A DNA stretch of 64,000 nucleotides from Pseudoalteromonas shioyasakiensis (GTDB lineage: Bacteria; Pseudomonadota; Gammaproteobacteria; Enterobacterales; Alteromonadaceae): assembly GCF_019134595.1 (NCBI RefSeq), contig NZ_CP077771.1, positions 496,001 through 560,000 on the forward strand, written 5' to 3'. Shown in pieces: positions 1-64,000 of the stretch. Below the pieces are notes generated by a model. The model had not been told where the DNA came from. It ran no database searches and was given only the letters and a program-made list of their open reading frames with translations. Each line of letters starts with the position of its first letter. The stretch's first letter is position 1. The position numbers and the translations under genes were made by a program.

Positions 1-110
1 GTTGATAGCAAGGCAAAAATTTCGTTATTTAGTTGTTCTAACTCAGAAATTTTTAACGCAGGTAGCGACAGGTTTAATCCCTCAAAATGATTAAGTATTA
101 TTGCGGATTG

Positions 111-139
111 GTATCTCTATAGTGCACGCACAGAGATAC
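111..139. repeat. Inverted repeat downstream of tpm
   Basis: GTATCTCT at 111-118 pairs with AGAGATAC at 132-139 across a 13-base loop containing GTGCAC. It lies downstream of the minus-strand tpm gene and has no clear T tract, so it could be a weak terminator or simply a dyad. Nothing else is supported in bases 1-201. A minus-strand frame is open from about base 100 to the left edge, but it has no convincing start codon. Confidence 0.35.
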
Positions 140-201
140 AATAACCAGCCACAAAAACGCACAACTAGGGTGTGAATTTACACACCTCTAGTTTGTAAGT
201 A

Positions 202-834
202 CTAACTTAAATGCCAAGCTACGTTCATGGCGGGGATTTGCCCTTTCAAGCCACCTTTGAGAGGTTCTTTACACAGTAATGTTAGTTGATAAAAAGCATC
301 GTAGTGCTGATGTAGTTCATCGGCGACCACACTAAACGGCGGACCCGAAAACTCACTTTGCTGATACTCAAAGACCACCACTAATTGTTTGGCTCTATTA
401 GTTAATTCAAGTAAATGCTGGGTATAGCGAATGCGTACTGGCTTTGGTAGCGCAACTAAAGCGGCACGGTCATAAACTGCGTTGATAGGGCCAAGATCAG
501 CTGCAGTAAGTGCAAAAATATCACCCACCCAAACGGTTAGATTTGCGCCTTGGTAACGTAATAGTTCGCCGTGTTGGCTAATTCCGGGTTCTAGCTTTAA
601 CTCATCAAATAACTGCTTAATGGCTATCTCACTAAGTTCTGCCCCAACAACACGCATACCTTGCGCTAGCAAATAATGAATGTCGTGAGTTTTTCCGCAC
701 AGTGGTACAAAAACAGTATCGCCTTGCTGCAAATTCAAGTTAGTAAAATACTGATCTAGATAACGGTTAACGTCTCCTTCATGAAAACCAATTTCGTTAT
801 TTTCCCAACGTTGATGCCAATGCTTTGCGTCCAT
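202..834 (-). CDS. tpm: Thiopurine S-methyltransferase family protein
   Basis: This 210-residue protein is a SAM-dependent methyltransferase of the bacterial TPMT family. The family methylates thiopurines, and some bacterial members act on selenium or tellurium oxyanions. Seen: the N-terminal W-x2-RW-x4-GFH pattern, the SAM-binding stretch VFVPLCGKTHD near residue 42, and the family signature YDRAALVALP near residue 121. Length is typical. The start has a good ribosome-binding site (GGAG) about 8 bases upstream. It is divergent from the LysR gene at 932. Family assignment is secure; the physiological substrate is unknown. Confidence 0.93.
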   Translation of the reverse strand: MDAKHWHQRWENNEIGFHEGDVNRYLDQYFTNLNLQQGDTVFVPLCGKTHDIHYLLAQGMRVVGAELSEIAIKQLFDELKLEPGISQHGELLRYQGANLTVWVGDIFALTAADLGPINAVYDRAALVALPKPVRIRYTQHLLELTNRAKQLVVVFEYQQSEFSGPPFSVVADELHQHYDAFYQLTLLCKEPLKGGLKGQIPAMNVAWHLS

Positions 835-931
835 TACTTACTCCTAAAATGTTTCAATAAAAACATGATAACTAATTACAAAAGTGATAAAAATAGCAAG
901 ATAAGCAAACAATGATTGCATTAATGAGAAC

Positions 932-1813
932 ATGATTGACGATATCGCTCTATTCATACAGATTGTAAAACAAGGTGGCCTAAGCAATGCGGCTGAGAGC
1001 TTGTCGTTGCCTACCGCAACAGTATCGAGACGCTTGCAACGACTTGAGCAACGCCTAGGAGAGCAACTTTTAAATCGCTCAGCAAGGCAATGCACGTTAA
1101 CACAAGCAGGAGAGGTATATTTTCAAAGTTATGTTGAATTAATTGAGCAGTTTGAACAAACTCACCGCCAGCTTAATGATCAAAAAGCACAATTATCAGG
1201 AAAGCTTAAAGTTTTAGCACCTCTGAATATTAGTCATGGTTTCTTAAAGCCGATGTGGCTCGCATTTACTAAACAGTACCCTGATATTCAACTTGAGCTA
1301 TTGCTTAATAATAAACTTGAAGATCTGAGTAAAAGCCAAGCTGATCTAGCAATAAGAGTCGGGCCGCAGGTTGATTCTATGCTCCATCAAAAAAAGTTAG
1401 GCAGTTTTGATACCTTATTTGTAAGCACAAAAGCATACCTTGATTCGGCACCTGCCATAGAAGAGCCAACTGATTTAAAACAGCATAGGTTAATTGGTAC
1501 CACATTGAGAAATAAGTGGCAGCTAACCAATACACAAACGAATGCAACTTATACGCACATGTGCCGATTTGCTACTACTTTTAACGATACCGGATTTGTA
1601 AAATACTTAGTTTGTGATGAGCAAGGTATTGCTTTGTTATCTCGGTTTGAGGTTATAGATGAATTAAAATCTCAGCAGTTAGTTCAAGTACTGCCACACT
1701 GGCGAGGGGAAAACCGCGACATTTATGCTATCTGGCCAAGCGCACGTTTACTGAGTAAAAAGGCTGTCTGTTTAAAACAGTTTATAACCGACTACATTGC
1801 TGAGAAATTATAA
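932..1813 (+). CDS. LysR-family transcriptional regulator
   Basis: This 293-residue protein has a typical LysR layout: an N-terminal winged helix-turn-helix (residues about 1-60, with the pattern ALFIQIVKQGGLSNAAESL and a QRLEQRLG segment) and a C-terminal periplasmic-binding-like effector domain (about 88-290). It resembles the subgroup that includes AaeR/DsdC-like and other short-chain LysR regulators, but the ligand cannot be read from the sequence. It diverges from tpm and overlaps the tail of the convergent DJ-1 gene by six bases. Either neighbour could be a target; that is inference. Confidence 0.9.
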   Translation: MIDDIALFIQIVKQGGLSNAAESLSLPTATVSRRLQRLEQRLGEQLLNRSARQCTLTQAGEVYFQSYVELIEQFEQTHRQLNDQKAQLSGKLKVLAPLNISHGFLKPMWLAFTKQYPDIQLELLLNNKLEDLSKSQADLAIRVGPQVDSMLHQKKLGSFDTLFVSTKAYLDSAPAIEEPTDLKQHRLIGTTLRNKWQLTNTQTNATYTHMCRFATTFNDTGFVKYLVCDEQGIALLSRFEVIDELKSQQLVQVLPHWRGENRDIYAIWPSARLLSKKAVCLKQFITDYIAEKL

Positions 1814-2383
1814 CGTCTGCCATTGATATTCCATCTGTTTGGCGGTCAGTAGGGCGTGCTCGTAACTAATAAATTCAGCGACTAACGCTAGGCTCATATC
1901 AATGCCTGCAGAAATTCCTCCTGAGCTGGTAAACTTACCGTCGGTGACCCAACGAGTATCTGCAATCACATTGAGATCAGAAAACAAAGCAGCCAGCTCA
2001 GGTTGATCTTGCCAATGAGTCGTGACATTTTTACCGTTTAAAAGCCCTGTTTTGGCAAGCAAAAACGCCCCTGTACAAACACTCGCAACACGCTTGGTGT
2101 TAGTGGCTGTGTGTTTTAACCAAGTAATAACCTCTGCTTTTTCTAGCTCTCGTGTATGGTCACCACCAACCACAACAAGGAGATCAAGCAATGGGCAGTC
2201 AGCAAAGCTGTAATGGGGGTTTACACTATAACCACCGCGGGCAAGTACAGGACTATCACTTTTGGCAATTAAACTCACTTGCCAATCATTATTCGCTAGG
2301 CGCTTAGTAGTACTAAACACCTCAAACGGACCTGAGAAATCGAGTACTTCAGCATCATCATAGATGTAAATTCCAATATTCAT
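1808..2383 (-). CDS. DJ-1/PfpI family protein (isonitrile hydratase-like)
   Basis: This 191-residue protein has the class I glutamine amidotransferase-like fold of the DJ-1/PfpI superfamily. Seen: a nucleophile-elbow cysteine at residue 103 (SVCTGAFLLA), an upstream GGDHTREL stretch, and the N-terminal pattern DDAEVLDFSGPFEVF shared by isonitrile hydratases and by the sensor half of AraC-type regulators. There is no C-terminal AraC helix-turn-helix, so it is a stand-alone enzyme-like protein. It could be a hydratase, glyoxalase or chaperone; the sequence does not decide. It converges with the LysR gene. Confidence 0.85.
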   Translation of the reverse strand: MNIGIYIYDDAEVLDFSGPFEVFSTTKRLANNDWQVSLIAKSDSPVLARGGYSVNPHYSFADCPLLDLLVVVGGDHTRELEKAEVITWLKHTATNTKRVASVCTGAFLLAKTGLLNGKNVTTHWQDQPELAALFSDLNVIADTRWVTDGKFTSSGGISAGIDMSLALVAEFISYEHALLTAKQMEYQWQTL

Positions 2384-2509
2384 ACAATTGTTCCTATTAT
2401 GTGGATTTATTTCTCAAGTAAAAAAACGTACTATGCCATTTTTGCAGTTCGTTAATGACATATTATTAAATTGAGCACTGTATACAAACAAAACTTCAAG
2501 GCATTGTTA

Positions 2510-3214
2510 ATGCGTTTTTTATTTTTATTGAGCGTGCTGCTGGTTGGTTGTAAAACAACACAGCAAAGCGTTGCTGAAATTAGTGAGGTATCGCCGGGCA
2601 CTATTTATTTTCAGGGCGAAACATCAAAGCAAAATGTTGAAAAGTTCGAACAGTTATTAGTAAGTAGCGATCAACAAATCAACACCTTAGTTATTAATAG
2701 CCAAGGTGGTGATGTGATGGCGGGTTTACATTTAGGTGGCTTAGTTCATGAATATCAACTCGATGTTGTGGTACACGAGCTTTGTGCATCGTCTTGTGCC
2801 AACTATGTACTTACCGCAAGCCCACATGTCCTCGTTGAAGAGCAAGCCGTTATCGGCTGGCATGGGGGCTCATTACAGCCATTATACGTGCCGATGGAGC
2901 AGCCGCCCGAGGTCGCTAGCTATATAGCAAAATGGCAAACCGCAGAACGACAATTTTTCGATATCATCAATGTTGAACAGGCGGTTACTATCATAGGTAT
3001 GATGCCAGGTATTACAGAGAAACGTGATTCAGCTATGTATAGTTACGATGCCCAAACTCTAAAACGTTTAGGGTTACATATTGAGTTTGCTGGTGCGCAA
3101 ACAGGGATTTCAGCCAATGGCGAAAAAGTAGCGCAAGTATTCGAACTTGAGGAGTCTGTTCTTAACCACTTTTTAATACTCAACGATATTGTTTCAGCAG
3201 AACTTATTAACTAA
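2510..3214 (+). CDS. ClpP/SDH-fold putative periplasmic lipoprotein
   Basis: The gene encodes about 234 residues from the ATG at 2510. A TTG at 2471 would add 13 residues before the signal peptide and is less likely. The start is a lipoprotein signal, MRFLFLLSVLLVGC, with the lipidated cysteine at residue 14. The body resembles the ClpP/crotonase-like periplasmic family (COG3904 type): INTLVINSQGGDV is the beta-strand and oxyanion-type turn, and ELCASSCANYVLTA carries a plausible nucleophile serine followed by the IGWHGG segment with a candidate histidine. It may be a membrane-anchored serine protease or a pseudo-enzyme. It has its own terminator. Confidence 0.75.
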   Translation: MRFLFLLSVLLVGCKTTQQSVAEISEVSPGTIYFQGETSKQNVEKFEQLLVSSDQQINTLVINSQGGDVMAGLHLGGLVHEYQLDVVVHELCASSCANYVLTASPHVLVEEQAVIGWHGGSLQPLYVPMEQPPEVASYIAKWQTAERQFFDIINVEQAVTIIGMMPGITEKRDSAMYSYDAQTLKRLGLHIEFAGAQTGISANGEKVAQVFELEESVLNHFLILNDIVSAELIN

Positions 3215-3215
3215 T

Positions 3216-3242
3216 AAAAAGCCAACATGATGTTGGCTTTTT
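3216..3242. terminator. Bidirectional terminator between lipoprotein gene and rmuC
   Basis: GCCAACA and TGTTGGC form a 7-bp stem with a 3-base loop, flanked by A5 and T5, so it can terminate both convergent genes. Confidence 0.85.
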
Positions 3243-3251
3243 GTATCGCAT

Positions 3252-4718
3252 TTAATCTAACTCTAATTGGGCTTTTTCTACAGTTTCCGCGGGTAACTCT
3301 TTTTGAACAGAAACCCCCAACTCTTTGAACTCAGAGGCCTGCTTAATCAAGTTTCCTTTACCGCGGTACAGCTGAGAAAACGCTTTATCGTAGCTTTCTT
3401 TGGCGCGGTCTAATTGCTTGCCAACCCCTTCCATACTGGTTAGGAAACCATTGAGCTTGTTGTAAAAACGCTCAGCACGGGCGGCAAGCTCTTTTGAGTA
3501 TTTAGTTTGCTCTTCAAAACGCCACAATTGTTTTACGATGTTCAAGCTAGTCAATAAGGTTGTTGGAGTTGCAACTAAGATATTTTTTTCGATTGCTTGC
3601 TGATAAATATCACTCTGGTACTTAAGCGCTTCAACAAATGCAGACTCTATGGGTACAAACATGATCACCACTTCGGGGGAGTTAATACCTGGTAGTCTGT
3701 CGTAGGCTTTGCTTGCTAACTCGTTTATACGTGATTGCACCGCCGTGACATGCTCTTTAAGCGCTTGCTGCGCTTCAAGCTCTGTATCGGCATTTACATA
3801 GCGTGTATACGCGTTTAAAGAGGTTTTAGCATCGATAACTAAATGACGTTGCTGAGGCAAATACACCACAACATCTGGGCGTAAACGGCCATCTTCGGTG
3901 TTAAACGATACTTCTCGCTGATAATCTACTCCAGCACGCAGCCCTGCGCTGTCTAAAACATTTTCAAGCATTAACTCTCCCCAATTACCTTGGGTTTTCT
4001 TTTGCCCTTGTAATGCGGTGCTAAGCCTATCAGCTTGTTCGGTGATAGCTTGGCTTTTAGCCTGTAAATGCAATAACTCAGTTTTTAGTGCTGCACGCTG
4101 CTTTAGATCTTCGACGTGGATCAATTCCATCTTATCGCGAAAGCCTTTTAGCTCACCTTGAACCGGTTTTAAAAGTTGCTCAATACTCTCTTGGTTTAAG
4201 GTTTTAAAACGTTGCGATTTTTCTTCAAGGATTTGATTAGCGAGATTTTCAAACTCTTTTTTGAGTTGCTCTTTGCTTTCTTTGATATGGCTAAGCTGCT
4301 CTTTAAAATGCAGTTCTTTTTGCTCAACTGTACTTCGCAAGGTACTTAAATCGACATCTCGCTGATTAAGTGCTGCTTTAGTATCAGCAAGCTCAGCTTC
4401 AACTTGACGCCAAAATTGGTTGTATTGTTGTGCTTGTTTTTCTTGTTCTACAAAACGGGTTTTAAAGTGTTGAGACTCATCACGTTGTTCAGCGTAATCT
4501 TGCTGTAACTGTGAAAGCATAAGCTGGCTTTGTTCAAGTTGCAGCTGCTTTTGTTCTAAATGATTTTGCTGGATTTGCTGACTATTTTGCAGTTCGGTTA
4601 ACTGATTTTTTAAGCGATTTTTTTGTAAGGCAAAAATAACACCACTTGCAACAGCACCTACAGCAGCACCAAGCACTACACTTTGCCAATTAATCTGTGC
4701 AATCAGCTCTGTAATCAT
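3252..4718 (-). CDS. rmuC: DNA recombination protein RmuC
   Basis: The 488-residue RmuC-family protein limits recombination at inverted repeats in E. coli and carries a PD-(D/E)XK-like nuclease fold. Seen: one N-terminal membrane helix (residues about 12-32), a long glutamine-rich coiled coil (about 35-170), then the RmuC core with the family patterns GNWGELMLENVLDSAGL and DGRLRPDVVVYLP followed by LVIDAKTSLNAY. Asp and Lys in these match the expected active site (inference). It converges with the lipoprotein gene. Confidence 0.95.
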   Translation of the reverse strand: MITELIAQINWQSVVLGAAVGAVASGVIFALQKNRLKNQLTELQNSQQIQQNHLEQKQLQLEQSQLMLSQLQQDYAEQRDESQHFKTRFVEQEKQAQQYNQFWRQVEAELADTKAALNQRDVDLSTLRSTVEQKELHFKEQLSHIKESKEQLKKEFENLANQILEEKSQRFKTLNQESIEQLLKPVQGELKGFRDKMELIHVEDLKQRAALKTELLHLQAKSQAITEQADRLSTALQGQKKTQGNWGELMLENVLDSAGLRAGVDYQREVSFNTEDGRLRPDVVVYLPQQRHLVIDAKTSLNAYTRYVNADTELEAQQALKEHVTAVQSRINELASKAYDRLPGINSPEVVIMFVPIESAFVEALKYQSDIYQQAIEKNILVATPTTLLTSLNIVKQLWRFEEQTKYSKELAARAERFYNKLNGFLTSMEGVGKQLDRAKESYDKAFSQLYRGKGNLIKQASEFKELGVSVQKELPAETVEKAQLELD

Positions 4719-4791
4719 AACGAAAACTCAATAACTTAAAGACACATCATCATAACGAATTAGTGCTCAGCAGAGTAGGGGGTTTAGGCAT

Positions 4792-4820
4792 AAAAAAAGC
4801 CAGCTCAAGGTGAGCTGGCT
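4792..4820 (-). terminator. Terminator downstream of the SNF2 helicase gene
   Basis: AGCCAGCTCA and TGAGCTGGCT form a 10-bp stem with loop AGG. Read on the minus strand the stem is followed by seven T. It sits about 125 bases beyond the SNF2 stop codon, leaving a transcribed 3' tail that could also be an independent small RNA. Confidence 0.85.
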
Positions 4821-4947
4821 CTAACATTACTAAAATTTAGTAACCAAATGGGAAATCAACATAATGCTTATGTAAACTGCAATTTAACAACAAGCATAAT
4901 AATAGACGCCCCAAAATTTGATTAGTTCAAAAAAACTTTAAAAAAAT

Positions 4948-7900
4948 TTAATTTTTTATCAGAGCAAGCATTTGCTCTTCATCAAACTGAGTAAAACTCA
5001 TTGATTTTTCGGTAAATAATGCATCAACAAGGGCTTGCTTATGCTGCTGCATTTTAAATACTTTTTGTTCAATTGAGTTAGCCATAATCAATTTATAAAC
5101 AAAAACAGGGTTAGTTTGGCCAATACGGTAGGCACGATCTGTCGCTTGTTTCTCAACAGCAGGGTTCCACCAAGGATCAAAATGAATCACAGTATCGGCT
5201 TGAGTTAGGTTTAGCCCTGTACCACCGGCTTTAAGGCTAATTAAGAATACGGATGTATCACCTTGAGTAAACTCTTCGATAACACGGTCGCGGTGTCTTG
5301 TTTGCCCGGTAAGCATACTAAAACTGATGCCTAATTCATTTAATCGCTCAGCTATGACATCAAGTGCCATGGTGAATTGACTAAATATAATCACCTTTCG
5401 ACCTTCGCTAAGCATGATAGGCAAATGCTTAGATAACCACTCAAGCTTAGCGCTGCCAGCCTGTGAAGTAGGGTCGATCAATTTTGGATGACAGCAGATT
5501 TGCCTGAGCTTTAATAATGCCTCTAAAAAGGCTAGCTTACTTTTTTGTACACCTTGTTGGGCAAATAGGTCGACTAATTTCTGCTCTAAAGATTCAGTTA
5601 TACCGGTGTAAATTTCTTTTTGTTTGCTCTCAAATTCAAACTCTTTGACTAGCTCAGTCTTCTCTGGGAGCTCCTGCGTTACCTGTGCTTTAGTACGACG
5701 CAAGATAAATGGCATGATCAACGATTTAAGTTCATCAGCTCGGGCAACGTCGTTATCACGCTCAATAGGCGTTTGAAAATAGCTCTTAAAATGTACTTGC
5801 GAACCAAGCAAAGAAGGCATTGCAAAGTCGAGCAAAGATTTAAGCTCAAATAAGTTATTTTCAATAGGCGTGCCGCTTAAGCAGAGCTTAAAGTCAGCAT
5901 TAAGGCGCTTAACCAAGCGTGAAACCTGGGCAGCATCGTTTTTGATATATTGCGCTTCATCAAGAATGATGTTTTCAAAATATAGCGGCGAATAAAAGGC
6001 AATGTCACGCTTCAACAGTGGATAAGTTGTTAAGATACAATCTGCTTGCGACAACTGTTGTAATTGGTCGCTGCGCGCAGCACCGAAGACGGTGGTGATT
6101 TTTAAGTTGCTCGCAAATTTATTAATTTCGCTTTGCCAGTTACCAACCAAACTGGTTGGGCAAACAATTAACGTGGGGCCTGCTTGTGGTGATTGCTTGG
6201 CATTAGCTAAAAAGGCAATAACTTGTAGGGTTTTACCTAGCCCCATGTCATCAGCCAAAATACCACCAAGTTGGTGACGTTTTAAAAAGTTAAGCCAATC
6301 AACACCGTGTTGTTGATACTCTCGTAATTGCACACCTTGGTTTAAGCCTTGAATATCGGACTTTTTAATAAGTTGTTGTGAGCTATTTAATTCAGATAGG
6401 TAAGCTTCTAGAGCATCGTCAACAATATTAACCTTAATTGCTTTTTGCTCGATAAGCTTAGGCAAAAACGACAAAGGCATTAAGATTTCGTCACGGGTTT
6501 TAATATGCTCAAAACGTTCACGATAATCATTAAGCTGCATCATCGCGGCCTTTTCAACCACCGCAAAGCGTTTTCCTACAGTAAAGTAATAAAAGCGCTC
6601 ACTTTGCCTATTAAGAGATTGATAAGTATTGTTATCAGTGACAAACAATTGCTGAGTTTTGACACCAGAGATCACAATTTTACTAACTATCTGATGGCCT
6701 TTACCACGCTCAACTTGCAGTGAAAGTTGTTTAAGGACTTTGCCGACGGCTAACTCATCATTAATTTTCCAACCACGTTTTAATAAGTTTGGAATTATTT
6801 CAAACTTTAACCAATGTTCATGAATAACTGATTGTTTATTAAAGATAAACTCTGTTTGTAAAGCCCCTTTACATAATTCAAAGCCAAGGTTAGTTAATTC
6901 ATTTACAACGGTGTTTTCTAATGACTGGTTTAATATATCAGCAGGCGCCTGGCTTAAATCATACAAAGAGTTTTGATAATTAAACTGCAATCCTAAGCGG
7001 ATTATGCCCTCGTCATTAATAATACTGATGACAGGGAATACAGTTCGAGCTAGGCTTTTTTTGCTTTCCTTAAATGCATGAGGGATCACACCTTCACCAA
7101 AATTATCATTGAGCTGTTGATAAACGCGATCAAAGTTCTCTGTGTGAATAGCAGGCATATTAGCAAGTAACGCTATTTCATCAGCCGTTAACGGAGTACG
7201 AATTCGGCCTACCTTTAGCTTTTCAGGGTCAAGGTAAGTAGGGGGTGTTGTTTTTAATAATAACCAATTATCTTGGCCAGCAAGCGTCATGCTCAATGAC
7301 GTTAAATCTTTGTTTTGTTTCCAATCAAACTCTAGCGCTTGCATACTGTCTGCTTTAATTGCTTGGCGCGAGCGACCTAAAAATAAACGCTGGGTGGCAA
7401 TTAATTGCTGCAGTGCTGCAAAGCCCCATTGACCTTTAAGCTCGAGTTTACCAAGGGCATTTTGAGAACGGATCCAGCTATATAAACGAAAATCCGATTC
7501 TAATAAATCAGTGGGGGTTACAAAACTATTTAACTGCTGCTCGGTAAGGTTACGACCAAGCGTATAGTTATGCTCAGCGTCATAATTAGCAATTTTAGGG
7601 GTAAGGGTTACAACAGATTTCTCTACATCAAGAACAAATAATAGAACCTGTTTGGCATTGTCATTAGCAACTTGCTTAAGGGTTTTTAGCTCACTAAACC
7701 AATCGTTAATGATGTAGTCTTCACCATAATCACCTGAATGTTCAATTTTGAGCTTTAGGAGCACAGCCGCAATATGACGGCATTTAGTTTTAGAGCCACA
7801 AGTACAATGCGAATCGACCGAAAAACCACTTGGTAATTTACTGATCTCAATATGCTGAGTAAAGGTATTTCCTTCGTTACCAAACATAGATGCATCAATA

Positions 7901-8091
7901 ACGCTAAAATCACTGTTATGTTCTAACCAGTTGATTTGACCGTTCTGATGATACTCTTTTGCCTTACTTAACACATGCGGCTTAAACAGCTGTTTGATGA
8001 AGCGCTCAGACAAAGGAAACTGAGTTTCTTGCTCTTGTTTGATTTCTTCAAAGATAGCTAATAAGTCATTTTTGGATAAGTTAGCAGACAT
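4948..8091 (-). CDS. SNF2-family DEAD/DEAH helicase with SWIM zinc finger
   Basis: This 1047-residue protein is a superfamily 2 Snf2/Swi2 ATPase of the bacterial SWIM-containing type. Seen: a SWIM zinc finger of the CxC...CxH form (C96, C98, C104, H106), a long middle region, then the helicase core from about residue 590: Walker A DDMGLGKT, motif II LDEAQ, motif III CLSGTPIEN, and the C-terminal lobe with GGTGLNLTQADTV and QATDRAYRIGQ. These enzymes translocate on double-stranded DNA and remodel protein-DNA complexes; the bacterial role is poorly defined. It is the first gene left of the origin, about 220 bases from the first iteron. Confidence 0.92.
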   Translation of the reverse strand: MSANLSKNDLLAIFEEIKQEQETQFPLSERFIKQLFKPHVLSKAKEYHQNGQINWLEHNSDFSVIDASMFGNEGNTFTQHIEISKLPSGFSVDSHCTCGSKTKCRHIAAVLLKLKIEHSGDYGEDYIINDWFSELKTLKQVANDNAKQVLLFVLDVEKSVVTLTPKIANYDAEHNYTLGRNLTEQQLNSFVTPTDLLESDFRLYSWIRSQNALGKLELKGQWGFAALQQLIATQRLFLGRSRQAIKADSMQALEFDWKQNKDLTSLSMTLAGQDNWLLLKTTPPTYLDPEKLKVGRIRTPLTADEIALLANMPAIHTENFDRVYQQLNDNFGEGVIPHAFKESKKSLARTVFPVISIINDEGIIRLGLQFNYQNSLYDLSQAPADILNQSLENTVVNELTNLGFELCKGALQTEFIFNKQSVIHEHWLKFEIIPNLLKRGWKINDELAVGKVLKQLSLQVERGKGHQIVSKIVISGVKTQQLFVTDNNTYQSLNRQSERFYYFTVGKRFAVVEKAAMMQLNDYRERFEHIKTRDEILMPLSFLPKLIEQKAIKVNIVDDALEAYLSELNSSQQLIKKSDIQGLNQGVQLREYQQHGVDWLNFLKRHQLGGILADDMGLGKTLQVIAFLANAKQSPQAGPTLIVCPTSLVGNWQSEINKFASNLKITTVFGAARSDQLQQLSQADCILTTYPLLKRDIAFYSPLYFENIILDEAQYIKNDAAQVSRLVKRLNADFKLCLSGTPIENNLFELKSLLDFAMPSLLGSQVHFKSYFQTPIERDNDVARADELKSLIMPFILRRTKAQVTQELPEKTELVKEFEFESKQKEIYTGITESLEQKLVDLFAQQGVQKSKLAFLEALLKLRQICCHPKLIDPTSQAGSAKLEWLSKHLPIMLSEGRKVIIFSQFTMALDVIAERLNELGISFSMLTGQTRHRDRVIEEFTQGDTSVFLISLKAGGTGLNLTQADTVIHFDPWWNPAVEKQATDRAYRIGQTNPVFVYKLIMANSIEQKVFKMQQHKQALVDALFTEKSMSFTQFDEEQMLALIKN

Positions 8092-8311
8092 AACGCTTTT
8101 GGCAGTAAAAACAAAAAATAATTCTGCCAGTATATGATCTATCGGCCCAGAGCTAAAGCACTATTGAGCAATATTGGACTGGTTGGAGCTGATAACTTGG
8201 TAAAAAACTGCTTCAAAATAAAATCAAAGCTGAAAACTGACGTGTTGAGCATTTAACAAACAACAATCGCACAAGATATAAACAGGTTAATAACAAGGCA
8301 GGGGCTTTACA

Positions 8312-8509
8312 GATCAATTTTTTACTAAGCAATCTAATTATGAGAGTAAAAAACATGTAAAGGGGTAATTAGTTAGTAAAAAATTGATCTGAGAGTGTAA
8401 TAAGTACCAATTTTAACGGTAATAGATCACTATTTTACTAACAAAAGGGAGGGGGGAGATCACGCTTTTACTAACAGAAAAAGCGTGAGGGATCATTCTT
8501 ATACTAACT
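8312..8509. repeat. Iteron cluster A: five 19-bp repeats GATC-N7-TACTAACT
   Basis: Five copies of a 19-bp repeat lie at 8312-8330 (+), 8371-8389 (-), 8425-8443 (+), 8458-8476 (+) and 8491-8509 (+). All keep GATC, exactly seven spacer bases, then TACTAA. The last copy overlaps the parB stop codon. A 10-base inverted repeat (CACGCTTTT...AAAAGCGTG, 8461-8487) encloses most of the fourth copy. Together with cluster B these look like initiator-binding sites of an iteron replicon. The rest of the parB-SNF2 gap (8092-8311) shows nothing I can name; a parS site might be there. Confidence 0.85.
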
Positions 8510-9470
8510 AATTGAAGCTATTTAATAGTTTAGTTAGCTGCTCTAAGCGTTTGTCTGTCATCACTTTATTATCAATTTTAACAGATAAGTCACCGCTTTT
8601 GATATTACGCTGTACGCTGACAAATTCACTATCGATAAGGGCCTCACGACGGCTTGGCGCTGCTGGCTCAGCAGTTAATAGCTTAGTAATTGCAAGAGCA
8701 CGTTTATCATCGCTGCTGATTTGCGCTATTTCGCTATCACTACTTACCTCATTTACAAGCTTGGTAAACAGCTGTTCATCACGCTCTTTGGCATTAATTA
8801 GCTTTTTAGCTACTTCACGGCCAACATGATTCGCAGTTGGGTAAAGGCTTAAAACCTCAGAAGGTAAGTTCTCATACGCTTTGATAGCATCAGCAATGGC
8901 TGTGTGTGATACACCTTCAATAGCCGCAATCTCACGATAAGAGCCTTTTTTACCTTCAGCAATAAGCTCATCACGGGTTTGCTGATATGCTTGACCAAGC
9001 TCCCATAGGCTTGGGGCAATGTATTGATCAGATGATACTGCAAGAATTTTAGCATCTTGATCTGTGAAATCTTCAGAACTTAAAACTAAGTAATCAGAAT
9101 TACTTAAGATACATGCTTTACGACGACGAGAGCCTGCTAATACAAGCATTTCGTCACCTTTATCCCAACATAAGGCAGGGTGCTGATTACGGCCGTCTTC
9201 GGCAATTGCAGGAAGGATATCGGCAACTGACTTTTCATTTAGTAATGATTGTACACGGCGATTTTTACCATAGACCTTTGTTTTAGCTTCAATTTCTGAG
9301 CTTGGAATAACCTTACAAACCAAAGTAATTTGACGAGTAGGATCGCTTGGAGCAGGCATACTGATAACATCACCAGCTGAAGCTTGCTCTAGCAAAGCAT
9401 CTAAACTACTGCTTTCGATAGACGTTGAAAAAGGATCTAAGCTGGTATCGTTTTTACGTTTTTTAGCCAT
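8508..9470 (-). CDS. parB: ParB-family chromid partition protein
   Basis: This 320-residue centromere-binding partition protein is transcribed after parA with a 14-base gap. Seen: an AGSRRRKA motif at 112-119, the counterpart of the GERR box of the ParB CTP-binding fold, and a helix-turn-helix around 177-196 (REIAAIEGVSHTAIADA). The C-terminus (280-320) is likely the dimerisation part. It resembles plasmid P1/F-type ParB/SopB more than chromosomal Spo0J. With the adjacent iterons and rep gene it is the partition cassette of the secondary replicon. The start has only a weak ribosome-binding site (GGTAATTAA), in keeping with coupling to parA. Confidence 0.92.
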   Translation of the reverse strand: MAKKRKNDTSLDPFSTSIESSSLDALLEQASAGDVISMPAPSDPTRQITLVCKVIPSSEIEAKTKVYGKNRRVQSLLNEKSVADILPAIAEDGRNQHPALCWDKGDEMLVLAGSRRRKACILSNSDYLVLSSEDFTDQDAKILAVSSDQYIAPSLWELGQAYQQTRDELIAEGKKGSYREIAAIEGVSHTAIADAIKAYENLPSEVLSLYPTANHVGREVAKKLINAKERDEQLFTKLVNEVSSDSEIAQISSDDKRALAITKLLTAEPAAPSRREALIDSEFVSVQRNIKSGDLSVKIDNKVMTDKRLEQLTKLLNSFN

Positions 9471-9484
9471 TTTTATTAATTACC

Positions 9485-10723
9485 TTACTTAGCTGTATTT
9501 AGAGACGATTGAGTTGACTGCCAATTAGAACGGATCAGCATTTCAAGTTCATCCACTACATCTTTGATATTTTCTTGCGCACGAAGTAGTGACTCACGAC
9601 TAGCTAAGCTATCTGACGTTTTTTGATCAAAAATGGTATTAAAAGATGATGAGCTGGCAGTAATTGCCGAACTATGATTAATTGGATAACTCATTACTTG
9701 GCGACCAAATGCACTACGAACATCTTTAACGATGTCACGCTGTGAATGGTTTCCTTTAACATAGTTAGTCACTAAGAATTGCATGAAATCCCAACCTTGG
9801 TGGCCAAGCGCAGCAACTGTATGGTAGATCTCACCTAATCGTTTTAAGTATTTATTATTTGCATCAAAGTCTACAGCTTCTGGATGAACCGGAATTAGCA
9901 TAGACGTAGAAGCCATTAATGCATTATAAAACATAAAGTTAAGAGATGGAGCTGTATCAATTAGTATTATGTCAAATTGATCTTTTACCGGTTCAATAAC
10001 TTTTTCGAGCAATTTATGATAGTGACGTGTTTTATCGTAACTAGAGCTATCTTTTAATAAAGTTGCTGTTTCATGCTCAAAGTAAAAGTCATCCATCCCA
10101 GAAGGCAAAATACGAATATTAGGTATATGGGTAGGTAAGAAAGAGTTTGATACTAACTCATCCCAGGTTTCGTTTTCATCGAGTTCAATACAGTCACGCA
10201 TTAAATCGCCCACAGTGATTGGGTCTGGCTCACTAGGTGGAAAGAAACTTGATGAAGAGCCTTGTGGATCAAGGTCAATAATACCGATTCGATAGCGTTT
10301 AATATTGGTAGTAGCTAGAGCTGCGGCAATATTTACCATGCTCGTCGTTTTACCACAGCCACCTTTTAATGAGTTAATAACGATAACTTGTAATTTATCA
10401 TCAACGGTACGGTGATCAGGTTTAATATCCATGATATCAGCCATAGCAAAAATATTTACTAAGGTATATGCATAGTGGCCATTTGCACCACGTTTGATAT
10501 CAAGTGCATCAAAGTCACCATTATCATGACGGCGTTTTAAGGTACGATTATTACAACCTAATAAATCAGCGGCTGCTTTTTGTGTGTAAGTACGAAGTTC
10601 TTTTTCTTCAGACTTTAGATGAGCACGATAATGTTGAATACGTCCTTCTAGCGATTTTTCAGCAACTTCTGCTGTCGCTTTTAGTAACCTATAAGTGGCT
10701 AGCGCATTATTATTGATAGACAT
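9485..10723 (-). CDS. parA: Type Ia ParA partition ATPase
   Basis: This 412-residue Walker-type partition ATPase has an N-terminal DNA-binding extension, which defines type Ia ParA (P1 ParA, F SopA) that also represses its own operon. Seen: a helix-turn-helix with TQKAAADLLGCNNRTLKRR near 47-65, the deviant Walker A KGGCGKTT at 120-127, the switch segment IGIIDLDPQGSSSSF, and ILIDTAPSLNFM. A good ribosome-binding site (GAGGAAG) precedes the ATG. The repeats TTAAGTATA upstream (10747, 10846, 10876) are candidate operator elements. It is transcribed away from the rep gene. Confidence 0.94.
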   Translation of the reverse strand: MSINNNALATYRLLKATAEVAEKSLEGRIQHYRAHLKSEEKELRTYTQKAAADLLGCNNRTLKRRHDNGDFDALDIKRGANGHYAYTLVNIFAMADIMDIKPDHRTVDDKLQVIVINSLKGGCGKTTSMVNIAAALATTNIKRYRIGIIDLDPQGSSSSFFPPSEPDPITVGDLMRDCIELDENETWDELVSNSFLPTHIPNIRILPSGMDDFYFEHETATLLKDSSSYDKTRHYHKLLEKVIEPVKDQFDIILIDTAPSLNFMFYNALMASTSMLIPVHPEAVDFDANNKYLKRLGEIYHTVAALGHQGWDFMQFLVTNYVKGNHSQRDIVKDVRSAFGRQVMSYPINHSSAITASSSSFNTIFDQKTSDSLASRESLLRAQENIKDVVDELEMLIRSNWQSTQSSLNTAK

Positions 10724-10746
10724 ACTTTCTTCCTCGAAGTTATGCT

Positions 10747-10885
10747 TTAAGTATAATGTCCATTCAAATTGCTGTAAACAAGTATTTAAGGCGACATACC
10801 TTTTATTTATAAGACATTTAATAAAAATTTGTAACTTTACTGATGCTAAGTATAAATAAGTAAGTTTAATATAGGTTAAGTATAT
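10747..10885. promoter_or_regulatory. Candidate ParA operator repeats
   Basis: TTAAGTATAA at 10747-10756, CTAAGTATAA at 10846-10855 and TTAAGTATAT at 10876-10885 are directly repeated upstream of parA. Type Ia ParA proteins repress their own promoter through their helix-turn-helix, so these are plausible binding sites, but the region is very AT-rich and chance is possible. Confidence 0.3.
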
Positions 10886-11039
10886 AGGTATATAAGGTTA
10901 AGATGCTAAAATAGTGAAATATATAACTGATTTAATTGAATATTTACTAAAAAGCCAGATCGTGTTTTTACTTGGTAAAGATCAGATCTTTAATGACTCG
11001 CAGATCAGCCAATTACTAAGCAAAAAATGAGATTTAGAG

Positions 11040-11048
11040 TTATGCACA
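11040..11048 (+). promoter_or_regulatory. DnaA box
   Basis: TTATGCACA fits the consensus TTWTNCACA exactly. A near match (TTATGCACC) lies at 11116-11124. It sits between iterons in the origin region. Confidence 0.6.
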
Positions 11049-11210
11049 GCTTAAACACTGATTTACTCACAAAAATGGTGGCATAGATCAAATTTTTACT
11101 AACTAAATTATAAAGTTATGCACCGAGAGCATGACTAGAATGCCCTATAAGTTGGTATGGATCTGATCTATAGTTGGTACAGATCAGATCTATGCTAACT
11201 TAGAAGCTGT

Positions 11211-11219
11211 TTATCCACA
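11211..11219 (+). promoter_or_regulatory. DnaA box (perfect)
   Basis: TTATCCACA is the strongest E. coli-type DnaA box. It lies between the central iteron group (11150-11200) and the rep-proximal group (11295-11424), as expected for a DnaA-assisted iteron origin. Confidence 0.75.
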
Positions 11220-11492
11220 TGGTGTTTTAAAAAAGCAATTTATGTCGTGTTAATTTACTTTAAAAGGGGTATTAACAAGACATAATTTGAACTGAGTTAG
11301 TAAAATTGCGACCTATCAACTATAACTTAGTAAAAATCTGATCTGAAAATCAGCAATTACGAAGGAGTTAGTATAAAACTGATCCGAACAAATAAATTAT
11401 GATCGGATCAAGTTTATACTAACTTAAACATTTAACTTTTGAAGTTTTATGTGTTGTTATTAACTGTCGAAGAAAAATTGGAAATAAGAACA

Positions 11493-12707
11493 ATGAGCCG
11501 AAAGGTCAACATCTCGGTAGATAACTTACCCGATACATTACGCGGGCAGATCCACGGGGTGGAAAGTGCAATAGATAATGAAAGTCTTGCACTATTTACA
11601 GACAACAAAGATGTGCGTGTTTCAATTGAAAATGCTGCACATGGTTTGAGAGCTTACTCAAATACATTTAATCATTATGATTTATGGGGACGATTTGTCC
11701 GTTCTGGTCATAAGAAGCTTCCGGTTGAAGAAGCACCAAAGAAAACCATCGTTACACGAAAAATCTCTGAAAAAGTAGACGGCATTCTGTATGATGGTGA
11801 AATCAAAATTACACCTGCGGTAGTAAGCACAAGGAAAGATGGTGAAGATGTTGAATATCTTGTTTGGCCATCTGATCGAGAAGAAAAAGTCGAACGTGCC
11901 TTAATTCGTTTAGCCTCTAAAGGAAAAATTGTAAAAATCAATTTTAAGTCTGGTATTCAATACGCAGTTGTTTTTTCAATGAATGAATTAGCACAAGAGC
12001 TGAAAGCTGTTGGCCAGTCGATGCCTTATCCGCAAATCAAAGAATCATTAGAAGCATTACAAGGTTCTAAGCTTTCTTTTAAATATTCAGCAACAGATAC
12101 TCGTAACTCTGATATTGATGACTCATTTTACGAATCGAACATGAACTTTTTATCGTCACTTCATTTTAGTGGCAAAAAAGGTCAGGGTGGTAACGTAAAA
12201 TGTGTAGCTTGTTTGAATGCCTTCGTTCATAACATGATCGATAACCTTGAATACAAAGGTTACTACTTTAATAGTGCTCAAGAATTAAAACGTGGTTTAT
12301 CTCGTTGGATGATGCTTCGTTTATATCATTTGTGGCGTTATGCGGCACCGGGTAAGACCTACCATTTCCGACTATTATCGATTATGGAAAAATATGGCTC
12401 TATTTATTCAACAGACGAAATAACCGAGAATAAATTAAAAGCTTTGCGTCGTGATATGACTACGACAATGAAAGACTTAATTGAGAAAGGTGCAATCTCT
12501 GAATATAACATTACCAATGTTAAAGATGACAAAACGGGTAATATTATTGATTACACATATGAGATGCATCCATCTGATCAATTTTGTGATGAGATTCTTA
12601 CACTTAATAAGCATAACAAACGAATCGAAATTCAAGGTGGAAAACGCATTGTTGAAAATGCTGTTTTAATCGATGAAGATAAAATTGAAGAAATAGTCGA
12701 AGACTAA
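11493..12707 (+). CDS. Replication initiator protein (Rep) of the chromid
   Basis: This protein has about 404 residues from the ATG at 11493, which has an upstream GGAAATAAGA; an in-frame TTG at 11439 would add 18 residues and overlaps less well with a ribosome-binding site. I assign it as replication initiator from position (directly behind the iteron array and DnaA boxes, facing away from parA) and from winged-helix-like segments such as LSRWMMLRLYHLWRYA and RLLSIMEKYGSIYSTDE in the C-terminal half, as in RepA/Rep_3-type initiators. I cannot name the exact family. The iterons near its start suggest autorepression. It ends at a shared terminator with tus. Confidence 0.8.
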   Translation: MSRKVNISVDNLPDTLRGQIHGVESAIDNESLALFTDNKDVRVSIENAAHGLRAYSNTFNHYDLWGRFVRSGHKKLPVEEAPKKTIVTRKISEKVDGILYDGEIKITPAVVSTRKDGEDVEYLVWPSDREEKVERALIRLASKGKIVKINFKSGIQYAVVFSMNELAQELKAVGQSMPYPQIKESLEALQGSKLSFKYSATDTRNSDIDDSFYESNMNFLSSLHFSGKKGQGGNVKCVACLNAFVHNMIDNLEYKGYYFNSAQELKRGLSRWMMLRLYHLWRYAAPGKTYHFRLLSIMEKYGSIYSTDEITENKLKALRRDMTTTMKDLIEKGAISEYNITNVKDDKTGNIIDYTYEMHPSDQFCDEILTLNKHNKRIEIQGGKRIVENAVLIDEDKIEEIVED

Positions 12708-12734
12708 ATTTTTAAATACTACTAACTATAAAGT

Positions 12735-12758
12735 AAAGGCCACGTATGTGGCCTTTTT
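12735..12758. terminator. Bidirectional terminator between rep and tus
   Basis: AAAGGCCAC and GTGGCCTTT form a 9-bp stem with loop GTAT, flanked by A and T runs. It serves both convergent genes. Confidence 0.85.
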
Positions 12759-12765
12759 AACATAA

Positions 12766-13641
12766 TCAATTTGTTACTTGTTCTAAGTAAAGTCTATCAA
12801 CTAAGAAATCATATTCTCTCTTACGAGGGTGACTTACAGGTTTTTGATAATCAGTTAATGTACCAAGTTTTACATCTGGTTCTGTGTTTATCAAAATAAA
12901 AGGTAAAGCAGCACTAACATGATACCGATTTTGCGCTGTATATCTCACATTAACCTGTGGGCTAACTCTTGTTGGTCTACGAATTCGCAATTTTTCTTTA
13001 TCACCTAAACTTGCAACACGACTTTGCTCTTGTGCAACTAGCGCTTGCCAAGCGTGTTGGTCGATCATTCTTGGATTAGAATAACTTGCCGATTTATCCA
13101 ACATTGCTAAGGCCATTTTTTTTGTTAGCGTTTTAGTTGCGTGTTTGTGCATCCAAGTAAAACGAACAGAGTAGGGCGATTCAGTTTCAAAATGGATCTT
13201 ACGATATGCTGAAAGGGTAATGAGATTTGGCACTGCATTGTGAACCGCTTCAAACCGCGCATCATTATTATCGATAGCTAAAATACTATTTTTAAAATCA
13301 GCTTTGGCTTTATTTAATTGATTTATCCTTGCAATGAAATGTTGCTTATCGACATCTTTTAAAACTAATAAGCCTGGATGCCTTTTTAATACTCGACTAC
13401 TTAATCCTGACTTTTTATAAAAATCACCAAAGGAATTTAGAATTAATTTATGAGCATCATCGCCTTCAATTTTATGTACACTAATTGAAGAAGGAACTTT
13501 TTTTTCGTCTTTTATAGCGATATCTGGCAGTTGATAATATGATGCCTTATGAAAACCTACTTCCTTTAATTCTTCACAAAACAAATGAGTTAACTCACTT
13601 ACTAAATCAAACTGACTGCGTATTTCTAACTTGGTACTCAT
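12766..13641 (-). CDS. tus: DNA replication terminus site-binding protein Tus
   Basis: This 291-residue protein is a homologue of E. coli Tus (309 residues), the monomeric protein that binds Ter DNA and stops replication forks from one side. Seen: collinear matches to remembered Tus segments, such as PNLITLSAYRKI (E. coli PGLITLNAYRTL), RFTWMHKHATKTL (RFGWANKHIIKNL), and KLRIRRPTRVSPQ (KLKIKRPVKVQPI), all in the order and spacing of Tus. Divergence is high, yet the match spans the whole protein. Its start codon abuts a Ter-like site at 13643-13658, echoing the E. coli arrangement in which TerB sits in the tus promoter and Tus represses itself. There is no good ribosome-binding site. Confidence 0.88.
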   Translation of the reverse strand: MSTKLEIRSQFDLVSELTHLFCEELKEVGFHKASYYQLPDIAIKDEKKVPSSISVHKIEGDDAHKLILNSFGDFYKKSGLSSRVLKRHPGLLVLKDVDKQHFIARINQLNKAKADFKNSILAIDNNDARFEAVHNAVPNLITLSAYRKIHFETESPYSVRFTWMHKHATKTLTKKMALAMLDKSASYSNPRMIDQHAWQALVAQEQSRVASLGDKEKLRIRRPTRVSPQVNVRYTAQNRYHVSAALPFILINTEPDVKLGTLTDYQKPVSHPRKREYDFLVDRLYLEQVTN

Positions 13642-13642
13642 A

Positions 13643-13658
13643 GGAACACATCTTACTT
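13643..13658 (-). promoter_or_regulatory. Ter-like site 1 (overlaps tus leader)
   Basis: On the minus strand this reads AAGTAAGATGTGTTCC, ending one base before the tus ATG. It shares the 16-bp sequence of two plus-strand copies 100 and 214 bases away and resembles the E. coli Ter start AGTATGTTGT, including the guanine that pairs with the flipped cytosine C6. By analogy it would block forks moving leftward and also repress tus. Confidence 0.65.
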
Positions 13659-13742
13659 AAAGTTAATTCTATTCTAACCTTGTCTCCTGACTAATTAAAG
13701 CCAATTTTTATCTCAATGCTAACCTTATATTTAATTTAAACT

Positions 13743-13758
13743 AAGTATGATGTGTTCC
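13743..13758 (+). promoter_or_regulatory. Ter-like site 2
   Basis: AAGTATGATGTGTTCC matches site 1 at 15 of 16 positions in opposite orientation. Its AGTATGATGT part matches the E. coli Ter core start (AGTATGTTGT) at 9 of 10. By the C6 polarity rule it would block forks moving rightward from the origin. Confidence 0.65.
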
Positions 13759-13856
13759 TTAATTTATTAACTAGTACAAGTTTCTAATTTGATCAATGTA
13801 GAATTAAAAATGATATTTTATACATGTAAAGCTGAGGTTACACTATGGCTACACTT

Positions 13857-13872
13857 AAGTAAGATGTGTTCT
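13857..13872 (+). promoter_or_regulatory. Ter-like site 3
   Basis: AAGTAAGATGTGTTCT is a third copy, same orientation as site 2 and 114 bases from it. Immediately downstream is a dyad TATTTGGTAG/CTATCAAATA (13877-13905). Apart from the Ter-like sites and this dyad, the 13642-14075 gap holds only the upstream region of the DAHP synthase gene. Confidence 0.6.
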
Positions 13873-14075
13873 TTGTTATTTGGTAGTGAAAAATGCTATC
13901 AAATAGGCCTAACCAACTGGTTTGGAACAATAAAATGTTAGAACTCTATTTGTTAATACCTAAACTATTTATCAAATAACGAAATAATCGTAAATAGCTG
14001 AATATTGTCCTTGAACTTAGTACCTGCAATAAGTTAGTTTTCGTTAACGGTCTATGTTAGGAATGAGGAAAGAAC

Positions 14076-15425
14076 ATGCAATCGTGGAACCCAGACAGCT
14101 GGAGAAAACTGCCGATACTTCAGCAGCCAGAGTACCCAGATCAAAAAGCCCTTAAATCAGTTGAAGGGCAATTAAAAAGCGCACCACCTTTGGTATTTGC
14201 TGAAGAGACGCGTAGCTTATACAAACAACTAGAAGCTGTATGTGAAGGCAGAGCCTTCTTATTACAAGGTGGTGATTGTGCAGAGTCATTTAGTGACTTT
14301 AATGCAGCAAATATCCGCGATACATTTAAAACACTTTTACAAATGGCCGTTGTTTTAACTTATGGTGGTAAATGCCCAGTAGTTAAAATTGCTCGTATGG
14401 CTGGTCAGTACGCTAAGCCACGCTCATCTGATTACGAAACGATCGACGGTGTTTCATTACCTTCGTATCGTGGTGACATTATCAATAACTTTGAATTTAC
14501 AGAGCAATCGCGCGTACCTGATCCACAGCGTTTGATGACGGCTTATCATCACAGTGCTGCAACGCTAAATTTATTACGCGCTTTCGCGCAAGGTGGTTTA
14601 GCCGATTTACACCAAGTAAATCGCTGGAACATGGGCTTTGTTGCTGCAAATCCGCTTAAAGAGAAATACCAACAGCTAGCTGACAGAATTCAAGATGCGC
14701 TTGAATTTATGGAAGTGTGTGGTATCGACTCAACCGTTGCACCAAGCTTAAAAGAAACAGACTTATTTACATCACACGAAGCGTTATTATTAGGCTACGA
14801 AGAAGCACTAACACGCCGTGACCACCTATCAGGTGACTGGTACGATTGTTCTGCACACTTTGTTTGGATTGGTGAGCGTACACGTCAACTTGATCATGCA
14901 CACATCGAATTCTTTAAAGGTATTAAAAACCCTATCGGTGTTAAAGTTGGCCCAGGTATGGACCCAGATGAGCTAATCAAACTTATCGATGCAGTTAACC
15001 CAGATAACATTCCAGGTCGCTTAACGTTAATTACACGAATGGGCGCTGATGTTCTTCCAGAGAAACTACCGGCACTGGTACGTAAAGTACAACAAGAAGG
15101 CCGTAAAGTTATTTGGAGCTCAGATCCTATGCATGGCAATACTGAGAAAGCGAGTTCAGGTTATAAAACACGTAGCTTTAATAATATTCTTCGTGAAATT
15201 AGCCAGTTCTTCGCAGTTCACAAAGCTGAAGGTTCTTACCCAGGTGGTGTTCACCTTGAAATGACTGGCCAGCATGTGACTGAATGTACGGGTGGTGCAT
15301 ATGGTTTATCTGATGAAGATTTAGCACAACGCTACCGCACACAGTGCGATCCACGCTTAAATGCAGATCAAGTTTTAGAACTAGGTTTCTTAGTTGCTGA
15401 TTTATTAAAAGAAGCACGTAAGTAA
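14076..15425 (+). CDS. Class II (plant-type) 3-deoxy-7-phosphoheptulonate synthase
   Basis: This 449-residue enzyme condenses phosphoenolpyruvate and erythrose 4-phosphate to DAHP, the first step of the shikimate pathway. It is the class II (AroA-II) type: N-terminal [15 protein letters not shown], the [12 protein letters not shown] block near residue 68, [33 protein letters not shown] and the [16 protein letters not shown] metal-binding block. The start has a good ribosome-binding site (GAGGAAAG). It sits beside ppsR and ppsA, which control and make its substrate PEP, as aroH sits beside ppsR-ppsA in E. coli, but with a class I enzyme there. Confidence 0.97.
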
Positions 15426-15438
15426 CACTAAGTTATCC

Positions 15439-15467
15439 AAAAAAGGCTGCATACTGCAGCCTTTTTT
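15439..15467. terminator. Bidirectional terminator between DAHP synthase gene and ppsR
   Basis: AAAAAAGGCTGC and GCAGCCTTTTTT form a stem of about 12 bp with loop ATACT between convergent genes. Confidence 0.85.
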
Positions 15468-15488
15468 AATGTCCGATACTAAAATAAG

Positions 15489-16298
15489 TTAGTACTTACG
15501 TCTTTCAAGGCCTGTATCAGATATAATCTTTGCAGAAATTTCTTCTACTGAATGATGAGTTGAATTTAAAAATTGAATCTTCTGCTTTTTATAAAGCATT
15601 TCTACTTCTCGCACTTCAATACGACACTGTTTTAAAGACGCATATTTTGAATTTGCCATACGACGCTGGCGAATATCCGCAAGGCGTACAGGGTCAATTG
15701 TTAAACCAAATAGTTTATGTTTGTAAGCTTTTAAACATTCAGGCAGTGTGCCTCTTTCTAAATCATCTTCGGTTAGCGGGTAATTAGCCGCTTTAATACC
15801 ATATTGTAATGCCAGGTATAAACTAGTCGGTGTTTTACCGCTTCGGCTAACACCCACTAAAATAATGTCAGCTTCAGCGTAGTTTTTAATGTTAGCGCCA
15901 TCATCATTGGTCAACGCATAGTTAACCGCATCAATACGAAAGTCATAACTTTTCTCGTGCATCGAATGCGTTCTATGTACTTTTGGTACTGGCGCAACTT
16001 TTAACTCTTGAGAAATTTTATCACTGTATTGTGATAAAAAGTCATAACAAACCGCGCAAGACGATTTAATAATTTCACTTAGCTCGTGGTTCACAAAAGT
16101 AAAGAACACGAGTGGCTGTTCACCGTCACGTTGCGCCGTTGAATTAATTAAGTTTTTAACTTCATTCGCTTTTTTTTCTGTTTCAACAAAAGGAATTGTT
16201 TTGTGATTAAACTCCACAGGAAACATAGATAAGGTCGCATGACCAAACACTTCAGAGGTGATCGCTGTTCCATCAGAGATATAAAATGCAGTTCTCAT
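15489..16298 (-). CDS. ppsR: PEP synthase regulatory protein (kinase/pyrophosphorylase)
   Basis: This protein has 270 residues from the ATG at 16298, which has AAGG 7 bases upstream; an upstream in-frame start at 16328 lacks support. It is the DUF299 family bifunctional enzyme that inactivates PEP synthase by ADP-dependent threonine phosphorylation and reactivates it by phosphorolysis. Seen: N-terminal MRTAFYISDGTAIT, the P-loop GVSRSGKTPTS near residue 150, and ANYPLTEDDLERGTLP. It is divergent from its target ppsA with a shared 150-base promoter region, the usual arrangement. Confidence 0.96.
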   Translation of the reverse strand: MRTAFYISDGTAITSEVFGHATLSMFPVEFNHKTIPFVETEKKANEVKNLINSTAQRDGEQPLVFFTFVNHELSEIIKSSCAVCYDFLSQYSDKISQELKVAPVPKVHRTHSMHEKSYDFRIDAVNYALTNDDGANIKNYAEADIILVGVSRSGKTPTSLYLALQYGIKAANYPLTEDDLERGTLPECLKAYKHKLFGLTIDPVRLADIRQRRMANSKYASLKQCRIEVREVEMLYKKQKIQFLNSTHHSVEEISAKIISDTGLERRKY

Positions 16299-16338
16299 AT
16301 TTAACCTTTTTATTACCTTTATCTGCAAAATAGGGGCT

Positions 16339-16353
16339 TCACGGTTTACGTGA
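16339..16353. promoter_or_regulatory. Palindrome in the ppsR-ppsA divergent promoter region
   Basis: TCACG-GTTTA-CGTGA is a perfect 5-bp dyad with a 5-base centre lying about 40 bases from the ppsR start. It could be an operator for either gene; it does not match the Cra or HexR consensus as I know them. Confidence 0.3.
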
Positions 16354-16450
16354 GGTCTGTTGCCAGTGTAGAATGACTACGACCTTTTTAGAAGGTTTTC
16401 TTTCTTAACTCTCACAGTTAGTACTACAATTTGTTTATGGAGAAAGATCC

Positions 16451-18826
16451 GTGCAAGAATACGTTCTCTGGTATCAAGAGCTTGGTATGCAAGATGTTCC
16501 TCGTGTTGGCGGTAAAAACGCTTCACTAGGTGAAATGATCTCAAACCTAGCTAACGCTGGTGTTCAAGTGCCAGGTGGTTTCGCTACAACCGCTGATGCA
16601 TTCAATGAGTTTCTAGAGCAATCTGGTTTAAACTCAAAAATCCACGATATTTTAGACACATTGGATGTGGATGATGTAAATACACTCGCTAAAGTCGGTG
16701 CCGAAATCCGCCAATGGATTATTGATACACCATTCCAACCTAACCTAGACCAAGCCATCCGCGACGCATATAGCCAACTTCATGGCGACGCATCACAAGA
16801 TGTTTCATTTGCAGTTCGCTCATCTGCTACAGCAGAAGACATGCCAGACGCTTCATTCGCAGGACAACAAGAAACGTTTTTAAACGTACGTGGTATTGAT
16901 GCAGTAATGACTGCCATCAAACACGTGTTTGCCTCACTATTTAATGACCGCGCTATTTCTTACCGTGTTCACCAAGGTTATGACCACCGTGGTGTTGCAC
17001 TATCAGCTGGTATCCAACGCATGGTTCGTTCAGATAAAGCAGCTTCAGGTGTTATGTTCAGTATTGATACTGAATCTGGCTTCGAAGATGTTGTATTTGT
17101 AACTTCAAGCTATGGTCTTGGTGAAATGGTTGTACAGGGTGCTGTAAACCCAGATGAATTTTATGTTCATAAACCAACACTTGCTAACGGAAACCCTGCG
17201 GTAGTTCGCCGTAATATTGGTTCAAAAGCAATCCAAATGATTTACTCTGCCGATGAATCACATGGTAAGCAAGTTGAAATTGTAGATGTAGATTCGTCAC
17301 TTTCAAACAAATTCTCAATCACAGATGCTGAAGTTCAAGAACTTGCAAAGCAAGCTGTGATCATCGAAAAGCACTACGGTCGTCCAATGGACATCGAGTG
17401 GGCAAAAGACGGCAACGACGATAAACTTTATATTGTTCAAGCTCGTCCAGAAACAGTTCGTTCAAACGAAGACGCTAACGTAATGGAGCGTTTCCAATTA
17501 AATGGTACAAGCACAGTTGTTGCTGAAGGCCGTGCAATTGGCCATAAAATTGGTTCAGGTACAGTGCGCGTACTCGATTCAATTGATGAAATGGACAAAG
17601 TACAACAAGGTGACATTCTAGTTACTGACATGACTGACCCAGACTGGGAGCCAATCATGAAACGTGCCGCAGCGATTGTTACAAACCGTGGTGGCCGTAC
17701 TTGTCACGCAGCGATCATTGCTCGTGAATTAGGTATTCCTGCAGTTGTTGGTTGTGGTAATGCAACTGATTTAATTAAAGCAGGCCAAGATGTAACTGTA
17801 TCATGTGCCGAAGGTGACACAGGTTATATCTACGAAGGTATTTTAGATTACGAAGTACTTACTTCACGTGTTGATGAAATGCCAGAATTACCAATGAAAG
17901 TTATGATGAACGTCGGTAACCCTGATCGTGCATTTGACTTTGCACGCTTACCACATGCAGGTGTAGGTCTAGCGCGTGTTGAATTCGTAATCAACCGTAT
18001 GATTGGTGTTCACCCTAAAGCACTTCTTAACTTTGATGCACAATCTGACGAGCTAAAAGCTGAAATCTCAGAAATGATGGCAGGTTACGAATCACCTGTA
18101 GAATTCTATATTTCTAAGTTAGTTGAAGGTATTGCAACACTTGGTTGTGCGTTTGCACCTGAGCGTGTAATCGTTCGTATGTCTGACTTCAAATCAAACG
18201 AATATGCAAACCTTGTTGGCGGCCAGCAATACGAGCCGGAAGAAGAAAACCCAATGATTGGTTTCCGAGGTGCAGCACGTTATATCTCTGAAGATTTCCG
18301 AGACTGTTTCGCGTTAGAGTGTGAAGCGATTAAACGTGTTCGCAACGAAATGGGTATGACTAATATTGAAATCATGATCCCATTTGTTCGTACGCTTGAA
18401 GAAGGTAAGCGCGTTATTGAATTACTTGAAGAACATGGCCTTAAACGTGGCGAAAATGGACTAAAAGTAATTATGATGTGTGAATTACCATCAAACGCAT
18501 TACTTGCAGATGAGTTCTTAGAATATTTTGATGGTTTCTCTATCGGTTCAAACGACTTAACTCAGTTAACATTAGGTCTTGACCGTGACTCAGGTTTAAT
18601 TGCACATCTATTTGATGAGCGTAACCCTGCAATCAAGAAACTATTATCAATGGCTATTCAAACTGCTAAAGCAAAAGGCAAATACGTAGGTATTTGTGGT
18701 CAAGGTCCTTCAGATCATGAAGACTTTGCAGCTTGGTTAGTTGAGCAGGGCATTGATTCTGTTTCTCTAAACCCAGATACAGTATTAGAAACTTGGTTAT
18801 ATCTTGCTAAGAAATTAGCCGACTAA
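16451..18826 (+). CDS. ppsA: Phosphoenolpyruvate synthase
   Basis: This 791-residue enzyme converts pyruvate, ATP and water to PEP, AMP and phosphate for gluconeogenesis. Seen: an N-terminal ATP-grasp domain ([19 protein letters not shown]), the swivelling phosphohistidine domain with [12 protein letters not shown] carrying the catalytic histidine and the adjacent threonine that PpsR phosphorylates, and the C-terminal PEP-binding barrel ([17 protein letters not shown]). It uses GTG as start, with GGAGAAAG upstream. Length matches E. coli PpsA (792). PEP made here feeds the neighbouring DAHP synthase. Confidence 0.98.
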
Positions 18827-18862
18827 GTACTTTATTTAACTAAAATAAAGGTTCTAATATAA

Positions 18863-18889
18863 AAAATGCCAGCACTTAGCTGGCATTTT
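18863..18889 (+). terminator. ppsA terminator
   Basis: AAAATGCCAGC and GCTGGCATTTT form an 11-bp stem with loop ACTTA, ten bases before the inverted-repeat element. Confidence 0.8.
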
Positions 18890-18898
18890 GTTACTTCG

Positions 18899-19166
18899 AA
18901 GGGCGTGTTGTCCTTTTATGATTGATTTTGCAGCAGTGTGTTTGGTATTTAGGCAAGGCAGAGCCTGTGTAGTGTGGTTGTTCCACATAAATAGGTGATA
19001 ACGCAGCATCAATGCCAAACACGCGCTGCCCTTCGGGTTCTTTCTAGGGGCGATTAACTCTTTGTTGCTCGATTTTTACTTAGTCCACTAGGTTACAAAT
19101 CTCGCGCCGCGATTAAATCGCCCCTAGAGTGAACAAAGTCTAATCTACAAAGGACAACACGCCCTT
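18899..19166. mobile_element. MITE-like element with 18-bp terminal inverted repeats
   Basis: AAGGGCGTGTTGTCCTTT at 18899-18916 is repeated as its exact reverse complement at 19149-19166, bounding 268 bases with no gene. Inside are further pairs: TCTAGGGGCGATT with AATCGCCCCTAGA, CTTTGTT with AACAAAG, and an imperfect GTGTTTGG/CCAAACAC pair, so the transcript would fold into a branched structure. Its right end lies 4 bases from the stop codon of the next gene. It may be a non-autonomous transposon remnant or a dispersed intergenic repeat. No transposase is present and no clear target duplication was seen. Confidence 0.6.
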
Positions 19167-19170
19167 TAAA

Positions 19171-19380
19171 TCAGCGTGCAAGTTTTTTATCGATATAAGC
19201 ACATGACTTAGTCAGAGCCTTTTGGCACAAGGTTAAATAATCACGCGCTTTAGGATAATAAAAAGATAAACAGAAAAGCCCTGCAATAAAGAAGATCAGC
19301 GACGGTCCGGGAATAATGACAAAAACTAAACCCAATAACATGCACAAGGCACCTAAACTGATTAATGCAATTTTTTTCAT
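19171..19380 (-). CDS. PGPGW-type small membrane protein
   Basis: This 69-residue protein has two hydrophobic segments (about 4-24 and 28-45) around VIIPGPSLIFFIAG, which resembles the PGPGW transmembrane family motif, though here the motif is PGPSL. The C-terminal part is basic and probably cytoplasmic. Function is unknown. It is convergent to ppsA and separated from it by the inverted-repeat element, which touches the end of the gene. Confidence 0.7.
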   Translation of the reverse strand: MKKIALISLGALCMLLGLVFVIIPGPSLIFFIAGLFCLSFYYPKARDYLTLCQKALTKSCAYIDKKLAR

Positions 19381-19527
19381 CTGACTATCTCATTTGCTGC
19401 TTTAATACACAGTATAAAAGTATTGCCCCCGAAATCGATAAAAAGAGTGTTACAAACTGTAAAATCTTCAATTTATCTTAGCTATTAGCATGATATAATT
19501 TGCAAAATGCCTTAATTTATCACCGTC

Positions 19528-22500
19528 ATGATAGCAACAATAAGCCAACAACAAGCCGCCACAGAACTCGTATCTAATTACTTAGAAACAATTAAAAAAC
19601 AAGGTTTTAGTGGTGATACCGATGCAAGCTTTTCTACACGTTTAAGTTTATCGACCGATAACAGCGTTTACCAACAGGTACCTCAAGGTGTCATCTTTCC
19701 AAAATCAGCAAAAGACATACAACTTGCTATGCAAATTGCTTCACGTGATCCGTTTTTATCACTGACTTTTGGTCCACGCGGAGGCGGTACAGGTACTAAT
19801 GGCCAGTCGCTAACCCCAGGTATAGTTGTTGATTTATCTCGCTACATGCGTGAAATCTTAGAAATAAATGTTGAAGAAAACTGGGTGCGCGTGCAAACGG
19901 GTGTAATAAAAGACCAATTAAACGACTTTTTGCGTCCTTATGGTTTTTTCTTTGCGCCTGATTTATCAACAAGTAACCGCGCAACAATCGGTGGAATGAT
20001 AAATACAGATGCATCAGGTCAAGGCTCTTTGGTTTATGGCAAAACAAGTGATCACGTTTTAGGCCTGACAACCTATCTTGTTGATGGCACTGAAATGTCA
20101 ACAACTCCAATGCCTGTTGAAAAAGCAAAAGTAATTGCTGAACAAAACACGACAGTAGGTAAGTTATATAAAACAGTTCTTGATATTGGCCTTGAGAATC
20201 GAGACGCTATTTTAGAAAAATTCCCACGCTTAAACCGTTTTCTTACCGGCTATGATTTAGAACATATTTTTTCTGATGATTTACAAACCTTTGATATGAG
20301 CCGATTAATTACTGGTTCTGAAGGTTCATTAGGTATTGTCACTGAAGCAAAACTAAATATTACGCCCATTGCTGAATTTAAGACATTAATAAATATCAAA
20401 TACGATAGCTTTGATTCTGCACTTCGTCATTCACCATTTCTAGTTGCAGCAAATGCAACGTCTGTAGAAACAGTCGATAGCAAAGTACTTAACCTTGCTC
20501 GAGAAGATATAATTTGGCATTCAGTATCGGACTTAATAACCGATGTTGAAAATAAAGATATGCAAGGGCTCAACATGGTTGAGTTTAATGCGGTTTCACC
20601 AGAAGACATAAGAGATAAAGTAGACACTCTTTGTAAGTTACTTGATGAATGTGTTGAAAAACAAACGAATGGCGTGATCGGTTATCAGTTAACAAATGAT
20701 AAAGCTGATATTTTAAAAATTTATGCAATGCGTAAAAAGTCAGTAGGTCTTTTAGGTAATGTAAAAGGCAGTCAAAAACCGTTAGCTTTTGCTGAAGATA
20801 CTGCAGTACCTCCAGAAAACCTAGCAGATTTTATAGTCGAGTTTCGTGAACTTCTCGATAACCACAACCTACAATATGGTATGTTCGGTCATGTTGATGC
20901 CGGAGTATTACACGTACGACCTGCACTAGATATGTGTGACCCTGAGCAAGAAAAATTACTTCGTCATATTTCAGATGAAGTCGTTAAACTGACTGCAAAA
21001 TATGGCGGCTTGATGTGGGGTGAGCACGGCAAAGGCTATCGAAGTGAATATGGCCCTGAGTTTTTCGGCGAGCATTTATTTACACAACTTCGAAAAATCA
21101 AAGCGGCATTTGATCCAAATAACAGAGTAAACCCAGGTAAAATCTGTACGCCAATTGAAAGTAAAGACTCACTCGTTTCTGTTGATGATCAAAAGCGTGC
21201 CTGGTTCGACAAAGAAATTTCTATCGATGTTAAAACAGAATTTAATAACGCGATGACCTGTAATGGTAATGGTCTGTGTTTTAACTACGATGAAAAATCA
21301 CCAATGTGTCCATCTTATAAAGTAACAGGTGACCGCCGTTATTCACCTAAAGGTCGCGCAAGTTTAATGCGCGAATGGTTGCGACTTCAAGAATCTGAAA
21401 ATATTGATTTACTCAATGTCGAAAAAGAATTAGTTAATGGCGAAGTAATCACTTGGTGGGAACGCTATCAACATAGTCGCGATAAGAAAAAAGGTGTTTA
21501 TGATTTCTCTCACGAAGTGAAAGAATCAATGGATGAATGTTTAGCTTGTAAAGCATGTACTACTGCATGTCCAATTAAAGTTGATGTACCAACATTCCGT
21601 TCACGCTTTTTAAATTTCTACCATAGTTATTATGCTCGCCCAGCAAAAGATTACTTAGTTGCAGGCATCGAACAAACTGCGCCGGTGATGGCAAAGTTTG
21701 CTAAAGTGGTAAATCCAATTGTAAATACAAAGCTTGTTTCAGGTTTAATTAAAAATACCATTGGTTATGTTGATACGCCAAGCTTAAGCGTACCGCAACT
21801 TTCTAAACGTATTTCTAAAGATCAGCAATTTAATTTTGAATTACTTAATTCGCTTTCAAAAGAACAACAAGCAGAGTATGTACTAATAGTTCAAGATCCA
21901 TTCACTAGTTTTTACGAAGCTGAATTAGTCGAAAGCTTTATTAAAGTGATTAAAGCGCTAGGCAAAAAACCGATGCTATTACCGTTTAAACCAAATGGTA
22001 AAGCTCAGCATGTAAAAGGTTTTTTAAATGAATTTAAAACAACAGCAAAAAATGCAGCTGAGTTTTTAAATTCATTGAGTGAAATCAACGCTCCTTTAGT
22101 TGGGCTCGATGCATCTTTGGTTATGTGTTACAGAGATGAGTATGTCTCAATATTAAAAGATCAGCGTGGTGACTTTAAAGTTGAATTAGCTCATGAATGG
22201 CTTCAAACACAAAACTTTAAACAAGTTAATCTTGCCACTACAACGAATTCGCCATTTAAATTATTAAGTCATTGTACTGAAACAACAGCAATGCCGAATG
22301 CTTCTAAAGTTTGGCAAACCATTTTTGCTGATCTAAATTTACAGCTCGAAACTACCAGTACGGGTTGTTGTGGTATGGCCGGAACGTACGGCCACGAAAA
22401 GCAAAACCAAGAAAATTCACGCGCTCTTTATGAAATGAGTTGGCAACCAATTATTTCTAATAATGAGCCTGAAACTATTTTAGCAACTGGCTTTTCTTGT

Positions 22501-22572
22501 CGTAGCCAAGTGAAACGCTATGAAAAATTTAAACCAAAGCACCCACTGCAATTAATTGCAGAGTTGCTTTAA
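19528..22572 (+). CDS. ydiJ: FAD-linked D-2-hydroxyglutarate dehydrogenase-type oxidase YdiJ
   Basis: This 1014-residue protein is collinear with E. coli YdiJ (1018). Domains: a PCMH-type FAD-binding region (FTFGPRGGGTGTNGQSL near residue 80, then ASGQGSLVYGKTSDHVLG), a FAD-linked oxidase C-terminal domain (GMFGHVDAGVLHVRP), a 4Fe-4S segment (CLACKACTTACPIKVDVP), and a CCG-type region (STGCCGMAGTYGHEKQN). YdiJ oxidises D-2-hydroxyglutarate. The substrate here is inferred from homology. It sits downstream of ppsA, as ydiJ lies near ppsA in enteric bacteria. Confidence 0.95.
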   Translation: MIATISQQQAATELVSNYLETIKKQGFSGDTDASFSTRLSLSTDNSVYQQVPQGVIFPKSAKDIQLAMQIASRDPFLSLTFGPRGGGTGTNGQSLTPGIVVDLSRYMREILEINVEENWVRVQTGVIKDQLNDFLRPYGFFFAPDLSTSNRATIGGMINTDASGQGSLVYGKTSDHVLGLTTYLVDGTEMSTTPMPVEKAKVIAEQNTTVGKLYKTVLDIGLENRDAILEKFPRLNRFLTGYDLEHIFSDDLQTFDMSRLITGSEGSLGIVTEAKLNITPIAEFKTLINIKYDSFDSALRHSPFLVAANATSVETVDSKVLNLAREDIIWHSVSDLITDVENKDMQGLNMVEFNAVSPEDIRDKVDTLCKLLDECVEKQTNGVIGYQLTNDKADILKIYAMRKKSVGLLGNVKGSQKPLAFAEDTAVPPENLADFIVEFRELLDNHNLQYGMFGHVDAGVLHVRPALDMCDPEQEKLLRHISDEVVKLTAKYGGLMWGEHGKGYRSEYGPEFFGEHLFTQLRKIKAAFDPNNRVNPGKICTPIESKDSLVSVDDQKRAWFDKEISIDVKTEFNNAMTCNGNGLCFNYDEKSPMCPSYKVTGDRRYSPKGRASLMREWLRLQESENIDLLNVEKELVNGEVITWWERYQHSRDKKKGVYDFSHEVKESMDECLACKACTTACPIKVDVPTFRSRFLNFYHSYYARPAKDYLVAGIEQTAPVMAKFAKVVNPIVNTKLVSGLIKNTIGYVDTPSLSVPQLSKRISKDQQFNFELLNSLSKEQQAEYVLIVQDPFTSFYEAELVESFIKVIKALGKKPMLLPFKPNGKAQHVKGFLNEFKTTAKNAAEFLNSLSEINAPLVGLDASLVMCYRDEYVSILKDQRGDFKVELAHEWLQTQNFKQVNLATTTNSPFKLLSHCTETTAMPNASKVWQTIFADLNLQLETTSTGCCGMAGTYGHEKQNQENSRALYEMSWQPIISNNEPETILATGFSCRSQVKRYEKFKPKHPLQLIAELL

Positions 22573-22589
22573 GTTTTAAAAAAATAATA

Positions 22590-22616
22590 AAGGCGCTTAT
22601 TAACGCGCCTTTTTTA
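22590..22616. terminator. Bidirectional terminator between ydiJ and the antiporter gene
   Basis: AAGGCGC and GCGCCTT form a 7-bp stem with an 8-base loop, followed by six T on the plus strand. It slightly overlaps the stop codon of the convergent antiporter gene. Confidence 0.75.
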
Positions 22617-23801
22617 TTGGTAACTTTTTGCGATGGGCTTGGTACTCATGCCATGAATGAAAACACTAAATAAAATGGTTGTTAATGTTACTGTGGCAAT
22701 TTGTTCTTTGTTTGCAATTGCTGTATCCATCACCATTAAAGTGAAAACGATAGACGCCAAACCTCGAGGACCAAACCAAGCAAAGGTAAATTTGTCTTTG
22801 AAATTTAGATTAGTAAACATAAGTGAAAGTAGTACCGGCACAATTCTAAAAATCGTCACACTTAATAATGCATAAAAAACAATTGGCCAGGTAATATCAT
22901 TCACAATTAAGTGACCACACACAAAACCAAATAAACACCAAATTAGTAGTGCAACAAATTCAGCGATATGCTCCGAGTCTTTAACTAATGTTGAACGTAT
23001 TTTTTTAGGTGCTAAGTAATCAAATAAAAGCCCCGCAACAAAAACAGCTATAAAACCACTACCATGAAGGTTTTGTGTTAAAGAGAAAATAGCCATTACT
23101 AAGCCAATCAATAAAAATGGACTGCTATTATTTGCAAAGTAATGACGTGCTAATGCAATTTTTAAAAGTGGAATAAACACGGCCATCGACACACCTGCAA
23201 TAAAAAGTGCAACACCTAGCTCTCTAGCAAAAACAAGTAAAGTATCAATTGTCGTCACAGCACTTTCTGGATTTTGAGCTAATAAAAGTAAAATTAAAAA
23301 GATGGGTACGCAAAGGCCATCGTTCAATCCACTTTCCGTATTTATTCCTTCTCGAACTTTTTCTGGTACCGATGTACATTCTAAAATTCCTTTGCTAAGA
23401 GCGGCATCCGTTGGTGTTAAAATAATTGCGATCAAGGCAGATTGAAAAAGTGATAACTCCGAAAAGAAAAACAACCCACCTGCAACACCTAACATTAGCG
23501 TCATCGGTAAAGCCACAAAAAGTAATAGGCTAGGGTACTGATAACTATGTTTTAATACGGGGAGTTTTGATTTGGCTGCATCGGTAAATAAAAAAATACT
23601 TAAGGTTAATTCTACCAAAGGTAAAATGTCGCTGAGTCCGGCGTCACCTAACTTAAACTCACTCGGCAAAAAGTAAGACATTGCAATCCCGACCAACACA
23701 AAAAACATCGGCCCAGTAATTTCTGTTCGTTCTAACTGACGAATTGTCAGCGAGTAAAATAAAAGAGCTAAGCCAACTAATGCCAGTATTGTATATTCCA
23801 T
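22614..23801 (-). CDS. CPA1-type Na+(K+)/H+ antiporter
   Basis: This 395-residue membrane protein of the cation:proton antiporter-1 (NhaP-like) family has about 12 hydrophobic segments. Seen: the ion-site region LTPTDAALSKGI (about residue 130), an ESGLNDGLCVPIF stretch carrying the two conserved acidic residues, and FAWFGPRGLASIVF near the C-terminus, typical of the family. Its ATG overlaps the stop codon of the upstream recombinase gene as TAATG, so translation is coupled. It lacks the long C-terminal cytoplasmic tail of larger NhaP proteins. Confidence 0.9.
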   Translation of the reverse strand: MEYTILALVGLALLFYSLTIRQLERTEITGPMFFVLVGIAMSYFLPSEFKLGDAGLSDILPLVELTLSIFLFTDAAKSKLPVLKHSYQYPSLLLFVALPMTLMLGVAGGLFFFSELSLFQSALIAIILTPTDAALSKGILECTSVPEKVREGINTESGLNDGLCVPIFLILLLLAQNPESAVTTIDTLLVFARELGVALFIAGVSMAVFIPLLKIALARHYFANNSSPFLLIGLVMAIFSLTQNLHGSGFIAVFVAGLLFDYLAPKKIRSTLVKDSEHIAEFVALLIWCLFGFVCGHLIVNDITWPIVFYALLSVTIFRIVPVLLSLMFTNLNFKDKFTFAWFGPRGLASIVFTLMVMDTAIANKEQIATVTLTTILFSVFIHGMSTKPIAKSYQ

Positions 23802-25012
23802 TAAACTTTCCTTTTTATTCCAGACTTTGCGCGTTCTTTTATATTTGTTTGAATATAAATTTGATCTGTCGTAGCGATTTTTGCATGACCTAAATCTTCA
23901 GATAAATGTTTTAGCGGTCTTGTTTGAGCATCGTGTGTTGCACCGGTATGTCTTAACCAGTGAGCAGTAGCCGCTTCAAGTTGTTCCGCATCATCTTTAA
24001 AGCCGTCTTGTAAAAGAGACTGTTTTGCTAAGTCAAAACTTTGTTGTACCAAACGACGAATTTGACGAACAGTCATTCCACCTTTGCCACGAATTTTATG
24101 AACTAATGGCTCGGCTTCATCAACGCGGGGCAGGGCAGGTAAACCACGGTAAAGCCTATAACGTTTTAGATAAGATATAAAATCTTCACTTAAGGTAACA
24201 TCACGTAATTTATTACCTTTACCCATAATTCTTAAAAACCAAAAACCATCATTATCTTGCCAAAAATGTGACATAACCGGCGACCACTGAGGGCGCTCGG
24301 ATAACTCAGAGATTCGTAGATACAATCCTTTTAAACAAGCGAGAGTAAATAAATTTCTTTCTAAATCAGGTTGTTGCTCACATAAATCTCGAGTAACACC
24401 AAATACATACTCCCATTGAATATCACTGAGTGTATCGGGAATTTTAATTTGCGATTGCACAACTAAGTAAGGGCTATTCTTTTTAACAACCGGTACAAAG
24501 TTAGCAAAGGTTTTTTCTTCTAAAATTGCGAACTTATAAAAAACATTGAGTGCTGTAAACATAGCGGCGAGTGTTTGTTGGCTAGCAATATTTTCTTTAT
24601 TGATGAAAGGGCGCCAATTTGTATTGAGCCGTCTTATGCCTTGTTCATCTTTATAACGCCATTGAACTGAATTTGATAACCAGGCTGAATCTGGTTCAAC
24701 CATAAAATCAACATAAGCTTCAATATCGTCACGTTTTAGATCAAATACCGATTTTTCAGCAACCAACCACGACCATAAACAGAACCGCTCAAGCTCATTT
24801 CGAAATCGATTAAAGGTAGCTTCTGATTTTCGGCCATACACATATAGAAATTGATAAAGAAAACCTAAGTCATTTTTTGATTCAGCAACAGTCAATCCAA
24901 CATGATGTATAAAGTTATCAAGTTCTGGATATTCTGTTGCAAGAGTATCATCTTCAAGATGGGCAATTTGGTAACGCAGTTGTTTAAGTGTATCGACGAG
25001 AGCAACGAGCAT
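23801..25012 (-). CDS. Tyrosine site-specific recombinase
   Basis: This 403-residue protein has an N-terminal SAM-like core-binding domain (about 45-180) and a C-terminal tyrosine recombinase domain. The catalytic set can be seen: R in LYLRISELSE, K in GKGNKLRDV, H-x-x-R in HWLRHTGATHDA, H in LGHAKIATT, and the nucleophile in QIYIQ. It is longer than XerC/XerD (about 300). It has no phage neighbours and is translationally coupled to an antiporter. Two palindromes lie just upstream. It could be a resident recombinase for replicon dimer resolution or a relic integrase; neither is shown. Confidence 0.9.
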   Translation of the reverse strand: MLVALVDTLKQLRYQIAHLEDDTLATEYPELDNFIHHVGLTVAESKNDLGFLYQFLYVYGRKSEATFNRFRNELERFCLWSWLVAEKSVFDLKRDDIEAYVDFMVEPDSAWLSNSVQWRYKDEQGIRRLNTNWRPFINKENIASQQTLAAMFTALNVFYKFAILEEKTFANFVPVVKKNSPYLVVQSQIKIPDTLSDIQWEYVFGVTRDLCEQQPDLERNLFTLACLKGLYLRISELSERPQWSPVMSHFWQDNDGFWFLRIMGKGNKLRDVTLSEDFISYLKRYRLYRGLPALPRVDEAEPLVHKIRGKGGMTVRQIRRLVQQSFDLAKQSLLQDGFKDDAEQLEAATAHWLRHTGATHDAQTRPLKHLSEDLGHAKIATTDQIYIQTNIKERAKSGIKRKV

Positions 25013-25022
25013 AATGATGTAA

Positions 25023-25084
25023 TATCTTGTAAAATAACTAGTTATAAGATTACCATAAAGTCCGATACTGTCTAGTATTGGACT
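25023..25084. promoter_or_regulatory. Two adjacent palindromes upstream of the recombinase gene
   Basis: ATCTTGTAA/TTATAAGAT (25023-25050, 8 of 9 paired, with ACTAGTT inside) and AGTCCGATACT/AGTATTGGACT (25059-25084, 10 of 11 paired, 4-base centre) lie within 75 bases of the recombinase start. They may be operators or a recombination core site: tyrosine recombinase sites have 11-13-bp inverted arms, though usually around a 6-8-base spacer. Confidence 0.45.
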
Positions 25085-25146
25085 TAATATATCTTTAGTA
25101 TTCGCAACATTAACTAGATTGCCATACTAATATTCAAGGAATATGT

Positions 25147-25710
25147 ATGAAAAAGTTTATAGCTATTAGTTTAGTTTTAATCACTACAATTTTAACCGGT
25201 TGTGCTACAACAGGCAGTGCATCTCCCGATGAAAAACGTGCTTTAGTGCAAAGCATGAAAAACAATACATTAAGTGAGCTTTACGCTCAAAAACCTGATG
25301 TTAAACAACAAATTGCTAACTCTGCTGGTTATGCCGTTTTTGATAATGCCAATGTAAATGTTGTTTTAGCCAGTTTTGGCGGTGGTTATGGTGTTGTTAA
25401 AAACAACCTAACCGGTAAATCAACTTACATGAATATGGGTGAAGCGGGTTTAGGTCTAGGTTTAGGTGTTAAAGACTTTAATGTTGTTATGGTTTTTCAT
25501 AATCAAGCAGCAGTAAATCGCTTTATTGAACATGGTTGGGCATTCGGAGGAAATGCAGATGCAGCAGCAAAATATGAAGATAAAGGTGGCGCTTTAGTTG
25601 CAGAAGCAATTGCAGACCAAGTAACCGTTTATTCTTTAACCGAAAATGGCCTTGCGTTACAAGCAGTACTGAAAGGCACTAAGTTTTGGGTAGATTCTGA
25701 GCTAAATTAA
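25147..25710 (+). CDS. SYLF/YSC84-domain lipoprotein
   Basis: This 187-residue lipoprotein begins with MKKFIAISLVLITTILTGC (lipidated Cys19) and continues as a SYLF (YSC84-like) domain: AGYAVFDNANVNVVLASFGGGYGV, MNMGEAGLGLGLGVKDFNVV and the C-terminal VTVYSLTENGLALQAVL. SYLF domains bind phosphoinositides in eukaryotes; the bacterial role is unknown, probably periplasmic. The start has AAGGA at a good distance. It is divergent from the recombinase gene and has its own terminator. Confidence 0.88.
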   Translation: MKKFIAISLVLITTILTGCATTGSASPDEKRALVQSMKNNTLSELYAQKPDVKQQIANSAGYAVFDNANVNVVLASFGGGYGVVKNNLTGKSTYMNMGEAGLGLGLGVKDFNVVMVFHNQAAVNRFIEHGWAFGGNADAAAKYEDKGGALVAEAIADQVTVYSLTENGLALQAVLKGTKFWVDSELN

Positions 25711-25728
25711 GCTATTTAAAACCCCTCT

Positions 25729-25764
25729 AAAAGTGGGCTAGTTAGCAACCTAACTCCCACTTTT
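25729..25764 (+). terminator. Terminator after the SYLF gene
   Basis: AAAAGTGGG...AGTTAG pairs with CTAACT-CCCACTTTT around a CAAC loop. The rest of the 25711-26081 gap is AT-rich with no gene; a weak dyad TTGAGCC...CCTCAA lies near 26008-26032. Confidence 0.75.
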
Positions 25765-26081
25765 AATTATTTTTACTAATTTAACATAACGTAATTTATG
25801 GGTAATTAGTTATACTTTAATCTTTAGGTATCGGCAATTATTTTAGCCAGTTTTCCACATAAGCATTTCTAATAATTTAATACTTAAAACAGCTATTCAT
25901 TTCAAACTTTTGATTTATCTATGATATCAGAAATTTCGTATTTAATTCATAAGCCACTAATTTTACTTAATATTATTTCTTCATCTTATTATAGTAAGAC
26001 TTTCGGGTTGAGCCATAAGGCTTAGGCCTCAATACCACTCACGATTCTCATTAGTCTAAACAATAATAACAAGGATTCATC

Positions 26082-26399
26082 ATGAGGAAGTTTTTTCTAA
26101 TCATCATAATTGGCTATTTCGCATGGGATTATTATGCAGTTAATTATGGGGGTATCTCACCAACACAAACGCTTCAAACAAAAATTATTGATCCCGTAAA
26201 ATCAAATTACAGCCATAATCGAGATATCACAATATCTGATTATGAAAAGCCAGAGTATGAATGTGATGGCCGTCAATATTGCAGCCAAATGAACTCTCTA
26301 GAAGAAGCGTTATTTTTTACTAAAAATTGCCCTAACACAAAGTTAGATCAAAGCCCTGGTGAAGCCCCCTGCCAGAGTGATTTCATATTACGTGATTAG
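26082..26399 (+). CDS. Small membrane-anchored protein with Excalibur-like Cys domain
   Basis: This 105-residue protein has a short N-terminal hydrophobic anchor (residues about 3-18) and a C-terminal domain with CDGRQYCSQMNS, FFTKNCPNTKLD and a final PCQSD. This is the cysteine pattern of the Excalibur-like tail seen on many gammaproteobacterial proteins (CDGR-x-YCSQM...NCP...DGDGxPCE). The acidic calcium-type loop DGDGDG is replaced here by DQSPGEA, so metal binding is doubtful. AAGGA precedes the ATG. Function unknown. Confidence 0.7.
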   Translation: MRKFFLIIIIGYFAWDYYAVNYGGISPTQTLQTKIIDPVKSNYSHNRDITISDYEKPEYECDGRQYCSQMNSLEEALFFTKNCPNTKLDQSPGEAPCQSDFILRD

Positions 26400-26563
26400 G
26401 TTTTATAAATCTTTATATGAACTAGTTGTTTTTATATAAACTAATATGTTGATTTAAAACATGAATCAGCCTAACAAATAAGATGGAAGATAGGTAAGTT
26501 TTGACTATACTAAATTAGTAGTAGCTATATAGTTACTTGTGTCTTTTTTAGTAAGGAGTTCTC

Positions 26564-27853
26564 TTGCCGGTTCCAGGATATGGTTTAGTTGATTGTATCG
26601 ACAACAGCAGTTACTTCTTACTTCATAGCGCTAAGTCACTAAAAAACGGTGACCTAGTTCTTATAAAATCACTAAAAGATGCAAGTAGAGACAAAGACAC
26701 CATAAACAAGCTTTTACTTGAGCATTCATTTTCAGATAAATTAGACCATCCTAATATTTTAAAACCTATTAATTTTATAAACGAAGATGACTGTACAGCC
26801 ATCATTTATGAGTATTTTCCTGCCAAGCTTCTTTCTCAACTGTTACAAAAAGCCCCTGTTTCAGTAAATGATTTTTTGCCATTAGCTGCCAAGCTAGCAG
26901 AAACGGTCAATTATTTACACTCTAAAAAAATAATTCATAAAGATATCACCCCCCATCACATATTGATTAGTGAGGATTTATCTAGCTTTAAATTATTTGG
27001 TTTACATATTGCGACCTCTCTTTCGAAGTCTTCACAAAACTTAACTAGCCCGGCAGTTTTAGAAGGTACCCTCGCTTATTTATCACCAGAACAAACCGGG
27101 CGTATTAATCGAAAAATAGATTGCCGCAGTGATCTTTATTCTTTGGGTGCCAGTTTTTATGAAATGTTAACCAGTAAACCACCATTTAGTGAACAGGACC
27201 AACTAGCCCTAGTGCACTGTCATATTGCTAAAAAAGTTGTACCTGTTAATAAAATTAAAACAAACATTCCAAAAGTTATTGCTGATGTTATTAGTCAGCT
27301 ACTTCAAAAAAATGCAGAAGATCGTTATCAATCAGCTTGGGGGTTAGCTAAAGATTTACAACTAATTTCAGCTCGGTTTGAAAGTGATCCATCACTCACT
27401 AATTTTGAATTACCAAATGTAAACTTCTCAGCATCAGAGCAATTTAGTATTCCGCAGAAGTTATATGGTCGTGACAAAGAAATAGGTGAGTTATTGCAGT
27501 CTTTCGAGCGTGTCGCCCGAGGGAGTTGCGAAATCTTTTTAGTATCAGGTTATTCTGGTGTCGGTAAGTCTGCGCTGGTGAAAGAAGTCTATAAACCAAT
27601 GACAGGAGAATATGGATATTTTAGTTCTGGTAAGTATGATCAGTATCAGAGAAATATTCCTTATTCTGCCATCACTGATGCCTTAAATAAATTTTGCCGT
27701 TACATTTTAACAGAGCCTAATGATGAATTAATTCTTTGGCGAGATATTCTCAACAACCATCTCACTGATAAAGCAGTACATTTATGCAATTTAATCTCTG
27801 ACTTAAACCTAATTCTGAAAATTAAAGATATAGATATACCGAAAAAAATATAG
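26564..27853 (+). CDS. Giant kinase, 5' part: Ser/Thr (pseudo)kinase plus ATPase start (frame-broken)
   Basis: The TTG start at 26564 has a strong AAGGAG. This 429-residue reading part holds a Ser/Thr kinase-like domain (about 5-270) followed by an AAA/STAND-type ATPase with Walker A GYSGVGKS at 329-336. The kinase fold is recognisable (K35; HKDI at 125-128; SPEQTGR), but the metal-binding Asn of the catalytic loop is H132 and the DFG aspartate is L144 (LFG), so it is probably inactive. The frame stops at 27851 just after an A7 run (27842-27848). The next frame continues the same protein without loss. Homologues are single ~1750-residue multi-kinases common in cyanobacteria. Confidence 0.85.
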   Translation: MPVPGYGLVDCIDNSSYFLLHSAKSLKNGDLVLIKSLKDASRDKDTINKLLLEHSFSDKLDHPNILKPINFINEDDCTAIIYEYFPAKLLSQLLQKAPVSVNDFLPLAAKLAETVNYLHSKKIIHKDITPHHILISEDLSSFKLFGLHIATSLSKSSQNLTSPAVLEGTLAYLSPEQTGRINRKIDCRSDLYSLGASFYEMLTSKPPFSEQDQLALVHCHIAKKVVPVNKIKTNIPKVIADVISQLLQKNAEDRYQSAWGLAKDLQLISARFESDPSLTNFELPNVNFSASEQFSIPQKLYGRDKEIGELLQSFERVARGSCEIFLVSGYSGVGKSALVKEVYKPMTGEYGYFSSGKYDQYQRNIPYSAITDALNKFCRYILTEPNDELILWRDILNNHLTDKAVHLCNLISDLNLILKIKDIDIPKKI

Positions 27854-27888
27854 ATAAAAGTCTGTTACATAGTTTATTTTTAAGGTTT

Positions 27889-30800
27889 ATGACTGCAATT
27901 TGCAGTAGAAACCGCCCTTTCATTTTATTTTTAGATGATATGCAATGGGCCGACTTAGCATCTTTAGAGTTAATAACATCTTTATTTGATAATTCAAAGT
28001 TACATTATTTATTAATAATCCAAGCATTTCGCGATAATGAGGTTGATAGCCAACACCCATTCACTAAATGTATCACTGAAATTAAAGAAAAAAACATACC
28101 TATAAATCAGGCTTTTTTAAATAACTTACCGCAAGGTGTAATAAACACGCTAATCAGTGACACCATAAATACTCCTGAAATAGACTGTCTTCCTTTAAGT
28201 GAACTCATATACAAGAAGACATTAGGAAATCCGTTTTTCGTTCTACAATTTACGACAGAGCTGTATGAAAAAGGTCTTCTATATCACAACCTAGAAGAGG
28301 ATCGTTGGTACTGGGATAAAAATACTATTTTGGCAGAAAACATAACCGATAATGTTGTTGATTTTATGGCAGAAAAAATCAATGAGCTACCAAACCTAGC
28401 CTGTGACTTACTTAAATATGCTGCAAGTGTGAGTAATACATTCGACACTAATATGTTGGTAGCGCTTTCTGATAATCAATACACAGCCAAGCAGATAATT
28501 AATAATTTGATCCCTGCTATTGATAGAGAACTTATATTAACTCCGCAATCCATTTCACATGTCATTTCTTCACAAGTTGCAGTTAATGAAAATGTGCAAT
28601 TAAAATTTTTACATTACCGTGTACAGCAAGCCGCCTACTCACTCATTCCTGAAAATGAGCGGCAGCAAGTTCACATTAATATTGCCAGACTGCTTTATCA
28701 GTATGCACTTAACAATAACATCCTAGAAAAAAGTTTATTTGATCTAGCAAACCAATTTAATAAAGCAATAGAGCTTATATGTAGCCCACTTGAAATAAAG
28801 CAAGTTATTGAAATTAATTATTTAGCCGCAAAAAAAGCATTTGAGTCGGCTGCTTATAGTTCTTCTTATAATTATCTTAGCTTTGCTAAGAGGTTATTAA
28901 AGAACGAACATTTTAAAGTTAATTACAGTGTAACTTTTGAGACCTTACTGTTGTTATGTAAAGTGAATTGTATTTTAAATAAATATGATGAATCCGATGA
29001 GCTTTATAGCATGTTACTAAAATATAAACATACATCTTTAGATCATGCCCGGGTACTACTGGTGAAAATGGATGATTTCCACCAACAGGGACTCTATCAA
29101 GAGGCACTAGATACACAATATCTAGCGTTAAAAATATTAAATCTCACTCCGCCTTCTGAGTTAGATAATTTAGATGCTCAAATCGTTAACGAGATTACGC
29201 TCATTGATACATACCTTGGACAGCATTCTATTGATAGTCTCTATGATTCTAATGACTTAGAAGATGAACAAATTTTATTATTACTCGATATTCTGACCAG
29301 CCTTTGGATCACCTCATATTTATTATCTGATGAGAATGTTGTGCAATGGGCATCAGTAAAAATGTGTAGCCTTTGCCTTGAACATGGTAAGTGCGAACAA
29401 TCTGCCTTTGCTTATGTTCTTTATGGTTTTGTTTGTGTTAATAGGCTAAATGAGTTCAAAAAAGCGGATGAATTTGGCAAAGTTGCCCTAAAAATTGCTG
29501 ATAACTACCCAAACCTAGCGTTACGCGGCAAAGTCTACTTTATGTATGGCTTAACGATTTGTCATTGGAGTAATCACCTTTCCTTTTCTACCAAAAGCTT
29601 TCGGCAAAGCTATCAATTCAGTTGTCAGGCCGGTGATTGGACATACGCAAGCTACGCAGCAGTTAATATTATTTCAAACTTAATAATAGAAGGCCTGCCC
29701 TGCACTGATGTTTTATCTGAGGCCAATAAGTACTTAAGTTTTTTAAAAGAAAAAAATGAAGAATCAACTAAAAGCTTTTTCATACCTGGTGCATATGTAC
29801 CATTACTGCACTTAATGGGTAGATGTGATAGCCATAATAGCTTTGACTGCGATGTTTTTAATGAACAGGAACACCAACTTTATGCTAAAGACTCACCAAT
29901 TATTCAAGCTTGGTATTACTATGCAAAAATTAGAGCGCTCTATTTAATTGGTCGATACGACGAAGCTCTAGCTATTATTGAGCATATTTATATCATCCCA
30001 ATGGGTGTACCAGGACAAATTAAAACACCTGAAGCCTATTTTTATTCGTGTTTAGTTCTGCTTGCTAAACCAGAAACTTATTTAGATTCTAGTAAATATC
30101 AGGACATGTTTAAGCACATGTTTGCGCGCTTGAAAACGTGGAGTGACTGTTGTGCAGATAACTTCCTCCATAAGGTAAAATTGATAGAGGCTGAATTAGC
30201 AAGTTTGAATAAACAACCTTTCTATGAGGTATTTGCTCTTTATCATCAATCAATCGAGCTTGCTAAAGCTGCCGATTACAAACTGATTGAGGCACAAGCC
30301 AATGAGTTACTCGCAAATTACCTAGTTAAGCAAAGTAAACTTGAATATGTCATGCACCATCAGCAAAACTCTCAGACTATTTATAATCATTTATCAGTCA
30401 ATGTTAAAGCAGCAAACTCATCATTAACAAACGATGAGGTCCCTGTGTTATCCACTAATTCACCTATAGAAGTTTCGACTAGTTCAATTGCGCTTAATTC
30501 CATGATGCAGGCAGCTAATTTACTTTCAGAAGAAATGGTTATAGATAAATTAATGAATAAATTAATTGCCATTGTTATGGAGTTTTCTGGTGCCTCAAAA
30601 GTTGCATTGTTACTTAAGAAAAATTCAAAATGGTGGGTTGAAAATATTGGTATTTTGAATGAGCCAAATTACCAATTTAAACCTTCGTCTTACGCTAAAT
30701 CCACTGATATTCCTGCCAGTATTATCCGTTATGTGATTCGAACACAAAGTATGGCTTTAATTGGTAATGTGTCTGTCGATTCAGTTTTCGCCAACGACCC

Positions 30801-31803
30801 TTACATTGAGAAGCATCAACCAAAATCTATTTTATGCTTACCACTAATCTACAAGAATCGAATTAATAGTATTGTCTATTTAGAGAATGAACTCACTACT
30901 GATGCCTTTGGCCAAAACCATTTAGATATGCTCAATTTATTGATTGGCCAAATGGCAATATCAATCGAAAATTCAGTTCTTTATAGCCAAATGGAAGAAA
31001 AGGTCGTTGCACGAACTAATGATTTAGAAGAATCACTAAAGCAATTAAAACAAACGCAAAATCATTTAGTCGAATCAGAAAAAATGGCTTCATTAGGTCG
31101 GTTAGTTGCAGGTGTTGCCCATGAACTTAATACCCCCCTAGGTGTGAGTGTTACAGCCTCTTCAAATCTACTTGAATTAATCGAGCAACTCCGTGTAGCT
31201 TTCGAAGCACAAACTCTGACTCGTAAAGATTTTGTCTCTAGTATTGCGAATATTAATGAGGCAGGTTCTATTGTTTACCGTAACTTAAATAGAGCAGCCG
31301 AACTTGTCGCAAACTTTAAACTAGTCGCTGTTGATACTAGTAACGATGAAGAACGCGAAATTAATCTAAAAGACTATTTAACCGATTTAATCAGCAGTTT
31401 ATCCCCAGCTCTCAAAAAGGGTCATCATTCTATCCAGATTGATTGTAGTGATGACTTAGTGATCAAGGTTGACCCTGGTGTTATCGCACATATATTCACC
31501 AATCTTATTTTAAACTCTTTAATACATGCCTTTGAAGATACACAAGAAGGTGAGATAACGATTACTGCAGAGCTTGAAGGCTCAAAACTTAGAGTTGATT
31601 TTCAAGATAATGGTAAAGGCATGACTAAAGAAGTACAGAGTAAGATATTTGAACCCTTCCACACGACCAAACGTGGGGCTGGCGGTAGTGGTCTTGGAAT
31701 GAATATTGTTTATAACCTTATCGTTCAGAAGCTAAAAGGCACAATTAGTTGTCACTCTGAAGTTGGAAACGGCACTAAATTTACAATTTTATCTAACCTT
31801 TAA
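27889..31803 (+). CDS. Giant kinase, 3' part: ATPase rest, TPR-like, GAF, histidine kinase
   Basis: This 1304-residue part continues the ATPase with Walker B FILFLDDMQWAD at its very start. The frame is open from about 27826, so the ATG at 27889 is only nominal. Then come a helical-repeat region (about 250-840), a GAF domain (about 865-1020: SGASKVALLL, ILCLPLIYKNRINSIVYLEN), a coiled coil, and a histidine kinase: H-box GVAHELNTPLG, N-box ILNSLIHAFED, G boxes DNGKGM and GSGLGMNIVYN. The histidine kinase is complete. No response regulator is adjacent. Base composition is AT-rich relative to the flanking metabolic genes, which may mean transfer. Confidence 0.88.
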   Translation: MTAICSRNRPFILFLDDMQWADLASLELITSLFDNSKLHYLLIIQAFRDNEVDSQHPFTKCITEIKEKNIPINQAFLNNLPQGVINTLISDTINTPEIDCLPLSELIYKKTLGNPFFVLQFTTELYEKGLLYHNLEEDRWYWDKNTILAENITDNVVDFMAEKINELPNLACDLLKYAASVSNTFDTNMLVALSDNQYTAKQIINNLIPAIDRELILTPQSISHVISSQVAVNENVQLKFLHYRVQQAAYSLIPENERQQVHINIARLLYQYALNNNILEKSLFDLANQFNKAIELICSPLEIKQVIEINYLAAKKAFESAAYSSSYNYLSFAKRLLKNEHFKVNYSVTFETLLLLCKVNCILNKYDESDELYSMLLKYKHTSLDHARVLLVKMDDFHQQGLYQEALDTQYLALKILNLTPPSELDNLDAQIVNEITLIDTYLGQHSIDSLYDSNDLEDEQILLLLDILTSLWITSYLLSDENVVQWASVKMCSLCLEHGKCEQSAFAYVLYGFVCVNRLNEFKKADEFGKVALKIADNYPNLALRGKVYFMYGLTICHWSNHLSFSTKSFRQSYQFSCQAGDWTYASYAAVNIISNLIIEGLPCTDVLSEANKYLSFLKEKNEESTKSFFIPGAYVPLLHLMGRCDSHNSFDCDVFNEQEHQLYAKDSPIIQAWYYYAKIRALYLIGRYDEALAIIEHIYIIPMGVPGQIKTPEAYFYSCLVLLAKPETYLDSSKYQDMFKHMFARLKTWSDCCADNFLHKVKLIEAELASLNKQPFYEVFALYHQSIELAKAADYKLIEAQANELLANYLVKQSKLEYVMHHQQNSQTIYNHLSVNVKAANSSLTNDEVPVLSTNSPIEVSTSSIALNSMMQAANLLSEEMVIDKLMNKLIAIVMEFSGASKVALLLKKNSKWWVENIGILNEPNYQFKPSSYAKSTDIPASIIRYVIRTQSMALIGNVSVDSVFANDPYIEKHQPKSILCLPLIYKNRINSIVYLENELTTDAFGQNHLDMLNLLIGQMAISIENSVLYSQMEEKVVARTNDLEESLKQLKQTQNHLVESEKMASLGRLVAGVAHELNTPLGVSVTASSNLLELIEQLRVAFEAQTLTRKDFVSSIANINEAGSIVYRNLNRAAELVANFKLVAVDTSNDEEREINLKDYLTDLISSLSPALKKGHHSIQIDCSDDLVIKVDPGVIAHIFTNLILNSLIHAFEDTQEGEITITAELEGSKLRVDFQDNGKGMTKEVQSKIFEPFHTTKRGAGGSGLGMNIVYNLIVQKLKGTISCHSEVGNGTKFTILSNL

Positions 31804-32007
31804 CCCAGCCACCTAGCTTATACCAGTTAAAAGGTATTAACTTTTTTAACATAAAACCTGAATTTTCCTAGTTCTTTTTCACGAATTTATCGCTAAATTG
31901 TTTATAAACATTAGTGATTAAATTAACACTACCTCTTTCTAGTTCAGACTGTTTTTACTCCGCTAATTTACTTTCTGAATTTCAAGCTGTACTTGGATGA
32001 TTTTAAC

Positions 32008-33567
32008 GTGAAACATAGAATTAATACCGATACCGAAGTTAAATTTTCTGAATCTGACATCCTCCTATCGACTACAGATTTACAAAGTAATATTACCTAT
32101 GCCAATGATGAATTTTGCAAAATAGCTGGTTTCACACTAGACGAAATGGTAGGTAAACCTCATAACCTTGTTCGTCACTCTGATATGCCAAAACTGGCTT
32201 TCGCTGATTTATGGCAACATCTAAAAAATGGTCAATCTTGGATGGGGCCTGTTAAAAATCGCTGTAAAAATGGTGATTATTATTGGGTAAATGCCTTCGT
32301 AACCCCTATCAAAGATAAAAGTGGCCGTTCGGTTGAGTTTCAATCCGTCAGAACCAAGCAAAGCGATGATGTTGTACAAAGAGCTAGCGCTGAATACACT
32401 AAAATAAACAATAATCAAAAATCCAATGCTACTGCGGCAAAGTTCGATGCCACTCTTTACATAAGTGCCCTATTGCTCATTAGCTTTTTAGCTTCGCTGG
32501 CTGCCGTTTTTAGTTCTGGATTCGATGTTTTAAATTGTGTACTTGTTCTATTTTTAGCATCAGCTAATGGGATTATGTATTTCTGGCGTCAAAAATATTT
32601 AGCAATTATAAGCAAAGCAAAACAAGTCTACGATAATCCTTTAATGGCTTATCTGTATTCTGGTACGAATGATCAATCTGGCTTTTTACATCTTGCCCTT
32701 GAGATGCAACAAGCTAAATTAAAAGCGGTTGTTGGCCGTGTAAATGATGTGACTATGGGCGTTAATCACAACGCGCAGCAATGCGCAGAGTCAGGTCATA
32801 ATGTGACTGAACTTTTAAATAAACAAACAGACGAAGTATCACAAATTGTTGTTGCCACAGAGCAAATGACGGCCTCAATCAATGAGCTTTCATCGAGCAC
32901 AATGCAATCAAATCAAGCTGCCGAAGAGTCAAACCAAGCAACCGAACAAGGCTCACTTGCGGTCAAGCAGACGATAACTTCAATAAGTGAACTTGATGAT
33001 AAACTCAAGGCCGCGAGTAGCCAAGTAGAAAACTTAATTGAAGGCAATCAACATATTGTGGCAATTTTATCTGAGATAAATGCGATTGCTGATCAAACTA
33101 ATTTACTTGCTTTAAATGCGGCCATCGAAGCTGCCCGTGCTGGTGATCATGGTCGTGGCTTTGCCGTTGTTGCTGGTGAAGTACGTGCATTGGCCTCACG
33201 AACTCAGCAATCCACAGAAGAAATAAACAATGTATTAAATCAGCTCACACACGCTTCGAAACAAGCACAACTTGCCATGAAAGACGGGCTTAATTTGTCG
33301 GCTAAAAGTGTTGAACTTGCACATCAAAGCGGTGATAGTTTAGACCACATTAAAGCCCAGTCTATCAAACTAAGTGAACTCAATAGTATCATTGCTCACG
33401 CAATGAACGAGCAACTGACAGCAAGCCAAGTTATTGCTACAAACTTAACCTCGGCACAAGACTTTGCTCATGAGTGCACAGAGCTTGGCCATACTTCGCA
33501 GCAACTTTGCGAAGCGCTCCTCAGTAAAGTAACAGAGCAAACATCCTTGATTAATCAGTTTAAGTAG
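32008..33567 (+). CDS. PAS-domain methyl-accepting chemotaxis protein
   Basis: This protein has about 519 residues from GTG at 32008 (GGA 10 bases upstream); a TTG at 31993 would add five. It is Aer-like: an N-terminal PAS domain (about 15-120: [34 protein letters not shown]), a hydrophobic hairpin (about 145-190) and a cytoplasmic MCP signalling domain with the conserved tip [18 protein letters not shown]. It lacks a periplasmic sensor domain, so it senses internally, probably redox or a small ligand. It follows the giant kinase by 189-205 bases. Confidence 0.92.
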
Positions 33568-33584
33568 CTGTATCAAAACCACTA

Positions 33585-34634
33585 TTATTTGATAAGGTTT
33601 ATTTTCGGTGTGTGCTGATTAGTACACACCGCATCAAATGCTTCTGCTAGCCGTTCTGTTTCTTTGAATACCTGCTGCCAATATTTAATTCGTGTATCAG
33701 CATCAAGTTCAGTAAAGTCTTTACGATCAGGGATTTTTCCATAAGGTAATGAAGCAACAAAGTCAGCTGATGGAGTGATCATCACTACGTTATCATAGTT
33801 ACTCGGAGTAATGCCGCGCTTTAGGCTCTTATCAAACCAACCCGCTTTAGGGCTGTTATTAAAATGCGGATATAAAATAAGCCCGTCATTATGAATACTT
33901 AAGTCAAAGTGGTAATCGATAATACCGCCATCGCGATACATACCAGGCGGTGTTCCTTTAATATTTTTAATGCCCTGCATAACTAATGGGATAGAGCCTG
34001 AAGCAAGTAACGCATCGGCTAAATTATCTTCACTAAGTTCAATAGTATGGGTATTGAAAGTATTGTTATCTGAAAACGATAATTGACTATCCGCAGGCTG
34101 AAATACATAACGCTCATATTGCTTGCTTAACAAACGCCTATTCATTCTATTGGCTAAATAGCTTTTAGATAACCCCATTAACTGCATCACTTTGTTTTCT
34201 GATGCTGTAAAGCCATTCGATTTTGCAACTATAAAGTGGGCTTTAAAAATAGGGTTGTTAATAATTTCGTGAATACCATTTTCAGCAAATACAGTGCTTA
34301 ATAACTCTCGTGCTTTTGTAGTTATTTCTTCTGGTTTTGCTTTATTTGATGAATAACGTGTTTCAGAGTAAGACTTTGCTAATCGAGATATTGCAGCAAC
34401 AGGGTCATTTTGTGCAAAACAGGCAGATCTAAATGCACCGGCACTTGACCCTAACAAATTTAGAGGCGTGGTACGGTCTTTAAAAAATTCACCAAATAGA
34501 TATTTATCCAAACCAAATAATGTAAACCATTTGGGCCCGCCGCTTGCTCCTAAAAAGGTATTAAACAAATCGGCAGACAGGCCTTGCTCTTGAATTGCTT
34601 TTGCAGCACTTGGCCCTGCGTAAATATCTATCAT
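33585..34634 (-). CDS. Patatin-like phospholipase
   Basis: This 349-residue patatin-family serine lipase/acylhydrolase shows the nucleophile elbow GSSAG (near residue 63) and the catalytic dyad motif DGG (MYRDGGIIDYHF, near 235). The glycine-rich oxyanion stretch is FLGASGGPKW. There is no signal peptide, so it is probably cytoplasmic. It follows the AGCS symporter gene by 26 bases in the same direction and likely shares its transcript. It converges with the MCP gene. Confidence 0.88.
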   Translation of the reverse strand: MIDIYAGPSAAKAIQEQGLSADLFNTFLGASGGPKWFTLFGLDKYLFGEFFKDRTTPLNLLGSSAGAFRSACFAQNDPVAAISRLAKSYSETRYSSNKAKPEEITTKARELLSTVFAENGIHEIINNPIFKAHFIVAKSNGFTASENKVMQLMGLSKSYLANRMNRRLLSKQYERYVFQPADSQLSFSDNNTFNTHTIELSEDNLADALLASGSIPLVMQGIKNIKGTPPGMYRDGGIIDYHFDLSIHNDGLILYPHFNNSPKAGWFDKSLKRGITPSNYDNVVMITPSADFVASLPYGKIPDRKDFTELDADTRIKYWQQVFKETERLAEAFDAVCTNQHTPKINLIK

Positions 34635-34660
34635 GGTTACTTTTCTCGTTATTTTTTAGA

Positions 34661-36070
34661 TTATTTGCGCCAAATCCCTTGTTCTGTTTGACCTTGTACC
34701 TGCACTTTTTCAGAATCAAAACTCGGTTCTTGCCCTGCTTCACGTTGACTATGGTAGTCTTTTGTCACAGATAAGATGGTTGGCGTTAAGCGTATGATAG
34801 CGATAACGTTCACCACTGTCATTAAACCTAAAGCAATGTCTGCAAGATCCCACACTTGTTTAATGGTAGCCGACGCCCCCCAAATCATCATTGATAAATA
34901 TAAACAGGTGTAAATCCCACGGCCGAGTTTATTATCTAGTTTAAATAAATGTAGGTTACTTTCTGCGTAGGCATAGTTTGCAACCACAGAAGTAAACGCA
35001 AATAAACAAATTGCAGCCGCTACAAAATAAATGCCACCAGCAGCCATATGCGCTGTCATAGCAGATTGAGTTAAGCGTATACCTTCCATTTCGCCGCTAA
35101 TATCAATATCAGCCAATAAAATAATCACCGCCGTGCAGCTACACAGCACGATAGTGTCGAAAAACACCCCTAGCATTTGAATGTAGCCTTGAGTGACCGG
35201 ATGATTTGGTACTGGTGATGCACAGCCAGATGCATGTGGCACACTCCCCGCTCCGGCTTCATTCGAATAAAGCCCTCGCTGAATACCATTTTTAATTGCG
35301 GCGCCCATTGCTCCTGCGCCTGCTTCTTGTAAGCCAAAAGCTGAAAGTAAAACATCCTCAATCATCGCAGGCACTTTACCGATATTCAATAAAGTAATAA
35401 TGATGGCGGCGAGTACAAATAAAATGCCCATAACTGGCACAATTCGTTCGGCAAAGCGGGCAATAGCTTTAAAGCCACCTAAAATAATAGAGCCTGCCAG
35501 TATTGTGATCACAATACCTGAATACAGTGTTGGTATTTCAAATGCGTAATTGAGGGCGTCGGTGATGGTATTAGTTTGCATGGCACTAAACGTAAAGCCA
35601 TAACCAAGGAACAAGCAAAAGGCAAAACACACCGCAAGCGCTCTGCTGCCCAAGCCTTGCTGAATATAATAAGCAGGCCCGCCTCTAAACTCGCCGTTGG
35701 CATCCCTGACTTTATAGACTTGCCCAAGTACGCTTTCGGCAAAGCCTGTTGCCATGCCCAAAATAGCAATCACCCACATCCAAAATATTGCGCCACTGCC
35801 CCCTAACGAAATCGCAACGGCAACCCCTGCAAGGTTACCAGTACCTACACGTGCTGAAAGACCTGTACATAAAGCTTGAAAAGAACTAATTGAGTTTTTA
35901 TCTGTGCTGCTACTCGACTTTAGCAGGCTAAACATATGGCGAAACTTAACCAGTTGGATTGCTTTTAGTCTTACCGAAAACCAAATACCAGCAAACAGAA
36001 GAATATAGATAAGAATTTGGCCTTCTCCCCAAAGAAGACCATTGATCGTCGATACAGCACTATTAAACAT
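34661..36070 (-). CDS. Sodium:alanine symporter (AGCS family)
   Basis: This 469-residue membrane transporter of the alanine/glycine:cation symporter family has about 11 hydrophobic segments. Seen: GLSARVGTGNLAGVAVAIS, the NxVGxGNxAGVA-type signature, and the SNEAGAGSVPHASG stretch. It imports alanine or glycine with sodium, fitting a marine lifestyle. It is first in a probable two-gene operon with the patatin downstream. Substrate is by family only. Confidence 0.93.
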   Translation of the reverse strand: MFNSAVSTINGLLWGEGQILIYILLFAGIWFSVRLKAIQLVKFRHMFSLLKSSSSTDKNSISSFQALCTGLSARVGTGNLAGVAVAISLGGSGAIFWMWVIAILGMATGFAESVLGQVYKVRDANGEFRGGPAYYIQQGLGSRALAVCFAFCLFLGYGFTFSAMQTNTITDALNYAFEIPTLYSGIVITILAGSIILGGFKAIARFAERIVPVMGILFVLAAIIITLLNIGKVPAMIEDVLLSAFGLQEAGAGAMGAAIKNGIQRGLYSNEAGAGSVPHASGCASPVPNHPVTQGYIQMLGVFFDTIVLCSCTAVIILLADIDISGEMEGIRLTQSAMTAHMAAGGIYFVAAAICLFAFTSVVANYAYAESNLHLFKLDNKLGRGIYTCLYLSMMIWGASATIKQVWDLADIALGLMTVVNVIAIIRLTPTILSVTKDYHSQREAGQEPSFDSEKVQVQGQTEQGIWRK

Positions 36071-36190
36071 GGCAAGCCTTAATAACTCTTATAGATAAAA
36101 AGTCACAAAAAGTGAATAGCTAACCACTTTAACTTTATTTACGAATATCTCAAGTAGGCAATGGGATTAATTAACTGAGCCTGCTACCAA

Positions 36191-37147
36191 CTAATTTAGC
36201 AGTTGCTGCTGTAAAAAAGCACGACCTGCTGCTAAGCCTAATTTGTGATCATAACGCAGATCATAGTCAGTGCTACCTAATACCTTACTGCGTAGTTTGT
36301 CACCTGCAAAAATTTGTGTGATACGGGCATCACTTGGCGGGTTTGCAATGAAATCGAGTTCATCTTGATAAGCTTGTTCATGTTGAATCAAGTAATCAAT
36401 GGTTTTAGGGCAATAACCTGATACACAAACCAGTGATTTTAACTTATTAACCCATTCAGATTGTACTTGAAATTTTTCATCAACAGTACGAATGACCACA
36501 ATATCTCTGGCACCACGATTATAGGCTTCTTTCACAGGTAAAGGGGCAGCTAGGCCACCATCTAAATACATATCATGCACTAAATCACTATTAGAGCTTT
36601 GAATAATTGCATCGTTTGCTGCCTTAGTTGTTAGCCAAGGTGTTAAGTTAACGCCATCTTTATATAAAAATGGTAATGCACTTGAAGCTTTTAACAGAGC
36701 TAACCATTGCGTATCTTCACCATTTGGGCTCAAGTAATAGGGTTTACGGTCAGCCGCATTAGTGGTTGTGATCAACAGTTCGCGATTACCTAGGCTTTGT
36801 GTTGCAGTTTTAAAATCTAAAGCGCGATTTACTTCTTTGGTTTTATCAAAATACCAATCAAGGTCGACAATGCTTTTACCAAACAGACCGCGGCCAAGTT
36901 GGAAAAAACGTTTATGACGCGAAAGGCCTCTGATCAAACGTTTCGCATAGCCTTTTTGACGCGCTAAATAACTCGTTAAATTTTGAGAGCCTGCTGATGT
37001 GCCAATGAATAAATCGAATGGATCGTAATTATTTTCTAACCATGCATCGAGCACACCTGCGGTAAAAATCCCTCGTTGCCCACCACCCTCAGCGATTAAT
37101 GCTGTTTTTGTTTGTGGTTCTACTGCGGCAATTGTTTGAGATTTCAC
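36191..37147 (-). CDS. Patatin-like phospholipase (YjjU type)
   Basis: This 318-residue patatin-family protein resembles E. coli YjjU. Seen: oxyanion loop EGGGQRGIFTAGVL, nucleophile elbow GTSAG (near residue 49), dyad DGGLAAPLPV, and a C-terminal region with RYDHKLGLAAGRAFL. It is cytoplasmic by sequence. It is the second patatin within 4 kb but only distantly like the one at 33585. It shares direction with the AGCS and patatin genes, though a 120-base gap separates it. Confidence 0.9.
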   Translation of the reverse strand: MKSQTIAAVEPQTKTALIAEGGGQRGIFTAGVLDAWLENNYDPFDLFIGTSAGSQNLTSYLARQKGYAKRLIRGLSRHKRFFQLGRGLFGKSIVDLDWYFDKTKEVNRALDFKTATQSLGNRELLITTTNAADRKPYYLSPNGEDTQWLALLKASSALPFLYKDGVNLTPWLTTKAANDAIIQSSNSDLVHDMYLDGGLAAPLPVKEAYNRGARDIVVIRTVDEKFQVQSEWVNKLKSLVCVSGYCPKTIDYLIQHEQAYQDELDFIANPPSDARITQIFAGDKLRSKVLGSTDYDLRYDHKLGLAAGRAFLQQQLLN

Positions 37148-37322
37148 GGTGCACCTTCCTAGGGTAATGGTTAATAAGTGTATTGTATAAAGTTAAATTC
37201 AATCCTTAAAACGGAATAATTAAATTGAATCAATCTATAAAACCGTTTGGAAAGTAAGTGTCAGGGCTTAAGCAATGCGCATAAAAAACTCATTACACGC
37301 ATTCACTATTTGGCAAACCGTA

Positions 37323-38318
37323 TTAGTGCATGATGCTTGCTAATATTTCCAGCGCATGTTGTCTGTCACTCAATTCATACAGGTCATTTGTAAAAATAAA
37401 CTCATCAACCTGTAGCGTTTGTTTAATCATACTCAGCTTATGCTTAACGCTCGCTTGACCGCCAACAACTGAAAGCCCTAAAAAGCTTTCTACTTGCATT
37501 TTTTCTTGTGCTGTCCACAAGCCTTCCATTGTTGCAACAGGCTCTTTAAGCCAAAGAGGCTTGCCGCGCATAAGTGCTAAAATACGTTGTTTTGCTGTGG
37601 TTGCTAAAAACTGTGCTTGTTCGTCGGTGTCAGCGGCAACAACGGGTAAGCCAAGCATGACGTATGGCTTATCTAATACCTCAGATGGCTGAAACTCTCT
37701 GCGATACAATGCAATGGCATCTTCAACAAAGCGTGGGGCAAAATGACCAGCAAATGCATATGGCAGGCCTTTTTTAGCAGCAAGCCCAGCACTATAAAGG
37801 CTTGAGCCCAGTAACCAGATTGGTACATTAGTGTCTTCACCTGGGATTGCGCGTACTGGAGAGTCACCTTTATATGGGCCAAGTAAAGCTTGCAGCTCAG
37901 TTACCTCATCATTGAAGTGCTCAGCGCGTTGTTCGTCACGGCGCAAAGCACGGCTGGTAATTGGGTCACTACCTGGTGCTCGACCTAAACCTAAATCAAT
38001 GCGACCGGGGTATAAACTCTCAAGAGTGCCAAATTGCTCAGCCACCACCAGCGGTGGGTGGTTAGGTAACATCACCCCACCCGCACCTACGCGGATATTC
38101 TCGGTTTTGCCTGCGATGTGACCTATCAGTACTGAAGTTGCGGCACAAACGATACCACGCATATTATGATGCTCTGCCATCCAAAACCGATTAAAACCCA
38201 GTTTGTCGGCTGTTTGTGCATAGATAACGCTATTCGCTAGTGTTTGCGAAACGGTTTCATGCTCTTTCATTGGGCTCAATTCAAGCAATGAAAAAGGTGT
38301 GTTGCTAAGGTCTGACAT
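37323..38318 (-). CDS. Luciferase-like (LLM class) flavin-dependent oxidoreductase
   Basis: This protein has about 331 residues from the ATG at 38318, which has a strong GGAGAG; the in-frame ATG at 38378 would add 20 residues and lacks one. It is a bacterial luciferase-family TIM barrel, probably FMN-dependent. Seen: PFSLLELSPMKEHETVSQTL, RFWMAEHHNM, and RIDLGLGRAPGSDPIT, typical of the MsnO8/YhbW-type subgroup. The substrate is unknown. It lies just upstream in direction after the SIP-family flavoprotein (67 bases), which could supply reduced flavin; that pairing is inference. Confidence 0.9.
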   Translation of the reverse strand: MSDLSNTPFSLLELSPMKEHETVSQTLANSVIYAQTADKLGFNRFWMAEHHNMRGIVCAATSVLIGHIAGKTENIRVGAGGVMLPNHPPLVVAEQFGTLESLYPGRIDLGLGRAPGSDPITSRALRRDEQRAEHFNDEVTELQALLGPYKGDSPVRAIPGEDTNVPIWLLGSSLYSAGLAAKKGLPYAFAGHFAPRFVEDAIALYRREFQPSEVLDKPYVMLGLPVVAADTDEQAQFLATTAKQRILALMRGKPLWLKEPVATMEGLWTAQEKMQVESFLGLSVVGGQASVKHKLSMIKQTLQVDEFIFTNDLYELSDRQHALEILASIMH

Positions 38319-38385
38319 TCGCTCTCCAAAATTTAACTCTTTATAATTAGTTAATGAGTGCGAATGGCTATTTTTCAAATGCTAA

Positions 38386-39159
38386 TTAGGCACGGCTTTG
38401 TTGCTGTTTTTCCACCTTTAGGCCATCGGCATCAATACCACGCTTCCAATAAGCTGATGCAACAATGTGTTCACGGTCAATTTCAAAACTGCTTGTTACT
38501 AAACGGCGAATTGCCTTCACCAAGTTTGCTTCTAACGCCATAAACACCATAGGTTGCGTGTTATAACCTGCGCATAAGCGTGTTACTTGGTCGAGTAGAT
38601 CTGTTTCTGGCTCATCTGTAACTAACCATTCAACACTATGTTGGGTGTGTGCTTTAATTTGCTCAAGCTCAATGATGTCTGCTTTATCAGCAACATGAAT
38701 AATGACATCGACAGTGGCATCTTGTGGTAATACTTGTAAGTAGCCATTGATTGCATTTACTGAAGTTAAATCTGCCAGCATTAAATAATGTGTTTGCGTA
38801 AAATCAGTGAGTTTTTTAGGGCCAGGGCCTGCAATACCTACCTCGTCGCCTACACACGCATTTTGTGCCCAGTTGGTTGCCACGCCTTGATGTTGGTTAA
38901 CCACAAAGTCGAGGGTAATTGCACCGTTAACAGAGTTGATATCACGAATAGTGTAAGAGCGCATTAATGCAGGGTGCTCAGCGTGTAAATCAAGTTCAAC
39001 CTTAGATTCACCGGCATGCGGGAGTAGCACCTTTACGTACGCACCTTTTGCATCTTGTGGGAAGTCAGCAAACTCGTCTGAGCCAACAACAATTCTTTGT
39101 AGATGCGGGGAAATACGTGTAGTACTTAATACGTTTGCACGACGAACTTTTCTAGCCAT
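38386..39159 (-). CDS. Siderophore-interacting (SIP) family ferric reductase-like flavoprotein
   Basis: This 257-residue protein is of the FAD-dependent SIP family (ViuB/YqjH-like), which releases iron from siderophores by reduction. Seen: RISPHLQRIVVGSDEF, the FAD motif RSYTIRDIN (R-x-Y-T), GVATNWAQNACVGDEVGIAGPGP and the C-terminal IVASAYWKRGID. No siderophore genes are nearby. It diverges from the MarR regulator at 39272, which probably controls it through the palindromes between them. Confidence 0.9.
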   Translation of the reverse strand: MARKVRRANVLSTTRISPHLQRIVVGSDEFADFPQDAKGAYVKVLLPHAGESKVELDLHAEHPALMRSYTIRDINSVNGAITLDFVVNQHQGVATNWAQNACVGDEVGIAGPGPKKLTDFTQTHYLMLADLTSVNAINGYLQVLPQDATVDVIIHVADKADIIELEQIKAHTQHSVEWLVTDEPETDLLDQVTRLCAGYNTQPMVFMALEANLVKAIRRLVTSSFEIDREHIVASAYWKRGIDADGLKVEKQQQSRA

Positions 39160-39196
39160 CTTGGTCTCCTAGCTGGTTAAATTGCACAACGCCCCA

Positions 39197-39240
39197 ATAG
39201 TTGATATAGTCAACTATACGCTTTTAATTGACTTTGTCAA
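39197..39240. promoter_or_regulatory. Tandem palindromic operators between SIP and MarR genes
   Basis: ATAGTTGA-TATAG-TCAACTAT (39197-39217) is a perfect 8-bp dyad, and TTGAC-TTT-GTCAA (39228-39240) repeats the same half-site TTGA(C). MarR proteins bind such dyads; two in a divergent promoter suggest joint control of both genes. Confidence 0.65.
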
Positions 39241-39271
39241 CTAATGCTAACTAGCTTAACTTAGGTGAACC

Positions 39272-39706
39272 ATGCCACAAACCTCTCTTTCTTCTGCTTT
39301 ATTTACACTGGCACAAAGTTACCGTGTCACTGTGCGCGAAGCCATTAACGCCAACGAGCTTGGTCTTAACGCACTGCATGTACGCTGCTTACATATCATT
39401 GCCGAAACACAGCACTGTACCGCCAATGATATTGTTGCCAAAACCGGCCGTGATAAAGCACAAATAGCACGCTTAGTAAAAGAGCTTATAAAGCTTGAAC
39501 TGGTTTCTAAATGTGCCGACGAAAATGACAAACGCTGTTTAATTTTATCGTTTACTGATCAAGGTAACGCCCTGTTCTCGCGTTTAGAAGTTGCAGAGCA
39601 AGAGGTTGATGCCAAACTTTGCCACGGTTTAACTGATCAGCAAGTACGTGATTTTATCGCTATTGCCACAACCATGATCGAAAATATCAATCACAACACC
39701 CCGTGA
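39272..39706 (+). CDS. MarR-family transcriptional regulator
   Basis: This 144-residue winged-helix protein has MarR features: recognition helix region AKTGRDKAQIARLVKELIKL (about 61-80), wing with DENDKRCLILSFTDQG, and a C-terminal dimerisation helix. Divergent from the SIP flavoprotein across a 112-base region with two palindromes. It is likely an autorepressor responding to a small molecule or redox signal; the ligand is unknown. Confidence 0.9.
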   Translation: MPQTSLSSALFTLAQSYRVTVREAINANELGLNALHVRCLHIIAETQHCTANDIVAKTGRDKAQIARLVKELIKLELVSKCADENDKRCLILSFTDQGNALFSRLEVAEQEVDAKLCHGLTDQQVRDFIAIATTMIENINHNTP

Positions 39707-39736
39707 TCTTATTGGCAAGATAACCATAAACCACTA

Positions 39737-39756
39737 TACTGTACAAACGTACAGTA
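39737..39756 (+). promoter_or_regulatory. LexA (SOS) box upstream of umuD
   Basis: TACTGTACAAACGTACAGTA keeps CTG-N10-CAG and the flanking TA bases of the E. coli consensus, and lies 13 bases before the umuD ATG. Confidence 0.92.
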
Positions 39757-39769
39757 CAGTGGTTTTGTT

Positions 39770-40183
39770 ATGCGTGTTATTCCTATTTATATCGAAGCTG
39801 GCGTATGTGGTTTTGAATCACCGGCAGCACAATACAAAGAGCTAGGCTTATCATTAGATCAGCTATTGATTAAACACCCTGATGCAACATTTATTGGTAT
39901 TGCCTCTGGCGAATCAATGCAAGGTGTGGGGATTTTTGATGGTGACTTATTACTAGTTGATCGCGCCGAAGACGTTAAAAATGGCGATGTCATTGTCGCG
40001 AATCTAAATGGTTTATTTGTTTGTAAACTATTAGATAAACACAATGCACAGTTATTATCAGCCTCACCTAAATACCCTGCAGTGCAACTACGTCAATCTG
40101 ATGAATTTCAATTAGAAGGCGTGGTCACTCGCTCAATTCGCTTACATCGCAGTAGTAAAGAGCTATTAGCATGTACGCCTTAG
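39770..40183 (+). CDS. umuD: SOS response protein UmuD
   Basis: This 137-residue LexA-like self-cleaving protein becomes UmuD' after RecA-stimulated cleavage and forms DNA polymerase V with UmuC. Seen: the cleavage site C-G in VCGFESPA (residues about 13-14), the catalytic serine in GESM and the catalytic lysine in VCKLL. It has a LexA box and overlaps umuC by 13 bases. Length matches E. coli UmuD (139). Confidence 0.95.
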   Translation: MRVIPIYIEAGVCGFESPAAQYKELGLSLDQLLIKHPDATFIGIASGESMQGVGIFDGDLLLVDRAEDVKNGDVIVANLNGLFVCKLLDKHNAQLLSASPKYPAVQLRQSDEFQLEGVVTRSIRLHRSSKELLACTP

Positions 40184-41427
40184 TCGATGCGGTGGCCTTT
40201 TATGCAAGCGCCGAAAAAGTGTTTGACCCAGCTATTCGTAGTAAACCGGTTGTGGTTCTTACTAACAACGATGGCTGTATTTGTGCCGTGTGCCCTATTG
40301 CACGAAAGTTGGCTATTCCAAAATTTCAGCCTTATTTTCAAGTAAAAAAAATACTCGAAGATAACCAAGTGGTGATCCGCTCATCTAACTATGAGCTGTA
40401 TGCGGATTTAAGCGAACGGATGATGAACGTGATTGGCCGCTTTTGCGATAATCAGCACATATACTCTATTGATGAATCATTTTTAAACTTTACTGGTTTC
40501 AACAAGCTTATTCACGACTGGCATAGTTATGGCCATGATATTCGCCGTACCGTGTGGCGCGAAACAAAGCTGCCTGTTGGGGTTGGATTTGGCCCAACAG
40601 CCACCCTAGCCAAAGCCGCCAATCATGCAGCGAAAAAACTCCCCGGCTTTGATGGCGTTGCAGTGATTGATTCAGAACCTTCACGGGTAGCAATTTTAAA
40701 AGTCATGGATGTACAAGATGTTTGGGGCGTTGGTCGACGCTTAGCTAAAAAACTCAAAGCAATGAATATCAATACGGCCTTTGATTTAGCCGAACAAGAA
40801 CCACGAAAAATAAAACGCCTTTTTAGTATTGTATTAGAGCGCACAGTGAACGAGTTACGCGGTAAAAGCTGTTTAGCGTGGGATGAAGTACGCCAAGACA
40901 AAAAAGAGATTTTTTCGACCCGCAGTTTTGGTGAGCGTATCACTGACGCCACAGCGTTAAAAACGGCACTGATCAATCATTGTGTCATTGTGGCAAGAAA
41001 ACTACGTGCGCAAGGCTCACACACTCAGCGCTTATTAATGTTTGTGGCCAGCTCTCCTCACCAAGATGGCTATTATAAAAAGTCCTATATTTATGAGTTT
41101 AGTGTCGCCACCGCCGATAGTTGTGTGTTTGCCAATGCCATCAGCGAGGTATTTGATCATCTCTATAAACCTGGAGTGCGATTTTATAAATGTGGTGTAG
41201 GTGCCCTTGAGTTATCAAGCCAAATGTTTCAGCAGCCTGATTTATTTCAAGCGCCTATCGATAACCCTAAACTGATGAAGTGTCTTGATAACATTAACAG
41301 CCGTTATGGCGTGGGTACTCTTGCCATTGCCAGCGAAACTCCTACGACCCGTTGGCATATGAAACGCGCGTACTTATCGCCTCATTACACAACGCGCTGG
41401 CATAACCTACCAAAAATACATTGTTAA
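40171..41427 (+). CDS. umuC: DNA polymerase V catalytic subunit UmuC
   Basis: This 418-residue Y-family translesion polymerase (E. coli UmuC 422) has the first metal aspartate in YALVDAVAFYAS, the steric segment NNDGCICAV, the second acidic pair in YSIDESF, then helix-hairpin-helix (DVWGVGRRLAKKL) and little-finger domains. The ATG lies inside the end of umuD, so translation is coupled. It overlaps ybaK tail to tail by four bases. Confidence 0.96.
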   Translation: MYALVDAVAFYASAEKVFDPAIRSKPVVVLTNNDGCICAVCPIARKLAIPKFQPYFQVKKILEDNQVVIRSSNYELYADLSERMMNVIGRFCDNQHIYSIDESFLNFTGFNKLIHDWHSYGHDIRRTVWRETKLPVGVGFGPTATLAKAANHAAKKLPGFDGVAVIDSEPSRVAILKVMDVQDVWGVGRRLAKKLKAMNINTAFDLAEQEPRKIKRLFSIVLERTVNELRGKSCLAWDEVRQDKKEIFSTRSFGERITDATALKTALINHCVIVARKLRAQGSHTQRLLMFVASSPHQDGYYKKSYIYEFSVATADSCVFANAISEVFDHLYKPGVRFYKCGVGALELSSQMFQQPDLFQAPIDNPKLMKCLDNINSRYGVGTLAIASETPTTRWHMKRAYLSPHYTTRWHNLPKIHC

Positions 41428-41885
41428 AAGTCTGCCAGCTTAGCATTTAATAAACTGCATAAATCCTTAGGTGCCAACGCAATCTCAAGGCCTCGTTTAC
41501 CTGCTGAAACATACATCACGTCAAAGCTATCTGCTGATTGATGCACATAGGTATTAAGGCGCTTTTTCTGACCTAGTGGGCTCACACCCCCTAAAATATA
41601 ACCTGTAGTATTTTCGACTTTTTGTTGTGGAGCCATCTGTACTTTTTTAACCTTTGCTGCCTTTGCCAGCATTTTCAGGTTAACTTGCTGGCTAACAGGC
41701 ACAATAGCAACCAAAAGCTGGTGGTCAGCATCTTCAAGTACTAAGGTTTTAAATACTTGCTCAGCTGGTAGCTTAAGCTTTTCAACCGCTTCAAGGCCAA
41801 ACTGTTGTTGCGAAGGCGCATGCTGATAACTAAGCACATCAAAACTAATACCTTTCTTCTTCAGTAAGTTTATAGCCGGCGTCAT
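41424..41885 (-). CDS. ybaK: Cys-tRNA(Pro)/Cys-tRNA(Cys) deacylase YbaK
   Basis: This 153-residue trans-editing enzyme hydrolyses mischarged Cys-tRNA(Pro). Seen: QVFKTLVLED with the key lysine of the family, the YILGGVSPLGQKK motif, and full family length. It is cytoplasmic. It converges on umuC. Confidence 0.93.
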   Translation of the reverse strand: MTPAINLLKKKGISFDVLSYQHAPSQQQFGLEAVEKLKLPAEQVFKTLVLEDADHQLLVAIVPVSQQVNLKMLAKAAKVKKVQMAPQQKVENTTGYILGGVSPLGQKKRLNTYVHQSADSFDVMYVSAGKRGLEIALAPKDLCSLLNAKLADF

Positions 41886-42035
41886 TGATTTTCCTATAAC
41901 TAATTAATTAGCAGTCACTTTATGAAACATACCGTGAACAAGGAATATAAGGCAATAGAAAAACCGCTACAAAACACACTAAATAGGCCTAATTCGACTA
42001 CACTAAAGTAATGAATCCTGGGCAGGGTAACAAGC

Positions 42036-42272
42036 ATGTCTAGACACACAGGGCTCTATCTAGCCAAACAGTTATTTATCATACTCACCCTACTGTATGC
42101 AGTAAATTTTGTGTGCAACGAATACCTAGCATGGAATGCCTACATGGATTGTCAAAGCAAATGCCATACGCTTGGCTTAGAAAAAGGCCGAATACAAAAC
42201 ACCACATTTTCAGAGGATGTGACTTTATGCCGTTGTCTTGCTGATACCGACTACTACGTTGTACTGAACTAA
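42036..42272 (+). CDS. Small single-pass membrane protein, unknown
   Basis: This 78-residue protein is not recognised. It has one hydrophobic segment (about 12-30) followed by a polar part with four cysteines in two clusters (CQSKC and CRC), probably periplasmic given the basic N-terminus. GGCAGGGTAA lies upstream of the ATG. It precedes yiaW by 77 bases in the same direction, but operon membership is uncertain. Confidence 0.6.
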   Translation: MSRHTGLYLAKQLFIILTLLYAVNFVCNEYLAWNAYMDCQSKCHTLGLEKGRIQNTTFSEDVTLCRCLADTDYYVVLN

Positions 42273-42349
42273 ATCTGAAAATACCGACTAGGAATTAGGG
42301 AAATTTCACGTATTATTAAATTGATTATAAGTTAAACAAAGGAAAGTAC

Positions 42350-42694
42350 ATGTTTTTAGACTACTTTGCGCTGGTCATGCTAGTGTTTGTAACGGTAGTA
42401 ATATTTTATGGTGTTATTGCCATTCACGATATTCCCTACGAAATTGCTAAAAAACGTAATCACCCTCACCAAGATGCCATCCATTATGCAGGCTGGGTTA
42501 GCCTATTTACCCTACACGTACTGTGGCCATTTTTATGGGTTTGGGCGACATTATGGCGTGATGACCGTGGCTGGGGTTTTAACCAGATCCAAAAGGAACA
42601 GGAAGACTTAGCAGAGAAAGTAGCTAGCCTGACAGCCACAGTGGCAGCACTACAAGCACAAATAAATGCTCAATCGAATAATAAAGAGAAATAG
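42350..42694 (+). CDS. yiaW: DUF3302 inner membrane protein YiaW
   Basis: This 114-residue protein matches E. coli YiaW closely: MFLDYFALVMLVF, FYGVIAIHDIPYEIAKKRNHPH and AGWVSLFTLHVLWPFLWVWAT. It has two membrane segments and a C-terminal coiled coil. Its partner yiaV follows after 3 bases, as in E. coli. The pair is thought to be part of an efflux-type envelope system. Confidence 0.93.
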   Translation: MFLDYFALVMLVFVTVVIFYGVIAIHDIPYEIAKKRNHPHQDAIHYAGWVSLFTLHVLWPFLWVWATLWRDDRGWGFNQIQKEQEDLAEKVASLTATVAALQAQINAQSNNKEK

Positions 42695-42697
42695 AAT

Positions 42698-43828
42698 ATG
42701 GATTTGTTATTAATACTCACTTATACCGCATTGTGCATTGGTATCTTTAAAGTTTTTAAAATCCCACTTAATAAATGGACAGTACCCACCGCGGTACTCG
42801 GTGGTGTGGTACTGATAGGCGCTTTGATCCTGTTAATGAACTATAACCATCCACATTCAAATATGGCCAGCAGTGCCTATGTCACAACACCTATTGTGCC
42901 AAATGTACGTGGTACCGTTGAAGAAGTTGCAGTAAAGCCAAATCAGCCTGTTAAAAAAGGTGACTTACTGTTTCGCCTAGACGATACCTTATATCGAGCC
43001 AAACTAAATCAAGCTATTGCAGCTTTGCAAGATGCAAAGCAGTCAGTGCTCGGTTTAGAAGCGGCCTATAAATCAGCACAAGCCAGTGCTCTGATGGCTA
43101 AAGCTGAATATGATCGTAGTAACAAAGAATACGAACGTTATGAAAAAGGCGCAAAAAGTGGTGCTTACTCAAAAGGCCAAGTTGATAATAAATTAGGGGT
43201 CTACTTAGCAGCAAAGGCAAGTTACGAAGCAGCACAGGCCGAAGAGTTACGTCAAAAACTTGCATTTGAGTCTGAAATTAATGGCGAACAAACTAAAATT
43301 GCCGCAGCTCGCGCTAATTTAGAGCAAGCTCAATTTAACTTAGACAGCACAAGCGTTTATGCACCTACCGATGGCTATGTTACACAACTAACATTACGTC
43401 CTGGAATGATTGCAGTACCAATGCCACTACGCCCAGTAATGACCTTTGTGCACAAAGAAGATACCGTTTACGTCGCTGCATTTAGACAAAATTCACTATT
43501 AAGACTCGAACCAGGTTACAAAGCAGACTTTATCTTTAAAGCTATTCCTGGCAAAACCTTTGCGGGCGAAGTAATCGATGTATTACCTGCTATTGGTGAA
43601 GGCCAAGTACAAGCACAAGGCACACTGATGGGCACTGAATTTTTTGCTCGCCAAGGCCGCGCTATTGTTACTTTAAAAATCACCGACGACATGAGTGAAT
43701 ATCACCTACCACAAGGAACAAGCACAGAAGTCGCTGTTTATTCAGAGCACTTCGAACACGTATCAGTGATGCGTAAAGTATTGATCAGAATGAAAAGTTG
43801 GCAAAACTACCTATTCTTAGATCATTAA
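42698..43828 (+). CDS. yiaV: HlyD/EmrA-type membrane fusion protein YiaV
   Basis: This 376-residue membrane fusion protein has two N-terminal membrane segments, a lipoyl/barrel-sandwich motif (VRGTVEEVAVKPNQPVKKGD), a long alanine/glutamate-rich coiled-coil hairpin (about 100-215), a second lipoyl half (VYAPTDGYVTQLTLRPGM), and the YiaV tail SVMRKVLIRMKSWQNYLFLDH-like end. It forms an operon with yiaW. No outer-membrane channel or pump gene is adjacent. Confidence 0.92.
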   Translation: MDLLLILTYTALCIGIFKVFKIPLNKWTVPTAVLGGVVLIGALILLMNYNHPHSNMASSAYVTTPIVPNVRGTVEEVAVKPNQPVKKGDLLFRLDDTLYRAKLNQAIAALQDAKQSVLGLEAAYKSAQASALMAKAEYDRSNKEYERYEKGAKSGAYSKGQVDNKLGVYLAAKASYEAAQAEELRQKLAFESEINGEQTKIAAARANLEQAQFNLDSTSVYAPTDGYVTQLTLRPGMIAVPMPLRPVMTFVHKEDTVYVAAFRQNSLLRLEPGYKADFIFKAIPGKTFAGEVIDVLPAIGEGQVQAQGTLMGTEFFARQGRAIVTLKITDDMSEYHLPQGTSTEVAVYSEHFEHVSVMRKVLIRMKSWQNYLFLDH

Positions 43829-43847
43829 ACTGAAAATTGAAACATAA

Positions 43848-43873
43848 AAAAAGGCGCTAATCAGCGCCTTTTT
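43848..43873. terminator. Bidirectional terminator between yiaV and dnaJ
   Basis: AAAAAGGCGCT and AGCGCCTTTTT form an 11-bp stem with loop AATC. Confidence 0.85.
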
Positions 43874-43888
43874 ACTCTCTAACTAAAT

Positions 43889-45028
43889 TTACTTAGTTAG
43901 GTCATCGAAGAATTTCTTCACACCATCAAAGAAACCTTTTTCTTTTGGACGGTTTTTAGAGCCATCTTTACCCATGCTTTGCTCAAGTTCTTCAAGCAAT
44001 TCACGTTGACGATCATTTAGATTCACTGGTGTTTCAATAACTACTTTACAGATCAAGTCACCTTGAGCGCCACTACGTACAGACTTAACGCCTTTACCAC
44101 GCATACGGAACATTTTGCCAGTTTGGCTTTCTGATGGGATCTTCAGTTTTGCACGGCCATCTAGTGTCGGCACTTCAATTTCGCCACCCAGTGCTGCTGT
44201 CGTAAAGCCAATAGGCACTTCACAATACAGGTTATTGCCATCACGTTGGAAAATCGGGTGCTCACGTACAGAAACCTGAACGTATAAATCACCTGCTGGC
44301 GCACCATGCATGCCCGCTTCACCTTCGCCCGATAGACGAATACGGTCACCTGTATCAACACCCGCTGGGATCTTCACTGATAAGGTCTTCGTTTTTTCTA
44401 CGCGACCTTGACCATGACAGCTGTCACATGGATCAGAAATAATTTGACCTGTCCCCTGACACGTAGGACACGTTTGCTGAACCGCAAAGAAGCCTTGGCG
44501 CATTTGTACTTGGCCTGCACCATGACAGGTAGTACATGTTTTTGGTTTCGAACCCGCTTTTGCACCGCTACCGTCACATGGTTTACAGCTAACCCAAGTT
44601 GGCACTTGAATTTCAACATCTTTACCACGAACAGCCTCTTCAAGGCTTAAGTCCATGTTGTAACGTAAGTCAGAACCACGTTGTTGACGCGATTGACGAC
44701 GACCACCGCCACCACCAAAGATATCTCCAAACACATCACCGAAAATATCACCAAAATCACCATGACCGCCGCCGAAGCCACCGCCATGACCGCCACCACC
44801 TTGTTCAAAGGCTGCATGACCGTACTGATCATACATCTGACGTTTTTGTGGATCAGTTAGTACTTCGTAGGCATCTTTTACTTCCTTAAATTTAGCTTCA
44901 AGGTCTTTATCGCCTGCGGTACGGTCTGGATGATATTTCATCGCTAAGCGCTTATACGCTTTTTTTATGTCTCGTTCGCTGGCATCTTTGCTCACGCCGA
45001 GAACTTCATAATAATCGCTTTTTGACAT
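43889..45028 (-). CDS. dnaJ: Chaperone protein DnaJ (Hsp40)
   Basis: This protein has 380 residues from the ATG at 45028 ([11 protein letters not shown]); an in-frame upstream start at 45088 would add 20 unrelated residues. It is a co-chaperone stimulating DnaK ATPase. Seen: J domain with the HPD motif ([11 protein letters not shown]), Gly/Phe-rich linker, four CxxCxGxG zinc repeats ([32 protein letters not shown]), and the C-terminal substrate domain. It lies 233 bases downstream of dnaK with a strong hairpin between. Confidence 0.97.
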
Positions 45029-45156
45029 ATCTATCACACTACTCTTTTTACTGCAGCTACACTGCGTAAGGTAAATCGACTGGTACAAATCATATTATGG
45101 TCTTAACCATTTAAAAGGATTGGCATCTTTTCAATTTACCGTTTATATACATGCAA

Positions 45157-45188
45157 AAGGCGCGTCAAGCGAAATCGCTGGCGCGCCT
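45157..45188 (-). terminator. GC-rich hairpin between dnaK and dnaJ
   Basis: On the minus strand GGCGCGCCAGCG pairs with CGCTTGACGCGCC (one or two mismatches) around ATTT, followed by TTTT. It should end or attenuate dnaK transcripts before dnaJ. Confidence 0.7.
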
Positions 45189-45261
45189 CAATCATTTCAT
45201 CCTAACTTAATTGGCTAAACAAAGCAGCCATTATTGCGTTAGGCAGAAGCGAAACGAGCAA

Positions 45262-47184
45262 TTACTTGTCGTCTTTCACTTCTTCGAACTCTGCATCAAC
45301 AACATCGTCATCTTGTTTTGCAGAAGATTGCTGTGCACCTGCATCCGCACCACCTTGTTGTTGCTGTGCTTTAGCTTGTGCAATTTCCATTAGCTTTTGT
45401 GACTTCTCAGCAAGAGCTTGAGTTTTTGCTTCAATCTCTTCTTTGTTATCACTCTTAATCGCCGCTTCTAGCTCTGTAAGCGCAGCTTCGATTGCTTCTT
45501 TATCTTCTGCAGGTAATGCATCACCCGCTTCTTCGATTTGCTTGCGTGTACCGTGAACCATTGCATCAGCTTGGTTACGAGTTGCTACTAGCTCTTCGAA
45601 TTTTTTATCTTCTTCAGCGTGCGCTTCAGCATCACGAACCATTTTTTCTACTTCATCGTCGCTTAGACCTGAAGAAGCTTGGATTGTGATCTTCTGCTCT
45701 TTACCTGTATCTTTATCTTTAGCAGATACATGTAAGATACCGTCCGCATCTACGTCGAATGTTACTTCGATTTGTGGTGTACCACGTTGTGCTGGGCGAA
45801 TACCTTCTAGGTTAAATTGACCTAGTGATTTGTTATCGCTTGAACGCTTACGCTCACCTTGTAATACGTGAATCGTTACCGCTGATTGGTTGTCTTCAGC
45901 TGTTGAGAAAACTTGTGATTTCTTAGTAGGAATCGTCGTGTTTTTCTCAATTAGAGCTGTCATTACTTGACCCATAGTCTCGATACCTAGTGATAACGGA
46001 GATACGTCAAGTAGCAGTACATCTTTAACGTCACCAGCTAGTACACCACCTTGAATCGCTGCACCTACTGCAACTGCTTCATCTGGGTTAACATCTTTAC
46101 GAGGCTCTTTACCAAAGAACTCAGCAACTGTTTTTTGTACTAAAGGCATACGTGTTTGACCACCAACAAGGATGATGTCATTTACGTCGCTTACTGATAA
46201 ATCAGCGTCAGCTAGTGCACGCTTAAGTGGCTCGATTGACTTAGTTACTAAGTCTTCAACAAGTGACTCAAGTTTTGCACGAGTAACTTTAACGTTCATG
46301 TGCTTAGGACCAGTTGCGTCAGCAGTCACGTACGGTAAGTTAACTTCTGTTTGCTGTGCAGAAGAAAGTTCAATCTTCGCTTTTTCAGCAGCTTCTTTAA
46401 CACGTTGCATTGCAAGTGGATCAGTTTTAAGGTCGATACCTTGGTCTTTCTTGAACTCTTCAACTAAGTAGTTGATAACACGGTTATCAAAATCTTCACC
46501 ACCTAAGTGAGTGTCACCGTTAGTTGCAAGAACTTCAAACGTGTGCTCGCCTTCAACTTCGTCGATTTCGATGATAGAGATATCGAAAGTACCACCACCT
46601 AAGTCGTATACTGCAACAACGTTTTCACCTTTGTTTTTGTCCATGCCATATGCAAGTGCAGCGGCTGTTGGCTCATTGATGATACGTTTAACTTCAAGAC
46701 CAGCGATACGACCAGCATCTTTTGTAGCTTGACGTTGTGAGTCATTGAAGTATGCAGGAACTGTGATTACTGCTTCAGTAACCGCTTCACCTAGGAAGTC
46801 TTCTGCTGTTTTCTTCATTTTTTTCAGCACTTCTGCTGAAATTTGTGGTGCAGCACGTTTCTCGCCACGCGCTTCAACCCATGCATCACCGTTATCAGCT
46901 TTTACAATTTTAAAAGGCATGATACCGATATCGCGTTGTACTTCTTCGTCTTCAAAACGACGACCAATTAGACGCTTGATTGCAAATAATGTGTTAGTTG
47001 GGTTAGTTACTGCTTGGCGTTTTGCAGGTTGACCAACTAATGTTTCACCGTCTTGCGTGTATGCAATGATCGATGGTGTTGTGCGATCGCCTTCCGCGTT
47101 TTCAATAACGCGTGCTTTATCACCGTCTAGTACTGCTACACAAGAGTTAGTAGTACCTAAATCGATTCCAATAATTCTACCCAT
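45262..47184 (-). CDS. dnaK: Chaperone protein DnaK (Hsp70)
   Basis: This 640-residue Hsp70 matches E. coli DnaK length (638). Seen: [14 protein letters not shown] with the ATP-binding loop, the segment [33 protein letters not shown], the linker [15 protein letters not shown], and the EEV-type tail [11 protein letters not shown] strong GGAGA precedes the ATG and a heat-shock promoter lies upstream. grpE is not adjacent: the divergent neighbour is a thioesterase gene. Its presence near a plasmid-type origin is discussed as a finding. Confidence 0.98.
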
Positions 47185-47229
47185 GAATCTTCTCCAACTT
47201 CAAAATTCGTTAAAACGTTCGATGACTAG

Positions 47230-47260
47230 TAGATAGGGGTGCAGGAAACTGAATTCAACT
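47230..47260 (-). promoter_or_regulatory. Heat-shock (sigma-32) promoter of dnaK
   Basis: On the minus strand AGTTGAA (-35-like; consensus CTTGAA) is followed after 14 bases by CCCCTATCTA (-10; consensus CCCCATnTA), about 45 bases before the dnaK ATG. This is the expected RpoH-type promoter. Confidence 0.7.
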
Positions 47261-47423
47261 GTAAAAATGAAAAAAATTTACTTTTTTTTGAAATATTTTC
47301 GAAATGGCCGTTTTTTCCACAAAAAGCGGTGTTTTCTCAGCCTGCTTGCAGGATAAACAAACTGGTCTGATGACCTTGGCTATGCTATAACAAACACCAT
47401 AACAATAAATGTTAAGGAAAATT

Positions 47424-48224
47424 ATGCATTTTGAACAATTACTCGCCATGGCAGCTGAACTAGGCAAAGACAAAACAAAAGTTATGCAGTTTCCAGAAAA
47501 CTGGTGCCAAGGTCGCACAGCGTTTGGTGGATTATCTGCAGCTTTATTATATCAAGCTATACGTCAGCATATCGATAGCTCTCGCCGTTTACTCTCTTTA
47601 AGCACTAACTTTGTTGGCCCGTTAATCGCTGACAATGATTTTTCAATCGACGTTGAAGTCTTACGTGAAGGCAAAAACAGTGCGCAGGTACTAGCAAAAG
47701 TGATTCAAAATGGCGATGTTTGTGTTATTACACAAGCCTGTTTTGGGGCTGAGCGTCAGTCCGATGTTCGTGTAGATGTCACTAAAACTATGCAGCTAAA
47801 ACCGGTTGATGAGCGTTTCATCCTACCTTATAAAGAAGGCGTGATGCCGGCATTTTTCCAACATGTGGCACTGTGTTTACAAGACGGTAATATGCCATTC
47901 TCTGGAGCAGACACCTCACATTTAGGTGGTTGGATGAAATTCAAACATGTGCCAGAGCAAATGAATGAAGCCCATATCATCGCCCTAACAGATGCATGGC
48001 CACCAACCTTATTACAAATGTATAAGCAACCTGCACCAGCAAGTAGTATGTCGTGGTACATAGAATTTGTAGAAGAACCTGCAATTGCCCATGATGCTTG
48101 GATTGGCTACGAAGCGGTTACACATCACAGTAAAGATGGCTATGGTCTAGAAGATGGCTGTATTTGGAGTGAAGACGGTAAGCTGATTGCATTGAGCCGC
48201 CAAACTGTCGCGCTATTCGCGTAA
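47424..48224 (+). CDS. Acyl-CoA thioesterase-family protein (double hotdog)
   Basis: This protein has about 266 residues from the ATG at 47424, which has AAGGA upstream; an in-frame ATG at 47409 is less likely as it lies before that site. It has two hotdog-fold halves of the TesB-like/4HBT_3 type: GRTAFGGLSAALLYQAIRQH, LLSLSTNFVGPL, and the C-terminal AHDAWIGYEAVTHHSKDGYGLEDGCIW followed by LIALSRQTVALF. It probably hydrolyses acyl-CoA esters; chain length preference is unknown. It is divergent from dnaK and overlaps the tail of the next minus gene by 12 bases. Confidence 0.85.
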   Translation: MHFEQLLAMAAELGKDKTKVMQFPENWCQGRTAFGGLSAALLYQAIRQHIDSSRRLLSLSTNFVGPLIADNDFSIDVEVLREGKNSAQVLAKVIQNGDVCVITQACFGAERQSDVRVDVTKTMQLKPVDERFILPYKEGVMPAFFQHVALCLQDGNMPFSGADTSHLGGWMKFKHVPEQMNEAHIIALTDAWPPTLLQMYKQPAPASSMSWYIEFVEEPAIAHDAWIGYEAVTHHSKDGYGLEDGCIWSEDGKLIALSRQTVALFA

Positions 48225-48989
48225 CTCAGGCTCAGAAAGCTGCGCGTACTCAGTACCATCAAGGCGAATAATTGCTTGATATTCGCCTGACTCAATGATC
48301 TCACCAAGGCCCAAATTAAAGGTATTTTTTAACGTTTTACTGTAAAAAAAAGCAGGTCTTGGTGCTTCTTTGAAAATTGCATGCACAGCAAAAGGTTTTA
48401 CCTCTGCGCTTTGTTTATACTTCTCAAAGTAATATAAAAACACTCGGCGCTCTAAGATAATTACATCGACCCAGCCTTTCATAAGGTGATCAACTTGCGC
48501 TTCTTGGTTTACCACTTCTTCGTAAGAGCGCAAAATATTGGTAACTGACTTAAAAGGTGCTTCAATAAAATTAGTCGCATTTTGAAAGGCAAGCACGCTT
48601 TTACCTGCTAAATCGTAGATACTATTAATCTTAAGATCTTTATCAGCAAGACTAACCGCCACATTTTGATAGCGAAGAAGTTCATCGCTCTTATATATGT
48701 GTGAAGTAAGTACAGGTGGGAAGTTCAGCGCAATATCAACCTTGCCCTGCATAAGCTGCTGCTCAGCACGCTTATTAGACATATATTGAATACTGATATT
48801 AGAGATGCCTTGCGACTTAAAAGCAGCTTTCAATATTTCAAGTTGAATGCCACTGTTAGTGTCTTGAATAACGTAAGGAGGTAGAGACGAGCTTGCAGCA
48901 ACAACAATGGGTTTTTGCCTATTTGGCTCAGATAAACACTCACCTTTCACACTAACAAACAACATTAAAAGGATAAATAATTGCTTCAC
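48213..48989 (-). CDS. Periplasmic solute-binding protein (amino-acid type), orphan
   Basis: This 258-residue secreted protein has a signal peptide (MKQLFILLMLFVSVKG) and a type II periplasmic-binding fold of the PBPb/SBP_bac_3 class: VVAASSSLPPYVIQDTNSGIQLEILKA-type start, QLMQGKVDIALNFPP, and a C-terminal LGLGEIIESGEYQAI. No ABC permease or ATPase is adjacent, so it may be a sensor or serve a distant transporter. A single cysteine lies at the signal-peptide end (GEC), but not in a clear lipobox. Confidence 0.8.
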   Translation of the reverse strand: MKQLFILLMLFVSVKGECLSEPNRQKPIVVAASSSLPPYVIQDTNSGIQLEILKAAFKSQGISNISIQYMSNKRAEQQLMQGKVDIALNFPPVLTSHIYKSDELLRYQNVAVSLADKDLKINSIYDLAGKSVLAFQNATNFIEAPFKSVTNILRSYEEVVNQEAQVDHLMKGWVDVIILERRVFLYYFEKYKQSAEVKPFAVHAIFKEAPRPAFFYSKTLKNTFNLGLGEIIESGEYQAIIRLDGTEYAQLSEPELRE

Positions 48990-49129
48990 TGCTCACCTTA
49001 AGGAATTAAATGAATTAAAAAGCGTAATCGCTTTGTACAAATATTAGCTTATATTAAACAAAGGTGCATTTGAATTTATACACTATTTGGTGCAAACTTA
49101 ACTAAGTTCTTGTTTAAGAGACCCTAAGT

Positions 49130-50368
49130 TTGCAAACAGCCTGTCCTAGCTGCGATCTTGTCATTGAGATCCCACACTTAAGTGCAAAACAAGTGGCAAT
49201 ATGCCCTCATTGCAATACAAAGCTTTCGGCATCGCAAGCTAACCAAGATAGTATGGTAGTAGCACTGAGTTTAAGTGCTATTGTTATGCTACTGAGTAGT
49301 ATGTTTTATCCATTCCTGTCTTTTACCAGTAGTGGCATTACTCAAACAATCACCTTACCCGATGCCGCACGTATTCTATTTAATTACGACAACGACTTTT
49401 TAGGTTTGTTCATCGACACCAGTATTATTGGTCTGCCCTTATTGCTATTAGTACTCATAATTCCTTTGCATTTAGGCTTATTAAAAGCGCTACCGTATCA
49501 ATGGGGAAAAAGACTGTTAAAAACCACCTTTGCGTTAGAACCTTGGATCATGTCAGAGATTTTTTTAATTGGCGTAATGGTCAGTATGGTAAAAATCATG
49601 TCGATGGCTGATATTGAATTTGGTGTAAGCTTTTGGGCTTATAGCGCATTTGTTATTTGTTATGTGGCAGCCACAGCAAAATTAAATAAGCACACCTTAT
49701 GGCAACAATTAAAAGAACCTGAGTATATAGAACAAACACAGCCAAACACGCGTGCTATTGATCAAGGTTTAAGAGCATGTCATGTTTGTGGACAATTGTG
49801 CGCGACCGAAACCTGTTCACGTTGCGACTCTAAAACTTACAGTCGCAACCCTTTTAGTGTGCAAAAAGCCGCTGCATGGTTATTAACCTCAGTGGCCTGT
49901 TATATTCCTGCCAATGTCTATCCTATTATGTATACCACGAGCCTTGGCGATGAAACCCCATCGACAATTATTGGTGGCGTAATGATTTTATGGAATAGTG
50001 GTTCGTACCCTATCGCAATGATCATCTTTTTAGCGAGTGTGGTTGTTCCCCTTGCCAAAGCGCTAATATTAAGTTTTTTATGCTTTATGGTGATGAGGCC
50101 AGCAAACAGACAAACTAAAAGCTATACACGTATCTACCAATTGACTGAATTTATTGGCAAATGGTCAATGATCGATGTATTTGTTGTGGCGATTCTAGTA
50201 GCCTTAGTACAACTAGGAAACTTAATGTCAGTAACACCTGGCATTGGCACAATATTTTTTACGACCATGGTTATATGCCAAATGTTGGCAGCCCATGCGT
50301 TTGATCCACGCTTATTGTGGGATAACCCAGATAACTTAAGTACTGCGAAACAAGAGACCTTGGCATGA
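49130..50368 (+). CDS. pqiA: Paraquat-inducible protein A (PqiA/LetA family)
   Basis: This 412-residue inner membrane protein has two PqiA units, each a zinc-ribbon-like CxxC pair (CPSC and CPHC at about 5-28; CHVC and CSRC at about 224-242) followed by four membrane helices. The TTG start is the only possible start before the first zinc ribbon because an in-frame TAA lies 15 bases upstream. The downstream gene overlaps by four bases. PqiA works with the MCE protein PqiB in lipid trafficking across the envelope. Confidence 0.92.
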   Translation: MQTACPSCDLVIEIPHLSAKQVAICPHCNTKLSASQANQDSMVVALSLSAIVMLLSSMFYPFLSFTSSGITQTITLPDAARILFNYDNDFLGLFIDTSIIGLPLLLLVLIIPLHLGLLKALPYQWGKRLLKTTFALEPWIMSEIFLIGVMVSMVKIMSMADIEFGVSFWAYSAFVICYVAATAKLNKHTLWQQLKEPEYIEQTQPNTRAIDQGLRACHVCGQLCATETCSRCDSKTYSRNPFSVQKAAAWLLTSVACYIPANVYPIMYTTSLGDETPSTIIGGVMILWNSGSYPIAMIIFLASVVVPLAKALILSFLCFMVMRPANRQTKSYTRIYQLTEFIGKWSMIDVFVVAILVALVQLGNLMSVTPGIGTIFFTTMVICQMLAAHAFDPRLLWDNPDNLSTAKQETLA

Positions 50369-52020
50369 GCGAAACCGCTAAAATAAAAACAGCGCCAAAT
50401 ATATCAGCAATCTGGATCATTCCAGTTATTGCCTTATTAATTGGCGCATGGATGTTGTACCAGTATCAAGCAAATAAAGGCACCACCATTTTTATCAAAA
50501 TGCCTCATGCAGAAGGTATTGTGGCTGGTAAAACAGAAATAAAAGTACGTAGTGTGAAGATTGGCCAAATCGACCATGTTCGTTTATCAGATAAACAAAA
50601 TAGCGTTATTGCAAGGGCGCAAATCGATAAACATTATGATGATTTACTGACAGATGATGCGAAAATTTGGGTTGTAAAACCACGAATTGATGACACGGGT
50701 ATTAGCGGCATGAGTACCCTACTCTCTGGTGTGTATTTAGAATTTGCACCGGGAGAGAGTAAAAAGCTGGCCGAAAGATTTGAGCTACAAGATGAACCGG
50801 CTCTAATTGGTAAAGATGTAAAAGGTGGGCGCTTCACCCTATTAAGTTATAACGCAGAAGTGCTTGATGTGAGTACCGGTATTTACTTTAAAGATTACAA
50901 AATTGGCCAAATAGAAACCGCCACCTTTGATTGGAAGAATCAAGCGATGAAATATGGCATTTTTATCAATGAGCCATACCAAAACTTGATCACCTTAAAC
51001 TCTATTTTCTGGGTAAACTCAGGCATCGAAATAGACCTATCTGCAGATGGTATTAATGTTAATACAGGCTCGTTAAGTAAATTGCTCAAAGGCGGTATTT
51101 CTGTTGGTATTCCTGAGCAACAAGCGCCCGGTGAAGTGGCCAGTAACGGCCATAGCTTTTCTTTAAGTAATAGCTACAAAGCCGCTTTAGAAGAACGCTT
51201 TTACGATTTTGACTACTACTTAATCGACTTTGAGCAATCAATTCGCGGCTTACGCGCTGGCGCTCCTGTAGAATACCGAGGTATGCGTATTGGTAGTGTG
51301 GTTGAAGCACCTGCAAGTGTCATAATAGATGGCAAACCTGCGCACTTTAGAACCGATAATACCGCAGTACCTGCCCTGATAAAAATTGAATATGGGCGCC
51401 TCTACCACGACAGTGCAGCAGCACGCGAGTTTTGGTACTCGAGTTTAGATGGTTGGATCAAAAATGGTCTTCGAGCGTCTTTAAAGCCGGGTAACTTACT
51501 CACTGGCGCAGTGTACGTTGACTTAGATATTTACGATAATGCAGAGCCTGCCGAATTAAAAACAATTGCCGAGTACACTGTATTCCCGAGTGTATCAAGT
51601 GGTATTACGGTCATAGCTGACCAAGTCTCTGATGTATTAAATAAAGTGAATAATCTTAAAATTGAAGATAGCTTAGCGCAAATGCAAACCACCTTTGCCG
51701 AGTACCAAGCGCTTGCTCATGATATGAGAGAGCTACTAAATAAACAAGATACGCAAGACTTACCGGGTGATATTAATCGCAACTTTGCAGAAATGACTAA
51801 GAGCATGCAACAGTTCGATAAAACTATGAAACAATTTGAAAAAACCATGGCAAGTTACGAACAAGGTTCAACATTCCACCAGCAGTTGCAAACGACTTTA
51901 TCTGAATTTAAACGTTTAAGTGAAGAGCTACAGCCATTCACACGAGGTTTAAACCAGCAACCTAATATGTTGATCTTTGATAAGGAGCTACCTGCCGATC
52001 CAACGCCGAGGAAACAATAA
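50365..52020 (+). CDS. pqiB: MCE-domain lipid-transport protein PqiB
   Basis: This 551-residue protein has one N-terminal membrane helix and three MCE domains (about 42-135, 160-220, 283-390) followed by a long C-terminal coiled coil. This is the PqiB layout (E. coli 546), which forms a syringe-like periplasmic tube from stacked MCE rings. Seen: MPHAEGIVAGKTEIKVRSVKIGQ and IRGLRAGAPVEYRGMRIG. It is translationally coupled on both sides. Confidence 0.94.
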   Translation: MSETAKIKTAPNISAIWIIPVIALLIGAWMLYQYQANKGTTIFIKMPHAEGIVAGKTEIKVRSVKIGQIDHVRLSDKQNSVIARAQIDKHYDDLLTDDAKIWVVKPRIDDTGISGMSTLLSGVYLEFAPGESKKLAERFELQDEPALIGKDVKGGRFTLLSYNAEVLDVSTGIYFKDYKIGQIETATFDWKNQAMKYGIFINEPYQNLITLNSIFWVNSGIEIDLSADGINVNTGSLSKLLKGGISVGIPEQQAPGEVASNGHSFSLSNSYKAALEERFYDFDYYLIDFEQSIRGLRAGAPVEYRGMRIGSVVEAPASVIIDGKPAHFRTDNTAVPALIKIEYGRLYHDSAAAREFWYSSLDGWIKNGLRASLKPGNLLTGAVYVDLDIYDNAEPAELKTIAEYTVFPSVSSGITVIADQVSDVLNKVNNLKIEDSLAQMQTTFAEYQALAHDMRELLNKQDTQDLPGDINRNFAEMTKSMQQFDKTMKQFEKTMASYEQGSTFHQQLQTTLSEFKRLSEELQPFTRGLNQQPNMLIFDKELPADPTPRKQ

Positions 52021-52631
52021 TGAACTATAAACTCTGTGCTTCAGTGGCATCAGTGCTGTTACTTTCGGCCTGCAGTCAAACGTCATTCTCGACCATTGAG
52101 TATTATCAATTTTCGCAGCCAATAGTCGCTAAGCAACGCCTAGCTGAGAATACACAAGCACAGCTCAGAATTAACACCGTACAGTTACGAGGTGCGCTTA
52201 ATAATCGTGGCATTGCAATGGTTCTCGAAAACAACAGGGTCAATGCTGCTAACTACCATTTATGGAGCGAATCACCGGATTTAATGTTAACCGCCAGTGC
52301 CCATCAACAACTTTATACTGAACTTGATAATTGGATGGTAATAAAAGGTTTACCGGTGATCACCGATTTAGATCAGCAAAGTTTCTATGAATTAGAATAT
52401 GAGCTACATCACTTTAACGGCGATGAACAAGGCAATGCCAACATTGCTGGGCTTTGGCGTTTATACTATACAAACCCTGAGTCGGGCCGAAAGTTAAAGG
52501 CCGTCAATTACTTCAATGAACTTACGCCATTACAAGACAGTGATTACGAAGGACTTGTCGCAACACTTGAGTCAACGTGGCTAAAGGTCAACAAACAAGT
52601 TGCAAACGAGGTATCAAAGCTTGCTCTTTAA
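52020..52631 (+). CDS. pqiC: Outer-membrane lipoprotein PqiC
   Basis: This 203-residue lipoprotein (MNYKLCASVASVLLLSAC, lipidated Cys18) is of the DUF330/ABC-type auxiliary family. Seen: YYQFSQ, NRGIAMVLENNRVNAANYHLWSESP. Its ATG overlaps the pqiB stop (TAATG). PqiC links the PqiB tube to the outer membrane. It overlaps the following GNAT gene tail to tail by 18 bases. Confidence 0.92.
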   Translation: MNYKLCASVASVLLLSACSQTSFSTIEYYQFSQPIVAKQRLAENTQAQLRINTVQLRGALNNRGIAMVLENNRVNAANYHLWSESPDLMLTASAHQQLYTELDNWMVIKGLPVITDLDQQSFYELEYELHHFNGDEQGNANIAGLWRLYYTNPESGRKLKAVNYFNELTPLQDSDYEGLVATLESTWLKVNKQVANEVSKLAL

Positions 52632-53105
52632 TAAGAGTTTTAGAGGCTGATTGTCATCGTTAATGATGACATCGCCTAGAAATTCAAAGCCAAGTTTCTG
52701 TAACACTTTCTGTGAGCCAATATTTGTTTGCGAGGTTATTGCTGCAAGTACACCAAGTTCTAATACGTGCTTTTTTGCCATCAATAACCTAGCAGCAGCT
52801 GTAATGATCCCCTTGCCTTCATACTTAGCTAACAAGGCAAATCCTAAATCGGGGATAGCTAACGCATCGCGCTGAAAGAGCCCCACCATACCAACCGGTG
52901 TACCATTTGCTAAACAAACAATGTAGCTACCAAAACCAAATTGCTGGTGGCTATTTATAAACGTTTGTTGAATATAATGCTCAGCTTGTGCGAGCGTATT
53001 AATGTTTTTATTACCAATATGCTCTAAGAATGTTGCTTGGTTTAAAAGTTCAACAATAAAGGTTGCATCATCTGGCTGTCCGGCACGCAAATATATATCT
53101 AACAT
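52614..53105 (-). CDS. GNAT-family N-acetyltransferase (RimJ/RimL type)
   Basis: This 163-residue acetyltransferase has the GNAT fold: LRAGQPDDATFIVELLN, GMVGLFQRDALAIPDLGFALLAKYEGKGIITAAARLLM (acetyl-CoA-binding strand and helix) and QTNIGSQKVLQKLGFEFLGD, the asparagine-containing motif of RimJ/RimL-like enzymes. The acceptor is unknown. It follows the Nudix gene by 3 bases, so the two form an operon. Confidence 0.88.
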   Translation of the reverse strand: MLDIYLRAGQPDDATFIVELLNQATFLEHIGNKNINTLAQAEHYIQQTFINSHQQFGFGSYIVCLANGTPVGMVGLFQRDALAIPDLGFALLAKYEGKGIITAAARLLMAKKHVLELGVLAAITSQTNIGSQKVLQKLGFEFLGDVIINDDNQPLKLLLKSKL

Positions 53106-53108
53106 GAG

Positions 53109-53513
53109 TTAAAACACCTTACTAACGACGTCATTGCTAAAATTAAGGCAGTCGAGAACACGCTCTTTTTGTACTTTAGATAACTCATCAATATCAAAGT
53201 AGCCATACTCTGTGTGCTCATCGCTCAACATTATCTCAGCACCCTCAGCCATATGAGCACGGAAAATAAACGCATGGGAGTTAAACGCTGTGTGATAATA
53301 AACACCACTTAAATAAGCAATGTCTACGTCACAATTAAGCTCTTCTTGGCATTCACGAAGTAACGCTTGATGAATGGTTTCTCCTTTATCTAAAGCCCCG
53401 CCAGGTAATCCCCAACTTTTTTGACCATAATTAGCTTTTAGTAATAACACTTGCCCTTGGTTGTTAGTGATAACCGCATGACTACTGAGTCTGTATGTAT
53501 CTGAAAATGCCAT
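53109..53513 (-). CDS. Nudix hydrolase
   Basis: This 134-residue protein has the Nudix box GGALDKGETIHQALLRECQEE, abbreviated: G, E, R-E and EE are present at the expected spacing, but the glycine after EE is Asn (EELN). It should hydrolyse a nucleoside diphosphate linked to some moiety; the substrate is unknown. It is the first gene of a two-gene operon with the GNAT enzyme. Confidence 0.9.
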   Translation of the reverse strand: MAFSDTYRLSSHAVITNNQGQVLLLKANYGQKSWGLPGGALDKGETIHQALLRECQEELNCDVDIAYLSGVYYHTAFNSHAFIFRAHMAEGAEIMLSDEHTEYGYFDIDELSKVQKERVLDCLNFSNDVVSKVF

Positions 53514-53648
53514 AAACCTTAGCTTAATAAAGTTAAAAAAGTAATACAGTTGAAGAGTGTAAAATAATTATCATCGCAATAAAAATTCTTATTGACTAAA
53601 TTAATATTCAGGATTATTTTCCTTGCGATGTTTTGGGCAAAACAAAAG

Positions 53649-53800
53649 CAGTATACCCTCTATACTGTCTGGCGCCAGCCAACGCAGGCACTTTCCCTAA
53701 TGGGTCCATAAAAGTGTGTTCGCGTAAAGCAGTTACTTGAGTCTATAGACTTCTGATTTCTGTAAGCAATCTCGCATTGCTTAACTGTGTGAAAAATATA
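53649..53800 (+). ncRNA. Structured leader of the NhaC gene, candidate cis-regulatory RNA
   Basis: Five helices in a row can be read: CAGTATA/TATACTG (53649-53667), CTGGCGCCAG (53669-53678), CACTTTCCC...GGG...AAAGTG (53689-53716), the perfect palindrome AGTCTATAGACT (53740-53751) and AAGCAAT/ATTGCTT (53764-53782). The last ends 18 bases before the ATG. The density of helices suggests a regulated leader, perhaps a riboswitch. I do not recognise its class (it lacks lysine-riboswitch motifs). Confidence 0.4.
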
Positions 53801-55183
53801 ATGCAAGAACCTTCTGCGTTAAGTTTACTGCCGCCAGTATTGGTGGTGGTTTTGGCCGTATTTTTACGCCGCCCTATTTTATCTTTACTAATTGGTGCTT
53901 TGTTTGGTTTAGCCATGCTAGGACCAACCGCTGTGTTAGCCAATTTTGCTGATATTTCATTAAAGGTAATGCAAGACGAAACCATTGCTTGGCTAATTTT
54001 AGTCTGTGGTGGGTTTGGTGCATTAATCGCTTTATTAGTAAGAACCGGGGGGGCAAGTGCCTTCGCCGAATTAGCGTTAAAGTTTGCCAAAGGCCAGCGC
54101 TCATCGTTGGTGATGACATTTGTGCTAGGTGTGATTATTTTTATTGATGATTACTTAAATGCATTAACCGTCGGTGAAACCATGAAACGTATCACCGATA
54201 AGTTTAAAATTAGCCGTGAAATGCTCGCTTACGTTGTTGACTCAACAGCTGCGCCTATCTGTGTGCTGGTACCACTCTCTACATGGGCCGTTTTTTTTGG
54301 TGGCTTGTTAGTTGATAATAATGTTGCACCAGAGGGTCAAGGTATTGCCGTCTACATTCAAGCAATCCCTTATATGTTATACGCTTGGTTTGCAGTCATT
54401 GTTGTATTACTGGTTAGCTTAAATGTCATCCCTGCTTTTGGTCCGATGAAAAAAGCACAACTACGTGCCATGAATAATCAAATCGAGATCTCGAATAGCC
54501 AATACACGGATGTTCAAACAGCGGATGAATACGCAGTAAAAGCAGCAGAAGAAAACTTTGAAACAGCCGCTTCAAACGGCAAACTCTATAACTTTTTAGT
54601 GCCGATAGTTTTACTTGTTGCATTTACTGTTTACTTTGACATTGACGTATACAAAGGATTGCTTGCAACCTTTGCCGTTGTTTTACCTTTTTATATGTTA
54701 CAAAAGTTGATGACATTGTCAGAACTCGTTGAGCGTATGCTTGATGGTTTTAAAAGTATGATCCCCGCTATTGGGACTGTGGTTGCAGCATTTATATTTA
54801 AAGATGTGTGTGACCAATTAATGCTTCCGCAATATGTCATTAATACATTAAGCCCTTATATGACGGCGCAGTACCTACCTGCGGTGGTATTCTTAGCAAT
54901 GGCAGTACTTGCTTTTGCAACGGGTTCGAGCTGGGGGATTTTCGCGGTAACGATTCCTATTGTAATGCCACTGGCTTACGCAATTGATGCCAATATTCCT
55001 TTAGTGATTGGCGCTTTATTGTCAGCGTCGTCATTTGGTAGTCAAGCGTGCTTCTATTCTGATTCCACGGTTCTTGCCGCACAAGGCTCTGGGTGTGATT
55101 TAGTCAGCCATGCTATCACGCAACTGCCTTATACCTTACTTGCTGCAACCGCTGCATTTATAGGATTTTTGCTTATCGCATAA
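53801..55183 (+). CDS. NhaC-family Na+/H+ antiporter
   Basis: This protein has about 460 residues from the ATG at 53801; an in-frame TTG at 53777 lies inside a hairpin and would give a non-hydrophobic extension. It is an NhaC/ArsB-IT superfamily transporter with about 11 membrane segments. Seen: FIDDYLNALTVG, DSTAAPICVLVPLSTWAVF, FATGSSWGIFAVTIPIVMPLA and SSFGSQACFYSDSTVLAAQ, characteristic of the family. Members exchange Na+ for H+ or carry amino and organic acids, so the substrate is not fixed. The structured leader suggests regulation at RNA level. Confidence 0.88.
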   Translation: MQEPSALSLLPPVLVVVLAVFLRRPILSLLIGALFGLAMLGPTAVLANFADISLKVMQDETIAWLILVCGGFGALIALLVRTGGASAFAELALKFAKGQRSSLVMTFVLGVIIFIDDYLNALTVGETMKRITDKFKISREMLAYVVDSTAAPICVLVPLSTWAVFFGGLLVDNNVAPEGQGIAVYIQAIPYMLYAWFAVIVVLLVSLNVIPAFGPMKKAQLRAMNNQIEISNSQYTDVQTADEYAVKAAEENFETAASNGKLYNFLVPIVLLVAFTVYFDIDVYKGLLATFAVVLPFYMLQKLMTLSELVERMLDGFKSMIPAIGTVVAAFIFKDVCDQLMLPQYVINTLSPYMTAQYLPAVVFLAMAVLAFATGSSWGIFAVTIPIVMPLAYAIDANIPLVIGALLSASSFGSQACFYSDSTVLAAQGSGCDLVSHAITQLPYTLLAATAAFIGFLLIA

Positions 55184-55187
55184 ATTA

Positions 55188-55215
55188 AAAAGCCCAAGCA
55201 AATGCTTGGGCTTTT
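55188..55215. terminator. Bidirectional terminator between nhaC and M16 peptidase gene
   Basis: AAAAGCCCAAGC and GCTTGGGCTTTT form a 12-bp stem with loop AAAT. Confidence 0.88.
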
Positions 55216-55232
55216 GTTTATCAACTATTAAG

Positions 55233-58118
55233 TTACTTTTGGAATTTAATGCCTTTGTAATAAGTCTCTAAGTTTTCAACTTTTCTTTGGTCTTTCAGAT
55301 CAGCAAATGGCTTATCTGCAAACTTACTACCACGCATTTGAATATTTAAACGCGCAGCTTCACTATTGAGCATCGTTTTCTTGTAGTAATCTTTCAGATC
55401 AGCCAAGGTTACTTTTTCAACTTCAGCGATAAGCTTTTCTTTAGAGTCGAAGTTGAAGTTTTCACGGTACCAATCAGAAATAAGCGGTGACATTTCATCA
55501 CTTAAATTCTTAGGTTGCTCTTTTAAAGACACAAGCGTTGCATTTTTAAGTTGTGCAAATGTTTCTTCTGTCATGTTATCAAGCTCAACAGCGTATTGCT
55601 TTTTGAACTCATCAAAACGCGCTTGCATTTCTTTAGGGCCTTTAACCGGTGTTTGAATATAAAGACCCAATGCAGAGTAGTCTTCGATAGGACGTGCTAG
55701 TGCACCAACCGCATAAGCTAACTGCTCTTCTGTACGTAACTTATCAAACGCTACGGTTCTAAAGTGGCTTTGTAAAATTTGTGCCTGTGCTTTTTGCTTA
55801 TAACCTGGGGTTGGGTGTACAACCATATCAATAATTGCTACATCAGCTACATCGATATCTTTTTGCAGAACAATGCGCTCACCAGGCTGAGGTAACCAAG
55901 CTTTGCTTCTGGCAAACTCCGTCGCTTTATGACCTTTAGGTAAAATAGCGGTTAGCTTACTCGCAATAGAGTCAACATCGTTTTGGTTGTAGTTACCAAA
56001 CGTGAATACGCGTAAATCATTTGCAGCAAGTGTAGATTGTTTAATAGCCGAAAAATCTGCAAGGGTTAGTGCATCTGCCGCTGCAATCAAGGTTTCGGTA
56101 TCGAATTTACCACTACGAGTAAGCTTAGAGTACTCACCGAATGCTTGATAGAACGGGAACTGCTTTTGCTGATTTAATAAATCACGCTTAAAACGATCGA
56201 TTGCTTGTGCAAAACCTTCTTCAGACACATCTAACGTTAGATTTTCAAGCGCCTGAGCTAAAAGTACATCTTGTTTATCAGTAAAACCGCTTAGCGATAA
56301 CACAAGGCCATTACTTGGCTGTAACCCTAAACTCATACCTGCAACAGCAGCTTCTGTGCTTAGTTTGCTTTGTTGTAAGTTATAAAGATCTGCCCAAATT
56401 GAATACAGAACCTGTGATTTCACATTCACAAGAGCATCTGGCGTATTAATATAAACTTCAACAAGACCTTTAGGTTGTTCAGCAAACTGCTGACTTGCTT
56501 GACGCCAAACTTTAACACCTTGTTTATCAAATACCAGTTCAGGGTGTGCTTGTTGTTTAAACTCAGCGGTTTTAATTGCAAAGCTTTCAGGTAATAAGCG
56601 GTTTACTGTTGGTAATGCTAAAGTGTATTCGCTTGGTTTACTCCAACTTGCAACTTCTGCTTCGCTGATGTCTTCTATACGGTATTTACCATCGTAAAAA
56701 TGCAGCTGTGAATCAGTTTCTTCTTGTTTAGAGATATACCAAATGCGCAGCGTATCTTCGTTTAACTGCGAAAGGACATTTTGCACTGCATCTGAATCAA
56801 ACTTAGCATAATAATAAGGTGCATTAATTGCGTTGTTCACAGGGAACTTTTGCATGCTATCAGTTAAGTTACTTACATAACCAAACTCATCACCTTTTTC
56901 TAGGAATTGAAATTCATTGTTTAACGATGTACGAATTTCATTAAAGTATTTGCTATCAACACCCTGCTCTTTAATAAGCGCAATGTACTGCATAACCATA
57001 GCGACAATTTCTTCGCGGTTTTGCATGCCAGCATCAGTCAATTCAATATTAACCGTTAAGCTACCGTAGTTACCATATTGTGTTGGTGCATCAGAAGCAG
57101 ATAAACGTGACACCCATCCTTTATCACGCAAAATTTGTGCAGGACTACCTTGCATTTCGTTACTTAAAAGGTATGAAACAAAACGATTTGGTTTAACCGC
57201 AAACTGTGAACTGTTATCAGCAATTGTGAACTCTAACTGTAGCTGTTTTACATCTTCATTCGGTGAGTAATAAACACGCTTTCCGCCAGCAACAGAAAAG
57301 TCTAACTTATCAGTCACCGTTGGCTTTTCGATTTTTTTATTTTCAATATCAGCAAAATACTGTTTAGCTTTTGCTTCCATTTCAGCCAGTGGACGATTTG
57401 AGATCATCGCCACTTTCATAATGTTCGATGAATAGTACTTGTTATAAAAAGCAACGGTTTCTTTATGCAGATTGCTGCCTTCTTTGTCCCCTAAAGTTTC
57501 TAGGTTACCAATTAAGAAGCGGTTTGCAGGGTGTGAGCCCATCATTTGGCGTGCCAGTTTAAATTGGCCAAAAAAGTCCATTTCACGGCGCATTGACCAC
57601 TCTGCGTTTACCGCATTTTTTTCTTTGTCTGTGTATTCTGGGTAAAGCTTTGGCGATTTAAAAAAGTCTGCAAAGCGGTCAAGTGCTTCGTCGTAGGCAT
57701 CATTGTTCACTTTGAACATGTAGTTTGTGATATCTAACCAGGTGTAAGCGTTATGTGCGCCACCATTTTTGGTCATGAAATCACTGTAACCTTTAGTGTC
57801 TGGGTAGCGGTCTGTACCAAGGAACAGCATATGCTCTAGGTAGTGCGCCATGCCTTGTTGCGACATAGGGTCGTGCAATAAACCAACGCCTACACTCAAT
57901 GCAGCAGCTGATTTTTCAGCACTAGGATCTGAAATTAAAATTACATCAATTTCGTTATCTAGTTTTAATGTTTTGTACTCACGGGTGTCGTTTGGGCTGA
58001 TAACTAACGAGTCAGGAATAAGGTTAGTATTAGCTGCAGGAGGCGTTGTGGTAGAAGTAGAAGAACAACCTGCTAACACTGCAAAAGCGATTGCACTGAG
58101 TCCTATTATTTTTTTCAT
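55233..58118 (-). CDS. ptrA: M16-family metalloprotease (protease III/pitrilysin-like) lipoprotein
   Basis: This 961-residue zinc peptidase matches pitrilysin length (962). It starts with a lipoprotein signal ending LAGCSST (Cys18), unlike E. coli PtrA, which is soluble in the periplasm. Seen: the inverted zinc motif HYLEH (MAHYLEHMLFLGTDRYP), the downstream glutamate in NAVNAEWSMR, and four M16-type domains by length, including the second-half FRTVAFDKLRTEEQLAYAVGA. It degrades peptides. The anchor may place it on the outer membrane's inner face. Confidence 0.92.
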   Translation of the reverse strand: MKKIIGLSAIAFAVLAGCSSTSTTTPPAANTNLIPDSLVISPNDTREYKTLKLDNEIDVILISDPSAEKSAAALSVGVGLLHDPMSQQGMAHYLEHMLFLGTDRYPDTKGYSDFMTKNGGAHNAYTWLDITNYMFKVNNDAYDEALDRFADFFKSPKLYPEYTDKEKNAVNAEWSMRREMDFFGQFKLARQMMGSHPANRFLIGNLETLGDKEGSNLHKETVAFYNKYYSSNIMKVAMISNRPLAEMEAKAKQYFADIENKKIEKPTVTDKLDFSVAGGKRVYYSPNEDVKQLQLEFTIADNSSQFAVKPNRFVSYLLSNEMQGSPAQILRDKGWVSRLSASDAPTQYGNYGSLTVNIELTDAGMQNREEIVAMVMQYIALIKEQGVDSKYFNEIRTSLNNEFQFLEKGDEFGYVSNLTDSMQKFPVNNAINAPYYYAKFDSDAVQNVLSQLNEDTLRIWYISKQEETDSQLHFYDGKYRIEDISEAEVASWSKPSEYTLALPTVNRLLPESFAIKTAEFKQQAHPELVFDKQGVKVWRQASQQFAEQPKGLVEVYINTPDALVNVKSQVLYSIWADLYNLQQSKLSTEAAVAGMSLGLQPSNGLVLSLSGFTDKQDVLLAQALENLTLDVSEEGFAQAIDRFKRDLLNQQKQFPFYQAFGEYSKLTRSGKFDTETLIAAADALTLADFSAIKQSTLAANDLRVFTFGNYNQNDVDSIASKLTAILPKGHKATEFARSKAWLPQPGERIVLQKDIDVADVAIIDMVVHPTPGYKQKAQAQILQSHFRTVAFDKLRTEEQLAYAVGALARPIEDYSALGLYIQTPVKGPKEMQARFDEFKKQYAVELDNMTEETFAQLKNATLVSLKEQPKNLSDEMSPLISDWYRENFNFDSKEKLIAEVEKVTLADLKDYYKKTMLNSEAARLNIQMRGSKFADKPFADLKDQRKVENLETYYKGIKFQK

Positions 58119-58284
58119 TATTTTGTATCCATTAGAAATTGAATAAATTTTTATTTATCATGTGTTTTCGAGCGCCGCAATTCAATGCTTTTCAGCTAAG
58201 TTACAGCAAAACTTTGTAACACATTGTGAAAATGCAATACTTACGGTTAAGATTAATAGCAATAACTATAACAAAGGATGAGCT

Positions 58285-58698
58285 ATGGAAAAGTGGCTAA
58301 TTGTAGCAATGTTCACTCAGGTCTTTCTGACTTTTGCAGTCATGTACATTATGGGTAAGCGTCGTTTTCGTGCGGCAAAACAAAAAACCATCGAGATGAA
58401 AGACTTCTTAACAATGGAGCTTGAAAAGGCTGGGGATAATGTTCGCGTAGCAGATCGTAACTTTATCAATCAATTCGAAATGCCTGTGCTGTTTTTTATT
58501 GCGTGTTTAACAGCTCTGCAAGTAAATGCTGTAGGTACTGTATTTGTTGCCCTTGCTTGGGTTTATGTTGCATTAAGAATTATTCATAGCGTAATACACT
58601 TAACTTCAAATACCTTGAAGGCACGCTATTATAGTTTTGTTGTCAGTAGCTTTATAATGCTAGTAATGTGGGTGCTTATTTTAGTTAGAATCTTCTAA
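58285..58698 (+). CDS. MAPEG-family membrane protein
   Basis: This 137-residue protein has four hydrophobic segments and the MAPEG pattern: VADRNFINQFEMPVLFF (Asn-x2-Glu-Met-Pro region) and YVALRIIHSVIHLTSNTLKARY. MAPEG proteins include microsomal glutathione transferases; the substrate here is unknown. AAAGGATGAG precedes the ATG. It is divergent from the M16 peptidase gene. Confidence 0.9.
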   Translation: MEKWLIVAMFTQVFLTFAVMYIMGKRRFRAAKQKTIEMKDFLTMELEKAGDNVRVADRNFINQFEMPVLFFIACLTALQVNAVGTVFVALAWVYVALRIIHSVIHLTSNTLKARYYSFVVSSFIMLVMWVLILVRIF

Positions 58699-58716
58699 TA
58701 ATCATCAATACAAAGA

Positions 58717-58742
58717 AATAAGGCGCTTTTTAGCGCCTTATT
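58717..58742. terminator. Bidirectional terminator between MAPEG and cyclophilin genes
   Basis: AATAAGGCGCT and AGCGCCTTATT form an 11-bp perfect stem with loop TTTT. Confidence 0.8.
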
Positions 58743-58748
58743 AAGGAA

Positions 58749-59486
58749 TTATTTACGACGAGTAAAACCTGCAAGAGCTAATAAAGATAGCATCCACGCA
58801 AGACTCCCGCCTGAGCTACTACCACCATTGTCTGAAGAGTTATCTTCATCAATTAGCGTGTTCTCTTTTGGTGATAAAGAAGCAGACGAATTCGGATCAT
58901 CATCAATCACAGTGACACTGTTAATGTAGAATAAGTTTTCACCACTGAAACCTGACGTTGTATCTGGGCACTGCTCTTCATTAAGGTTTACTACAGGGAT
59001 TTCTCCGCAGTGTACTAAAGAGGTGATTTGTTCTAAAACATCCATACTCTGTACAGTTACTTCACCAAAAACAGTAAAGCCACCATTTTGTAAGTCTAGG
59101 TTAGCACTGTTATCTTTTAAATTGAAAAACCACTGACTTGTCGCACTATTAGCATTACCACCAAGCTTGGCCATTGCAATGGTACCTTTAACATTCGACA
59201 GCTCTGGCTCATTGGTAATAGCGTCAACAGTTTCTATCGCCTCGAAATCAGTATCAAATTTAAAACCACCACCTTGAAGAACAAAGTTATCAACTGAGCG
59301 ATGAATAACCGTACCGTCGTAGCTGCCATCTGCAACATAGTTTAAAAAGTTTTCAACGGTAACAGGTGTGTGTTGATCATAGAGGTGAACAGTAATACTG
59401 CCCAGATCAGTCTGCATTTCGACAATAGTTGCATTGGCTGTAAAACAACTAGCCAATAAAGCAGTTGCAAGTAGATGTTTTTTCAT
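58749..59486 (-). CDS. Secreted cyclophilin-type peptidyl-prolyl isomerase with GlyGly-CTERM tail
   Basis: This 245-residue protein has a signal peptide (MKKHLLATALLASCFTANA), a cyclophilin domain (about 20-190: TVENFLNYVADGSYDGTVIHRSVDNFVLQGGGF with the catalytic-region Arg and Gln, split here only for description), a Ser/Asn/Asp-rich linker, and a C-terminal SGGSLAWMLSLLALAGFTRRK, which is a GlyGly-CTERM sorting tail cleaved by rhombosortase. This predicts a surface or secreted isomerase delivered through type II secretion, unlike the soluble periplasmic PpiA. Confidence 0.88.
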   Translation of the reverse strand: MKKHLLATALLASCFTANATIVEMQTDLGSITVHLYDQHTPVTVENFLNYVADGSYDGTVIHRSVDNFVLQGGGFKFDTDFEAIETVDAITNEPELSNVKGTIAMAKLGGNANSATSQWFFNLKDNSANLDLQNGGFTVFGEVTVQSMDVLEQITSLVHCGEIPVVNLNEEQCPDTTSGFSGENLFYINSVTVIDDDPNSSASLSPKENTLIDEDNSSDNGGSSSGGSLAWMLSLLALAGFTRRK

Positions 59487-59733
59487 TGTTTATCTTTCCT
59501 GATAATTTTTATTATAAAACTGCAAGAAGCTTAAACAAAATAGACATGCGCTTAAATAGCAAACAAAACAGTTACACAAAACGCGCCAAACCAATTACAT
59601 CTCAGTTACATTAATTCACACCATGTATTCATTATGGTTATAAAAAATTTAAAGAATAAAACAAAATCGTCTTATCAAATAGGCTCAGTTTGTTAGTATC
59701 TGCACGACAACAATGAACACACAGGAATGAACC

Positions 59734-59931
59734 ATGGCGAATGAAGAGAACGCAATATGCGATTTTGGCCTACACCAAGGTGAGCCTTACAGTAAGTTAC
59801 CCGCTAGTTTCTTAAATTGGATGGTCGGCAATAATCATCAAAAGTCTCATTACGCAGAACAAGAACTACAACGCAGACAACTTGCCGCAACAGGACAACT
59901 AAATACAGAAAATAGCGACAAAAATTTATAA
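59734..59931 (+). CDS. Small DUF3820-like protein
   Basis: This 65-residue protein has the pattern FGLHQGEPYSKLPASFLNWM, which resembles the FGKYKGxxLxDLPxxYLxWF repeat of DUF3820 proteins and the tail of some DnaQ-like exonucleases, followed by a basic helical segment (QELQRRQLAA). AGGAATG precedes the start. Function is unknown; DNA or nuclease links are inference from similarity only. Confidence 0.6.
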   Translation: MANEENAICDFGLHQGEPYSKLPASFLNWMVGNNHQKSHYAEQELQRRQLAATGQLNTENSDKNL

Positions 59932-60006
59932 AAGACATTTAATTTAAACTTAAGTCGTTTAAACTAAGCGCATAATTAACCTACTGCTCTATTCAGGCAA
60001 ACAATT

Positions 60007-61614
60007 ATGCGCTTTTTATTACTAACATCGCTACTGGTTACCCTAACCGCGTGTAGCTCCTCTTCTAATAATACTGATTCAGCCCAATATTTAACTCTGC
60101 TTCATACTAATGATAACCATGGTCGTTTTTGGCATAACGAACAAGGTGAGTATGGCATGGCTGCTCGTAAGACTCTAATTGATCAACTAAAAGCTGAGGC
60201 CAAAGCACAAGGTCATGCTGTTTTATTGCTTTCAGGTGGCGATATCAATACGGGTATTCCAGAGTCTGACTTACAACACGCGGAGCCTGATTTTAAAGGT
60301 ATGTCGATAATTGGTTATGATGCCATGGCAATTGGTAACCATGAGTTTGATAATCCACTGGCAGTACTTGATCAACAACAAAAATGGTCAAACTTCCCTT
60401 TTCTATCAGCCAATATAATAGATAAAAATACAGGTGAAACTCGTTACCAAGGCTATAAAATCTTCGAAAAGAATGGGCTTAAAATTGCTGTAATCGGCTT
60501 AACCACCACAGATACCGCTAAAATCGGTAACCCGCAATATATCGGTGGCCTAGAATTTAAAGACCCTACAGACGTGACAGCAAAATTAGCTCCAGAAATT
60601 GATAAACAGTACAATCCAGATATCACTATCGCTGTTACACATATGGGTCACTATGTTGATGCTAACTTTGGTATTAATGCACCCGGTGATGTGACTATGG
60701 CGCGCAATTTACCAAAAGGGATGCTTGATATTATTGTTGGCGGTCATTCACAAGAGCCTGTGTGTATGAAAGAAGCCAATGTTGCTGACAAAAGCTTTAT
60801 GCCAGGTAAAGAGTGTAAGCCTGACCAACAAAATGGTACTTGGATCATGCAAGCCCATGAGTGGGGTAAATATGTTGGTAAAGCTGAGTTCAAATTAGAA
60901 AACAATGAATTAACTTTGCTCAATTACTCACTTATTCCGGTAAATCTTTATATCGATGATGAAAACGGTAATAAAAAGCTAGCGGCTGAGTACATTGAAC
61001 CAAACAAAAACTTACAAGACATCCTTGCGGTTTATCAGCAAAAAGGCGCAGCACAAATTGCTGGTAAAATAGGTAACGTTGATACAAAACTTGAAGGTGA
61101 CCGCAATAAAGTACGCTATGAACAAGTAAACTTAGCACGCGTTATTATTGCTGCACAAATGCAGTCAGTGGGTGCTGATTTTGGTTTGATAAGCGGTGGC
61201 GGTATTCGCGATAGCATTCAAGCAGGCGATGTAAGTTATAAAGATATTTTAAAAGTTCATCCTTTTAAAAACCGTATCACCTATATTGATATGACAGGCC
61301 AAGAGCTATATGACTACTTGCAGGTTGTTACTTCTTTTCCACCTGATTCAGGTGCCTACTTACAATATTATAAGTTAAGCTTTAAACGCAATAACGACAC
61401 TTTATCTGATGTTAAAATTGCCGGTAAACCACTTGATATGGCTAAAACTTATCGTATGAGCATTAACAGCTATAATGCCTCTGGTGGTGATGGCTATCCT
61501 ACTCTTACCAATAAAAAAGGCTTTGTGAGTACAGATGATACAGATGCACAGGCATTAAAGCGTTTCTTTGAGCAAAATAGTCCTGTTAAAGCGGCTGATT
61601 ACGCCCCTAAATAA
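60007..61614 (+). CDS. ushA: UshA-type 5'-nucleotidase/UDP-sugar hydrolase, lipoprotein form
   Basis: This 535-residue protein is collinear with E. coli UshA (550): LLHTNDNHGRFWHNEQGEYGM with the first metal ligands, GGDINTGIPESDLQ, AIGNHEFDNPL (Asn-His-Glu), VTHMGHY, VGGHSQEPVCM and the substrate-binding FNASGGDGYP-like NASGGDGYP. It starts with the lipobox MRFLLLTSLLVTLTAC instead of a soluble-secretion signal, like the NutA form of Vibrio. It scavenges nucleotides in the periplasm. It has a terminator downstream. Confidence 0.95.
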   Translation: MRFLLLTSLLVTLTACSSSSNNTDSAQYLTLLHTNDNHGRFWHNEQGEYGMAARKTLIDQLKAEAKAQGHAVLLLSGGDINTGIPESDLQHAEPDFKGMSIIGYDAMAIGNHEFDNPLAVLDQQQKWSNFPFLSANIIDKNTGETRYQGYKIFEKNGLKIAVIGLTTTDTAKIGNPQYIGGLEFKDPTDVTAKLAPEIDKQYNPDITIAVTHMGHYVDANFGINAPGDVTMARNLPKGMLDIIVGGHSQEPVCMKEANVADKSFMPGKECKPDQQNGTWIMQAHEWGKYVGKAEFKLENNELTLLNYSLIPVNLYIDDENGNKKLAAEYIEPNKNLQDILAVYQQKGAAQIAGKIGNVDTKLEGDRNKVRYEQVNLARVIIAAQMQSVGADFGLISGGGIRDSIQAGDVSYKDILKVHPFKNRITYIDMTGQELYDYLQVVTSFPPDSGAYLQYYKLSFKRNNDTLSDVKIAGKPLDMAKTYRMSINSYNASGGDGYPTLTNKKGFVSTDDTDAQALKRFFEQNSPVKAADYAPK

Positions 61615-61630
61615 AGACTACTTAAATAGA

Positions 61631-61657
61631 AAAAGGGAAGTCAGTGACTTCCCTTTT
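61631..61657. terminator. Bidirectional terminator after ushA
   Basis: AAAAGGGAAGTC and GACTTCCCTTTT form a 12-bp stem with loop AGT, between ushA and the convergent gene at 61673. Confidence 0.85.
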
Positions 61658-61672
61658 TACTTTTAAACTAGA

Positions 61673-62620
61673 TTACTTCCCAATGACTTCAATATCGGCA
61701 ATCTCAATCGCTTTCAATCCGTAATGATGTAATCGCGAACGGGAGCCTTCACCATGGGCCTTAGGTGGATAATAGGTTTCTTTTATCTCAAGCTGGTCTT
61801 GCCAGACTTCATCAAGGGCAGCCCGAATTTCACTTAATGTTTTTTCTAAACTATTGGTAAAGTTTGGGCGCTTACGTATTGTGTGACCAAGCTCTACTAA
61901 CCGGTAAAAATACTTGTTTGCTAAAGTCAGTAATTCTTCTGGTACATCTTTATTTTGATTAAGCACTACATCCGGATGTTCAATACAAAACTCAACCAAT
62001 GCAAGGTAAAAGCACAGCGGTTTATTAGCAAGCGCCACTGTTTTATCAACAGCACAGCTAGCAGCCAAAGTTTTATTTTGAAGATCGACTATCAATTTAG
62101 GCTTTTCTTCTGCCTGAACTGCAATTTCAGGTTCGTGTTTAGCAATTTGGATTTTAGTACGCTCACTTATAAATAATAAGTAAGTAAATGCAGCTGCAAA
62201 TAAACACACCAAAATAAACACAGCGATATCATCTTTAGCAAATAAAGAAGATGCAACAACAAAGCTAACCGTTAATGATTTTTGTGGTGCATGTAATTGC
62301 TTAGTGATTAAATCTGCACGGGCAGGATAATCAGAGATACCCTCAATGGAGTAAACCATCACGCCAGAGTCTGCTAACTGAGCATTAAGACGCGCGATAT
62401 AATTGAGTACCATCTCTTTACTGCCTGAATGCTTTAAAAAATCATCAGGTAAATTTAAATGGTTTAAGTCAAGGGCAATACGGTTTTCAACTTTTGCTAG
62501 TGTCAGTGCATCATTATTTGTTGTCTTATAAGCTTTTGCTGTAATAAAGGTGGCAAATAATACCAAGCAACAGCTTAAAAATACTCCACCATAAGCAAAC
62601 TTAATTCTAATTGGCAGCAT
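61673..62620 (-). CDS. Membrane protein of unknown function with conserved cytoplasmic C-terminal domain
   Basis: This 315-residue protein is not assigned to a named family. It has an N-terminal membrane helix (about 8-30), a periplasmic stretch (about 30-128), a second helix (about 130-150) and a cytoplasmic domain (about 175-300) with NKPLCFYLALVEFC, LANKYFYRLVELGHTIRKRPNF and EKTLSEIRAALDEVW. The topology, a small periplasmic domain plus a cytoplasmic helical domain, suits a sensor. It overlaps the binding-protein gene upstream by 14 bases, so the two are probably co-translated. Confidence 0.65.
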   Translation of the reverse strand: MLPIRIKFAYGGVFLSCCLVLFATFITAKAYKTTNNDALTLAKVENRIALDLNHLNLPDDFLKHSGSKEMVLNYIARLNAQLADSGVMVYSIEGISDYPARADLITKQLHAPQKSLTVSFVVASSLFAKDDIAVFILVCLFAAAFTYLLFISERTKIQIAKHEPEIAVQAEEKPKLIVDLQNKTLAASCAVDKTVALANKPLCFYLALVEFCIEHPDVVLNQNKDVPEELLTLANKYFYRLVELGHTIRKRPNFTNSLEKTLSEIRAALDEVWQDQLEIKETYYPPKAHGEGSRSRLHHYGLKAIEIADIEVIGK

Positions 62621-63509
62621 TGCTATCCCCTACTTTCATTGTTTGCTGGTTTGAGTCACATTCCCAAAAAGACTCAACATGATTAAAGTAGTGAGAATTT
62701 TGATTGTGTGCCAATTGGGTTAACTGCGCTTGAACTGCACATAAAAGGTCGGTGTTTTCATCCTGCATTTTTAAATACCAACGGCTACCACTTATATTGT
62801 CGCGTATAGGCGTAATGTAGTTTTTAGAAAAACGTTGCTGGTCGCTGTCTTGCCAATAAGAAGAAATTAAATCGACCTTACCACTTGCAAGCAGCTCTCT
62901 TAATTCAGTATGCGAACTTGCGTAAGTGATATTTAGGTTTTCTAGGTTGATATCTAATTTTTTAAATAATTGTTTAGGGAGAATGTGTCCAGAGCGGCTC
63001 GTTGGGTAATCAAGCAAACCAATACGTTTATCTAAAAAGTAGCTTTTTTCAATGCGTGGCTTTTCTTTACTAGAAATTAAATAAGCAGTGTAGTCAGGAA
63101 AGCCAACAACTGCTTGGTAGTTATAGGTTGACTCGGCCATAAAGGCATTAATCAAGTTTTCTTTAGCCAGGATCAAATCTGCAATCCCTTTACCTAAAAA
63201 CTCAATTGTGTCAGAAGTTTTATAGCCCCAATAAGAGGTGACCTTGCCGTATTGTTTACTAATGATGTCATCAGCGCATAAGGTTTTAGCGACATCCTCA
63301 GCCAATACTTTGCCAGATGAATACACCACCAGCTCGTTAAGGTTAACCTCTGATTTAGTATCACATTGGAAAGACGTTTCAATAAATGCATCGATATCAG
63401 ATACAGCTGGTTTACCCTGCAAAATTCCGATATAAAAAAACAAAATAACTGCTAGAAACAAAAATGTAACAATCGACGATTTTTTTATTAGTATTGTTCT
63501 TAAATTCAA
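62607..63509 (-). CDS. Periplasmic binding protein-like (PhnD/SBP type), orphan
   Basis: This 300-residue protein has an uncleaved-looking N-terminal anchor (about 12-32) and a type II periplasmic-binding fold: VNLNELVVYSSGKVLAEDVAKTL, GIADLILAKENLINAF, LDKRIGLLDYPTSRSGHILPKQLF and HTELRELLASGKVDLISSYW. This resembles PhnD-like phosphonate-binding proteins. No transporter genes are adjacent; its coupled partner is the membrane protein at 61673, so it may be a ligand sensor that signals through it. Confidence 0.7.
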   Translation of the reverse strand: MNLRTILIKKSSIVTFLFLAVILFFYIGILQGKPAVSDIDAFIETSFQCDTKSEVNLNELVVYSSGKVLAEDVAKTLCADDIISKQYGKVTSYWGYKTSDTIEFLGKGIADLILAKENLINAFMAESTYNYQAVVGFPDYTAYLISSKEKPRIEKSYFLDKRIGLLDYPTSRSGHILPKQLFKKLDINLENLNITYASSHTELRELLASGKVDLISSYWQDSDQQRFSKNYITPIRDNISGSRWYLKMQDENTDLLCAVQAQLTQLAHNQNSHYFNHVESFWECDSNQQTMKVGDSNAAN

Positions 63510-63728
63510 TTTTAATAGCCAACAACGCTCCGTTGTCTCTATTTGAACAATTATTCTTACTTATTACAACAAGTAATTTTACCTGAATATTTTAAGCTAT
63601 TGATAAATAACATATATGAACAAGAAATTATGAATCTTATTGAGTCCTTTCTATTTGCTTTTAAATTCAGGAAAATATGCATCAAGAAATCGTGCTTCAG
63701 GGCACATTCATTTTTGGACACTGAGTCA

Positions 63729-64000
63729 ATGTTACAAAAAACAATAAAAATGTTGCTGTTATCGACACCAGTTATTTCTGCGGTGTTAAGTAACCCAGCT
63801 AATGCATGGGGTCAGAATGGTCACCGTATTATCGGTGAAATTGCATCTAAGCATATTACAGACACCACCAAGCAAGCATTAGTTCCTTTACTTGATGGTG
63901 ATTCTTTACCACAGGTAGCAACGTGGGCTGATGAAATGCGTTCTGCTCCAGAAAAATTCTGGCAAAAGAAGTCTTCGCGCTGGCATTACATTAATTTTAA
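63729..64000 (+). CDS. S1/P1-family nuclease (partial, runs off right edge)
   Basis: The first 90 residues are present. A signal peptide ends at NAWG, so that the mature protein begins WGQNGHRIIGEIA, the N-terminal tryptophan and histidine zinc ligands of S1/P1 nucleases. Further on are VATWADEMR (Asp ligand) and WHYINF (His), also expected. The enzyme degrades single-stranded nucleic acids outside the cytoplasm. The rest lies beyond the window. Confidence 0.9.
   Translation, partial: MLQKTIKMLLLSTPVISAVLSNPANAWGQNGHRIIGEIASKHITDTTKQALVPLLDGDSLPQVATWADEMRSAPEKFWQKKSSRWHYINF

Follow-up and report, generated by a model that had tools for sequence, protein, structure and literature searches.

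According to the parts of the published reports available to us, most chromids of Pseudoalteromonas replicate one-way, as determined by marker frequency in eight strains (PMC7858055), and Chr2 of P. translucida does the same (PMC13342612). The tus gene resides on chromosome 2 (PMC6549158), where it adjoins repA in a conserved cluster of parA2B2, ori2, repA and tus (PMC7858055), and a ter site beside ori2 has been suggested, with a question mark in the figure legend (PMC8347550, PMC10331603). When E. coli ter was used to search the expected chromid ter region of P. tunicata, no homologue was reported in the accessible text (PMC7858055). These sources already contain the location of tus next to ori2, the one-way mode and the notion of a ter at this place; what our analysis adds is a candidate site sequence, its predicted polarity and a set of candidate sites on the main chromosome. 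No Pseudoalteromonas Ter site appears in the accessible portions of PMC12053903, PMC8496264, PMC8707476, PMC12809603, PMC7174701, PMC3025954, PMC8826520, PMC11764726, PMC5357621 and PMC11858219, and a literature search covering mainly the main text of open-access papers returned neither a Pseudoalteromonas Ter sequence nor main-chromosome sites. The letters of the core motif defined below, GTAWGATGTGTTC, were found in that literature in one unrelated virology paper.

Of the two contigs that make up the genome studied here, C1 (3,822,719 bp) is taken to be the main chromosome and C2 measures 899,440 bp; C2:496001-560000 is the 64-kb window, whose features are collected in Table 1. The ORF that the first-pass annotation had called a Tus homologue matches Pfam PF05472 over residues 7-286 in a profile search (E 1.5e-86) and PDB 1ecr in a phmmer search (E 2.8e-26); its product is 30% identical to E. 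coli Tus and scores under the cut-offs of the stricter, equivalog NCBIfam tus models. The homology spans the whole Tus fold, and we conclude from these matches that the ORF is Tus, a protein present in 107 of 108 Pseudoalteromonas genomes. The C6-lock residues of E. coli Tus are R139, F140, H144, L150, I79 and G149. Residues aligned with R139, F140, H144, K175 and R232 (E. coli numbering) are identical in all 107 Pseudoalteromonas Tus proteins, and leucine is aligned with L150 in 105 of them; the residue at G149 is N in 83/107 and that at I79 is K in 54/107, the alignment being gapped around 79. Q250 and Q252 are replaced by H and S throughout (107/107), and this combination of constant and replaced residues fits a lock that has been kept and a second Ter half that has been altered. 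One tus gene (G089:C36:7895-8764) contains a single in-frame TAA, yet its Ter sites are retained. A second, divergent Tus (24-33% identity) is encoded on other contigs, probably plasmids, in G005, G007, G013, G020, G030, G037, G038, G062, G069, G073, G087 and G103, and the TAC125 plasmid pMEGA also lists a Tus in the available text (PMC11858219).

Table 1. Features of the chromid origin region (window coordinates) and, below them, candidate Ter and dif sites in four genomes without sites near tus (coordinates of the respective contigs).
Feature	Position	Strand	Remarks
parB	8508..9470	-	NCBIfam ParB/RepB models, scores under their cut-offs
parA	9485..10723	-	AAA_31/ParA matches
candidate ori2 (parA-repA gap)	10724..11492		AT 71%, 13 GATC
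repA, chromid initiator	11493..12707	+	convergent with tus
tus	12766..13641	-	291 aa, chromid-encoded Tus homologue
Ter site 1 (candidate)	13643..13658	-	AAGTAAGATGTGTTCC; one base ahead of tus ATG, tus strand
Ter site 2 (candidate)	13743..13758	+	AAGTATGATGTGTTCC
Ter site 3 (candidate)	13857..13872	+	AAGTAAGATGTGTTCT
probable dif2	25779..25802	-	CCCATAAATTACGTTATGTTAAAT; 12.1 kb 5' of tus
G044 sites	825,066(-), dif2 862,566, 926,045(+)		further - site at 304,188; 1,618,489-bp replicon, tus at 75,918
G096 sites	20,179(-), dif 55,844, 118,804(+)		contig separate from tus
G099 sites	737,392(-), dif 819,264		tus replicon; 849,851(+) at one mismatch only, no better than chance
G062 sites	32,603(-), dif 97,174		one flank; another site on a contig without listed dif

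Three 16-bp Ter-like sites had been proposed upstream of tus in the first-pass annotation, and all three are exact matches to AAGTAWGATGTGTTCY; the rest of the window, searched at up to three mismatches, holds three further matches, all with three mismatches, where shuffled sequences average 2.6. Across the genus, the 14-mer AGTAWGATGTGTTC has 357 matches in 104 of 108 genomes and its backward control none in all 108, while among 147 other genomes of the same order the 14-mer occurs in one and the backward control in two. Chance is excluded for the motif: when all 12-mers within 1 kb 5' of tus were counted in 107 genomes, blind to the motif of the earlier reader, GTATGATGTGTT and the overlapping TATGATGTGTTC ranked first, each in 102/107. 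The base preceding the G of the core sites at tus loci varies (AG 204, TG 91, GG 23, CG 5) and is therefore free, which leaves the 13-mer GTAWGATGTGTTC as the core; the 16-mer marked real sites, but taken as the motif it was too narrow. Core sites bearing G6 number 323 across 103 of the 107 tus loci, and 13 of the 17 loci without the 14-mer carry one-mismatch sites.

A variant of the motif is also found on the origin side of tus. The G007 locus has a satellite array between tus and repA (10964-12994, 182 bp x 11), and arrays are present in G053, G054, G061 and G094 as well; in these arrays the Ter-like TATGATGTGTTC recurs mostly every 120-215 bp on the + strand, never with G6. Counting all loci, there are 57 G6-less copies of TATGATGTGTTC on the ori side and no + copy there with G6. 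Such an array is possibly a Tus sponge unable to lock forks.

The G6-bearing half of the motif (GTATGnTGT) is common to the sites here and E. coli Ter, which agrees with the resemblance to the start of Ter, and the retained G, pointed out in the first-pass annotation. The other half reads GTTC here versus AACT in E. coli, and this unlike half probably explains the failure of the published search based on E. coli sites; the full E. coli Ter core AGTATGTTGTAACTA has one three-mismatch match in the window, 36 kb from tus and below chance. Bases 1-5 and 7 are variable among functional E. coli ter sites in the available text of PMC10331603. E. coli TerB (AATAAGTATGTTGTAACTAAAG) lies on the tus strand just ahead of tus, where its 15-bp core ends 14 bp short of the ATG, and the position of site 1 fits a possible tus operator; a - site lies 0-30 bp 5' of tus in 54/107 genomes. 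This arrangement, shared with E. coli, is what would be expected if the motif near tus were only an operator for Tus autorepression and one-way replication had another cause. That explanation seems to us very improbable, given that + sites also occur at distances of hundreds of bp up to 20 kb from tus and that dif1 is flanked on another replicon, with 50/50 sites in trap polarity (see below).

The order of sites in E. coli K-12, TerA(-) at 1,341,749, dif at 1,590,750, TerC(+) at 1,609,162 and TerB(+) at 1,684,231, means that a + site stops rightward forks, the polarity assumed in the first-pass annotation. With matches within 20 kb of tus normalised to tus on the minus strand, the 14-mer is on the + strand in 157/159 cases from >30 bp to 20 kb 5' of tus, on the - strand in 38/44 cases at 0-30 bp 5', and on the - strand in 10/10 cases inside or 3' of tus; the 13-mer core gives 232/237 (+), 54/76 (-) and 10/10 (-) for the same three zones. 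The + site, which would block forks outbound on the tus side, is present in all 103 loci having near-tus sites (103/107 overall), and this invariance indicates that the constant part of the arrangement would hold up the fork that departs from ori2 towards tus. The - site, predicted to block arriving forks, is found near tus in 69 of the 103 loci and lacking in 34. The first-pass annotation had assigned outbound blocking to sites 2 and 3 and arrival blocking to site 1; a site for the former role is constant among the loci with near-tus sites, and one for the latter is present in 69 of these 103. Where both kinds are present, the innermost - site lies on the ori2 side of the innermost + site in 64 of 69 loci (median 103 bp apart). 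The order is reversed in the remaining five (G025, G026, G027, G029 and G104, with + about 10 bp and - about 95 bp 5' of tus), so that both forks would stop before meeting, leaving ~85 bp between them if so.

We therefore propose, and consider highly probable, that the three sites are the Ter sites of a Tus-Ter barrier which makes the chromid replicate one-way, and that the same Tus traps forks at dif1 on the main chromosome. What can be read directly from the sequences is the presence of the sites, how well they are conserved, which way they point on either replicon and the skew described below. Chromid-made Tus would bind the three Ter sites, and the rightward fork out of ori2 would be stopped at site 2, with site 3 as a second barrier, within about 2-3 kb. 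The leftward fork alone would then copy the chromid, travelling round the 899-kb circle and past dif2 to meet the stalled fork at the Ter cluster; as it arrives it would also be stopped by site 1, where Tus perhaps represses its own gene. In trans, Tus would act on two Ter sites flanking dif1 as a conventional fork trap of the main chromosome. Fork arrest and repression of tus by site 1 are what we infer from this arrangement, and the weakest steps of the reading are Tus binding and the firing of two forks at ori2.

The latter step bears on the question of whether ori2 might assemble a single fork, the Ter sites being real but the cluster merely catching the arriving fork and preventing over-replication into ori2. 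The number of forks at ori2 is left open in the available text of PMC7858055, where theta plasmids are said to be mostly one-way, and a - site that would stop arrivals is present in 69/103 loci. The constant + site (103/103), on the other hand, is met at its blocking face only by a rightward fork from ori2, and together with the four loci discussed further below this leads us to regard a one-fork origin as unlikely.

The first-pass annotation had placed tus next to a rep/iteron locus. The repA gene does adjoin it, and lies 3' of tus and convergent with it in 106 of 107 tus loci (84-100% identity), whereas no regular iterons were found at 10724-11492, where the repeats are irregular and GATC-rich. 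RepA has no Pfam match at 1e-3 and no NCBIfam match at 0.01; a relation of the chromid RepA to the R1 type is only suggested in the text available (PMC7858055). In two other species, minimal-replicon tests have placed ori2 adjacent to repA and parA2 (PMC7858055, available text). Two matches to the DnaA-box consensus TTWTNCACA, at 11040 and 11211, fall in the candidate ori2, whose GATC density (13 in 770 bp, versus 2.5 per kb elsewhere in the window) suggests that it may be under Dam/SeqA-like control.

One-way replication, for which a GC-skew check had been proposed in the first-pass annotation, is borne out by the skew of the chromid, which is negative on the + strand in 22 of 23 sampled segments, as leftward copying predicts. 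Plain skew on both sides of the locus is near zero (-0.0028 and -0.0034). Skew at fourfold sites, balanced for gene strand, is -0.176 from Ter to dif2, with values of -0.102 and -0.140 to the right of that stretch and -0.095 elsewhere in the sampled segments; from 0 to 10.7 kb of the window, left of ori2, the sign is reversed (+0.085), on the basis of few sites.

The skew also bears on the role of dif2. The dif2 call is a weak match read by eye, the scan itself being at chance level, and was accepted because of its location and its likeness to the chromid dif sites of other species; it differs at two bases from the dif of the G078 and G079 chromids. Among the 35 genomes whose tus contig has a listed dif, the distance 5' of tus is 11-14 kb in 11 and 11-25 kb in 20. 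This proximity, and the use of dif2 as a proxy for ter2 in the accessible text of PMC7858055, would suit a chromid whose end is set by dif2 and XerCD, the Ter sites being relics of an ancestral plasmid. In 10 of the 35, dif is 88-172 kb 5' of tus (G012, G018, G031, G032, G034, G045, G046, G075, G098 and G104), a distance that separates dimer resolution from the presumed end of replication. NC201 and G046, in which dif and tus share a replicon but are 135 and 125 kb apart, are informative here. Between dif and Ter, balanced fourfold skew does not change sign in either genome; it is at half strength in NC201 (+0.066 versus +0.128 outside) and at +0.085 versus +0.075 outside in G046. Plain GC skew from dif to Ter is weak and partly reversed in the two genomes: it is negative over the last ~22 kb before tus in NC201 and in two of six dif-to-Ter stretches of G046, as well as over its last 8 kb before tus. 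The weak or reversed stretches near the locus, in NC201 and in G046 suggest that the barrier may leak. On the fourfold skew, and although the plain skew is mixed, we judge dif2 the less likely terminus, and near-tus sites are retained with Tus proteins down to 51% identity; we give little credence to dif2 and XerCD as what sets the end of the chromid.

The first-pass annotation missed the dif1-flanking sites on the main chromosome. Here, Ter motifs at C1:1,870,044(-) and 1,939,404(+) lie 39 kb to the left and 31 kb to the right of dif1 (1,908,644), both intergenic by the ORF lists save for short overlapping ORFs. Over the contiguous stretch of C1 from 1.80 to 2.00 Mb, cumulative skew has its maximum at 1,907,001, which coincides with dif1 and with neither Ter; this would be expected of forks that mostly run into each other unhindered within the trap. 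The same pattern was found in a set of 30 genomes, made up of G018 with its 8 contigs and 29 of the 32 assembled in 4 contigs or fewer; 12 were searched by the 14-mer only and 18 by the 13-mer core. Every one of the 50 main-chromosome sites has the orientation of a trap around dif1 (median distance 26.6 kb), both flanks being occupied in 21 genomes, one in 6 and none in 3 (G060, G099 and G044). Genomes left out for having no listed dif1 were G052 (main-contig sites -+), G102 (-) and G106 (-+). Taking all assemblies, 109 of the 144 far sites share a contig with a listed dif, and 101 of these are concordant, the other 35 lying outside this count; the eight discordant sites, in G010, G030, G038 and G092, would be chromid clusters on contigs split from tus. 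G003, a single-contig genome without tus, has one Ter site (C1:2342678), 30 kb to the right of dif1, which may have been left behind when the chromid was lost.

Since dif1 is flanked by these sites in trap polarity, the chromid-encoded Tus probably serves both replicons. Some other terminus protein, MatP-like or guiding FtsK, could share the motif and own the main-chromosome sites, which are few and bound to the terminus and whose use by Tus is predicted from sequence. It would have to recognise a core identical to that at the tus promoter, asymmetric and switching strand at dif1 as E. coli Ter does, and we find this hardly plausible.

Four genomes, G044, G062, G096 and G099, have no core site near tus. 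Their Tus proteins are 42-44% identical and form one clade in the Tus tree (support 100/100), and their RepA, 84-85% identical, is still beside tus in the same layout. Sites lie beside dif instead (Table 1), with both flanks exact in G044 and G096 only; one-mismatch searches gave 5 extra matches in three genomes versus 4 for the backward control and carry little weight. The skew of the G044 chromid, the only clade member for which it was computed, falls into two opposite arms, positive at 81-728 kb and negative from 971 kb up to the end of the replicon, with mixed values between them. A one-fork ori2 sits poorly with a retained RepA and layout in these four loci and with the two-arm skew of G044. 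The available text of PMC7858055 describes a single switch from one-way to two-way replication among chromids; the four-genome clade agrees with this switch and provides a candidate cause for it. We lean, with modest confidence, towards a broader proposal, in which one Tus terminates both chromosomes and the position of Ter, not the initiator, sets the replication mode of the chromid: the same RepA-ori2 would fire two forks, and a move of Ter from ori2 to around dif2 would have made a one-way replicon two-way.

If one Tus does serve both replicons, the main chromosome would depend on the chromid for fork arrest, and this tie could help to hold the two together and have them end in step. A 2021 study described one-way chromids without locating their ter sites, and in the drawing of a 2023 review the site carries a question mark; candidate Ter sites are now available in more than 100 genomes with coordinates and polarity, which makes the mechanism testable. 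The genus also offers a natural experiment, which may link the change from one-way to two-way replication to the relocation of a short DNA site, and the sites around dif1 suggest a fork trap on one chromosome that is run by the protein of another.

The locus described here shares its genus and gene cluster with the unidirectional Pseudoalteromonas chromids, for which one-way replication was seen by marker frequency (PMC7858055, PMC13342612, available text). With the Type I fork traps of Edwardsiella and Dickeya (Toft et al., as cited in the accessible text of PMC10331603) it would have in common the blocking of one fork by a single Ter ahead of tus, whereas the trap there lies in the terminus of a single chromosome. 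It resembles the E. coli Tus-Ter trap in its homologous Tus, with C6-lock-aligned residues and G6 kept, in the order - dif + on the main chromosome and in a Ter ahead of tus on the tus strand, and differs from it in having tus on the other replicon, a 3' Ter half of GTTC instead of AACT and an additional Ter cluster beside ori2. R1 is a small plasmid that probably uses host Tus, whereas the tus studied here adjoins the origin of a replicon of 0.9 Mb, its product probably also serves the main chromosome, and RepA matches no Pfam or NCBIfam family at the thresholds given above. What R1-type plasmids share with the chromid, in the account available to us, is a Ter near the origin and unidirectional replication (Krabbe et al. 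1997, via PMC10331603).
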